Origin: a virus
Length of the DNA stretch: 37,232 bases
IMG/VR virus record: IMGVR_UViG_3300021961_000268
Span: 1-37,232 of that record
Direction: 5' to 3' (one strand)
The stretch's first letter is position 1. Each line of letters opens with the position of its first letter. The notes under the pieces were generated by a model. The model was not told the DNA's origin. It did not search any database and worked only from the letters and a program-made list of their open reading frames with translations. Positions 1 to 37,232 of this stretch are shown piece after piece. The position numbers and the translations under genes are program-made.

Positions 1-264
1 GGAGATTGTTACATTGCTCATCCTGCTGCATGGGATAAAATACTTACTGCTGATGAGGCTGTAGCGTTGTTCAATGGAGCAGATGCTAGATCTATACAAG
101 GTGATTCTTTGATTTTCTATGTGCCAGATATGGGCGCAAATTCAACAACAGACCGCGATATCATTGGCGGAAGAACTTCTACTGTGTATAATGCTCCTGG
201 TAGAGCATTTGGTCCGCCAAAATTTAAGAAAAGATCTGCTGCAGCGTATATCAGCACATATTAG
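1..264 (+). CDS. C-terminal part of LamG-like fibre/adhesin protein (partial)
   Basis: The reading frame is open from base 1 to the TAA at 262-264, so only the last 87 residues are present and the start lies upstream of the window. The fragment contains WDKILTADEAVALFNG, the pattern that closes concanavalin A-like/LamG domains (W-x-x-x-L-s-x-x-E-i-x-x-L-y-n-x-G), followed by a short polar tail ending in AAAYISTY. LamG domains bind glycans or proteins and are common in distal tail fibres and adhesins. It sits just upstream of a late promoter and three other fibre-like genes, so a virion surface role is inferred. The rest of the protein is unseen and may hold other domains. Confidence 0.55.
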   Translation, partial: GDCYIAHPAAWDKILTADEAVALFNGADARSIQGDSLIFYVPDMGANSTTDRDIIGGRTSTVYNAPGRAFGPPKFKKRSAAAYISTY

Positions 265-280
265 GATAAGAATAGTTTCA

Positions 281-288
281 TATAAATA
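281..288 (+). promoter_or_regulatory. T4-type late promoter before the collagen-like fibre gene
   Basis: An exact TATAAATA, the T4 late promoter element recognised by gp55-loaded RNA polymerase. It ends 27 nt before the ATG at 316, the same spacing as several other late genes here. Confidence 0.75.
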
Positions 289-315
289 CTGTATTGATAC
301 ATAATTAGGTGTAAA

Positions 316-1986
316 ATGGCTGGTAGATTTAGAGCAAATACATTAGCGTTGACAACTTCGTCAACTGAGATATATCAGTGTCCCGCTGGTGTTGATGCGT
401 CAATACATGGACTGGTAATTACAAATACCACAGCGTCAAACGCTACATTTGGAATCACTTTATATAAAGCAACACCTTCTCCAGCTACTACTACCACAAT
501 TGCTTCTGATATTTTCGTTGCCAATAATTCAGCCTATAATTGGGCTCGTCCTATTAATCTAAATGCTGGAGATATTGTATCTCTATCAGCAAACATTGAT
601 AGTCGTCTAGTTGCTGTTGCATCAACATATGAAGCCAATGCAGTCAAGCAAGGATATACTATTCAAGGCGATTTTAGTGGTGCTACATCTTATGGCACGA
701 ATGATGTTGTTGCCTACAGCGGCACAAGTTATATTGCAATACAACCATCTAGTGGCGTCACTCCAGGAACTGATGCTAGTAAGTGGATGATATTTGGTAC
801 GGAAGGTGCACAAGGTAAGCAGGGTGCACAAGGCGTGCAAGGTGCTCAAGGACCACAGGGGCTCACTGGTCTGCAAGGACCGCAGGGTGTTCAGGGTGTA
901 CAAGGTCCACAAGGTGTTGAAGGAGCGCAGGGTGTTGCTGGTGCTCAGGGTGTGCAAGGAAGGCAAGGACATCAAGGTCCGCAAGGTGTTCAAGGCGTCC
1001 AAGGTCCACAAGGATTTCAAGGACACCAAGGTGTGCAAGGTGTTCAAGGTCCACAAGGAGTGCAAGGAGTCCAAGGTCCACAAGGATTTCAAGGACATCA
1101 AGGCGTTCAAGGTGTTCAGGGTCCACAAGGTGTTCAAGGTGTGCAAGGACATCAAGGCGTGCAGGGTGTCCAAGGTCCACAAGGAGTTCAGGGTGTACAA
1201 GGATTGCCTGGAGAGTATGCAGCAATAGGACTACAGGGTCATCAAGGCGTTCAAGGTGTTCAGGGTCCACAAGGATTTCAAGGTCATCAAGGCGTTCAAG
1301 GTGTTCAGGGTCCACAAGGATTTCAAGGACATCAAGGCGTTCAAGGTGTTCAGGGTCCACAAGGATTTCAAGGACATCAAGGTGTGCAAGGCGTCCAAGG
1401 TCCACAAGGATTTCAAGGACATCAAGGTGTGCAAGGCGTCCAAGGTCCACAAGGATTTCAAGGACATCAAGGCGTTCAAGGTGTTCAGGGTCCACAAGGT
1501 GTTCAAGGACATCAAGGTGTGCAAGGCGTCCAAGGTCCACAAGGTGTTCAAGGAGTACAAGGTCCACAAGGATTTCAAGGACATCAAGGTGTGCAAGGCG
1601 TTCAAGGTCCACAAGGTGTGCAAGGCGTTCAAGGTCCACAAGGTGTGCAAGGAAATCCAAGTCCCAAGTCATACACTATTATAAATCCAGTGGCTGGAGA
1701 TGAGTATACTCTGTTTTACACAGTAACTGATCTGAGTATCTCAGATGTAAATGCTGTGTTAGCTGGAGGCACATCTAGCCCGCAAGTCAGTTACAGTATT
1801 AACTCAGGGACAAGTCGCGCAACTACATTAACCTCTCATGTAAACGAAAATGTTGTTAGCAGCACAACAACTTCTGATGCAGCTATCAGCATTATACAAG
1901 GTGTGCAGGGTGGAAGATTTGTTTGGGTCAATATTGCTGGAGTTCAAGGAACTGTTCCAGAATTTCATGTTTCATTAAATTTCTAA
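316..1986 (+). CDS. Collagen-like tail fibre protein (Gly-X-Gln repeats)
   Basis: A 556-residue fibre protein. Residues 1-110 form a beta-rich N-terminal domain. Residues about 115-155 ([18 protein letters not shown] then DASKWMIFG) resemble the small carbohydrate-binding ChiA/CBM5-12-type module often found in phage fibres. Residues 164-445 are about 90 Gly-X-Gln triplets, mostly GVQ, GPQ, GFQ and GHQ, interrupted once by LPGEYAAI. The last 110 residues form a globular C-terminal tip. Collagen-like stretches in phage fibres form trimeric rods, here probably linking a virion-proximal and a receptor-facing domain. Gln almost always fills the third position, where animal collagen prefers hydroxyproline. 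The ATG at 316 follows a late promoter. The precise fibre identity is unknown. Confidence 0.8.
805..1650 (+). repeat. Collagen-like coding repeat (Gly-X-Gln triplets)
   Basis: 846 bases of in-frame tandem repeat in the fibre gene. The underlying unit is 9 bases (Gly-X-Gln), organised into a higher-order unit of about 45 bases encoding [15 protein letters not shown], with near-identical copies from about 1240 to 1610. The DNA-level near-identity suggests recent expansion by slippage or recombination. Confidence 0.9.
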
Positions 1987-1988
1987 TC

Positions 1989-2573
1989 ATGGCTACTAGA
2001 GTATATCTCAGAGAATTTTATTCTGGAGTTGATGCGGCTACTGGAGATGGTTATAAGTTAGCCAGAACAACCAGAGGAAGTTTGTCAACTTCAATAGTAA
2101 TCAATCCAACAAACGGATCTAATAATTCAGTTTGGACATTAACAGAAGGTGGTTCTGTAACTGCTTGGATTACAGAAGCATTGGAACCGCAAACTATTTC
2201 AGGGACAACAACTTTTAATTTTTGGGCTTCGGAAAGTCAAGCGCAACTTAATGCATACGCTTCAGTAGAACTTTTCAAATTACCAAGAGGATCAACTACT
2301 GAAACAAGTATTTTTGGTCCTGTTAGAGATGATGTAGAAATGGGTACAACCTCTAGTGCTTTAAATTGGTCTGATACATTAGCCTCAGTATCCTTCAATA
2401 AAGGCGATAGAATTGTGATTAAGGCTTTATGCGCTGGTGGTGGAACAGTATCTAACAATGGACCTAGAACTGCCACATTATACTATGGTGGCTCTACTGC
2501 AGATGCCGAAGGTGACTCATGGATAGAATTTCCAGATTTAGTATTTCAACAACGAAACATATCAGGAACATAA
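1989..2573 (+). CDS. Putative virion/fibre-associated protein
   Basis: A 194-residue protein of no recognised family. The frame is open further upstream into the fibre gene, but the ATG at 1989, three bases after the previous stop, gives a normal start (MATRVYLREFYSG). Composition is Ser/Thr/Gly-rich with alternating hydrophobic residues, as in beta-sandwich structural proteins (for example VWTLTEGGSVTAWITEAL and FNFWASESQAQLNAYASVEL). There is no signal peptide or membrane segment. It lies between two fibre genes with almost no spacing, so it is probably a fibre, adhesin-tip or attachment protein. That role rests on context only. Confidence 0.6.
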   Translation: MATRVYLREFYSGVDAATGDGYKLARTTRGSLSTSIVINPTNGSNNSVWTLTEGGSVTAWITEALEPQTISGTTTFNFWASESQAQLNAYASVELFKLPRGSTTETSIFGPVRDDVEMGTTSSALNWSDTLASVSFNKGDRIVIKALCAGGGTVSNNGPRTATLYYGGSTADAEGDSWIEFPDLVFQQRNISGT

Positions 2574-5144
2574 ATGGCTGATTTTCCAGAAAGTCCAACA
2601 GTTGGTCAAGTTTTTGTATCCTCAGACTTTACAAATTGGGTCTGGGATGGATACTCATGGAAAGCCACAAACTATGGACTGATCAAGTTACCAGTTTCAC
2701 AAAACAGTTCGAGCACAATGCTTGCGAACTCTATGAATTTTGTGAACAGCGAAGCAATCATAGCAAATGTCAATTATGATTCTGTCAGCGGAAATGCTAA
2801 TGTATCAATAGAATGGGTTGAGTTAGTTGATCCTGTAGCCATGTCTTTAATATTTGGCACGGGATCAGAACCAAATCAAGTCATTCTAAAAGGTAACACG
2901 GACGAAATACTTTTTAACTATCAAGGTAGAATTGAAGCCAGTCCGTTACTTGAAGCAAACTCCGAGTTACAAACAGTTAATGTTTCAGGAGTTACAAATC
3001 GCGCTAATTTAGTTTTCCAAGGATATTATGGTGATCCTGTTTACTACACCAAGATGTGGCAAGATTATCCTGGAAATTTCAACTCAATTATAAGAAGAGC
3101 AGGATATGGTGAGGAGCAATGGTTGACAGTTGTTCCGAGTGGTCCTGACACAACGCTTTCGGTTGGATTTTCTGGTAGAGTTGGTGTTGGTACAATAAGC
3201 CCTGCTAGAAGTCTTCATATACTGGGTGATGGTACAAATAGCCCACAGTTAAGATTGACATATGAATCTGGAACTTCTGCTATAGAATTGTATGGATCAC
3301 CTGCATCTGATCAGACCATTTATTTTGGAACCAGCAGCGGTGGTGGGACTACAACGACTCTACCAGGACAGATAATTTACAATAATCCTGCAAATCAGTT
3401 TTCGATTGTGACTGATGGTGTAGAAAGAATGCGTATTACCAATACAGCCAATGATGGTAGTGTTGGTATCGGAACAACAACTCCAACATCTAAACTGCAC
3501 GTTAGTGGTAGGGTTATGATTGATGATGGAGATGGGACTGAATTAGTTGGTGGTGGTAGATTGCAACTTGTTTCTGGTTACGCATCGCCAGTATCTGGTC
3601 GTGTTATTATGGGTGATGGCACTGGTTGGCAAATGTATGTTAGTCGCAAAACTGGTGCTGGCGCTTTAGATGATCTGTATACATTTACTGACACTGGCGC
3701 ATTTAGCGCCACGGGATCTGTGTCAGCTGCTGGCGTAGACTTGGGTGCAACCATATCTGGAGTCCAAGGTCAGATAGCAGGTATACAAGGTCAGATCTCT
3801 GGTATTCAAGGATCAATAGCTGGAGTTCAAGGTCAGATTGCTGGTGTACAAACTATAGCAGAATCAGCAGCAAATACTGCGCGAGCATACGCAAATGGCG
3901 CAAGCGGAGTACAAAAATCTTTTCTAAATTTCAATCAAAGTGCAAATATATCTACAGCTGTTACAGCAGGAGCTGGCACCTTTGCAGGAAATGCTAACAT
4001 TTCTTTTGATTTAAGAAATACTAATGTTACTCCTGGATCATACACCTATGCTGCAATCACAGTTGATGAAAAGGGTCGTATAACTGCAGCATCTTCTGGT
4101 TCTACTGTTTCAGGTGCGCAAGGTGTTCAAGGTGTGCAAGGACCGCAAGGAATAATTGGAACAGATGGCAGAGGTGTGGGATTGGAGTATGTGTATAATA
4201 CTGGAACAACAGCACTTCTCGCATCAAGCGGTCAACTTAAATTTAACAACGCTACACCTGTTAATGCAACTAGAGCAAATATCAATGTAACTACATCAGA
4301 TGCATATTCAGCTGGTAGTTATTTAAATACTTGGAATATTGCTGATGGATCAACAAGTCCTATTGGATATCTACACATAACTAATGCTGATGCAGACAGC
4401 ACAGAATTTTTATCATTTGAAGTTACAGCCAGCGCAAACGCAAACACGAATGGAGTGAAGTCTTTCACCATACAAAATGGAGTTGGAAGCGGACTAACCA
4501 GTGGTGCTACTTATCTAGTTCAATTTATTCGAGCTGGTAGAGTTGGTGTGCAAGGCGCAGCTGGTGGTGAAGGAACCGTGGGTGTACAAGGCGTACAAGG
4601 CGTTCAAGGTCAAAAAGGTGCTGATGGATTGAGCACTGGTTCTATAACAACTGGTACACAATATACTATGGCATATTATGATGCTGCGGATGCAAATATA
4701 GATCCAGCTCCAGGAGTTCAATATTTTCCTGCAGCTGCTTCTGGGCAAGCTGGCTATCAACCCTATGTAAGTTTTTCTACCTCTGCTAATGTGCGTATAG
4801 CTGGCGCAATTATGGATACTCCAGTTCTAAGTGGATCTCAAGCAGCTTGGAGCTGCAATCACAATACAGCAGGAAAAATTATTCATACAACTGCATTATC
4901 TACTATCACATTTGACTCAGCCAGCTATTCTGGTTGGGCTGCAACTATTGTCAGAGGAACACAATCAGCAGTAACAATACAACCAAATAGAACTGGTGCT
5001 GTTGGTGTTCAGTCTAATATGTCAACTGGTGTTACTGCAGACACTGTAACAGGAGTGACTATCAAATCATATCTGGGTGCTGCAACTGTACTAGCTAATG
5101 CAACTAATCACTATATTGTATTTGGTGATATTGAGACGGTGTAA
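2574..5144 (+). CDS. Large tail fibre protein with mixed collagen-like and VGIGT/KLHV motifs
   Basis: An 856-residue fibre-like protein whose ATG directly follows the previous stop. The N-terminus has FTNWVWDGYSWKA, seen in many aquatic phage fibres. Two copies of a fibre-shaft motif follow: VGVGTISPARSLHILG (about residues 202-217) and VGIGTTTPTSKLHVSG (about 298-313). Residues about 395-425 contain a seven-residue repeat (IQGQISG-type) likely to form a coiled coil or beta-helical rod. Collagen-like stretches occur near residues 515-530 and 655-685. The C-terminal 170 residues are a Ser/Thr/Ala-rich beta-type domain. The layout is that of a trimeric fibre or baseplate-attached adhesin. The exact counterpart in T4 is not evident. 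Confidence 0.75.
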   Translation: MADFPESPTVGQVFVSSDFTNWVWDGYSWKATNYGLIKLPVSQNSSSTMLANSMNFVNSEAIIANVNYDSVSGNANVSIEWVELVDPVAMSLIFGTGSEPNQVILKGNTDEILFNYQGRIEASPLLEANSELQTVNVSGVTNRANLVFQGYYGDPVYYTKMWQDYPGNFNSIIRRAGYGEEQWLTVVPSGPDTTLSVGFSGRVGVGTISPARSLHILGDGTNSPQLRLTYESGTSAIELYGSPASDQTIYFGTSSGGGTTTTLPGQIIYNNPANQFSIVTDGVERMRITNTANDGSVGIGTTTPTSKLHVSGRVMIDDGDGTELVGGGRLQLVSGYASPVSGRVIMGDGTGWQMYVSRKTGAGALDDLYTFTDTGAFSATGSVSAAGVDLGATISGVQGQIAGIQGQISGIQGSIAGVQGQIAGVQTIAESAANTARAYANGASGVQKSFLNFNQSANISTAVTAGAGTFAGNANISFDLRNTNVTPGSYTYAAITVDEKGRITAASSGSTVSGAQGVQGVQGPQGIIGTDGRGVGLEYVYNTGTTALLASSGQLKFNNATPVNATRANINVTTSDAYSAGSYLNTWNIADGSTSPIGYLHITNADADSTEFLSFEVTASANANTNGVKSFTIQNGVGSGLTSGATYLVQFIRAGRVGVQGAAGGEGTVGVQGVQGVQGQKGADGLSTGSITTGTQYTMAYYDAADANIDPAPGVQYFPAAASGQAGYQPYVSFSTSANVRIAGAIMDTPVLSGSQAAWSCNHNTAGKIIHTTALSTITFDSASYSGWAATIVRGTQSAVTIQPNRTGAVGVQSNMSTGVTADTVTGVTIKSYLGAATVLANATNHYIVFGDIETV

Positions 5145-5148
5145 TGCT

Positions 5149-5649
5149 ATGAGTATGTTTCGTAGATTGGGAATGGCGAATTTTGGTGTTCCTCTTGTTG
5201 TTATACAAGACGCTACTGTCCAAGTTTTAGCCAGAAATCCAGCAACGATTGAGGCAGGAACCACCATCAATTCAAATGCATATTTAGTTTTTTTAACTAG
5301 CGGTGTAGTTAATGGTAAGATTGTAGATTACAGCGTACCACCTTCTACAAACATCTTTGTATCCTATAATTGGTTGTCAGTAGGAGGATCGATACTAGAA
5401 GGGTATGATAATACATTATACGATATAAGATGGGTTAAAACTGCTGGCACAGCTACTTCATTATCTGGTGGATTAGCCAATAATACATGGTATTCTATGA
5501 GCGCAGATAGAACTATGGCACTAACCAATTCTACAGCTGGAACAACAACATTTTTGGTTGCTACGGTAGCAATTAGATATTCTTCGAACGGTACAATAAT
5601 ATCTTCTGCTAGTTGTAATTTTTCTTCCGATCGAGCCTCCACGCCATAA
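5149..5649 (+). CDS. Hypothetical structural protein of the fibre cluster
   Basis: A 166-residue protein, start taken at the ATG 4 bases after the preceding stop (MSMFRRLGMANFG); a second ATG two codons later is equally possible. An earlier in-frame ATG would overlap the fibre gene by 47 bases. The sequence is rich in Ser, Thr, Val and Asn with strong beta propensity and has no motif I recognise. It closes the fibre cluster just before the late promoter of the neck genes. It is probably a virion protein, inferred from position. Confidence 0.5.
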   Translation: MSMFRRLGMANFGVPLVVIQDATVQVLARNPATIEAGTTINSNAYLVFLTSGVVNGKIVDYSVPPSTNIFVSYNWLSVGGSILEGYDNTLYDIRWVKTAGTATSLSGGLANNTWYSMSADRTMALTNSTAGTTTFLVATVAIRYSSNGTIISSASCNFSSDRASTP

Positions 5650-5652
5650 TTA

Positions 5653-5660
5653 CCTAAATA
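5653..5660 (+). promoter_or_regulatory. Late promoter variant before gene 13
   Basis: CCTAAATA, matching the CTAAATA variant of the T4 late element, ends 27 nt before the ATG at 5688. The same 8-mer occurs at 20538-20545. Confidence 0.6.
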
Positions 5661-5687
5661 TCTAGAACTCTTTTTCAGGACACTTCG

Positions 5688-6452
5688 ATGGCAAAACCAA
5701 ACGCAAGATCAGAACTAAAAGACTACTGCCTACGTCGTCTGGGCTTCCCTGTCATTGACATCAACGTCGATGATGATCAGGTAGAAGATCGTATTGACGA
5801 TGCATTGCAGAAATTTCAAGAATATCACTACGATGGTACTTATAAAGATTACTATGCGTATCAGATAACAGAAGATGATATTACCAATAAGTATGTCCCG
5901 CTTCCAGATTCCATTTTGGGCGTAAATCAAGTGCTACCATTTAGCCCAGATGTGGTCAATAATGGCTCTGGTGTGAACTTTAATATCTTTGATCTAAACT
6001 ATCAGCTGCGTCTAAATGAACTCTATGACTTCACTTCTTCGTCTTATCAGTATTACTGGATCGCTCGCTCGCATATTCGTATGCTTGAGATGATCATTCA
6101 GGGTGAGAATCCATTTCGATTTAATAAGAAGATGAATAAACTGTACATTGACATGAACTGGAGTGCACCAGAGATTCCAGCTGGAAGATATATTGTAGTT
6201 GAATGTTGGAGAGCTGCCGATCCAGAAGAATATAATCGCATCTATAATACCAACTGGCTCAAGTCATACACCACTGCACTGATCAAGCGTCAGTGGGGTG
6301 AGAACATGAAGAAGTATGGTAACTATGTGCTTCCTGGTGGTATGGTAATCAATGCAGTTGAGATCTATACCGAAGCAGTTGCTGAGATTGAGAAACTAGA
6401 AACTTCACTCAGAGAAGTACACGAAGAACCACCAATGTTTTTGGTAGGATAA
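5688..6452 (+). CDS. gp13: Neck protein gp13
   Basis: A 254-residue homologue of T4 gp13, which with gp14 forms the neck that closes the filled head and joins it to the tail. The N-terminus SELKDYCLRRLGFPVIDINV followed by a D-Q-V-E-D-R-I-D-D-A-L pattern is typical of gp13 in aquatic T4-like phages. The protein is somewhat shorter than T4 gp13 (about 309 residues). It is first in the run 13-14-15-16-17, the conserved T4 order, and is read from the late promoter at 5653. The identification rests on sequence plus order. Confidence 0.88.
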   Translation: MAKPNARSELKDYCLRRLGFPVIDINVDDDQVEDRIDDALQKFQEYHYDGTYKDYYAYQITEDDITNKYVPLPDSILGVNQVLPFSPDVVNNGSGVNFNIFDLNYQLRLNELYDFTSSSYQYYWIARSHIRMLEMIIQGENPFRFNKKMNKLYIDMNWSAPEIPAGRYIVVECWRAADPEEYNRIYNTNWLKSYTTALIKRQWGENMKKYGNYVLPGGMVINAVEIYTEAVAEIEKLETSLREVHEEPPMFLVG

Positions 6453-6453
6453 A

Positions 6454-7323
6454 ATGCCAACGTCAGTTTACTTCAATAATCAAAACGCAACTAGAGAGCA
6501 GTTTCTGGTTGAGGATCTTATCATTGAGTCAGTTCGCAATCACGGAATAGACATCTACTATCTCCCAAGAACATCTCAAAGTCAGATCGATGCTCTGTTT
6601 GGAGATGATCCCGTGAAGTATTTTGATCGTGCATTTAAGATTGATATGTATCTAGAGACTTATAATGATTACGAAGGTCAGCAAGAGTTCTTCTCCAAGT
6701 TTGGTTTGCAAATTGACAAGACTGCAAGAGTTGCAGTGGCGCGTCGAACTTTTGAGAGATATGTGCCAACTTCATTGAGACCTAATCCAAATGAAGGTGA
6801 CTTGATTTACATGCCAGTGCAGCAAAAGTTATTTGAGATTCGTTTTATTGAAGAAGAAAAGAATTTCTTTCAGTTGGGTAAATCTGCTCCATACATGTAT
6901 GCAATGTCGATTGAGAATATGAAGTACAACGGCGAGTTTATCAATACTGGAATTGAAGAAATAGACGGATTGTGTGATGCTCTAGCACCTTCAATAGACT
7001 TTACCATGGTTGAAGATGCTGGTCAAGTTTCTTACACAAGAGGTGAGATTGCTTATCAAGGAGCAAGTCTTGCAACTGCTACTTGTAGAGCAATCGTAGT
7101 TTCTTTTGATCGACCATCGATGACATTGCGCCTAAGAAATATCAAGGGAACTTTCGCAGAAGGAACAGATATAATTGGCGATACTACTGGAGCAACCTTT
7201 GAACTAGATACATATGACAAGCAAGAAAACGCTTCAAGTGCATATGATAGCAATGCATTAATTGAAAGTGAAGCTGAAAATATTCTAGACTTCTCAGAAA
7301 CCAATCCATTCGGTGAGCCATAA
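6454..7323 (+). CDS. gp14: Neck protein gp14
   Basis: A 289-residue neck protein. The start MPTSVYFNNQNATREQFLVE and the segment ESVRNHGIDIYYLPR are characteristic of gp14, the partner of gp13 in the head-to-tail connector below the portal. The length is slightly above T4 gp14 (256 residues). The extra residues are probably at the C-terminus, which contains an FAEGTDIIGDTTGA motif also seen in other virion proteins of these phages. The ATG is one base after the gp13 stop, and the stop overlaps the gp15 start in a TAATG junction, implying coupled translation and matched amounts. Confidence 0.88.
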   Translation: MPTSVYFNNQNATREQFLVEDLIIESVRNHGIDIYYLPRTSQSQIDALFGDDPVKYFDRAFKIDMYLETYNDYEGQQEFFSKFGLQIDKTARVAVARRTFERYVPTSLRPNPNEGDLIYMPVQQKLFEIRFIEEEKNFFQLGKSAPYMYAMSIENMKYNGEFINTGIEEIDGLCDALAPSIDFTMVEDAGQVSYTRGEIAYQGASLATATCRAIVVSFDRPSMTLRLRNIKGTFAEGTDIIGDTTGATFELDTYDKQENASSAYDSNALIESEAENILDFSETNPFGEP

Positions 7324-8318
7324 TGTTATCTGATGTACATTTCTATCATCGCGTGATTCGTAAAAATGTCATTGCCTTTGGCAATATGTTTAACAATCTA
7401 AAACTGGTTAGATATAATCAAGCAGGAACTACAGAGATCGAAAGAATTACAGTTCCGCTTGCATATGCATCAAAAGAAAAGTTCTACAAGCGCATCACTG
7501 AAGATCCGACTTATACGCAACAAGTGCAAACTGTTTTACCAAGAATGGCATTTAATATGGATGGATTGTCTTATGATCCATTGCGCAAAAATTCTTCTTT
7601 TATAGAAAACTTTTCTAGAACTTCTGATACTCTAAAGCGAGTCAAGTTCACTCCATATAATTTTGATTTTAATCTACACATATTTGTACGCAATACAGAA
7701 GATGGTACTCAGATCATCGAACAAATTCTTCCATACTTTGCACCTGACTATACAATTACTATGGATTTTCTAAATCTAGATGGACTTGAACTTGATGTAC
7801 CAATTGTCTTCAATTCAATTAGTCTAGATGATTCATATGAGGGTGAGGCTGAAAGCACTCGAGTGCTAATATGGAATTTGAATTTTACAATGAAAGGTTA
7901 TCTATTTGGATATATTCCAGATACTAAACAGATTAAGAAATCAACTGCTAATATCTACACAGAGATTAAAGAAACTCTTTCTTCAAGAGAATTGGTATTG
8001 TCAGGTGGTTCTGGTGATTACAAACTTGGGGAGTTAGTATATCAAGGTTCTTCTGTTAACGAAACCACAGCATTTGGTTATGTATATAACTGGGAACCAA
8101 TATCAAATACTTTATTTGTCAATTCTATATCAGGAGAATTTACTGTCAACAATGATGTGACAGGTGCAGTGACAAACTCTAAATATAATCTAGATTCTTT
8201 TGTCATTAATCCAAACCAGATGGTTAATATTACAGTTGAACCAAGTCCGAATACTGCAAACGCTTGGGATGACTATGGATTCACTACTACCGTTGAACAA
8301 TACCCTAATATAACATGA
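7323..8318 (+). CDS. gp15: Proximal tail sheath stabiliser/completion protein gp15
   Basis: A 331-residue homologue of T4 gp15 (272 residues), the hexameric terminator that caps the tail tube and sheath and gives the head its docking site. The diagnostic region is RITVPLAYASKEKFYKRI (residues about 40-57), equivalent to VPITYASKEHF in T4, followed by VQTVLPRMAFNMDGLSYDP. A C-terminal part from about residue 225 (SGGSGDYKLGELVYQGSS) appears to be an added small beta domain absent from T4. Starts inside the gp14 stop and ends inside the gp16 start (ATGA). Confidence 0.88.
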   Translation: MLSDVHFYHRVIRKNVIAFGNMFNNLKLVRYNQAGTTEIERITVPLAYASKEKFYKRITEDPTYTQQVQTVLPRMAFNMDGLSYDPLRKNSSFIENFSRTSDTLKRVKFTPYNFDFNLHIFVRNTEDGTQIIEQILPYFAPDYTITMDFLNLDGLELDVPIVFNSISLDDSYEGEAESTRVLIWNLNFTMKGYLFGYIPDTKQIKKSTANIYTEIKETLSSRELVLSGGSGDYKLGELVYQGSSVNETTAFGYVYNWEPISNTLFVNSISGEFTVNNDVTGAVTNSKYNLDSFVINPNQMVNITVEPSPNTANAWDDYGFTTTVEQYPNIT

Positions 8319-8719
8319 GCGAAGTTGAAAAAAATCTAAACGCCATTCTAGAAATAGAAGATAGCTCGCATGAACTACAAAGTAGTTCTGATCAGCCATT
8401 GACTGTCATTCCCAAAGACGCAGATCAAGACTTTGATTACTCGCGCTCCAACTACTATGAGTTGATTGAGAAAGGTAATCTTGCGCTTGATGGTATACTA
8501 GAAGTTGCGAAAGAATCACAGCATCCAAGGGCATATGAAGTTGCTGCAACCATGATGAAGAATCTTAGCGACATGACTGACAAACTGATGATCTTGCAGC
8601 AACAGCGCAAGCAACTGGAAGGTGGCAAGACACCACAGCAACAAGTGAATGTGGACAAAGCCGTGTTCGTTGGAAGCACTGCTGATTTATTGAAAAAATT
8701 GAAGAACGATGGAAATTAA
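8315..8719 (+). CDS. gp16: Small terminase subunit gp16
   Basis: A 134-residue small terminase. In T4, gp16 recognises concatemeric DNA and stimulates the gp17 ATPase at the start of packaging. The central region FDYSRSNYYELIEKGNLALDGILEVAKES and then HPRAYEVAATMMKNLSDMTDKLM gives the two long helices of the family, which form a coiled-coil oligomerisation core. The N-terminal 45 residues are polar and probably disordered. It overlaps gp15 by 4 bases and gp17 by 11 bases, the usual arrangement for gene 16. Confidence 0.85.
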   Translation: MSEVEKNLNAILEIEDSSHELQSSSDQPLTVIPKDADQDFDYSRSNYYELIEKGNLALDGILEVAKESQHPRAYEVAATMMKNLSDMTDKLMILQQQRKQLEGGKTPQQQVNVDKAVFVGSTADLLKKLKNDGN

Positions 8720-10343
8720 AAAATATCTAGGGAATCCCAAATTAAAGAAAGTTGGTATGATTCTAAACCTGACCGAAGATCAGGTTACCGAGTTTATCAA
8801 ATGTTCCGAAGATCCCGTTTACTTCGCTGAGAAATATACCAAGATCATTACACTTGACCACGGTCTACAGACTATCAAGTTGTATCCCTTTCAGCGCGAT
8901 GCTGTGAGAAAAATTGCAAACGATCGTCGTGTAATTATCAAGGCAGGTCGTCAGGTGGGTAAGACCACGATGGTTGTTGCGACGCTGCTATGGTATATCA
9001 TCTTTAACGAAGATAAGACCGTGGCAATCCTAGCCAACAAAGCCAAGACCTCCCGTGAAATTCTTGCGCGTCTAAAGATTGCGTATGAAGAATTGCCTTT
9101 ATGGCTACAGCAAGGCGTCAAGGTCTGGAACAAGGGTGACATTGAACTTGAAAATAACTCAAGAGTGCTGGCTGACTCTACGGCGTCTACCGCGATTCGT
9201 GGTTTTTCTATCTCATTCCTGTATCTTGACGAGTTTGCTTTCGTGCCCAATAACATTGCCGAAGAATTCTTCTCAGCGGTATATCCTACCATTACATCAG
9301 GTACAACTTCTAAGATCCTAATCTCATCAACGCCTAATGGTATGAATCACTTCTACTCAATGTGGAATGAGGCAGAGGCAGGTAAGAATGGATTTACACC
9401 GATTGAAGCCAGCTGGAGAGAGGTGCCAGGAAGAACTGAAGAATGGGCAGAAGAACAACGTCGTGTACTCGGCGATGATAAGTATCTACAAGAAATGGAA
9501 TGTGAGTTTCAAGGTTCAACAGGAACACTGATCTCAGGATTTGTATTGAAATCATTAACCTTCCGTAAACCAGAGATTGACGCTACAGTTCCTGGATTAG
9601 CGATCTATGAACGTCCAATGGAAGGGCGAGTGTATGCGCTGGTAGCCGACACAGCCCATGGCAAGGGTCAAGACTACTCAGCCTTTGTAATCATAGATAT
9701 CGCTGCAGTTCCGTATCGAGTCGTTGGTAGATATATGAACAATACTATTCCACCTGTAGTCTTTCCGTCGATCATACAAAAATTGGGTAAGTATTACAAC
9801 GATGCTTATGTGCTGATAGAGAATAACGATATTGGATCACAAATCCTACAGTCTCTATTCGACGACTTTGAGTACGAAAACCTACTCTCCTCTATGATGG
9901 TCAAGAAACAGCTGCAGCTAACATGGTCGGTAGGTATGAAAAAGGGTGAAAGAGGCGTTCGAACTACCAGAGCAACCAAAAGAATCGGTTGCCAGCTGCT
10001 AAAAGGTCTAGTAGAGTCCTACAAACTCAAGATCGAAGACTTTGATATTATTATGCAATTATCTACTTTTATAAATAAGGGTGAGAATTTTCAAGCTGAA
10101 GACGGCTCTCACGATGATCTTGTAATGTGTCTTGTTTTGTTTGCGTGGATGACCAATCAGAAGTTTTTTTCTGATCTCTGTAACGCAAATATTCGTAGAA
10201 AGTTATTTGAGCAACAGATGCAGGCTATTGAGGACGAAATGCTACCATTACCAGTCCCAGGAGATGCATCTATGGAAAATATGTTTGTTGCAGAGGGAAC
10301 CGTATGGGTTGTCGTGCCTTCAGATGAGATTGTCAAATTTTGA
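8709..10343 (+). CDS. gp17: Large terminase subunit gp17 (packaging ATPase and nuclease)
   Basis: A 544-residue DNA-packaging motor subunit with both catalytic domains complete. The ATPase domain shows Walker A AGRQVGKTT (residues 79-87), Walker B FLYLDEF (170-176, D174/E175) and coupling motif SSTPNG (206-211). The RNase H-fold nuclease that makes headful cuts has acidic residues at D314 (VADTAHGKGQDYSAF), E371 (LIENND) and D469/D470 (GSHDDLV), matching the D-E-D triad of T4 gp17. The length is a little under T4 (610 residues). The ATG at 8709 overlaps gene 16. A perfect TATAAATA lies inside the gene at 10070-10077. Confidence 0.95.
   Translation: MEIKKYLGNPKLKKVGMILNLTEDQVTEFIKCSEDPVYFAEKYTKIITLDHGLQTIKLYPFQRDAVRKIANDRRVIIKAGRQVGKTTMVVATLLWYIIFNEDKTVAILANKAKTSREILARLKIAYEELPLWLQQGVKVWNKGDIELENNSRVLADSTASTAIRGFSISFLYLDEFAFVPNNIAEEFFSAVYPTITSGTTSKILISSTPNGMNHFYSMWNEAEAGKNGFTPIEASWREVPGRTEEWAEEQRRVLGDDKYLQEMECEFQGSTGTLISGFVLKSLTFRKPEIDATVPGLAIYERPMEGRVYALVADTAHGKGQDYSAFVIIDIAAVPYRVVGRYMNNTIPPVVFPSIIQKLGKYYNDAYVLIENNDIGSQILQSLFDDFEYENLLSSMMVKKQLQLTWSVGMKKGERGVRTTRATKRIGCQLLKGLVESYKLKIEDFDIIMQLSTFINKGENFQAEDGSHDDLVMCLVLFAWMTNQKFFSDLCNANIRRKLFEQQMQAIEDEMLPLPVPGDASMENMFVAEGTVWVVVPSDEIVKF
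10070..10077 (+). promoter_or_regulatory. Possible intragenic late promoter in gene 17
   Basis: TATAAATA in the coding strand of gp17, 316 nt upstream of the gp18 start. It could add late transcripts of gp18 or of a C-terminal gp17 fragment, but the codons (F-I-N-K) can produce it by chance. Confidence 0.3.
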
Positions 10344-10347
10344 AAAA

Positions 10348-10355
10348 ACTAAATA
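10348..10355 (+). promoter_or_regulatory. Late promoter variant before gene 18
   Basis: ACTAAATA directly after the gp17 stop, 37 nt before the ATG of gp18. An AGGAG ribosome binding site follows at 10381-10385. Confidence 0.6.
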
Positions 10356-10392
10356 ATTTAGCAACTTTAGGTTCCTATTAAGGAGTATACAA

Positions 10393-12153
10393 ATGGCATT
10401 TCAAGTATCACCAGGTGTGAACGTATCTGAAATTGACACAACTACAGTTGTTCCAGCAGTATCAACTAGCGTTGGAGCAATCGTCGGTAATTTTCAGTGG
10501 GGTCCAGTAAATTCACCAGTTCTAGTTTCTAGTGAAGTCGAACTTGTTGATAAGTTCGGCAAACCAAATGATGATACAGCTGTTGACTTTTTAACAGCTG
10601 CAAATTTCCTATCATACTCAAATGCTCTGAGAGTGCTGCGTGCTGCTCCCGCAGGAGCATATAATGCTACTAGCAGAAATGATGTCAGTGTTCAGTATAA
10701 AGATGAAACAGATTATTTCAACGATGGTGACTATGACACTGGTATTGCATCTGCTACAGACGAAAATAAATTTAACTTCGCAGCACGTTATCCTGGTGCA
10801 CTAGGTAACTCCCTGAAGGTTGAAGTTTGGGCTAACAGCAATACTTCTTTGTTTAGCAGCTGGGCTTATGCTCCTCTATTTGATACTATACCAGGAACCT
10901 CAAATTATGTCTCTGTAAATCACAACTCTAGCGCAAAAGATGAGATGCACATTGTAGTGGTTGACGAAGATGGTGCAATTACTGGTAAAGCAAATACTGT
11001 TCTAGAAAGATTCGGTTATTTGTCAAAAGCAACAAATGCTAAAGACGAAAGCGGACAATCACTTTATTACAAAGAAGTATTGCTCCGTAAATCTAAGTGG
11101 ATCTACTGGGCTGGTCATCCTAACACTGATGTGCAAATTACTGGTTCAGGCGCAGGTGCTTGGGGTGTAGCAGCTAATGCAACTCATACATTTGGTGACA
11201 TCATTGATAACAGTGGTGCCGACAAAGTTGGCAACAGCGTATTTTCCCTAGTTGGTGGTGTCGACGCTGCTGTTACTAGTACTGAAATCCAAGTAGGATA
11301 TGATAATATCAAGAATAGTGAGAACGTAGATATTTCTCTAATTCTCACAGCAGCTCAGGATGCAACTAGCCAAGAGTATGCAGTCAATACTGTTTGTGAA
11401 ACTAGAAAAGATTGCGTAGCATTCGTATCACCTCCACTAACAGACTGCCTATCTTCTACAGCAGTTGATGACGTCGTAAGTTGGAGAAATGATGATCTAA
11501 ACATTTCCTCATCATACGGTGTAGCTGACAGCGGTTGGAAGTATCAGTATGACAAATATAACGATGAATATCGTTGGGTTCCATTGAATGGTGATGTTGC
11601 TGGTCTATGTGCAAGAACTGATAACGATCGCGATCCTTGGTTCTCACCAGCTGGGTTTAATCGTGGTCAGATTAAGAATGTTGTTAAGTTGGCTTTCAAT
11701 CCAAACAAGGCAGCTCGAGACGAACTGTACAAAGCAGGTGTCAATCCAGTAGTCAGTTTCCCAGGAGAGGGTACTGTACTGTTTGGAGATAAGACAATGC
11801 TAGGACGCCCAAGCGCATTTGATCGTATCAATGTACGTCGCTTGTTTATTGTTCTAGAAAAGGCAATCTCTCGCGCTTCTCGTTCAAGTCTGTTTGAGTT
11901 CAACGATGAGTTTACAAGAGCACAGTTTGTAAATCTAGTTGAACCATTCTTGAGAAACGTGCAGGGTCGTCGCGGTATCTATGACTTCCGTGTAGTTTGC
12001 GACGAAACAAACAATACACCAGAAGTTATTGATCGAAATGAGTTCGTCGGTGATATCTATGTGAAGCCAGCGAAGTCAATCAACTTTATCCAGTTGAACT
12101 TCGTAGCTGTGAGAACTGGCGTCTCCTTCGAAGAAATCGTAGGCAGAGTATAA
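10393..12153 (+). CDS. gp18: Tail sheath protein gp18
   Basis: A 586-residue contractile sheath subunit. The N-terminus FQVSPGVNVSEIDTTTVVPA and VGAIVGNFQWGPVNSPVLV is the conserved sheath opening (SPGVyvsE..). The C-terminal third holds the conserved interlocking domain, including GFNRGQIKNV, GTVLFGDKTM, SAFDRINVRRLFIVLEKAI and the terminal YVKPAKSINFIQLNFVAVRT. T4 gp18 has 659 residues; the difference probably lies in the exposed middle insertion domains. It has its own late promoter variant and a good AGGAG site, fitting high expression. Confidence 0.95.
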   Translation: MAFQVSPGVNVSEIDTTTVVPAVSTSVGAIVGNFQWGPVNSPVLVSSEVELVDKFGKPNDDTAVDFLTAANFLSYSNALRVLRAAPAGAYNATSRNDVSVQYKDETDYFNDGDYDTGIASATDENKFNFAARYPGALGNSLKVEVWANSNTSLFSSWAYAPLFDTIPGTSNYVSVNHNSSAKDEMHIVVVDEDGAITGKANTVLERFGYLSKATNAKDESGQSLYYKEVLLRKSKWIYWAGHPNTDVQITGSGAGAWGVAANATHTFGDIIDNSGADKVGNSVFSLVGGVDAAVTSTEIQVGYDNIKNSENVDISLILTAAQDATSQEYAVNTVCETRKDCVAFVSPPLTDCLSSTAVDDVVSWRNDDLNISSSYGVADSGWKYQYDKYNDEYRWVPLNGDVAGLCARTDNDRDPWFSPAGFNRGQIKNVVKLAFNPNKAARDELYKAGVNPVVSFPGEGTVLFGDKTMLGRPSAFDRINVRRLFIVLEKAISRASRSSLFEFNDEFTRAQFVNLVEPFLRNVQGRRGIYDFRVVCDETNNTPEVIDRNEFVGDIYVKPAKSINFIQLNFVAVRTGVSFEEIVGRV

Positions 12154-12159
12154 TAAATA
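12152..12159 (+). promoter_or_regulatory. Late promoter variant before gene 19
   Basis: AATAAATA (one mismatch to TATAAATA), overlapping the last base pair of gp18's stop region and ending 26 nt before the gp19 ATG. An AGGAG lies at 12172-12176. Confidence 0.55.
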
Positions 12160-12185
12160 GATTAAGGTCATAGGAGTAATTAAAA

Positions 12186-12767
12186 ATGGCATTTAATGTA
12201 GACCAATTTCGCACTGTAATGCAATATGATGGTGCAAGACCTAATCTATTTGAGGTCGTGCTAAGATTCCCTAATTATGTGGAACTTGGTGGTGTCGCTA
12301 ATCAGCAGTCAAGATTTTACTGCAAATCAGCGCAGCTACCAGGATCAACTATTGGGGTTGTCAACGTACCATACTTCGGTCGTGAAGTAAAAGTTGCTGG
12401 CAATAGAACTTTTGCTGACTGGTCGGTAACAATCATCAATGATGAAGACTTCACTATCCGTAATGCTTTTGAAAGGTGGCACCGTGGCATCAATGAGAAC
12501 GTACTTAACCTACGCTCTCCAAGTGCCATCAGCACATCACCAGCAGCACCAGGACTTTCCTATGCTGTTGATGCTGAGGTGTATCAGTATGCTAAGATCG
12601 GTGGAAGCCCAATTAAGAAGTATAAGTTTACTGGTTTGTGGGTAAACGATATTTCTCAGATTGATCTAGATTGGGGTTCAAACGACACGATTGAAGAGTA
12701 TACTGTGACATTGTCATATCAGTACTGGACAACAGCTGATACTGCAAGCGCAACCCCAACAGCCTAA
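12186..12767 (+). CDS. gp19: Tail tube protein gp19
   Basis: A 193-residue major tube subunit that stacks as hexamers inside the sheath and carries DNA into the host. Residues ARPNLFEVVLRFP, FYCKSAQLPGSTIG and DWSVTIINDEDFTIRNAFER match the gp19 family; T4 gp19 has 163 residues. It has its own late promoter and ribosome binding site and is followed at once by a strong stem-loop terminator, so tube protein can be made in large amounts independently of the portal gene downstream. A distant relative lies at 20741-21271. Confidence 0.93.
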   Translation: MAFNVDQFRTVMQYDGARPNLFEVVLRFPNYVELGGVANQQSRFYCKSAQLPGSTIGVVNVPYFGREVKVAGNRTFADWSVTIINDEDFTIRNAFERWHRGINENVLNLRSPSAISTSPAAPGLSYAVDAEVYQYAKIGGSPIKKYKFTGLWVNDISQIDLDWGSNDTIEEYTVTLSYQYWTTADTASATPTA

Positions 12768-12774
12768 TGAATAT

Positions 12775-12801
12775 GGGGGAGTGATTACTCCCCCTCTTTT
12801 T
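12775..12801 (+). terminator. Rho-independent terminator after gene 19
   Basis: An 8-bp stem GGGGGAGT/ACTCCCCC with a GATT loop (12775-12794) is followed by TCTTTTT. It sits 7 bases after the gp19 stop. No clear promoter lies between it and gp20, so read-through probably supplies gp20. Confidence 0.85.
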
Positions 12802-12817
12802 GATTATGGAGTAATAT

Positions 12818-14485
12818 ATGGCAATTAATCTATTTGGCTGGGAACTTCTTCGTAAGAAAGGTCTAGCACCATCCGATCAACCTTCTATTGCACCACCTCA
12901 GACTGATGATGGTGCATACACTATTGGTGCAGGTGCTGTGGGTGGATACTACGGCACATATCTAAATCTTGAAACTGCATTCAAGAATGAAAATGAACTC
13001 ATCTCTCGCTATCGCACCATGGCAATGCAGCCTGAGTGCGAACAAGCCATTGACGAAATTGTTAATGAAGCAATTGTACATGATGAGAAAGGTAAGTCAG
13101 TTGACATTGTTCTAGATGATCTAGAACACTCAGATAACATTAAAGAACTTATTCGTGAAGAGTTCTATGAAATTTTAAAACTATTGGACTTTCAAAACTC
13201 AGGACACGATATCTTTCGTCGCTGGTATGTAGACGGAAGAATATTCTATCAAGTACAGATTGATCCAGCCAATCCAAAACTTGGCATTCAGGGATTAGTT
13301 TACCTTGATCCAAGAAAGACAAAGAAAGTTCGTGCAGTAGAAAAAGCAAGAGATCCTCGTACTAATGTTGATTATGTAAAAGGTACTCAGGAATTTTATA
13401 TCTACAATGAACGTGCAGTATTGGGTGGGGCGAATATGATGATGTCTAGCCCTGTAGATGCTTCTGTAAAGATTGCAGCTGACTCAGTGGTAAATATCAA
13501 TTCAGGATTGCTAGACGTATCAAGAAATATGGTACTGTCTTATCTGCACAAGGCTATCAAGCCATTGAATCAGTTGCGTATGATTGAAGATGCTGTGGTT
13601 ATCTATCGTCTATCCCGTGCGCCAGAGCGTCGCGTGTTCTATATTGACGTGGGTAATCTACCAAAAGCAAAAGCAGATCAGTATTTACAGTCAATTATGA
13701 CCAAGTTCCGCAACAAGGTTGTATATGATGCATCATCAGGCGAGGTGCGTGATGATCGTCGCTTCACTAGCATGATTGAGGACTTTTGGATTCCTCGTCG
13801 TGGTGAAGGAAAGGGAACTGAGATCACCACTCTGCCAGCTGGACAGAATCTTGGTGAGTTGACAGACGTCAAATACTTTGAGCAGAAACTATACAAGTCG
13901 CTTAATGTTCCATTGTCAAGACTTGAAGCTGCGCAGGGTTTCTCATTGGGTCGTACCACTGAGATTACTCGTGATGAAATCAAATTCAGTCGTTTTGTAG
14001 ATCGTCTGCGCAATCGTTTCTCAGGATTGCTAGACGAACTCATGAAGCGTCAGCTGGCTCTCAAGGGTATCGCTTCCGTTGAAGAATGGGAAGAGATCAA
14101 AGAAGATATTCACTATGATTGGATGGAAGACAATAACTTTGCAGAACTCAAAGACGCAGAGTTAATGACTTCTAGAGTTACACTATTGAATACCATGATT
14201 CCTTTCGTTGGAACTTATTATTCAATGCAGTGGGTTCGTAAGAATATCCTACAACTAACTGAAGACGAAATCAACGAGATGAAGGAAGAAATTGGTGCTG
14301 AACGTGAAGAGATGATGGCAATCGCACAGCTGGATGCAGAGAAACAAGCCATTCAGACTGCTACCGTAACACAGGCTCAGGTAAGTGCACAGATGCAAGC
14401 ACAACAGCAAAATGCACCGCCTGAACAACCTGCAAATATAAATAAAACTAGTGCTAACACAACCTCTAAAGGCGAGGAACAATAA
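12818..14485 (+). CDS. gp20: Portal protein gp20
   Basis: A 555-residue portal subunit, close to T4 gp20 (524). The dodecamer starts prohead assembly and is the channel for DNA packaging and exit. Recognisable gp20 segments are MAMQPECEQAIDEIVNEAIV, DILFRRWYVDG-like DIFRRWYVDGRIFYQ, LVYLDPRKTKKVR, RMIEDAVVIYRLSRAPERRVFYIDVG and LPAGQNLGEL, as used in gp20 diversity surveys of aquatic phages. The C-terminal 50 residues are Gln/Ala-rich and low in complexity. A GGAG site at 12808-12811 precedes the ATG. The distal end of the gene contains the late promoter of the next gene. Confidence 0.95.
   Translation: MAINLFGWELLRKKGLAPSDQPSIAPPQTDDGAYTIGAGAVGGYYGTYLNLETAFKNENELISRYRTMAMQPECEQAIDEIVNEAIVHDEKGKSVDIVLDDLEHSDNIKELIREEFYEILKLLDFQNSGHDIFRRWYVDGRIFYQVQIDPANPKLGIQGLVYLDPRKTKKVRAVEKARDPRTNVDYVKGTQEFYIYNERAVLGGANMMMSSPVDASVKIAADSVVNINSGLLDVSRNMVLSYLHKAIKPLNQLRMIEDAVVIYRLSRAPERRVFYIDVGNLPKAKADQYLQSIMTKFRNKVVYDASSGEVRDDRRFTSMIEDFWIPRRGEGKGTEITTLPAGQNLGELTDVKYFEQKLYKSLNVPLSRLEAAQGFSLGRTTEITRDEIKFSRFVDRLRNRFSGLLDELMKRQLALKGIASVEEWEEIKEDIHYDWMEDNNFAELKDAELMTSRVTLLNTMIPFVGTYYSMQWVRKNILQLTEDEINEMKEEIGAEREEMMAIAQLDAEKQAIQTATVTQAQVSAQMQAQQQNAPPEQPANINKTSANTTSKGEEQ
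14437..14444 (+). promoter_or_regulatory. Late promoter before the prohead repeat-protein gene
   Basis: An exact TATAAATA inside the last codons of gp20, ending 41 nt before the ATG at 14486. This is a plausible late start for the core-protein genes. Confidence 0.55.
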
Positions 14486-16162
14486 ATGGACACAAGAGAA
14501 CTAATTGACTCAATCATCGCAAGCGAAGAAGATTCTGCAGAGAAGTTTGTCTCTACCATGGAAGAGCGTATTTCAGATGCGCTTGAGGTTCGCAAGGTTG
14601 AACTAGCATCAGGAATGATGGGCGATCTAGAGGAAGCGAAGTTTGAAACTCGTGCGCAGTGGAGAGCTGAAACTCCTGCCGTGATTTTGAAGAGTTATAC
14701 AGCTTCATACAAAAAGAAAAAGAAAACTGATCCTGATAAGGCAGAAAAATTTTATAACAGTATTATCAAGCCACATCTAGAAAGACATCCAGAACTTGCA
14801 AAAGAAGAAGTCGAGCAGGTGGATGAGAACGTAGCAAGTTCGAACGACAGCAAAGAAATCAGAAGAATGATAGCACGCCAAGTTCGTGGTGGTGGAGACA
14901 CTCTCAAGGGTGGATTGGGTGCTCGTCTTGGTGGCGAAGGTCGTGGTGAGATTAGTCGAAGTAATACTGTTAGAGGACCAACTACTAGAAAGGGTACATT
15001 ATCAAAAAGAGTTCAACGCAAGTTGGCTAGTGTATCCAAAGAAGGTGGAAGAATTACAGGACCAAAAGGAAAACTTCCAGAAGAAGTCGAGCAGGTGGAT
15101 GAAGTTGCTAAGTGGAGAAGACCTCCGCGCAGCGCCATGCAAGCTGCTCTTGGTCGAGGTTTCAAAAGAGGTCTTGGTACTCCTGTGAACCCAATTGATG
15201 ATAAGCCAGAAGATAAACTCGCAAAACGTGCATCTATTTCTAACACTAAAGATCTAAAGGCTGCGATAAAAAGAGATCGTGCAAACGAAGAAGTCGAGCA
15301 GATTGATGAACTAAAGAAGTCAACACTTGCTTCATATGTTAATAAGTCAGCAGGAAGAATTCGCGCTGCTGCAGAACTTTCAAAAGAGTTCGGCAGCATG
15401 GGAGATACAGCTAAAACTGCAAAGGATAAACAAGCAGCACGTGGCTTAGAAAAAGATTTTGCAGACACAGCAGCCAAAAGAGTCATGGGAGTTCGTCGTG
15501 CAGCTGCTAGACTAGCAAAGGAAGAACTCAAGCCTGAATTTGCAAAGGCTTCTAAGAAACATCCTGAACTTGATAGAGATCAGAATCATCCAGATTCTCT
15601 CAAATTAAAAGCACCTGAAGAACTTAGAAACAAGCCACAATTTGCTAATCGACGATCGCGCGCAGACAAAATTCACGCAGCAGCAGCAGCACGTTACAAA
15701 CTTTACACTCGTGAAGTGGATGAGGAAGTCGAGCAGATGGATGAAGCAATTACTCTAAAACAAATAGACTATCAAAAAGGTCACAAGTTGATGTACAAAG
15801 ACGGCAAGCAAAAGATTGTACGCAGTAAGACAAGCCAAGCTGCTCATAGAGAACAGGGCTGGAAAGAGCGTTTCAGTGTTCGTGCTGCAGAAAAAGCTGG
15901 ATTGAAGAAAGAAGATGTTGAGCAGATCGATGAACTAAAGGCTAGTAAATATGCTGATATGACTGACAGACAAAAATTAATGTTGATGAAAGATAAGAGT
16001 GCGAGTCAGACCATTTCTGCATTAGCAAAGTATAGAAAGGTTGGTGATATTAATAAACTATCACCAGCTCATCGCACTTTAGTTGCTAACTATATGGAAA
16101 GAACTGGTGGCACTGGTGGTCTTTCTCGTTCAGTACAAATGATGGCTCTAAAGCAGAAATAA
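14486..16162 (+). CDS. Prohead core/internal head protein with repeated protease-site-like motifs
   Basis: A 558-residue protein in the position where T4 has the small core genes 67 and 68. I do not recognise its family by sequence. The first 60 residues are acidic and helical (MDTRELIDSIIASEEDSAEK). Five copies of E[ED]VEQ[VIM]DE follow at residues 107, 199, 268, 413 and 476. Between the motifs the sequence is strongly Lys/Arg-rich, with SYTASYKKKKKTDPDK and RNKPQFANRRSRADK. T4 gp21 protease cuts after the Glu of (L/I)-X-E; the I-D-E copies fit that rule, and the V-D-E and M-D-E copies are near fits. I infer a scaffold polyprotein that gp21 cuts into basic internal peptides. It starts right after the gp20 stop and its stop overlaps the next gene. 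Confidence 0.65.
   Translation: MDTRELIDSIIASEEDSAEKFVSTMEERISDALEVRKVELASGMMGDLEEAKFETRAQWRAETPAVILKSYTASYKKKKKTDPDKAEKFYNSIIKPHLERHPELAKEEVEQVDENVASSNDSKEIRRMIARQVRGGGDTLKGGLGARLGGEGRGEISRSNTVRGPTTRKGTLSKRVQRKLASVSKEGGRITGPKGKLPEEVEQVDEVAKWRRPPRSAMQAALGRGFKRGLGTPVNPIDDKPEDKLAKRASISNTKDLKAAIKRDRANEEVEQIDELKKSTLASYVNKSAGRIRAAAELSKEFGSMGDTAKTAKDKQAARGLEKDFADTAAKRVMGVRRAAARLAKEELKPEFAKASKKHPELDRDQNHPDSLKLKAPEELRNKPQFANRRSRADKIHAAAAARYKLYTREVDEEVEQMDEAITLKQIDYQKGHKLMYKDGKQKIVRSKTSQAAHREQGWKERFSVRAAEKAGLKKEDVEQIDELKASKYADMTDRQKLMLMKDKSASQTISALAKYRKVGDINKLSPAHRTLVANYMERTGGTGGLSRSVQMMALKQK
14804..15934 (+). repeat. Five dispersed copies of an 8-codon E[ED]VEQ[VIM]DE motif
   Basis: Copies at 14804-14827, 15080-15103, 15287-15310, 15722-15745 and 15911-15934, all in frame. 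The first four share the DNA core GAAGTCGAGCAG exactly, and the fifth differs by synonymous and conservative changes. Spacing is irregular (189-435 bases), so these are dispersed functional motifs and not a tandem repeat. Confidence 0.85.
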
Positions 16163-16377
16163 TGAAATTTAAACAACTACGCCAAAGAATCGACGAAGCA
16201 CCAATCACCAAGGAAATTATCCCTCAGATGATTATGGTGTTAAAGCGTCGTGGTATTCGCATGTTTCCAGATGGGCGCAAGGTTGCATTGTATGTGAATG
16301 ATAAGTACAATCTAGTATTCAGCGTTCCATTTGGTGATTCTGCTGGAGACTCTGTGCTTACAGGAGTAAAAGGATGA
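16162..16377 (+). CDS. Small conserved hypothetical head-region protein
   Basis: A 71-residue protein starting in the TAATG junction with the preceding gene and ending in an ATGA overlap with the next one. Family not recognised. Residues 8-13 read QRIDEA, an I-D-E/A sequence that fits the gp21 prohead protease rule, as in the upstream repeat protein. The remainder (PQMIMVLKRRGIRMFPDGRK then a beta-strand pattern VALYVNDKYNLVFSVPF) looks like a compact alpha/beta domain. Its place between the portal and the protease suggests a minor prohead-core component. This is context only. Confidence 0.6.
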   Translation: MKFKQLRQRIDEAPITKEIIPQMIMVLKRRGIRMFPDGRKVALYVNDKYNLVFSVPFGDSAGDSVLTGVKG

Positions 16378-17159
16378 TTGCAGAAGGACCACAAGGACCA
16401 GAAATTAATAGAGGTCCAGAAGACAATTTACACTATCAAGATGGTCCTAATAAGGGAAAACTTAGACCAAAATCAATTAGAGATGTTGAACAAAGCAGCC
16501 GATCACCAGCAAGTAAAGCACGCGCTGCAGAGTTTGCTAGAAATTTTGAAACAGGTAAAGATAAACCCAAGATCGGAAGCGGTTATGATCCCAGTAGAGC
16601 AATTAGAGATACTGAATTGACCACAAAAGGACAAGATGCCTTTAAAAGACACGCTGCTGAAATAGCAGCTGATACAAAAAAATTAAAGGCTGGTGGAAAA
16701 CTTTTGGCTAGAGTAGCTGGACCAATCCCTACTGCTGCTCTAACTGGCTATGAAGCTGGTAAATATTTGAATAATAAATTTAAAATATCTGATAGAATTT
16801 TAGATGCTACTATGAAAGAACAAATTTTGAATCGCATATACAATATTCTTGAAGAAAAGTTTGCAGTTCTAAAAGAAACTTTAATGCTTGAAGCGAATCG
16901 CAATGTTATCAAGCAGGGTAGAACTAAAATTATTCGTGCGCGTGTTCGTGGTGGTAAGGTTCAGAGAAGAAAGAAATTTTCTGCAGTAAAAGGATACACA
17001 ATCCGTGGTGGTAAATTAACACGTATGACTCCAGCAGAAAAGCGTAAAAGAAAAATCGGTGCGCGCCGAGCTAAATTAAAACGCAAAGCGAAAATGGCAC
17101 GCGCATTGATGAAGCGTAAGAGATCACTTAGAAAAAGAGCAGCATTGGGGTTAAAATAA
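16374..17159 (+). CDS. Basic prohead core protein (gp68-like, tentative)
   Basis: A 261-residue protein. The N-terminal third is Gly/Pro-rich and polar (MIAEGPQGPEINRGPEDN). A short hydrophobic helix near residues 112-128 (ARVAGPIPTAALTGYEAGK) follows. Residues about 150-175 (ILEEKFAVLKETLMLEANRN) form a helix containing L-M-L-E/A, a good match to the gp21 cleavage rule. The last 85 residues are extremely basic (RRAKLKRKAKMARALMKRKR). Position just before gene 21 and the basic C-terminus recall T4 gp68, a prohead core protein processed by gp21, but T4 gp68 is only about 140 residues. A DNA- or scaffold-binding core protein is the likely role. Confidence 0.6.
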   Translation: MIAEGPQGPEINRGPEDNLHYQDGPNKGKLRPKSIRDVEQSSRSPASKARAAEFARNFETGKDKPKIGSGYDPSRAIRDTELTTKGQDAFKRHAAEIAADTKKLKAGGKLLARVAGPIPTAALTGYEAGKYLNNKFKISDRILDATMKEQILNRIYNILEEKFAVLKETLMLEANRNVIKQGRTKIIRARVRGGKVQRRKKFSAVKGYTIRGGKLTRMTPAEKRKRKIGARRAKLKRKAKMARALMKRKRSLRKRAALGLK

Positions 17160-17804
17160 ATGAAACTCATTACTGAAACAGTAGAAGCAGTCAAGGTCAT
17201 CACCGAAGAAAAGAATGGTGTGAAGTCGTTGTACATCACTGGTCCTTTCCTTGTCGGCGAGACTAAGAATCGTAACGGTCGCAGTTATCCAATGCAGACT
17301 TTAGTCCGTGAGATGAAGCGTTACAACGAAGAATACGTTGACAAGAATCGCGCATTCGGTGAGCTGGGTCATCCAGATACACCTAGCATCAATCTAGATC
17401 GCGTATCTCATATGGTTACCTCTCTAAAGCAAGAGGGTAATATCATTATGGGGAAAGCAAAAATTCTGGAAACACCTATGGGTAAGATCGCCAAGTCTCT
17501 AATGGAGGGTGGCGCAACTCTAGGTGTTTCTTCACGTGGCATGGGCTCTCTAAAAGAAGTCAATGGCGTGAACGTCGTGCAGGACGACTATTATCTAGCC
17601 ACAGCGGCAGATATTGTTGCGGATCCATCCGCTCCAGGAGCCTTCGTACAAGGTATCATGGAAGGCAGAGAGTGGGTATGGGACAATGGTTTGATTAAGG
17701 AAGTCAGCATCGTTGAGATGTATGATGAAATTAAGAATGCCAAGCAACGTCAGTTAGAGGAAGTATCACTTCGAATCTTCGAAAACTTCCTTTCAAAACT
17801 TTAA
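17160..17804 (+). CDS. gp21: Prohead core protease gp21
   Basis: A 214-residue protease, nearly the length of T4 gp21 (212). It matures the prohead by cutting the scaffold, core proteins and the capsid N-terminus. It belongs to the herpesvirus assemblin-like serine proteases: the candidate catalytic His is H71 in FGELGHPDTP and the candidate nucleophile lies in LGVSSRG (S124/S125), with YLATAADIVADPSAPGAFV following. The start overlaps no neighbour but directly abuts the previous stop. Its likely substrates gp22, gp23 and the core proteins all lie next to it. Confidence 0.94.
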   Translation: MKLITETVEAVKVITEEKNGVKSLYITGPFLVGETKNRNGRSYPMQTLVREMKRYNEEYVDKNRAFGELGHPDTPSINLDRVSHMVTSLKQEGNIIMGKAKILETPMGKIAKSLMEGGATLGVSSRGMGSLKEVNGVNVVQDDYYLATAADIVADPSAPGAFVQGIMEGREWVWDNGLIKEVSIVEMYDEIKNAKQRQLEEVSLRIFENFLSKL

Positions 17805-17808
17805 ATTT

Positions 17809-17816
17809 TATAAATA
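17809..17816 (+). promoter_or_regulatory. T4-type late promoter before genes 22-23
   Basis: An exact TATAAATA directly after the gp21 stop, ending 27 nt before the gp22 ATG. An AGGAG lies at 17831-17835. It probably drives high-level scaffold and capsid synthesis. Confidence 0.75.
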
Positions 17817-17843
17817 TAATTACCGTTTATAGGAGTTTTTCAA

Positions 17844-19085
17844 ATGAGCAAGTCATTATCTGAATCTGCCGCTGAAATTCTAAGTGCATCAGTCGGAAAG
17901 GCTGGCAAGGAACCAATGAAGAAGGGTCCTGGCGACGCACAAGAAGTTGGTGGTTCAACAAACGACAACCCAGCTGGTCCTGACAATCCAGGAGCCAAGG
18001 CTGCTGCGCCAGTAGGCAAGGTTGCTGCTCCAGCCGTTAAGGGCGATGCAAAGGCTGTTAAGGTTAGCGCAATGGAAGAAGTAGAAAGCGAAGAAGAAAT
18101 CGTCGCTGAAGATGCTTCTGAAGATGTTGAACTAACTGAAGAAGAAATCGAAGAGTATTTGAATTCTTTGACAGAAGAAGAACTAGCCGCTCTTGCTGAG
18201 GAACTAGAATCAGAAGACTCAGAAGAAACTATTTCTGAAGAAGAAGTTTCAGAAGAAGAAATCGTCGCTGAAGAATCAGAAGAAGAAGCAGCTCCTGAAC
18301 TAACCGAAGAAGAAATTGCTGAAGCACGCAGAGTCGCAATGAAAGAAATGGTTGCTAAGAACATGGGCTCATGCAAGGAAGATATTGATGCGCTATTTAA
18401 CGGCGAGTCACTATCTGAAGAGTTCAAAGGTAAGGCAATTACAATCTTTGAAGCAGCTGTTCGCGCTCGCGTAGAAACAGTATGTGAGTCTCTATTCGCT
18501 GAAAACGATCAGATTCTTGCAGACACCGTTGCTTCTATCGAAGAAGATCTAACCAATAGCGTAGATGAGTATCTAAACCATGTCGTTGAGCACTGGATGA
18601 GCGAAAACGAACTAGCCATTGAAACAGGTCTACGCACTGAAATCGCCGAAGACTTTATGGAAGGTCTAAAGAACCTATTCACTGAGCACTACATGGAAGT
18701 GCCAGAAGAAAAGGCTGACCTAGTTGAAGAAATGGCTGAGAGAGTTGTCACCGCTGAAGAAGCACTAGAGCAGGTTCAAGAAGAACTTGCTGCTGCTACT
18801 AAGGTGATCAACGAAGCCAAGGCAAAAGAAATCGTTTCTCTAACCTGTGAAGGTCTAACCAAGGTACAGGCAGAGAAGATTAAAGCACTCGCAGAGGGTG
18901 TGGAGTTCACCACAGAGGGTGAGTATAAGTCGAAGCTCGCAGTGATTCGCGAGAATTACTTCCCAAGCAATAAACCAGTGAGAAGTGAAGTTCAGAATGT
19001 CGTTGAGACACATGAATCTGTTCAGGAAGTAAGCAATGTTATGGATCATTATGTGAAGTCAATTTCAAAGTCACTACCTAAGTGA
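17844..19085 (+). CDS. gp22: Prohead scaffolding core protein gp22
   Basis: A 413-residue scaffold, longer than T4 gp22 (269). Residues about 75-155 are extremely acidic, with runs such as ELTEEEIEEYLNSLTEEEL, while the first 70 residues are Gly/Pro/Ala/Lys-rich and probably flexible. From about residue 155 onward come long helices typical of gp22 (AARVAMKEMVAKN-like ARRVAMKEMVAKNMGSCKED, then ENDQILADTVASIEEDLTN, VTAEEALEQVQEELAA). It forms the internal core on which gp23 assembles and is degraded by gp21. The acidic insertion largely explains the extra length. It is read from the late promoter at 17809 together with gp23. Confidence 0.9.
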   Translation: MSKSLSESAAEILSASVGKAGKEPMKKGPGDAQEVGGSTNDNPAGPDNPGAKAAAPVGKVAAPAVKGDAKAVKVSAMEEVESEEEIVAEDASEDVELTEEEIEEYLNSLTEEELAALAEELESEDSEETISEEEVSEEEIVAEESEEEAAPELTEEEIAEARRVAMKEMVAKNMGSCKEDIDALFNGESLSEEFKGKAITIFEAAVRARVETVCESLFAENDQILADTVASIEEDLTNSVDEYLNHVVEHWMSENELAIETGLRTEIAEDFMEGLKNLFTEHYMEVPEEKADLVEEMAERVVTAEEALEQVQEELAAATKVINEAKAKEIVSLTCEGLTKVQAEKIKALAEGVEFTTEGEYKSKLAVIRENYFPSNKPVRSEVQNVVETHESVQEVSNVMDHYVKSISKSLPK

Positions 19086-19111
19086 TATAACTAAGAACGG
19101 AGAGATAACAA

Positions 19112-20458
19112 ATGTATCTATCAGAAACTCATGCAAATAAGTGGGCTCCAGTTCTTGATCACCCAGAACTCCCAAAGATCGAAGATCGCTACAAGAGAGC
19201 AGTTACTGCTCTAGTTCTGGAGAATCAGGAAATCGCCCTAAGACAAGAAGCCGCTGCATACGGCAATCTATGGGAAACTGCACCAGCTAACGCATTGGCA
19301 GATGGCGGAATGTCACCAGTCATCGGTGGCGAAGGTAACATCAAGGGCTTTGATCCAATTCTAATTGGTCTAGTCCGTCGTGCCCTTCCTAACCTAATGG
19401 CATATGACGTTTGCGGCGTTCAGCCAATGACTGGTCCAACAGGACTAATCTTCGCAATGCGTACTCAGTATGCAAACAATACTGATATGCTAGGCGAAGC
19501 ATTGTATAACGAAGCTGACACAGACTTCTCTGGTACTGGCACACACGACAATCTAACTGCATTCGGCGACGCTGACTTCAGTGCAATGAGTGCAAACGTG
19601 GCTGCTAATACTGGTGCTGGTATGTCAACTGCAACTGGTGAAGATCTTGGCGCAAGTGGTGGTACAGAGTTCGGCGCAATGGGTTTCACCATTGAGCGTG
19701 TTGCTGTGCAGGCTAAGACCCGTGCGTTGAAGGCTGAATACACTCTAGAACTAGCACAAGACCTAAAGGCAATCCACGGTCTAGATGCTGAGACAGAGTT
19801 GTCAAACATCCTTTCAACAGAAATCCTAGCTGAAATCAATCGCGAAGTTGTTCGTACAATCTACGCAATTGCTAACGTAGGATACACTGGTACTTCAACC
19901 GCAACTTTCAACCTAAACTCATCAACTGATACATCAGGTCGTTGGGCGGTTGAGAAGTTCAAGGGTCTATTGTTTGCAATCGAAAAGGCAAGCAACAAGA
20001 TCGCTAAGGACACTCGTCGTGGTAAGGGCAACATGCTAATCGTCTCTACAGACGTAGCATCAGCTCTTTCAATGACTGGTCTTCTTGACTATCAGTCAGC
20101 TCTAAGCAACAACACCAACCTAGCTGTTGACGACACAGGTAACACCTTCGCAGGTACTCTGTTCGGACGCATCAAGGTCTACGTTGATCCATATTCTGTA
20201 ACAGGACAGGATTACGTGGTTGTTGGTTATAAGGGTCCAACTCCTTATGACGCTGGCTTGTTCTACTGCCCATATGTACCTCTACAGATGGTAAGAGCAA
20301 TCAATCCTAACACCTTCCAGCCAAAGATTGGCTTCAAGACTCGTTACGGTATGGTTGCTAACCCATTCGCTGGTGGTGCAAATGCTGATCTAGGCAAACT
20401 AGAGCAGGGTAAGAATGTCTATTATCGCAAGTTTAGAGTTACCAACCTAGTTGGATAA
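19112..20458 (+). CDS. gp23: Major capsid protein gp23
   Basis: A 448-residue HK97-fold capsid protein. Residues 32-40 TALVLENQE match the T4 pro-segment (KIFENQE), and later segments are near-identical to T4: RRALPNLMAYDVCGVQPMTG, GFTIERVAVQAKTRALKAEY, LAQDLKAIHGLDAETELS, LAEINREVVR, and near the end FQPKIGFKTRYGM. T4 gp23 has 521 residues; the missing length corresponds mainly to the region of its insertion domain. In T4, gp21 removes the first 65 residues; the equivalent cut here is not obvious. No gp24 vertex gene follows. A GGAG at 19099-19102 gives the start. Confidence 0.97.
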   Translation: MYLSETHANKWAPVLDHPELPKIEDRYKRAVTALVLENQEIALRQEAAAYGNLWETAPANALADGGMSPVIGGEGNIKGFDPILIGLVRRALPNLMAYDVCGVQPMTGPTGLIFAMRTQYANNTDMLGEALYNEADTDFSGTGTHDNLTAFGDADFSAMSANVAANTGAGMSTATGEDLGASGGTEFGAMGFTIERVAVQAKTRALKAEYTLELAQDLKAIHGLDAETELSNILSTEILAEINREVVRTIYAIANVGYTGTSTATFNLNSSTDTSGRWAVEKFKGLLFAIEKASNKIAKDTRRGKGNMLIVSTDVASALSMTGLLDYQSALSNNTNLAVDDTGNTFAGTLFGRIKVYVDPYSVTGQDYVVVGYKGPTPYDAGLFYCPYVPLQMVRAINPNTFQPKIGFKTRYGMVANPFAGGANADLGKLEQGKNVYYRKFRVTNLVG

Positions 20459-20505
20459 TGGATAATAGCTGATTCGCAAATTATAATCATAATAAGCGAA
20501 ATTGG

Positions 20506-20533
20506 GGGGAGAGGGAAACCTCTCCCCTTTTTA
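20506..20533 (+). terminator. Strong rho-independent terminator after gene 23
   Basis: A perfect 9-bp stem GGGGAGAGG/CCTCTCCCC with a GAAA (GNRA) tetraloop is followed by TTTTTATTT. It ends the main structural operon 48 bases after the gp23 stop and is immediately followed by a late promoter element. Confidence 0.92.
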
Positions 20534-20537
20534 TTTG

Positions 20538-20545
20538 CCTAAATA
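20538..20545 (+). promoter_or_regulatory. Late promoter variant before the coiled-coil gene
   Basis: CCTAAATA, identical to the element before gene 13, but ending only 5 nt before the ATG at 20551. With the usual late start about 6 nt downstream, transcription would begin at or next to the start codon. Confidence 0.55.
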
Positions 20546-20550
20546 TTTGT

Positions 20551-20760
20551 ATGGGAGTCATTATCAATCTGCAGGATCTGATAGACTTGCGCGAGCGTAG
20601 GCAGCAAGAACTAGAGTATTATACTAAAAGACTGCAAGAACTGAATCATAAATTGTTTTTCATACAGAAAGATATTGACTTAACTAACTATATCATTGAA
20701 CTTATTGATAAAGAAAAGATTCTTGATCTGAGGAATTTAAATGACAGCGCTGACCCGTAA
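20551..20760 (+). CDS. Small coiled-coil protein of unknown function
   Basis: A 69-residue protein, almost entirely helical. Residues 8-52 (LQDLIDLRERRQQELEYYTK onward) show a heptad-like hydrophobic spacing, so a coiled-coil dimer or trimer is likely. I do not recognise the family. The annotated ATG has no Shine-Dalgarno sequence upstream because the late promoter ends 5 bases before it. A GGGAG lies just inside the reading frame at 20553-20557, so a downstream non-ATG start such as CTG at 20569 is an alternative. The 3' end overlaps the tube-like gene by 20 bases, so the two are probably co-translated in virion assembly. Confidence 0.6.
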   Translation: MGVIINLQDLIDLRERRQQELEYYTKRLQELNHKLFFIQKDIDLTNYIIELIDKEKILDLRNLNDSADP

Positions 20761-21271
20761 TCCAACAAACGTAGATTTATTACAATCAACTAAGTTTAGA
20801 TTGGTATTCAATAATCTTCCTGGTATTACATACTTCTGTCAGAACATCAATCTTCCTGGACTTTCATTAACAGAGGTTCCAAGATATACACCATTCATAG
20901 ATCTATATGTTCCAGGGGAGAAGTTGGTCTATGATACATTGAATATCACCTTCTTAGTTGATGAGGATCTTCGTGGTTGGGAACAATTGCATGATTGGAT
21001 GCGCGCATTGACATTCCCTACTGATTTTAATGAATATGCTAAACTACCAAAGATAACAAATAAAGAATTTCCTAAACAGCAACCACAATACTCTGATGCT
21101 CTATTCACATTGTATTCGAATAAAAACAATCCTAATGTACGCTTCATGTTTAAAGATGTGTTCCCAACAACACTAAGTCCAATTCTATTCAACGCATCAG
21201 ATACTGCTGATAATATCATTACAGCAGACGCAACCTTCCGCTTCTCTTACTATAACATAGAAAGAATTTGA
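20741..21271 (+). CDS. Tail-tube-related protein (gp3/gp54-like tail completion, tentative)
   Basis: A 176-residue protein with clear parallels to the tail tube gp19 in this same window: FRLVFNNLP, YFCQNINLPGLSLTEVPRYT, LNITFLVDEDLRGWEQLHDW align by eye with FEVVLRFP, FYCKSAQLPG and DWSVTIINDEDFTIRNAFERW of gp19. This indicates the tube-protein fold shared by gp19, the tube initiator gp54 and other tail-tube cap proteins. In related aquatic T4-like phages the gene after 23 is often labelled gp3 (tail completion). A tube initiator or terminator role is likely; which one is undecided. It overlaps the upstream gene by 20 bases. Confidence 0.65.
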   Translation: MTALTRNPTNVDLLQSTKFRLVFNNLPGITYFCQNINLPGLSLTEVPRYTPFIDLYVPGEKLVYDTLNITFLVDEDLRGWEQLHDWMRALTFPTDFNEYAKLPKITNKEFPKQQPQYSDALFTLYSNKNNPNVRFMFKDVFPTTLSPILFNASDTADNIITADATFRFSYYNIERI

Positions 21272-21296
21272 AATTTCAAAATTAATCTAGTATAAT
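21268..21296 (+). promoter_or_regulatory. Host-type promoter before uvsY
   Basis: TTGAAA (21268-21273), a 17-nt spacer and TATAAT (21291-21296) lie just after the preceding stop. The predicted start near 21303 leaves a 20-nt leader with GAGG at 21313-21316. Confidence 0.75.
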
Positions 21297-21323
21297 ATAG
21301 TTATGTGTACTTGAGGATTGTAT

Positions 21324-21770
21324 ATGAAATTGCAAGCACCGTCGTTAGACGAGTTGATGACAAGTTGGGAAAAAGACGCAAAGGTGAATTCAACAGAGCC
21401 AAGCACCGAAATCCTACGCATTCCCAATCTACACGCAAAGTATAACAAATGGCTCTCGCTCCATAACCTTGCTGTCAAACGCGCAATGATTGAGTATGCT
21501 CAACTGCGCAAAGTCAAGTGGGCTTATTACACTGGCAAGATGGATGCTGACGAACTGTCTAAGTACGGTTGGGAGCCATTCTCTTTTGTTTTGAAGAGCG
21601 ACATCAGTGTGTATATTGATGGCGACGAAGATCTGGCTAAGTTACAAAAGAAGAAAGCATATCACGAAGAGTCTGCTAACTTTTGTATCAACTGTATGAA
21701 AGAAATTAACAATCGCACTTGGCAATTAAAAGAATACATGGCTTGGGAGCGATTTATTGCTGGATCATGA
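21324..21770 (+). CDS. uvsY: Recombination mediator UvsY
   Basis: A 148-residue homologue of T4 UvsY (137 residues), which loads the UvsX recombinase onto SSB-coated single-stranded DNA. The conserved layout is visible: LHAKYNKWLSLHNLAVKRAM (T4: MLYSKWLNKHSSIKKEM), then LRKVKWAYYTGKMDADELSKYG (T4: ARLDYYSGRGDGDEFS), a DISVYIDGDEDLAKLQ segment and a C-terminal helical oligomerisation region. The ATG at 21324 is chosen because GAGG lies 7 nt before it. It overlaps uvsW in an ATGA junction. UvsX is not in the window. Confidence 0.88.
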   Translation: MKLQAPSLDELMTSWEKDAKVNSTEPSTEILRIPNLHAKYNKWLSLHNLAVKRAMIEYAQLRKVKWAYYTGKMDADELSKYGWEPFSFVLKSDISVYIDGDEDLAKLQKKKAYHEESANFCINCMKEINNRTWQLKEYMAWERFIAGS

Positions 21771-23224
21771 ACGTAATTATAGAACCCAAAGATAACATCT
21801 ATGCTAGGATTGAATGTGAACCAGGTATCGCTCAAGAGATATCTGATTTTTTTACATTCACAGTTCCTGGTGCGCAGTTCTCACCGCAGTATCGTAACAA
21901 ATATTGGGACGGCAAGATTAGACTTTTCTCAACGAAAACTAATCTAATCTACGCTGGTCTGGTTCAGCATGTAATTAAGTTTTGTGAAGAGTTTGGATAT
22001 ACCTACGAAGATAAGACAGATTACATTGGCAGTACAAAAGATATAGAAGATACTGCACTCAAGTTACTCAAGCCTAACAATCTACCACTAGAGCCACGCA
22101 AGTATCAGTTGGCTGCGTTTGCTATGGCAGTAGCAAAGAAGCGCACGGTAATTGTATCACCTACAGCGTCAGGTAAGTCGCTCATTATCTATTTGATCGT
22201 GCGTCATCTACGCGCAAATCTAAAGAAGCAAGGATTACTCATTGTTCCTACGATCTCACTGGTAGAGCAGATGTATAGCGACTTTGCCTCATACGGTTGG
22301 AATGTAGATAAGAACTGTCAAAAGATCTATCAGGGCATGGAGCGTGAGCCTACTGCGCCTCTGGTAATTTCAACTTGGCAAAGCATTTATGATATGCCCA
22401 AGAAATACTTTGCGAACTTCGACTATGTAATTGGTGACGAAGCGCATACATTCAAAGCCAAGTCACTTACAGCCATCATGACCAAGTTGGTCAACTGCGA
22501 CTATCGTATTGGAACGACAGGTACACTGGATGGTACGAAGGTCAACAAACTGGTGCTGGAAGGTTTGTTTGGTCCTGTACGTCAAATGGTCACCACACGT
22601 GAACTCATTGAACAAAAACATCTGGCTGACTTTGAGATCAAGTCACTTGTGTTGAAGTATCCAGAAAGCGTATGCAAAGAAATGAAAGGTAGATCGTATC
22701 AAGAAGAAATAGACTTTCTTGTTTCCAGTGAGAGTCGCAATAACTTCATACGAAACCTTACACTTTCGCTTGACGGTAACACACTTCTATTATATACTTA
22801 TGTGGAGAAGCACGGCAAGATCCTACACGAACTCATAGAGGAAAAAGCAAAGGATCGTAAAGTCTTCTTCGTGTTTGGTGGTACTGACGTTCTAGATCGA
22901 GAAGAAGTACGCCATATCACTGAGAAAGAAACCAATGCAATCATCGTGGCTTCCTACGGCACGTTCTCCACAGGTATAAATATAAGGAACCTGCATAATA
23001 TTATTTTCGCTTCACCAACAAAAAGTCGTATTCGTAGTTTGCAGTCAATAGGACGTGGGTTGAGGTTGGGAGAAAATAAAGAAAAGGCTGTGCTGTATGA
23101 TATTGCTGATGACCTACGTTATAAATCCTATACTAATTTTACACTGAAACACTACGAGGAGAGAGTACAAATGTACAATTCCGAAAAGTTCCCCCTATCA
23201 ATTCATAATGTGAACATGCCATGA
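21767..23224 (+). CDS. uvsW: RNA-DNA/DNA-DNA helicase UvsW
   Basis: A 485-residue superfamily 2 helicase. T4 UvsW unwinds R-loops and branched recombination intermediates and helps switch replication from origin- to recombination-dependent initiation. Motif I is SPTASGKSL (residues 131-139), motif II DEAH (224-227), motif III TGTL (251-254) and motif VI QSIGRGLRLG near residue 440. The N-terminal 100 residues form the small UvsW-type domain (YWDGKIRLFS). The ATG at 21767 overlaps the uvsY stop; an in-frame start further upstream would lie inside uvsY. A TATAAATA occurs within the gene at 22975-22982. Confidence 0.95.
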   Translation: MNVIIEPKDNIYARIECEPGIAQEISDFFTFTVPGAQFSPQYRNKYWDGKIRLFSTKTNLIYAGLVQHVIKFCEEFGYTYEDKTDYIGSTKDIEDTALKLLKPNNLPLEPRKYQLAAFAMAVAKKRTVIVSPTASGKSLIIYLIVRHLRANLKKQGLLIVPTISLVEQMYSDFASYGWNVDKNCQKIYQGMEREPTAPLVISTWQSIYDMPKKYFANFDYVIGDEAHTFKAKSLTAIMTKLVNCDYRIGTTGTLDGTKVNKLVLEGLFGPVRQMVTTRELIEQKHLADFEIKSLVLKYPESVCKEMKGRSYQEEIDFLVSSESRNNFIRNLTLSLDGNTLLLYTYVEKHGKILHELIEEKAKDRKVFFVFGGTDVLDREEVRHITEKETNAIIVASYGTFSTGINIRNLHNIIFASPTKSRIRSLQSIGRGLRLGENKEKAVLYDIADDLRYKSYTNFTLKHYEERVQMYNSEKFPLSIHNVNMP

Positions 23225-23664
23225 GTGACGAAAATTTTACAGACATTCGTTTCATTCGTCTACGCAATGGAGAAGATCTAGTTGCGTATACTATCGAACT
23301 CCCAACCAGTCTAGTTGTACGAAAGCCCATCGGTGTTGAAGTTGAAACTCATCTAGAAATGAATCGTCAGATTCTGACCATGTATGAATGGCTTTCACCT
23401 TCCGTGGCGAAGTATGATTCTCTTACATTGAATATGGATGATGTTCTTTTCTGCTTACCAGTTCAACAAGAGTTTGGTGAGCGTTACGTTTCTATGTGTG
23501 AGATTCTCTTTGAGCCTGAGAACTATGAAGGTCGCATGGCGCCAAAGAAGGAAGCAAAGAAGAAGATGTCAAAGGAAGAACTACAAGAGAGATCGAATAA
23601 CGTAGTTTCTTTGTTTGAGGCAGTAGCTGATCTTCTAGAGAAGAAGGATAAGCCAGTACATTAA
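23221..23664 (+). CDS. Conserved phage protein with Sm-like N-terminal fold (tentative)
   Basis: A 147-residue protein beginning in the uvsW stop (ATGA). The N-terminal part DIRFIRLRNGEDLVAYTIEL followed by a long loop and LTLNMDDVLFCLPVQQEF has the strand pattern of an Sm/Lsm-type barrel (xxRLxxGExhhA..., then a second Sm motif). Proteins of this shape are common in aquatic T4-like phages near recombination genes, usually labelled as hypothetical or Sm-like. The C-terminal 45 residues are Lys/Glu-rich and helical. RNA or protein binding is possible; no function is shown by the sequence. Confidence 0.55.
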   Translation: MSDENFTDIRFIRLRNGEDLVAYTIELPTSLVVRKPIGVEVETHLEMNRQILTMYEWLSPSVAKYDSLTLNMDDVLFCLPVQQEFGERYVSMCEILFEPENYEGRMAPKKEAKKKMSKEELQERSNNVVSLFEAVADLLEKKDKPVH

Positions 23665-23679
23665 GAGTACTTAAAGTTA

Positions 23680-23708
23680 TTCATTTTCACTGCTACACAG
23701 TGTATTAT
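23680..23708 (+). promoter_or_regulatory. Possible host-type promoter before gene 55
   Basis: TTCATT (23680-23685), 17 nt, TATTAT (23703-23708). The match is weaker than the other promoters, but it lies in the only untranslated gap (76 bases) before the 55-47-46-def run. A GGAG at 23720-23723 is 17 nt from the ATG, so translation initiation may be weak. Confidence 0.4.
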
Positions 23709-23740
23709 ACCGAGGTTTTGGAGTACAGACAAGTTATTTT

Positions 23741-24271
23741 ATGAGAAAAAGCCACTACATTGACAATAAATTATTCCTGAAAGAGATGATAGCCCATCGA
23801 AAGGCAGTGCGTAAAGCCAAACGTGAAGGACTAGATAAACCACAACTTCCTGAGTACGTTGGTAAGTGCTTCATGATGATTGCTGAAAATCTCTCTCACA
23901 AACCCAACTTTCTTTCGTATACGTTTAGAGATGAAATGATCTCAGACGCAATTGAGAACTGCGTGATGTATGCGGACAACTTCAATCCCGCAAAGTCCAA
24001 GAATCCATTTGCCTACTTTACTCAGATAGTATATTATGCATTCTTGCGCAGGATTCAGCGTGAGAAGAAACATCTCTATGTCAAATACAAATCCACTGAA
24101 ATGATTGGAGTCATCGACGAGATGAGTCAGCTGGAAGATGGTGATGGTAATAGTAGACAGTTTGAGATGTATGAGAACATATCGCAGTTCATTGAAACTT
24201 TCGAGAACGCTAGGAAAGCAAAGAAAGAGCGCAAGATCAATCTAGAAAAATTAGTTGAGGATGATGAATGA
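23741..24271 (+). CDS. gp55: Late-transcription sigma factor gp55
   Basis: A 176-residue homologue of T4 gp55 (185 residues), a highly diverged sigma-70-family factor that directs host RNA polymerase to TATAAATA late promoters, with gp33 and the gp45 clamp as partners in T4. Characteristic are KCFMMIAENLSHKPNFLSYT, DEMISDAIENCVMYADNFNP and NPFAYFTQIVYYAFLRRIQR, the last equivalent to sigma region 2 that contacts polymerase and the -10 DNA. The many late elements found in this window are its expected targets. It ends in an ATGA overlap with gene 47. Confidence 0.92.
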   Translation: MRKSHYIDNKLFLKEMIAHRKAVRKAKREGLDKPQLPEYVGKCFMMIAENLSHKPNFLSYTFRDEMISDAIENCVMYADNFNPAKSKNPFAYFTQIVYYAFLRRIQREKKHLYVKYKSTEMIGVIDEMSQLEDGDGNSRQFEMYENISQFIETFENARKAKKERKINLEKLVEDDE

Positions 24272-25326
24272 AGTTAGCGATTCTTGGTGATACTCATTTC
24301 GGGATGAGAAATGACAATCAGATCTTTGCAAATTTATACGCTAGATTTTACAACGAAACATTCTTTCCATATCTAGAAGAAAATAATGTAAACTGCGTTG
24401 TGCAGTTAGGCGATCTATTTGATCGTCGTAAGTATGTAAACTTTCAGACGCTGGCGCATGCGCGTGATAGTTTCTTTGACTTCTTCAAGCGTCATCCAAT
24501 GATTGAGTTTCATACTCTACTAGGCAACCACGACATCTTTTACAAGAACAAACTAGATGTCAACTCACCTGTGTTGCTACTCAATGATCTTGACATACAC
24601 ATTCACACTCAGCCAAAGACAGTGAACTTCGATGGCGTGAAGTTTGATTTCATTCCTTGGCTATGCGAAGACAATTACGATGAGGTTGTGAAGTTCATTC
24701 GTGAATCTAACTCAGAGTTTTGTTTTGGTCACTTTGAACTGGAAGGCTTTGAGATGGATGCTGGTAACTTCTGTCAAGAGGGTATGGACAGCGATGTCCT
24801 AAAGCGTTACGAATTAGTCATGACAGGTCACTTTCACCATCGTTCACAGAAGGGCAATGTTCTATACGTTGGCTCTCCTGGTGAAATGACTTGGGCTGAT
24901 CATAATGATCCAAGAGGCTTTCACATCTTTGATACAGATACTCGAGAGATAGAGTTTATACCAAATCCATTTACCATGTTTAGGAAGTACACCTACAACG
25001 ATGACGACATTTATCTAGATGACATAAACAACATGGATTACATACAGTATCAAAATAAGTATGTGAAGATTGTGGTAGCAAAGAAAAGCAATTCATATCT
25101 GTTTGATACGCTGATTGATAACATCGTAAAGTCAGCACCAGCAGATCTAACCATCGTTGAGGATTTTTCTGAGATTGCGATTGATGAATTACACGAAGTG
25201 GATCAGGCTGATGACACAGCAACAATTCTAGATAAGTACATAGATAATGTTGAAATTGACTTGAATAAAGATCGACTAAAGAGTATAATCAAAGAAGTAT
25301 ACACTGAAGCGTTGTCCATTGAATGA
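24268..25326 (+). CDS. gp47: Recombination exonuclease subunit gp47 (Mre11-like)
   Basis: A 352-residue calcineurin-like phosphoesterase, close to T4 gp47 (339). With gp46 it resects DNA ends for recombination and degrades host DNA. Metal-binding motifs appear in order: GDTHFG (D8, H10), QLGDLFDRR (D49), LGNHDIF (N87, H88), CFGHFELEG and MTGHFHHRS. All expected ligands are present, so the enzyme looks active. The ATG overlaps the gp55 stop and its own stop overlaps gene 46, a tight coupling suited to the 46/47 complex. Confidence 0.95.
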   Translation: MKLAILGDTHFGMRNDNQIFANLYARFYNETFFPYLEENNVNCVVQLGDLFDRRKYVNFQTLAHARDSFFDFFKRHPMIEFHTLLGNHDIFYKNKLDVNSPVLLLNDLDIHIHTQPKTVNFDGVKFDFIPWLCEDNYDEVVKFIRESNSEFCFGHFELEGFEMDAGNFCQEGMDSDVLKRYELVMTGHFHHRSQKGNVLYVGSPGEMTWADHNDPRGFHIFDTDTREIEFIPNPFTMFRKYTYNDDDIYLDDINNMDYIQYQNKYVKIVVAKKSNSYLFDTLIDNIVKSAPADLTIVEDFSEIAIDELHEVDQADDTATILDKYIDNVEIDLNKDRLKSIIKEVYTEALSIE

Positions 25327-27035
25327 TTGTATTTAAGAATATCAAGTGGAAGAATTTTCTATCCACAGGGAATGTTTATACTGACATTCCTCTAAACCGT
25401 CATCCAACTACATTGATCATGGGCGAGAATGGCGCAGGTAAGTCTACGCTATTGGACGCACTCACCTTTGCATTGTTTGGTAAACCATATCGCGACATCA
25501 ACAAACCGCAGCTGGTCAATTCAATCAATGGTAAAGAGTGCTTGGTTGAGTTATCGTTTCACATTGGCGAAAAGAAATATCTAATTCGTCGCGGTATCAA
25601 ACCCAACATCTTTGAGATCTGGGTTGATGGTGAGATGCTGGATCAGTCAGCAAGTCTAAAAGACTATCAAGACATTCTTGAGAAAATGATACTCAAGATG
25701 AACTACAAGTCATTCACGCAGATTGTCATCCTAGGCTCTGCGTCATTCACTCCCTTTATGCAGTTGTCAGCCAGTGATCGTCGTGCGGTCATCGAGGATT
25801 TGCTAGACATACAAATTTTCTCAAGCATGAATGTATTGGTCAAAGAAAAACTTTCTTCACTGAAAGAAATCATCAGTGAAACTAGCATTCGCTTGAGTGG
25901 CGTTAAAGAAAAGATAGATCTACACGCAAAGCATATCGAAGAACTCAAGAAGAACAATCAAGACATCATAGACGCTCGTCGTGATGAGATGGAACGCAAT
26001 GGTGCAGAGATAGATAAGATGCGCCTTCTATCTGAAAAGGCTCAAGAAGATATAGATAGACTACTTGAGTCTATTCTTGACGCAGACTCAATCCTACGCA
26101 AACAAAAGAAACTAGAAGGATATGAGGTCAAGTTTGAAACAAACAAGAATAAACTTGAGAAAGAAATTCAGTTCTATGCTGAAAACGACAGCTGCCCTAC
26201 TTGTAAACAAGATATAGAAAAGATTTTCAAGGAAATGGAAACTTCTACCATCATTGGTAAGATCAAAGAGATAGAAGAGGGTATGATTAAACTAGAGGAA
26301 GAAAAGAATGCCGTTCTACAGAGAATCAATCACATTAAACAAACCAACGCTGAGGTCTCGGATCGTCAGCGCGATATTACTACACATAGCACTAGCATAT
26401 CTCATCTGCAAAAACGCAATAGAAGCATTCTTCAAGAAATTGCGCAGTTAGAAAGTACCAAGTCAATCACTGGTGAAAGCAAAGAGCAGTCAGAAAAACT
26501 CATGATTGAACTGACTGAGTTGATTGAGAAGAAGAAAACCACAGCTGAAGAACGTCAATACTACGATGTTGCTGCACAGTTGTTGAAAGATGGCGGCATC
26601 AAGGCTAAGATCATCAAGCAGTATTTGCCTGTGATCAATAAGATGGTAAACATGTATCTATCCAATATGGACTTCTTCGTGAATTTTACGATGGACGAAG
26701 AATTCAAAGAGACTATCAAGTCTCGCCATCGCGACGACTTCAGTTACGCAAACTTCTCCGAAGGTGAAAAGCAGAAGATCGACCTGTCTTTGCTACTGAC
26801 TTGGCGAGCAGTTGCTAGGATCAAGAACAGCGTGAATACCAATCTGCTGATCCTAGACGAAACCTTTGACTCAAGTCTGGATTCTAAGGGTACAGACAGT
26901 CTGTTACAAATACTATATACTATGCCAGAGAATACTAACGTGTTTGTAATTTCACACAAGGATCAGTTGCACGATAAGTTTGCGCATTCGTATAGATTTG
27001 AGAAGAAACAAAATTTCTCGAGGTTAGCAGTATGA
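25323..27035 (+). CDS. gp46: Recombination ATPase subunit gp46 (Rad50-like)
   Basis: A 570-residue SMC/Rad50-type ATPase, matching T4 gp46 (560). Walker A is GENGAGKST (residues 34-42). The central region forms two long coiled-coil arms joined by a zinc hook CPTC (C291, C294). The ABC signature NFSEGEKQKIDLS and Walker B LLILDETFDSSLD close the ATPase head near the C-terminus. It works with gp47 to process double-strand ends for recombination-dependent replication. It begins inside the gp47 stop and ends in an ATGA overlap with the peptide deformylase gene. Confidence 0.95.
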   Translation: MIVFKNIKWKNFLSTGNVYTDIPLNRHPTTLIMGENGAGKSTLLDALTFALFGKPYRDINKPQLVNSINGKECLVELSFHIGEKKYLIRRGIKPNIFEIWVDGEMLDQSASLKDYQDILEKMILKMNYKSFTQIVILGSASFTPFMQLSASDRRAVIEDLLDIQIFSSMNVLVKEKLSSLKEIISETSIRLSGVKEKIDLHAKHIEELKKNNQDIIDARRDEMERNGAEIDKMRLLSEKAQEDIDRLLESILDADSILRKQKKLEGYEVKFETNKNKLEKEIQFYAENDSCPTCKQDIEKIFKEMETSTIIGKIKEIEEGMIKLEEEKNAVLQRINHIKQTNAEVSDRQRDITTHSTSISHLQKRNRSILQEIAQLESTKSITGESKEQSEKLMIELTELIEKKKTTAEERQYYDVAAQLLKDGGIKAKIIKQYLPVINKMVNMYLSNMDFFVNFTMDEEFKETIKSRHRDDFSYANFSEGEKQKIDLSLLLTWRAVARIKNSVNTNLLILDETFDSSLDSKGTDSLLQILYTMPENTNVFVISHKDQLHDKFAHSYRFEKKQNFSRLAV

Positions 27036-27613
27036 GTAAGAAAGTAAAATATGTTGATGGTAACTTGATTGAGTATGAGATCTATAAATTAGTAGATAGT
27101 TATGATCCTATTCTGCGCAAGCCTACAACTCCAATAGATTTTGAGACTATGCCAGGAAAGGAAGTTGCATACTATTCAATGTCACTGATGGAAACATTGA
27201 ACAGTTTGGGCGGTCTAGGTTTATCAGCGAATCAGGTTGGATTGCCATATAGAATGTTTGCCTTGAACATGGGAGATAAGATTTGGTGTCTTATCAATCC
27301 TGTTGTCATAGAAAAGAGTATAACCAAAACAAAATACAAAGAAGGTTGTCTATCTTTCCCTGGATTGTTTCTTGAAATTGGTAGACCCAGTTCTGTTACA
27401 GTTGAATTCCAAGCAGCCAATGGTGAGAAGAAGATTCAAACATTCGATGGTCTGACTGCCACTTGCGTTCAACATGAAATGGACCACCTAGACGGTATCT
27501 GTTACACCGATCTTGTTAGTCCAATAAAATTACAAAGAGCCAAGGAAAAGGCAAAACTGCATGAACGCAAGGTGAAACGCTGGGCAAAACAACAGGCGCT
27601 CCTAAGTAACTGA
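27032..27613 (+). CDS. def: Peptide deformylase
   Basis: A 193-residue enzyme that removes the formyl group from nascent N-terminal Met. All three motifs are intact: GLGLSANQVG (residues 61-70), EGCLS (105-108 with metal ligand C106) and QHEMDHLDG (H148, E149, H152 of HEXXH). It starts within the gp46 stop, so it is translated with the recombination genes and is probably made in the early or middle phase. Deformylases are known auxiliary genes in cyanophages and other aquatic phages, where they are thought to help process phage or host proteins during infection. It is slightly longer than minimal phage deformylases because of its N- and C-terminal ends. Confidence 0.95.
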   Translation: MSKKVKYVDGNLIEYEIYKLVDSYDPILRKPTTPIDFETMPGKEVAYYSMSLMETLNSLGGLGLSANQVGLPYRMFALNMGDKIWCLINPVVIEKSITKTKYKEGCLSFPGLFLEIGRPSSVTVEFQAANGEKKIQTFDGLTATCVQHEMDHLDGICYTDLVSPIKLQRAKEKAKLHERKVKRWAKQQALLSN

Positions 27614-27634
27614 TTTATAAGGAAAATTTTTCGC

Positions 27635-27664
27635 TTGCTTTTTTGACTCGGTTCATAGTATAAT
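27635..27664 (+). promoter_or_regulatory. Host-type promoter before the metallopeptidase-VWA gene
   Basis: TTGCTT (27635-27640), 18 nt, TATAAT (27659-27664). A TTGACT at 27643 is too close (10 nt) to act as the -35. The start near 27671 leaves a leader of about 17 nt including GGAG at 27678-27681. Confidence 0.7.
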
Positions 27665-27687
27665 GGTTGCAGGATATGGAGAAATTA

Positions 27688-29910
27688 ATGCAATCAAGTC
27701 TTTCAACTACGAAGTCCATCGTGGCGCGACTACTAGCAGGTGAAAATCTGAACGTCGTGCACGAGAAGATTCCAACTGCATATTTTGACCTTGATAATCG
27801 TACAATTCACTGTCCTACATGGGAAGACATGGACGGTGCGCTGTACGATTTGCTCATGGCTCACGAAGTCAGCCACGGTTTGCATACACCGAAGGAAGGC
27901 TGGCATCACAACGTCAGCTCTAAGGGCAAAGGCTACAAGTCTGTCCTGAACGTGGTCGAGGATGCGCGCATCGAAAAGAAGATCAAGCGCATGTATCCTG
28001 GTCTGTCTAAGTCATTTGCCGCAGCATACAAGTCGCTGTTTGATCGCGACTTCTTCGGTATCAAGCGTCTGAAGTCTCTCGACAAGTTGAACCTTGCCGA
28101 CCGCATCAACTGCTATTTCAAGTTGGGTCATCTGATGTATGTGCCGTTCACCGCCGAAGAGCGTGTGATCGTGCGCGAGATTGAAAATGCCGATACTTGG
28201 GAGCAGGTTGTTGATCTGTCCGACCGTGTGTATGCTTACATGAAGGATCGCGAGCAGGATAAGGTTCAAACCGTCAAGGATCTGAACGAAGATCAGGTCG
28301 ATGACTTCAAGGACGACGAAGACAGCGAGTCTGAAGATTACGAACCGTCTGAACCTGACGACGAAGACGAAGACTTCGATGACATGCCCATGGGCGATCA
28401 GTTCTCTGATTCCACCGAGGAAGAGAGTGATGACATCAGCGAGGGTCAGCAGGATGCTATGAGTCAGTTGCTGGATGATCCAGAAGACGAAGACGTCAAG
28501 TCTGTCACCGATCAGATTTTCCGCCAGCGCGAAAAAGAGTTGGTGCTAGAGGAAGGCGACAAGGTTGGTAACATTGAGTTGCCTGAGCCTATTCTCGAAA
28601 ACATCGTGATGCCTTTTGATATCATGATCAGCGGCTGGCACAAGATGATGACTGACCTTGACGGCGTCGACGCAGGATACATTGCGAAGGGTTGGAATTC
28701 TTCTTTGTTGATCGAGCGCAGTCATCGCGTGTTCCGCGAGACCAATCAGAACACCATCAATCTGCTGGTGAAAGAGTTTGAGATGCGCAAGAATGCAAGT
28801 CAGTATGCGCGTGCTCAGACTTCTCGCAGCGGCGAGCTGGATATGACCCGTCTACACAACTACAAGTTGACCAGCGACGTGTTCAAGCGCATCACTGTCA
28901 CACCGAAGGGCAAGAACCACGGTCTGATTCTGTACGTTGACATGTCTGGTTCGATGTCTAGAATCTTTGGTGCTACACTTGAGCAGGTCATGATCCTGGT
29001 ACAGTTCTGCCGTCGCGTCAACATTCCATGTGACGTGTATGGTTTCTGTGACGATACACACGGTGTGACCGATCAACAGGCTTGGTTGGCTGCGAAGGCT
29101 GGTCGCCAGTGGAATCTATCTTCTGGTGTGCATATGAATGAGCGCAACTTTCACCTGAAGCCATTGATCAGCACTTCGTTGACTCAGGCTCAGTTCGGTG
29201 CGGCTTCTGATATGTTGACTGTGTTTGCGTATCATTATTACAGCTTTTGCAGCGGTGGTCGTTATCGCGATAACGACAAGTTTGACTTCTGGGCATATGA
29301 CCTGAAGCCCTCGGAGTATGGTTTCGGTCTCGGTGGTACTCCGTTGACTGAATGCATCATTGCTTCGCGTGATCAGATCTTGAAGTTCAAGAGCGAGAAA
29401 CGTCTGGATGTTGTCAACGTAATTCATCTGACTGATGGTGCTGGCGGCAACTGCTGGTCTTCAGGTGGAGACTGGTGGTTCACTCCGAAGATCACTTATG
29501 TGACCGATCGTCGCACCAAGCGTCGTTGCACCGTGCGTCAGCATGAGCAGCAGCAATCTATGACTCAGTTCGTTCGCGAGCTGACTGGTTGTAAGCAGAT
29601 TGGCTACTATGTCCTCGAAGGTAACATGAGCAAGAAGTATCTTCGTCATCAAATTGGCGAGAGTGCTTATGGTGAGTTCGAGAAGAACTATGAATCATTC
29701 AAGAAGAATGGCGTGTTTGCCGCACCAATGCTAGGTTATGATTCATATTTCTATCTGCGTCAGAACAGCAGCAATCTGGATGACGCGGAGTTCAAGGTAG
29801 AAGACAACGCTACCAAGGGCAAGTTGAAGTCTGCTTTTATAAAGCATCTTCGCAGCAAGAAGTCAAACCGCGCACTTTGTACGCAGTTTGCCGAGCAAAT
29901 CGCGGTCTAA
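27688..29910 (+). CDS. Metallopeptidase-like plus VWA domain protein (CobT-like partner of the AAA+ ATPase)
   Basis: A 740-residue protein. The start at 27688 is chosen for the GGAG six bases before it. Residues 50-100 have ALYDLLMAHEVSHGLHTP with an HEXXH zinc motif (H59, E60, H63), then SVLNVVEDARIEKK, a likely further-ligand helix also seen in CobT-type and DUF2201-like proteins. Residues 200-275 are a highly acidic Asp/Glu linker. From about residue 400 a VWA domain carries the MIDAS motif DMSGS (418-422) with later Thr/Asp positions. Such proteins pair with MoxR/CobS AAA+ ATPases to form chelatase- or chaperone-like machines. The next gene supplies that ATPase. True cobaltochelatase activity is not shown. 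Base composition is distinctly G+C-rich against the flanks. Confidence 0.75.
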   Translation: MQSSLSTTKSIVARLLAGENLNVVHEKIPTAYFDLDNRTIHCPTWEDMDGALYDLLMAHEVSHGLHTPKEGWHHNVSSKGKGYKSVLNVVEDARIEKKIKRMYPGLSKSFAAAYKSLFDRDFFGIKRLKSLDKLNLADRINCYFKLGHLMYVPFTAEERVIVREIENADTWEQVVDLSDRVYAYMKDREQDKVQTVKDLNEDQVDDFKDDEDSESEDYEPSEPDDEDEDFDDMPMGDQFSDSTEEESDDISEGQQDAMSQLLDDPEDEDVKSVTDQIFRQREKELVLEEGDKVGNIELPEPILENIVMPFDIMISGWHKMMTDLDGVDAGYIAKGWNSSLLIERSHRVFRETNQNTINLLVKEFEMRKNASQYARAQTSRSGELDMTRLHNYKLTSDVFKRITVTPKGKNHGLILYVDMSGSMSRIFGATLEQVMILVQFCRRVNIPCDVYGFCDDTHGVTDQQAWLAAKAGRQWNLSSGVHMNERNFHLKPLISTSLTQAQFGAASDMLTVFAYHYYSFCSGGRYRDNDKFDFWAYDLKPSEYGFGLGGTPLTECIIASRDQILKFKSEKRLDVVNVIHLTDGAGGNCWSSGGDWWFTPKITYVTDRRTKRRCTVRQHEQQQSMTQFVRELTGCKQIGYYVLEGNMSKKYLRHQIGESAYGEFEKNYESFKKNGVFAAPMLGYDSYFYLRQNSSNLDDAEFKVEDNATKGKLKSAFIKHLRSKKSNRALCTQFAEQIAV

Positions 29911-29943
29911 TGCAAGTGATTGATTCTACAGGGATTTTTACCC

Positions 29944-29972
29944 TTGCGTTTTTCCGCGATATTTTATATAAT
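29944..29972 (+). promoter_or_regulatory. Host-type promoter before the CobS-like gene
   Basis: TTGCGT (29944-29949), 17 nt, TATAAT (29967-29972). The expected start near 29979 leaves a leader of about 30 nt with GGAG at 29997-30000 before the ATG at 30010. Confidence 0.75.
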
Positions 29973-30009
29973 GTTTGTATGATGTTTGTTATTGATGGAG
30001 AGTGAGAAT

Positions 30010-31209
30010 ATGCGAAAGTCCAATTACAACACTGCCGAACAGAAGGCAGATATTTGCGCCAAGATTCGCGAGCACTTCGGTGCGGACGTGATTGGTGTAA
30101 AACAGATTCACGAATACGTTTCTGAAACTGACGTCAGTTTCCCGTATTTCATCCTGCGTGAGCGCAAGATTGGTCGCAATCAGTACGATCTGGTTGGCGA
30201 CATTCAGCCCATGGCTAAGAAGCCCAAGGCAGTCAAGGTTCAGGCTCCCGTGTCTGAGTCCGTTGCTGCACCTGCGATGGTTGCGCAGGTGGTTCCGTTT
30301 CAGCGCAAGCGTGCGTCTAGCGTCGCTGACTCGCTGGTTCCTTTCAAGAATACCACTTTTGTCCCGTTCGGTTTCTACAATGACCTGAAGGGCATTCTCA
30401 AGTCTGGTATCTTCTATCCCATCTACATCACAGGTCACTCTGGTAACGGTAAGACCATGGGTGTCGAACAGGCGTGTGCGCAGCTCGGTCGCGAGTTGAT
30501 CCGCGTGAACGTCACCAAGACCACCGACGAGATCGAGTTGTTTGGTTCCTACGAACTCATCAACGGCGACACCGTGCGCACCGATGGTCCTGTAACCACT
30601 GCGATGCGTCGTGGTGCGGTGCTGCTGCTCGACGAGAGCGACTATGGTGCCGAGGGTTTGACCTGTCTTCAGGGTGTGATGGAAGGCAAGCCATACTACG
30701 ACAAGCGCACTGGTGAGGTCATTCATCCTGCTGCTGGTTTCATGATCGTTGCTACTGGTAACACCAAGGGCAAGGGCGACATCGACGGTCGCTACATGTA
30801 TACCAACACCATGAACGAAGCGTTCCTGGAGCGTTTCGCCATCACCGTCGAGCAGGATTATCCGCCAGCTTCTGTTGAGCGCAAGATCCTTTCCAAGAAC
30901 TTCAGCGAGTTGAATCTGTCTGACGATGGTTTCATTGATCACCTGATCAACTGGGCTGAAGTGATCCGCAAGTCTTTCAAGGAAGGTGCGGTGGATGAGG
31001 TTATCACCACTCGCCGTCTGGTTCACATCGCGAAAGCCTATGCAATCTTTCAGGATCGCTCTCGTGCAATTCAGATGTGTCTGAATCGTTTCGACGAAGA
31101 TACCAAGAATGCGTTCATGGATCTGTATACCAAGGTTGATCCTACAGCCAACACCGTGGCTGATGCGGTTTCAACCGAGGATCGGATTGAAAGTGATCCT
31201 GAGTTCTAA
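30010..31209 (+). CDS. cobS: MoxR/CobS-type AAA+ ATPase
   Basis: A 399-residue AAA+ ATPase. Several in-frame starts exist upstream, but ATG 30010 lies 9 nt after GGAG. The first 65 residues form a small helical domain with a Pro/Ala-rich linker (70-110). The ATPase core has Walker A GHSGNGKT (142-149), Walker B LLLDESD (205-211), sensor 1 VATGNT (247-252) and an arginine finger in AFLERF (271-276). The sequence resembles the cobS genes annotated in many T4-like cyanophages. With the VWA protein upstream it probably forms a two-part remodelling or metal-insertion machine. The chlorin/cobalamin role is uncertain because no CobN-like subunit is visible. G+C content is high, like its partner. Confidence 0.8.
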   Translation: MRKSNYNTAEQKADICAKIREHFGADVIGVKQIHEYVSETDVSFPYFILRERKIGRNQYDLVGDIQPMAKKPKAVKVQAPVSESVAAPAMVAQVVPFQRKRASSVADSLVPFKNTTFVPFGFYNDLKGILKSGIFYPIYITGHSGNGKTMGVEQACAQLGRELIRVNVTKTTDEIELFGSYELINGDTVRTDGPVTTAMRRGAVLLLDESDYGAEGLTCLQGVMEGKPYYDKRTGEVIHPAAGFMIVATGNTKGKGDIDGRYMYTNTMNEAFLERFAITVEQDYPPASVERKILSKNFSELNLSDDGFIDHLINWAEVIRKSFKEGAVDEVITTRRLVHIAKAYAIFQDRSRAIQMCLNRFDEDTKNAFMDLYTKVDPTANTVADAVSTEDRIESDPEF

Positions 31210-31215
31210 AAAGAT

Positions 31216-31244
31216 TTGCCATTACACTCTTTTCAGAGTATAAT
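31216..31244 (+). promoter_or_regulatory. Host-type promoter before the winged-helix gene
   Basis: TTGCCA (31216-31221), 17 nt, TATAAT (31239-31244). Transcription would start near 31251, directly at a possible pseudoknot leader. Confidence 0.8.
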
Positions 31245-31252
31245 GGTATTAT

Positions 31253-31292
31253 GTTAGGCAAACCGCAACCTAACATTGAATTGAAGTGCGGT
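31253..31292 (+). promoter_or_regulatory. Possible H-type pseudoknot in the 5' leader
   Basis: Stem 1 pairs GTTAGG (31253-31258) with CCTAAC (31269-31274). Six loop bases ACCGCA (31262-31267) are perfectly complementary to TGCGGT (31287-31292), giving a second 6-bp stem. Linkers are CAA, A and an A-rich 12-mer, the geometry of a classic H-type pseudoknot. It ends 9 nt before the GAGG ribosome binding site at 31302. It matches no riboswitch class I can name. It could be an autoregulatory protein site, a ligand sensor or a 5'-end stabiliser. Confidence 0.45.
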
Positions 31293-31311
31293 GTTTTAGT
31301 TGAGGTGTTTT

Positions 31312-31599
31312 ATGTCTGCTGTTAATTCTATGTTTGATTACCTGCGCAGTGGTCGCTCTGTTACCACCAAGCAGGCTCGCACTCTGTTCAAGGTGAGCAA
31401 TGTTGCTGATCTTGTCTACCGTTTGCGTAACGAAGGTGCTCCGATTTACACTAATCGTGTCACCACTAGCCGTGGCGAGAAGACTTTCTCTTATCGTCTA
31501 GGTATGCCGAGTTCTGCTTTTCAGGGTTACACTGACTCTGGTCACCGCGCTCGTGCTCGCAAGACTCTATACCGTGATGCCATCTCTGTAAGCATCTAA
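31312..31599 (+). CDS. Small winged-helix/HTH protein
   Basis: A 95-residue basic protein. The ATG at 31312 follows GAGG at 31302-31305; the TTG further upstream in frame is rejected. Residues 5-60 read as a winged helix: MFDYLRSGRSVTTKQARTLF, then VADLVYRLRNEGAPIYTNRV and a wing SRGEKTFSYRLG. The Arg-rich C-terminal tail (HRARARKTLYRD) may add nucleic-acid contacts. Similar small HTH proteins occur widely in tailed phages. It stands alone between a promoter with a structured leader and a terminator-like hairpin, so it may be a dose-sensitive regulator, perhaps acting on its own leader or the neighbouring promoters. Target unknown. Confidence 0.7.
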   Translation: MSAVNSMFDYLRSGRSVTTKQARTLFKVSNVADLVYRLRNEGAPIYTNRVTTSRGEKTFSYRLGMPSSAFQGYTDSGHRARARKTLYRDAISVSI

Positions 31600-31605
31600 G
31601 AGTCC

Positions 31606-31636
31606 ATCATCTTACTTTCTCCATCGGTAAGATGAT
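31606..31636 (+). other. Stem-loop after the winged-helix gene
   Basis: A 10-bp stem ATCATCTTAC (31606-31615)/GTAAGATGAT (31627-31636) with an 11-nt loop and no T-tract. It may protect the 3' end of the small mRNA or act with the following hairpin. Confidence 0.5.
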
Positions 31637-31640
31637 AGTC

Positions 31641-31670
31641 GTGGGGGCGCAATGCCCCCACATTTCATTT
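31641..31670 (+). terminator. Terminator-like hairpin before the base-modification operon
   Basis: An 8-bp stem GTGGGGGC (31641-31648)/GCCCCCAC (31654-31661) is followed by ATTTCATTT. The T-tract is imperfect and overlaps the -35 of the next promoter, so termination and re-initiation are packed together. Confidence 0.65.
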
Positions 31671-31697
31671 GCCATTTTGGAAAAAAACATATATAAT
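31669..31697 (+). promoter_or_regulatory. Host-type promoter of the base-modification operon
   Basis: TTGCCA (31669-31674), 17 nt, TATAAT (31692-31697). The -35 is identical to that at 31216. The AGGAG at 31713-31717 precedes the ATG at 31724. All following genes to the window end overlap or abut, so this is the likely operon promoter. Confidence 0.8.
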
Positions 31698-31723
31698 CAC
31701 ATGATGACAAATAGGAGATTTCT

Positions 31724-33025
31724 ATGGTTCGAACAATTGTAGCCAAAGAAAAAGTAGATTGTGAGCATCTGCTTGGACAATTTGTAGATGAAAATCATTA
31801 TGATGTCTTAGTAGAAGAAGATACAGATTGTTATATGCCCAACCTATTGGGTGGTGATGCTAAGACAGAACAAAATATCGCATTCAAGTTTCGTAAAAAC
31901 TTTTTCACCAAGAAAGAACAAAAAGCGGCATATGAAGGTCTGAGAGAAGCCGCACTACCAACTCAAAATCGCGGACTTGCTGCTGGACCAAAGGGCGCAA
32001 TGTGCGGTGGACGTGAGTGGGTTACTGAGTTTCAATTGCGTGTGTTACAGTACTTTCAGAAGGGACAGGAGAACACTGCAATCAAAATTGATGCGGAGAA
32101 AGAGGTCGCTAATCTCCGCGAGTTATATGGAGAAAAAGAATCAACACGCGGTCTTGTTTGGCTTTCGGCAAAAGTAAAGGCTGATAATTTTCAGTTTGAA
32201 AAATGGCTGAAGGGTGCATTGAAGGCATCTGTGAAAGCCAGAAAGGAAGCAGCAAATAAAGTTGCAGAAAAATATATTTCAGATACAACCTATGCCAATC
32301 AAGTCAATTCTGGTATCGCTGGTTGGTTTGATCGTTATCCACGCATTCCATACGGTCGTGCAACAGCCTACACGCAAAATGAATTTGATAAGTTTGAGAA
32401 GTCATTCCCATTCTTGCAGTCTCTAAATCGTGGATTCAAAGAACTTCTTCCGCAGCGTTGGGGGAATCAACGTGCTGCAGCAGATACAATGGATCAGCGA
32501 TTCCTAGTTCCTGAAACTGTATTCTCTACCATCACTGTTAATAAGACTTTCCGTACAGCCTGTCACCGCGATGCTGGTGACTTCAGCGATGGTCTAAGCA
32601 ATCTGCTTGTACTTTCCAATGATGGTCGTTTCACTGGTGGTTATCTGGTATTCCCTGAGTATAGAACCGCAGTGAATGTGAGACCAGGAGATCTATTGCT
32701 TGTAAACAATCATGAGATCATTCATGGTAACACTCCAATTGTATGTGAAGAAGGTAGCGAGCGTATCAGTCTAGTTTGTTATCTTCGAGAGAAGATGCTT
32801 GAGTTGGGTTCTTATGAATATGAGAATTGGCGCTATCAGTTTGTTGAATCAAGAAGGCTCAACAAAGAACACAAACTTTGGAAGCCACTCTGGAATGGTG
32901 TAAGTGAAGGTATGTGGGATTCCGATGAGTGGTTTGAGTATCTAGAAAAGAACGGCGGAGCAGAGATGGTGGAAAAATACCATCCAAAAACTGAATCTGC
33001 ATCTACATTGGATGCATTTCTATAA
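31724..33025 (+). CDS. TET/JBP-family 2-oxoglutarate/Fe(II) DNA-base dioxygenase
   Basis: A 433-residue predicted dioxygenase that hydroxylates a methyl group on a DNA base (5-methylcytosine or thymine). The C-terminal half has the double-stranded beta-helix core: VNKTFRTACHRDAGD with the HXD iron ligands H281 and D283, GGYLVFPEY, the turn VRPGDLLLVNNHEIIHGNTP with the distal iron ligand H334, and the 2-oxoglutarate-binding Arg R347 in ERISLVCYLRE. This spacing and the GGYLVFP strand are typical of phage TET/JBP proteins and unlike prolyl hydroxylases. The N-terminal 200 residues are unrecognised and may bind DNA or the modification partners. It heads an operon of base-decorating enzymes. Which base is oxidised cannot be read from the sequence. 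Confidence 0.82.
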   Translation: MVRTIVAKEKVDCEHLLGQFVDENHYDVLVEEDTDCYMPNLLGGDAKTEQNIAFKFRKNFFTKKEQKAAYEGLREAALPTQNRGLAAGPKGAMCGGREWVTEFQLRVLQYFQKGQENTAIKIDAEKEVANLRELYGEKESTRGLVWLSAKVKADNFQFEKWLKGALKASVKARKEAANKVAEKYISDTTYANQVNSGIAGWFDRYPRIPYGRATAYTQNEFDKFEKSFPFLQSLNRGFKELLPQRWGNQRAAADTMDQRFLVPETVFSTITVNKTFRTACHRDAGDFSDGLSNLLVLSNDGRFTGGYLVFPEYRTAVNVRPGDLLLVNNHEIIHGNTPIVCEEGSERISLVCYLREKMLELGSYEYENWRYQFVESRRLNKEHKLWKPLWNGVSEGMWDSDEWFEYLEKNGGAEMVEKYHPKTESASTLDAFL

Positions 33026-33714
33026 TGTGTGCCGTAATTGGGGTGTTGCTTGCCCAGGCAACCGAAGAAAATCTAAGTCTAGTCCGCAATGTATTCCTTG
33101 AGTCTAGGATTCGAGGATTACATGCAACTGGAATTTCATTCTTACAGAAAAACATAAAATCAATCATTGATCCTGTTCCAGCGGATCAATTTGTGAATCG
33201 TCATCTAACATATCCAATTGAAAACTATCTAAACAGCGACGGCAATCTATACATGATTGGTCACTGCAGATATAGCACCAGTGATCTTGAGTACAATCAA
33301 CCGATCTATAATGATCGCGCTTCAATAGTCCACAATGGTGTCATCTCTCAGGAACTCTATGAGAACTGGGAGAAACTATACAAGATCAAAACAAAAACAA
33401 AAAATGACTCTGAGTTGCTTTTACACACAATAGAAAACGAACCACTGCAACTATGGGAGAATGCTTCCATCGCAGCAATTGAACTTCATCATGAGCGTAT
33501 GTTGATTGCATATCGCAACGGAAAGCGACCTATATATTTGACAAAGTTGAAGAATGGTTATATAATTACTTCTACGAAAGACATTATGACTCGCGCATCA
33601 AAGGGTAAATACGAAGCCAAGATGCTTGAGATGAATCAGCGTGTTGTGATGACTGCTGAAGATTTTTCTTATAGATATATTCCTACCAATAGTTATGACT
33701 TGCAAATTCATTGA
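33025..33714 (+). CDS. Class II glutamine amidotransferase (Ntn hydrolase)
   Basis: A 229-residue single-domain amidotransferase. After Met removal the N-terminal Cys2 (MCAVIGV) is the nucleophile. Glutamine-binding and oxyanion elements are visible: SRIRGLHATGIS (about residues 27-38), GHCRYST (79-85), VHNG (102-105) and NDSELL (138-143). The family releases ammonia from glutamine and passes it to a synthetase domain. No such acceptor domain is fused here, so the ammonia would go to a partner enzyme or the protein has another role. Its start overlaps the dioxygenase stop (TAATG), tying it to base modification, where an amino or amide group may be installed. Confidence 0.8.
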   Translation: MCAVIGVLLAQATEENLSLVRNVFLESRIRGLHATGISFLQKNIKSIIDPVPADQFVNRHLTYPIENYLNSDGNLYMIGHCRYSTSDLEYNQPIYNDRASIVHNGVISQELYENWEKLYKIKTKTKNDSELLLHTIENEPLQLWENASIAAIELHHERMLIAYRNGKRPIYLTKLKNGYIITSTKDIMTRASKGKYEAKMLEMNQRVVMTAEDFSYRYIPTNSYDLQIH

Positions 33715-34336
33715 TTCAGAACAAGTAAAGCATATTCTAGTAAAATCTACCGAAGGAAAGAATACCAAATTTCTTTCTGCTTCACACAGTCTTTGGACTA
33801 GATTTAAGAACTATGATTCAAGTCCACCATTTGCACTGATCAAGAATGATCAGGTTGTTTCTCTAATCTACGCCACATTCAATCGCGATGGATATACTAA
33901 TCTATATGACATTGTTACAGTGCAGGGTCAAGAAGGGCATGGGTATGCATCTGAGATTTGGGATCACTATGTTGAATATGCTTGCAATAAGAAGAATAGT
34001 AAACGATTAAAAATCTCTTGTACACCTTCTTCTCTAACATGGCACATGCGCAATGGTCTTGTTTTTTGGGCTGTGGATCCAACTGGATCTTTGCGTAGTG
34101 ATCAACCAATATTCAAGAATAGAGAAGAGCAAATGATCTTTCGTAAACTAGCAATTGATGATCCATCCATAGCACTACCTTCAGAAAAGGCTTGTGAAAG
34201 ATTGCGTAAAGAATCATTAGAATCCCATGAGTTTGGCACTAAGAAAAAATCAATTGTTGAACAAGCAATAAAAACTGCTGGTGAAACATGGCTTCGTGAT
34301 GCATTATTTGGGAAGACATTATTCGATGTCGCATGA
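33695..34336 (+). CDS. GNAT-like acyltransferase (tentative)
   Basis: A 213-residue protein. Residues 45-130 have the strand/helix order of GNAT acetyltransferases: PFALIKNDQVVSLIYATF, NLYDIVTVQGQEGHGYASEI with a GxG acyl-CoA pyrophosphate loop (G81, G83), a helix, and RLKISCTPSSLTWHMRNGLV. The loop deviates by one position from the usual Q/R-x-x-G-x-G. The last 80 residues are helical, Lys/Glu-rich and unrelated. It overlaps the amidotransferase gene by 20 bases and the next gene by 11. It could acylate an amine on the modified base. Acetyltransferases are known in phage base-hypermodification clusters. The substrate is unknown. Confidence 0.6.
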   Translation: MTCKFIDSEQVKHILVKSTEGKNTKFLSASHSLWTRFKNYDSSPPFALIKNDQVVSLIYATFNRDGYTNLYDIVTVQGQEGHGYASEIWDHYVEYACNKKNSKRLKISCTPSSLTWHMRNGLVFWAVDPTGSLRSDQPIFKNREEQMIFRKLAIDDPSIALPSEKACERLRKESLESHEFGTKKKSIVEQAIKTAGETWLRDALFGKTLFDVA

Positions 34337-35321
34337 AAGACGTGAACTATTCATTCGCTGGTATGCGTGGTCTCTAGAATATAGAGACTGCGATCCAGCG
34401 GTATGGATGACTCAATATCTAAACAATAGATATGAGCATAACATAGAAGAAAGAATCTGGCTATGCTGGTTGTATGGAAATACATACCAGCTTCCAACTG
34501 CATGGGTTCTAAAAAATGAATTCCCCGACTATGAGTTGGCGACTGTAGATCGCATCACTCAATGGAACACTGCAAACTATAAGAGACTTCGCTACCAAGT
34601 AGATACGAAGTGGAACAAGGGTCATCTTCCTGCGATGTTTGAATCCTATCAAAAATTTATTGGTGACAAATCGCAGAAGGAAGTCCTGGAGAGTTACTAT
34701 GGCGACAACGAAGAAGAAACCTTCGACAATCTATGGAATGCTATTAAAACTAATCTTCATAAGTTTGGTCGTTATTCCACTTGGTTTTATCTACAACACT
34801 TGCATCACACTGCTGGAATATTTGCGGCTCCTACTAGCCTTATGTTCTCTGATTATTCTGGCTCTCGTTCACATCGTAATGGCTTTGTTCTTGCCATCGG
34901 CGAGGATGACAGTTATGATAAACAACTTACTGCAAAAGAATATCAAAATCTTGAGGGAGTGGCTAAAGATATAATTGTTGAAATGCGTGAAAGATTCCCC
35001 AATTTATCTCATGAAATAGATTTTTATACAATGGAAACCTGTCTGTGCTCATTCAAGAAGATATTCCGAGAGCATCACGGTCGTTATCTTGGCTATTATC
35101 TTGATCGCCAGTCAGAAGAAATCGTGCGAGCGGAACAAGATGGTTGGTATGGTATTGAGTGGAATGTTCTTTGGCAAGCAAGAAATGAAACGCTATTTCC
35201 TGCACTCGCTGGAAGAAATAAAATTAACAAAGAAAACTTTACTTACTTCTTGAGATCAGGTAAACTACAACGAATGGACTGGATGTTCGAAGATAAGACA
35301 GAGATAGGATTGTATGCCTAA
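34326..35321 (+). CDS. Amino acid:DNA transferase / aGPT-PPlase-like protein
   Basis: A 331-residue helical protein. The start at ATG 34326 is preferred over an upstream GTG inside the previous gene; GGGAAG lies 10 nt before it. The segments LFIRWYAWSLEYRDCDPAVW, WLCWLYGNTYQLPTAWVL, NYKRLRYQVDTKWNKGHLP, KFGRYSTWFYLQHL and SDYSGSRSHRNGF match my recollection of the alpha-glutamyl/putrescinyl-thymine pyrophosphorylase clade, also called amino acid:DNA transferases. These replace a phosphorylated or pyrophosphorylated hydroxymethyl group on a DNA base with an amino acid or polyamine. The adjacent P-loop kinase would supply the activated base. The assignment is from motif memory and needs a profile search. 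Confidence 0.68.
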   Translation: MSHERRELFIRWYAWSLEYRDCDPAVWMTQYLNNRYEHNIEERIWLCWLYGNTYQLPTAWVLKNEFPDYELATVDRITQWNTANYKRLRYQVDTKWNKGHLPAMFESYQKFIGDKSQKEVLESYYGDNEEETFDNLWNAIKTNLHKFGRYSTWFYLQHLHHTAGIFAAPTSLMFSDYSGSRSHRNGFVLAIGEDDSYDKQLTAKEYQNLEGVAKDIIVEMRERFPNLSHEIDFYTMETCLCSFKKIFREHHGRYLGYYLDRQSEEIVRAEQDGWYGIEWNVLWQARNETLFPALAGRNKINKENFTYFLRSGKLQRMDWMFEDKTEIGLYA

Positions 35322-35880
35322 GATAATTGCAATTGGTGGTGTTCCTGCAACGGGAAAGACCACTCTTATGTTTAAGATCATTTCAATGGCTGATGACTGG
35401 AAGGTTATCAAGCCACAGAAACTTTTGGACGCAATGTTCAGCAAGAAATTGCGAACTGTAATTCTTGGTAAGTATCAAGATGATGGTAACGTATTCCAGG
35501 GAACTGATCGTCTAAGCATGGCAGTCCAACCAGACGCTGAAAAGTTCTTTGAAGAAGTCAAAGAGCAGAAGATCAACGTGCTGTTTGAGGGTGATCGTCT
35601 ATTCAATGCAAAGATGTTAAACTCTCTGTCTGAGTCATACAGTGAATCAGACTTTAGAATTGTGGTCATACAAGCCAATCACGATATCGTAGAACAGAGA
35701 CATATTGATCGCAAGGATGACCAAGATGAGAAATTCAAGCGCAGTCGCGAAACAAAAATCTCAAACATCAGCGGAAACCTCCAGTTGATGGACTATATAG
35801 ATACTGTAGACAATAATAATCTTGATGATCAAAAATTGATCATTGAATATATTAGCAAACATTTTAACTGGAGTGAATAA
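35314..35880 (+). CDS. P-loop kinase, probable hydroxymethyl-base DNA kinase
   Basis: A 188-residue small P-loop kinase. Walker A is GVPATGKT (residues 9-16). A later acidic VLFEGDRLFN segment can supply the Mg-binding Asp, and HIDRKDDQDEKFKRSRETK has the Arg/Lys-rich lid typical of nucleotide- or base-kinase folds. In phage thymidine-hypermodification pathways a kinase of this class phosphorylates 5-hydroxymethyl bases within DNA, making the leaving group for the amino acid:DNA transferase. It overlaps that gene by 8 bases. A free-nucleotide kinase is the main alternative. Confidence 0.65.
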   Translation: MPKIIAIGGVPATGKTTLMFKIISMADDWKVIKPQKLLDAMFSKKLRTVILGKYQDDGNVFQGTDRLSMAVQPDAEKFFEEVKEQKINVLFEGDRLFNAKMLNSLSESYSESDFRIVVIQANHDIVEQRHIDRKDDQDEKFKRSRETKISNISGNLQLMDYIDTVDNNNLDDQKLIIEYISKHFNWSE

Positions 35881-35882
35881 TT

Positions 35883-36695
35883 ATGCAGATTGAAATCTCA
35901 GTAGAAGAACTAAGAAAAAAGAAACTGTTCGTTGCAACACCGATGTATGGTGGTCAGTGTTTTGGTATGTACACCAAGTCAGCACTTGATCTACAGGCTG
36001 TTTGTGCTAACTATGGAGTTGAGATTCGATTCTCATTTATCTTTAATGAATCGCTAATCACAAGAGCAAGAAACTATCTAGTAGATGAATTCTTGCGTTC
36101 TGGATTCACTCATCTACTATTCCTAGATTCAGATATTCATTTTGATCCAAGAGACGTGATTGCACTTCTTGCTTTGGATAAAGAAATCATTGGCGCACCG
36201 TATCCAAAGAAGTCAATCAAGTGGAATGCAATCAAAGATGCGATCGTAAAGAATCCTAATATTGAAGTCAAAGAACTGGAGAAACTTGCTGGTGATTTTG
36301 TGTTCAATCCAGTTCCTGGCACAGAAAGGTTCTCAGTTTCTGCACCAATTGAAGTTCTAGAAATTGGAACTGGATTCATGATGGTGAAGCGTGAAGTGTT
36401 CAAGCAGTTTGAAGAGAGATATCCTAATTTGCGATACAAGCCAGATCATGTTGGTCAGGCTAACTTCGATGGATCTCGTTACATTCACGCATACTTTGAC
36501 ACTGTAATTGATACAGTAGAGAATGGTGGTAAGGGGTCTGATCGTTATCTATCTGAGGACTACATGTTCTGTCAGTGGTGGAGAAACATGGGTGGTAAGA
36601 TTTGGTTATGTCCATGGATGAAGACTCATCATATTGGTACTTATGCCTTCACAGGAGACATGCCAGCAGTGGCGAATTTCGTGGGGTCTTTGTGA
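35883..36695 (+). CDS. GT-A fold glycosyltransferase
   Basis: A 270-residue family-2-like glycosyltransferase. The nucleotide-sugar site is seen in KLFVATPMYGGQCFGMYT, a long helix, NESLITRARNYLVDEFLRSG and the DXD-type motif LFLDSDIHFDP (D82, D84), followed by the acceptor-side EIGTGFMMVKREVF and LSEDYMFCQWWRNMGGKIWLCP with the conserved ED-x-x-F-C. No membrane segment, so it is cytoplasmic. It abuts the kinase gene by 2 bases. It may glycosylate the hydroxymethylated or aminated base, as in other phage TET clusters, but this GT family also occurs in unrelated phage contexts. Confidence 0.78.
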   Translation: MQIEISVEELRKKKLFVATPMYGGQCFGMYTKSALDLQAVCANYGVEIRFSFIFNESLITRARNYLVDEFLRSGFTHLLFLDSDIHFDPRDVIALLALDKEIIGAPYPKKSIKWNAIKDAIVKNPNIEVKELEKLAGDFVFNPVPGTERFSVSAPIEVLEIGTGFMMVKREVFKQFEERYPNLRYKPDHVGQANFDGSRYIHAYFDTVIDTVENGGKGSDRYLSEDYMFCQWWRNMGGKIWLCPWMKTHHIGTYAFTGDMPAVANFVGSL

Positions 36696-37232
36696 TAATA
36701 GGTCTTGTTGGTTTTATAGGAAGTGGAAAGGGAACCGTCGCTGATCTTCTAGTAGAGCACCACGGTTTCGTCAAAGAGAGTTTTGCTAACAGCGTCAAAG
36801 ATTCTGTGGCTGCTGTCTTTGGTTGGCATCGTGAATTGCTGGAGGGTGCAACGCCCGAGTCTAGACAATGGCGTGAGCAGAAAGATGAGTGGTGGTCAAA
36901 TGCTCTAGGTCGCGAAGTGACACCACGTTGGGTGTTACAGCTGATGGGTACTGAAGCAGGACGCGATGTGTTTCATCCCGATCTTTGGGTACACACTGTC
37001 TTCCGTAGAATAGATTGGCATCCCGAACAACACTACGTTATTGCTGATGTTCGTTTTCCAAACGAGATCAAAGCCATTCAAAAACATGGAGGCAAAGTTG
37101 TTCAGGTCACTCGCGGTGATCTTCCTTGGTGGTATCAGAAAGCTGAGGATCATAATCGCGCAGGTGCACATTTTCAATGGCTGGTTGACAACGTCCATGA
37201 GAGTGAATGGGCATGGGTTGGTAGCACCGTTG
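36692..37232 (+). CDS. gp1: Deoxynucleoside monophosphate kinase gp1-like (partial)
   Basis: Only the first 180 residues are in the window; the frame is still open at base 37232. It starts with GTG at 36692, overlapping the glycosyltransferase stop (GTGA) with GGGG five bases upstream, and is not an ATG gene. Translation begins MIIGLVGFIGSGKGTVADLL, with Walker A GFIGSGKGT at residues 7-15, then SFANSVKDSVAAVFGWHREL, PRWVLQLMGTEAGRDVFHPD, YVIADVRFPNEIKAIQKHGG and VVQVTRGD. This order is that of the T4 gp1 dNMP kinase family (T4: LAGPIKDALA, LMQALGTDL, YYVVPDTRQDHE). T4 gp1 phosphorylates dTMP, dGMP and hydroxymethyl-dCMP. Being in the modification operon, it may handle a modified dNMP. Confidence 0.85.
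   Translation, partial: MIIGLVGFIGSGKGTVADLLVEHHGFVKESFANSVKDSVAAVFGWHRELLEGATPESRQWREQKDEWWSNALGREVTPRWVLQLMGTEAGRDVFHPDLWVHTVFRRIDWHPEQHYVIADVRFPNEIKAIQKHGGKVVQVTRGDLPWWYQKAEDHNRAGAHFQWLVDNVHESEWAWVGSTV

Follow-up and report, generated by a model that had tools for sequence, protein, structure and literature searches.

T4-like phages rank with the most abundant viruses of aquatic environments, and most of their small genes are without a function. In the T-even phages, small host-interaction genes are swapped between T4 relatives at short conserved sequences; whole genes move in that case, whereas the arrays described here exchange modules in frame within one protein at a coding linker.

The internal proteins IPI-III and Alt of T4 are small head-internal proteins, which a capsid-targeting sequence (CTS) directs into the prohead core and which gp21 frees by cutting at L/I-x-E (PMC9026906). 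The arrays would resemble them in location, targeting and release, and CTS-like N-termini are found on many array neighbours and on some arrays. However, the T4 proteins have one cargo per gene and a single N-terminal cut, while the arrays would hold several cargoes with repeated internal candidate sites, and the 558-aa protein treated here has a gp67-like domain instead of the CTS used by IPI-III and Alt. The T4 core proteins gp67, gp68 and gp22 correspond to the 558-aa protein in gene position, in the gp67-like N-terminal domain and in having several candidate gp21 sites. T4 gp67 is short, acidic and fragmented by cutting, whereas the 558-aa protein is more than a short acidic gp67, with five basic, exchangeable segments appended, and a separate gp68-like ORF lies downstream of it.

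The inner-body and ejection proteins of the phiKZ-like phage SPN3US, cut by gp175/gp245, are comparable in their long propeptides, several cut sites and cell-entering head cargo, but their motifs clear propeptides, and the passages on them describe no chain of modules joined by a constant, shuffled linker (PMC5694885). The family phrog_5709, to which AGS80949 of Caulobacter phage Cr30 belongs, has the same module types, the array design and [LI]-x-E before the modules; it differs in its linker letters (ESENLNE and ESEEMINE) and is annotated as of unknown function.

Gene order of the head region

The window, i.e. the whole stretch of DNA analysed, is a 37-kb fragment (37,232 nucleotides) of a T4-like myovirus, and its source is a cyanophage-like T4 relative. 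Its head genes, with all features given below on the + strand, follow the order gp17, gp18, gp19, gp20 and the 558-aa array ORF, downstream of which come a 71-aa ORF, a 261-aa gp68-like ORF, gp21, gp22 and gp23. The gp20 portal protein (12818..14485) precedes the module-array ORF (14486..16162, as initially annotated), which occupies, between gp20 and gp21, the place of T4 gene 67. The 71-aa core ORF (16162..16377) has the N-terminus MKFKQLRQRIDE↓A (the arrow marks a candidate cut), a candidate propeptide, and most of its relatives possess L/I-x-E close to the N-terminus. The gp68-like core protein (16374..17159) has a very basic C-terminus, and [LIVM]-x-E stands ahead of the basic domain in all compared relatives.

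Both sites proposed in the initial annotation for these two ORFs, QRIDEA and LMLEAN, are present. It also placed gp21 just downstream of the array ORF; the prohead protease gp21 (Peptidase_S77; 17160..17804; phrog_207, E 2e-79; PF03420, E 9e-32) is on the downstream side but not adjacent, as the two ORFs intervene. The gp22 scaffold (17844..19085) and the gp23 major capsid protein (19112..20458) complete the order, the latter having a conserved L-x-E (LWE↓T) that aligns with the region of the maturation site in T4. The gp21 of the window shares 65% identity with that of Synechococcus phage S-H9-1, and the gp23 shares 59% identity with that of Stenotrophomonas phage DLP6. Elsewhere in the window, an 856-aa ORF (2574-5144) without a PHROG match neighbours a collagen-like tail-fibre ORF (316-1986), and a CobS-like ORF (29986-31209; porphyrin biosynthesis, phrog_249) represents a cyanophage-type core gene.

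Linkers and modules of the 558-aa protein

The motif E[ED]VEQ[VIM]DE occurs at residues 107, 199, 268, 413 and 476, exactly where the initial annotation had placed it, in five copies compared with none in 2000 residue shuffles of the protein. At the DNA level the copies constitute a 36-nt direct-repeat family of five members, and the pattern GARGTYGARCARNTNGATGA (up to 3 mismatches) has 8 matches in the window against 0.48 expected, the five best of which are the five linkers (four exact, one with one mismatch).

The N-terminal segment (first 114 residues) is acidic (pI 4.9) and begins with the gp67-like acidic prohead-core domain (residues 1-51; 14486..14638), which ends at a predicted LEE↓A site. 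Linker 1 (EEVEQVDE, residues 107-114; 14804..14827) is followed by the basic module 1 (residues 115-198; 14828..15079), linker 2 (EEVEQVDE, residues 199-206; 15080..15103) by the basic module 2 (residues 207-267; 15104..15286), a singleton in segment clustering, and linker 3 (EEVEQIDE, residues 268-275; 15287..15310) by module 3 (residues 276-412; 15311..15721). Linker 4 (EEVEQMDE, residues 413-420; 15722..15745) precedes the basic module 4 (residues 421-475; 15746..15910), and linker 5 (EDVEQIDE, residues 476-483; 15911..15934) precedes the C-terminal module 5 (residues 484-558; 15935..16159). The segment after each linker is basic, as had been claimed, with a pI of 9.6-10.9, and from charge alone the modules may bind DNA.

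The whole protein has no match in Pfam, in PHROGs or in tblastn against phage isolates, and relatives were thus found by module-level searches. Module 5 shares 55-56% identity with the C-terminus of the nearest relatives, and module 3 starts with a widespread two-helix module (LSKxTLGSYxKKA), aligned to about residues 276-352, while searches of viral contigs gave no relative of modules 1 and 4. AlphaFold2 predicts the two-helix module as a helical hairpin (mean pLDDT 86.6), with the linker placed within the first helix at lower confidence; the full-length model (mean pLDDT 55) is not interpretable. Foldseek gave no informative match for the two-helix module, its top match being a like protein of an uncultured phage.

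Putative N-terminal targeting

Residues 1-51 are identified as a gp67-like prohead-core domain by homology and by the position after gp20. They align with the stand-alone gp67-like core ORFs following gp20 in related phages (hhalign 97.9%, E 6e-13) and, more weakly, with RB32 gp67 (88%; score 31.6, with 200 shuffles reaching at most 19.0), compared with less than 1% for each of RB32 gp68, gp21, gp22 and gp19; an hmmsearch value of 9e-15 comes from a model whose training set contains the query. This domain is taken to be the putative head-targeting element of the 558-aa protein.

In the T4 CTS, targeting depends on positions 4 and 7 and processing on positions 8 and 10 (PMC9026906). A CTS was accordingly defined as N-terminal, hydrophobic at 4 and 7, aliphatic at 8 and Glu at 10. 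CTS-like starts are found in 100 of 1683 ORFs of these loci versus 8 in residue shuffles, a less permissive control in which each ORF was tested at its first start codon alone, and in 9.1% of ORFs within 3 kb of an array ORF versus 2.8% farther off. The N-terminus of the 558-aa protein is gp67-like and does not fit this definition, and that of the 71-aa neighbour (MKFKQLRQRIDE) is CTS-like with different spacing.

Arrays in the gp20-gp21 interval start with a gp67-like domain or, often, a CTS, and a few have neither clearly. Where a stand-alone gp67-like ORF is present, the following array is often CTS-initiated (MKTLRQIISE, MKTLKDFLNE, MKKFKELVAE, MKKFRDLLSE). The linker itself was considered as a CTS and rejected, since it is internal and has E and Q, which are not hydrophobic, at the targeting positions. 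Targeting would come from the N-terminus and not from the linker, a point missed by the initial annotation.

Distribution of the array family

The 558-aa protein is one member of a large, previously undescribed family: neither EEVEQIDE nor a polyprotein of this linker and module design was found in the literature searched. The linker DNA GAAGTCGAGCAGNTNGATGA was matched in at least 119 viral contig stretches, and relatives of the protein are encoded at 67 loci. In some 250 different motif contexts, the linker reads [K/N]EEVEQ[VIML]DE and the modules that follow it are many and unrelated; the inner modules have a median pI of 10.0 compared with 7.7 for other ORFs. Across 257 Gb of bacterial and archaeal genomes, a related 23-nt linker pattern turned up in just two stretches, the first a chance match in a GC-rich frame and the second an array of the same kind, carried by a contig assembled from a metagenome. 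One contig assigned to an uncultured bacterium by binning (L198:1-2283) encodes a T4-like phage module array that has linkers and the CTS-like start MKNLKSFIKE. Of 50 motif-bearing records, 20 contain gp21, and every one of 99 kb or more contains both gp21 and gp23; the linker therefore travels with T4-type heads.

The arrays occupy two places, the gp20-gp21 interval as in the window and a second, syntenic locus near a cytidyltransferase, a gp61-type primase and often a Dps-like gene, which is also found in the isolates P-TIM68 and Cr30. Examples of this apparent capsid-cargo locus are L032:5335-11129, L150, L174 and L014, and the isolates L187, L188 and L203-L209. Genes of the second locus beside distant arrays (cytidyltransferase, DUF6267 protein, small unknowns) often have a T4-type CTS start. 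The gp22 scaffold ORF of some relatives contains the linker motif or a close variant (L054:408-1727, L025:4762-6120, L075:2370-3563).

Virions of S-SM1 contain the cytidyltransferase T4-GC190 (PMC3037559). Its N-terminus, MKKFSAFLNE↓A, is a perfect CTS, as are those of five homologues. Virions of S-CREM2 contain the cytidylyltransferase gp154, together with the hypothetical proteins gp155, gp156 and gp160, the last detected by 7 unique peptides at 13% coverage, too little to tell cut from uncut; the authors allow for co-purification of non-structural proteins (PMC10665884). The four proteins come from one locus, gp154 begins with MKNFSSFLTE↓A, and gp160 is an array protein, two modules of which recur in reversed order in the array of P-TIM68 (80% over 45 aa and 66% over 44 aa); LEE and ISE stand before these modules. 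True packaging of the virion-detected cytidyltransferases is more likely because their N-termini are CTSs, which suggests that their presence in cyanophage virions is real packaging and bears on the earlier doubt of one study, whose authors could not tell packaging from contamination.

These data also bear on whether the array proteins are an extended prohead-core scaffold, which gp21 would cut to many pieces, as with T4 gp22, gp67 and gp68, and whose pieces would leave, so that the modules are not cargo. Such a scaffold would account for the gp67-like N-terminal domain, for the gp20-gp21 position and for the motif inside some gp22 ORFs, and the T4 core proteins are indeed cut to fragments, most of which leave the head (PMC9026906). 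It is nevertheless quite improbable, as the modules are distinct exchangeable domains, including a complete DUF3008 and a near-complete DUF6321, some arrays are distant from the core genes and neighbour a cytidyltransferase that bears a CTS, S-CREM2 virions retain an array protein, and modules with a basic charge should bind DNA and remain.

Module exchange at the linkers

Near-identical modules recur beside unrelated neighbours in different arrays. Among 108 module pairs of at least 70% identity, which are not mutually independent, the neighbour is non-homologous in 58 and non-homologous on both sides in 30; near-identical pairs were adopted for this count as single-linkage clustering had put 312 of 475 segments in a single chained family. 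The fall in DNA identity, from some 95% to background level, coincides exactly with the 24-nt linker, making the linkers the boundaries of module exchange. In the pair L007/L023, at one end of a module, 87 of 90 bases are identical before the linker, 20 of 24 within it and 25 of 90 past it, and at the opposite end of the same module the values are 20/90, 22/24 and 89/90. The profiles of L082/L114, L096/L117 and L058/L101 break at the linker in the same way. The nearest relatives of the 558-aa protein, L047 and L121, have the N-terminal segment in common and diverge past the linker, and in L131 a complete DUF3008 domain (114-169) exactly fills the gap between the linkers at 105-112 and 170-177. 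Modules are thus exchanged in frame between phages at the linkers.

Codon choice in the linker is position-specific, with GAA in 84 of 85 copies at Glu-1 and in 39 of 83 at Glu-4, and CAG in 60 of 85 at Gln. The exact 15-mer GAAGAAGTCGAGCAG is found in 9 of 51 flank-distinct linker copies, where fewer than one is predicted from codon frequencies. The mean synonymous-codon identity of linkers is 0.640, only marginally above the null (0.590, maximum 0.641), and the claim on DNA is therefore based on how identity breaks at the linkers, on codon choice by position and on the haplotype count. The linker DNA is taken to be common by descent through recombination, and this common DNA may in turn promote exchange. 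The linker as a recombination boundary is new, absent from the initial annotation, and better supported than the polyprotein reading.

The linker as a candidate gp21 cleavage site

The initial annotation had read the linkers by the L/I-x-E rule of T4 gp21. All five have Glu at P1, but only two follow the rule (IDE), the other three having V, V and M at P3. L/I-x-E tripeptides are no more frequent in the 558-aa protein than by chance (4 observed versus 5.9 expected by shuffling), and counting them was dropped as evidence for that reason. Across the family, P3 of the linker is V in 188 cases, I in 109, M in 17 and L in 9, whereas T4 gp21 sites carry L or I at P3 (PMC9026906), and the gp23 maturation-site region in the clade of the window has L-x-E, with P3 as in T4. 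Val may be tolerated at P3, since the homologous gp68-like site is VSE↓A in two relatives and has I or L at P3 in others.

About 28 module starts lack the canonical linker, as counted after removal of unrelated gp20 matches; at P1 they always have Glu, at P3 they have only L, I or V, and the other letters vary. Altered linkers are also found in S-SKS1 (EEPEQLDE, EEFEQLDE) and P-TIM68 (EEVEKIDE, EETNLDE), besides those of Cr30. The P1 Glu and an aliphatic P3 thus persist as the linker letters vary, which in sequence terms matches the rule of gp21, and the linker would be a gp21 cutting site. The conserved P2 Asp and upstream EEVEQ exceed what T4 gp21 needs and count against cleavage, as do the prevalence of Val at P3 and the lower-confidence placing of the linker within a helix of the AlphaFold2 hairpin.

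These features could instead belong to a modular internal head protein that stays uncut, in which the linker is a flexible acidic joint and exchange point, its DNA kept alike by recombination. The sharp exchange boundaries, the common linker DNA, the codon bias differing between Glu-1 and Glu-4, the prevalence of Val at P3 and the conservation upstream of the last three residues are all in keeping with such a joint. We consider it unlikely, because the altered linkers of Cr30, S-SKS1 and P-TIM68 and the non-canonical module starts keep exactly the P1 Glu and the aliphatic P3, for which pure recombination offers no reason. The same variation makes a further role most improbable, in which the linker would be a repeated motif that binds the scaffold or another head protein for multivalent recruitment, with no part in either proteolysis or recombination: the whole octamer is strongly conserved across unrelated flanks, as such a motif would be, but its upstream letters vary between phages while P1 and P3 are constant, it has E and Q where the T4 CTS needs hydrophobic residues, and the arrays already have a distinct element for targeting at the N-terminus.

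Proposed processing and significance

The 558-aa protein is probably a gp21-cut precursor of head-internal cargo, which is the best explanation of these observations and a well supported one. The polyprotein of the initial annotation holds as a prohead-core chain of basic segments between candidate gp21 sites, to judge from the gp67-like N-terminus, the kept P1 and P3, and the presence of an array protein and of a CTS-bearing array neighbour among published virion proteins. As the linker resembles a protease site and also marks module swaps, the chain is probably a mix-and-match precursor of head-packed proteins. By homology, the gp67-like domain would co-assemble with the prohead core and carry the whole chain inside, a T4-type CTS possibly taking this part in other arrays. 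Cleavage by gp21 after the last Glu of each linker would then free small, mostly basic and mostly helical modules, which would be retained in the head with the DNA and might be injected.

The near-fixed 24 nt of the linker could provide short homology for in-frame recombination of modules between phages, and a new module placed between two linkers would therefore be targeted and released automatically. The chances are about even that the linker serves both purposes, as a 24-nt homology handle for in-frame exchange and, once translated, as a head-protease release site, forming an open combinatorial cargo cassette. If so, aquatic T4-like phages could gain and deliver new injected proteins without evolving targeting and processing for each.

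A recognisable linker would divide many hypothetical proteins into defined, exchangeable modules. As it predicts packaging of the modules, and perhaps injection, it would yield a set of testable candidates for proteins of early host takeover or counter-defence, and the linkers suggest a natural route to multi-cargo phage delivery systems.

EF-hand-like DKNxNGKID segments are found in array proteins and a short CTS-like ORF (L128:4665-5624, L131:4719-6746, L055:4716-4949; reverse-strand coordinates), and their sequence suggests calcium-binding modules. In Melnitz (L196:2876-4828) and HTVC008M (L195:2555-4345), a nucleotidyltransferase domain is fused to downstream modules, and enzymes may therefore also ride in module chains; the ORF of Melnitz has the CTS-like start MKKFSEIIEA.
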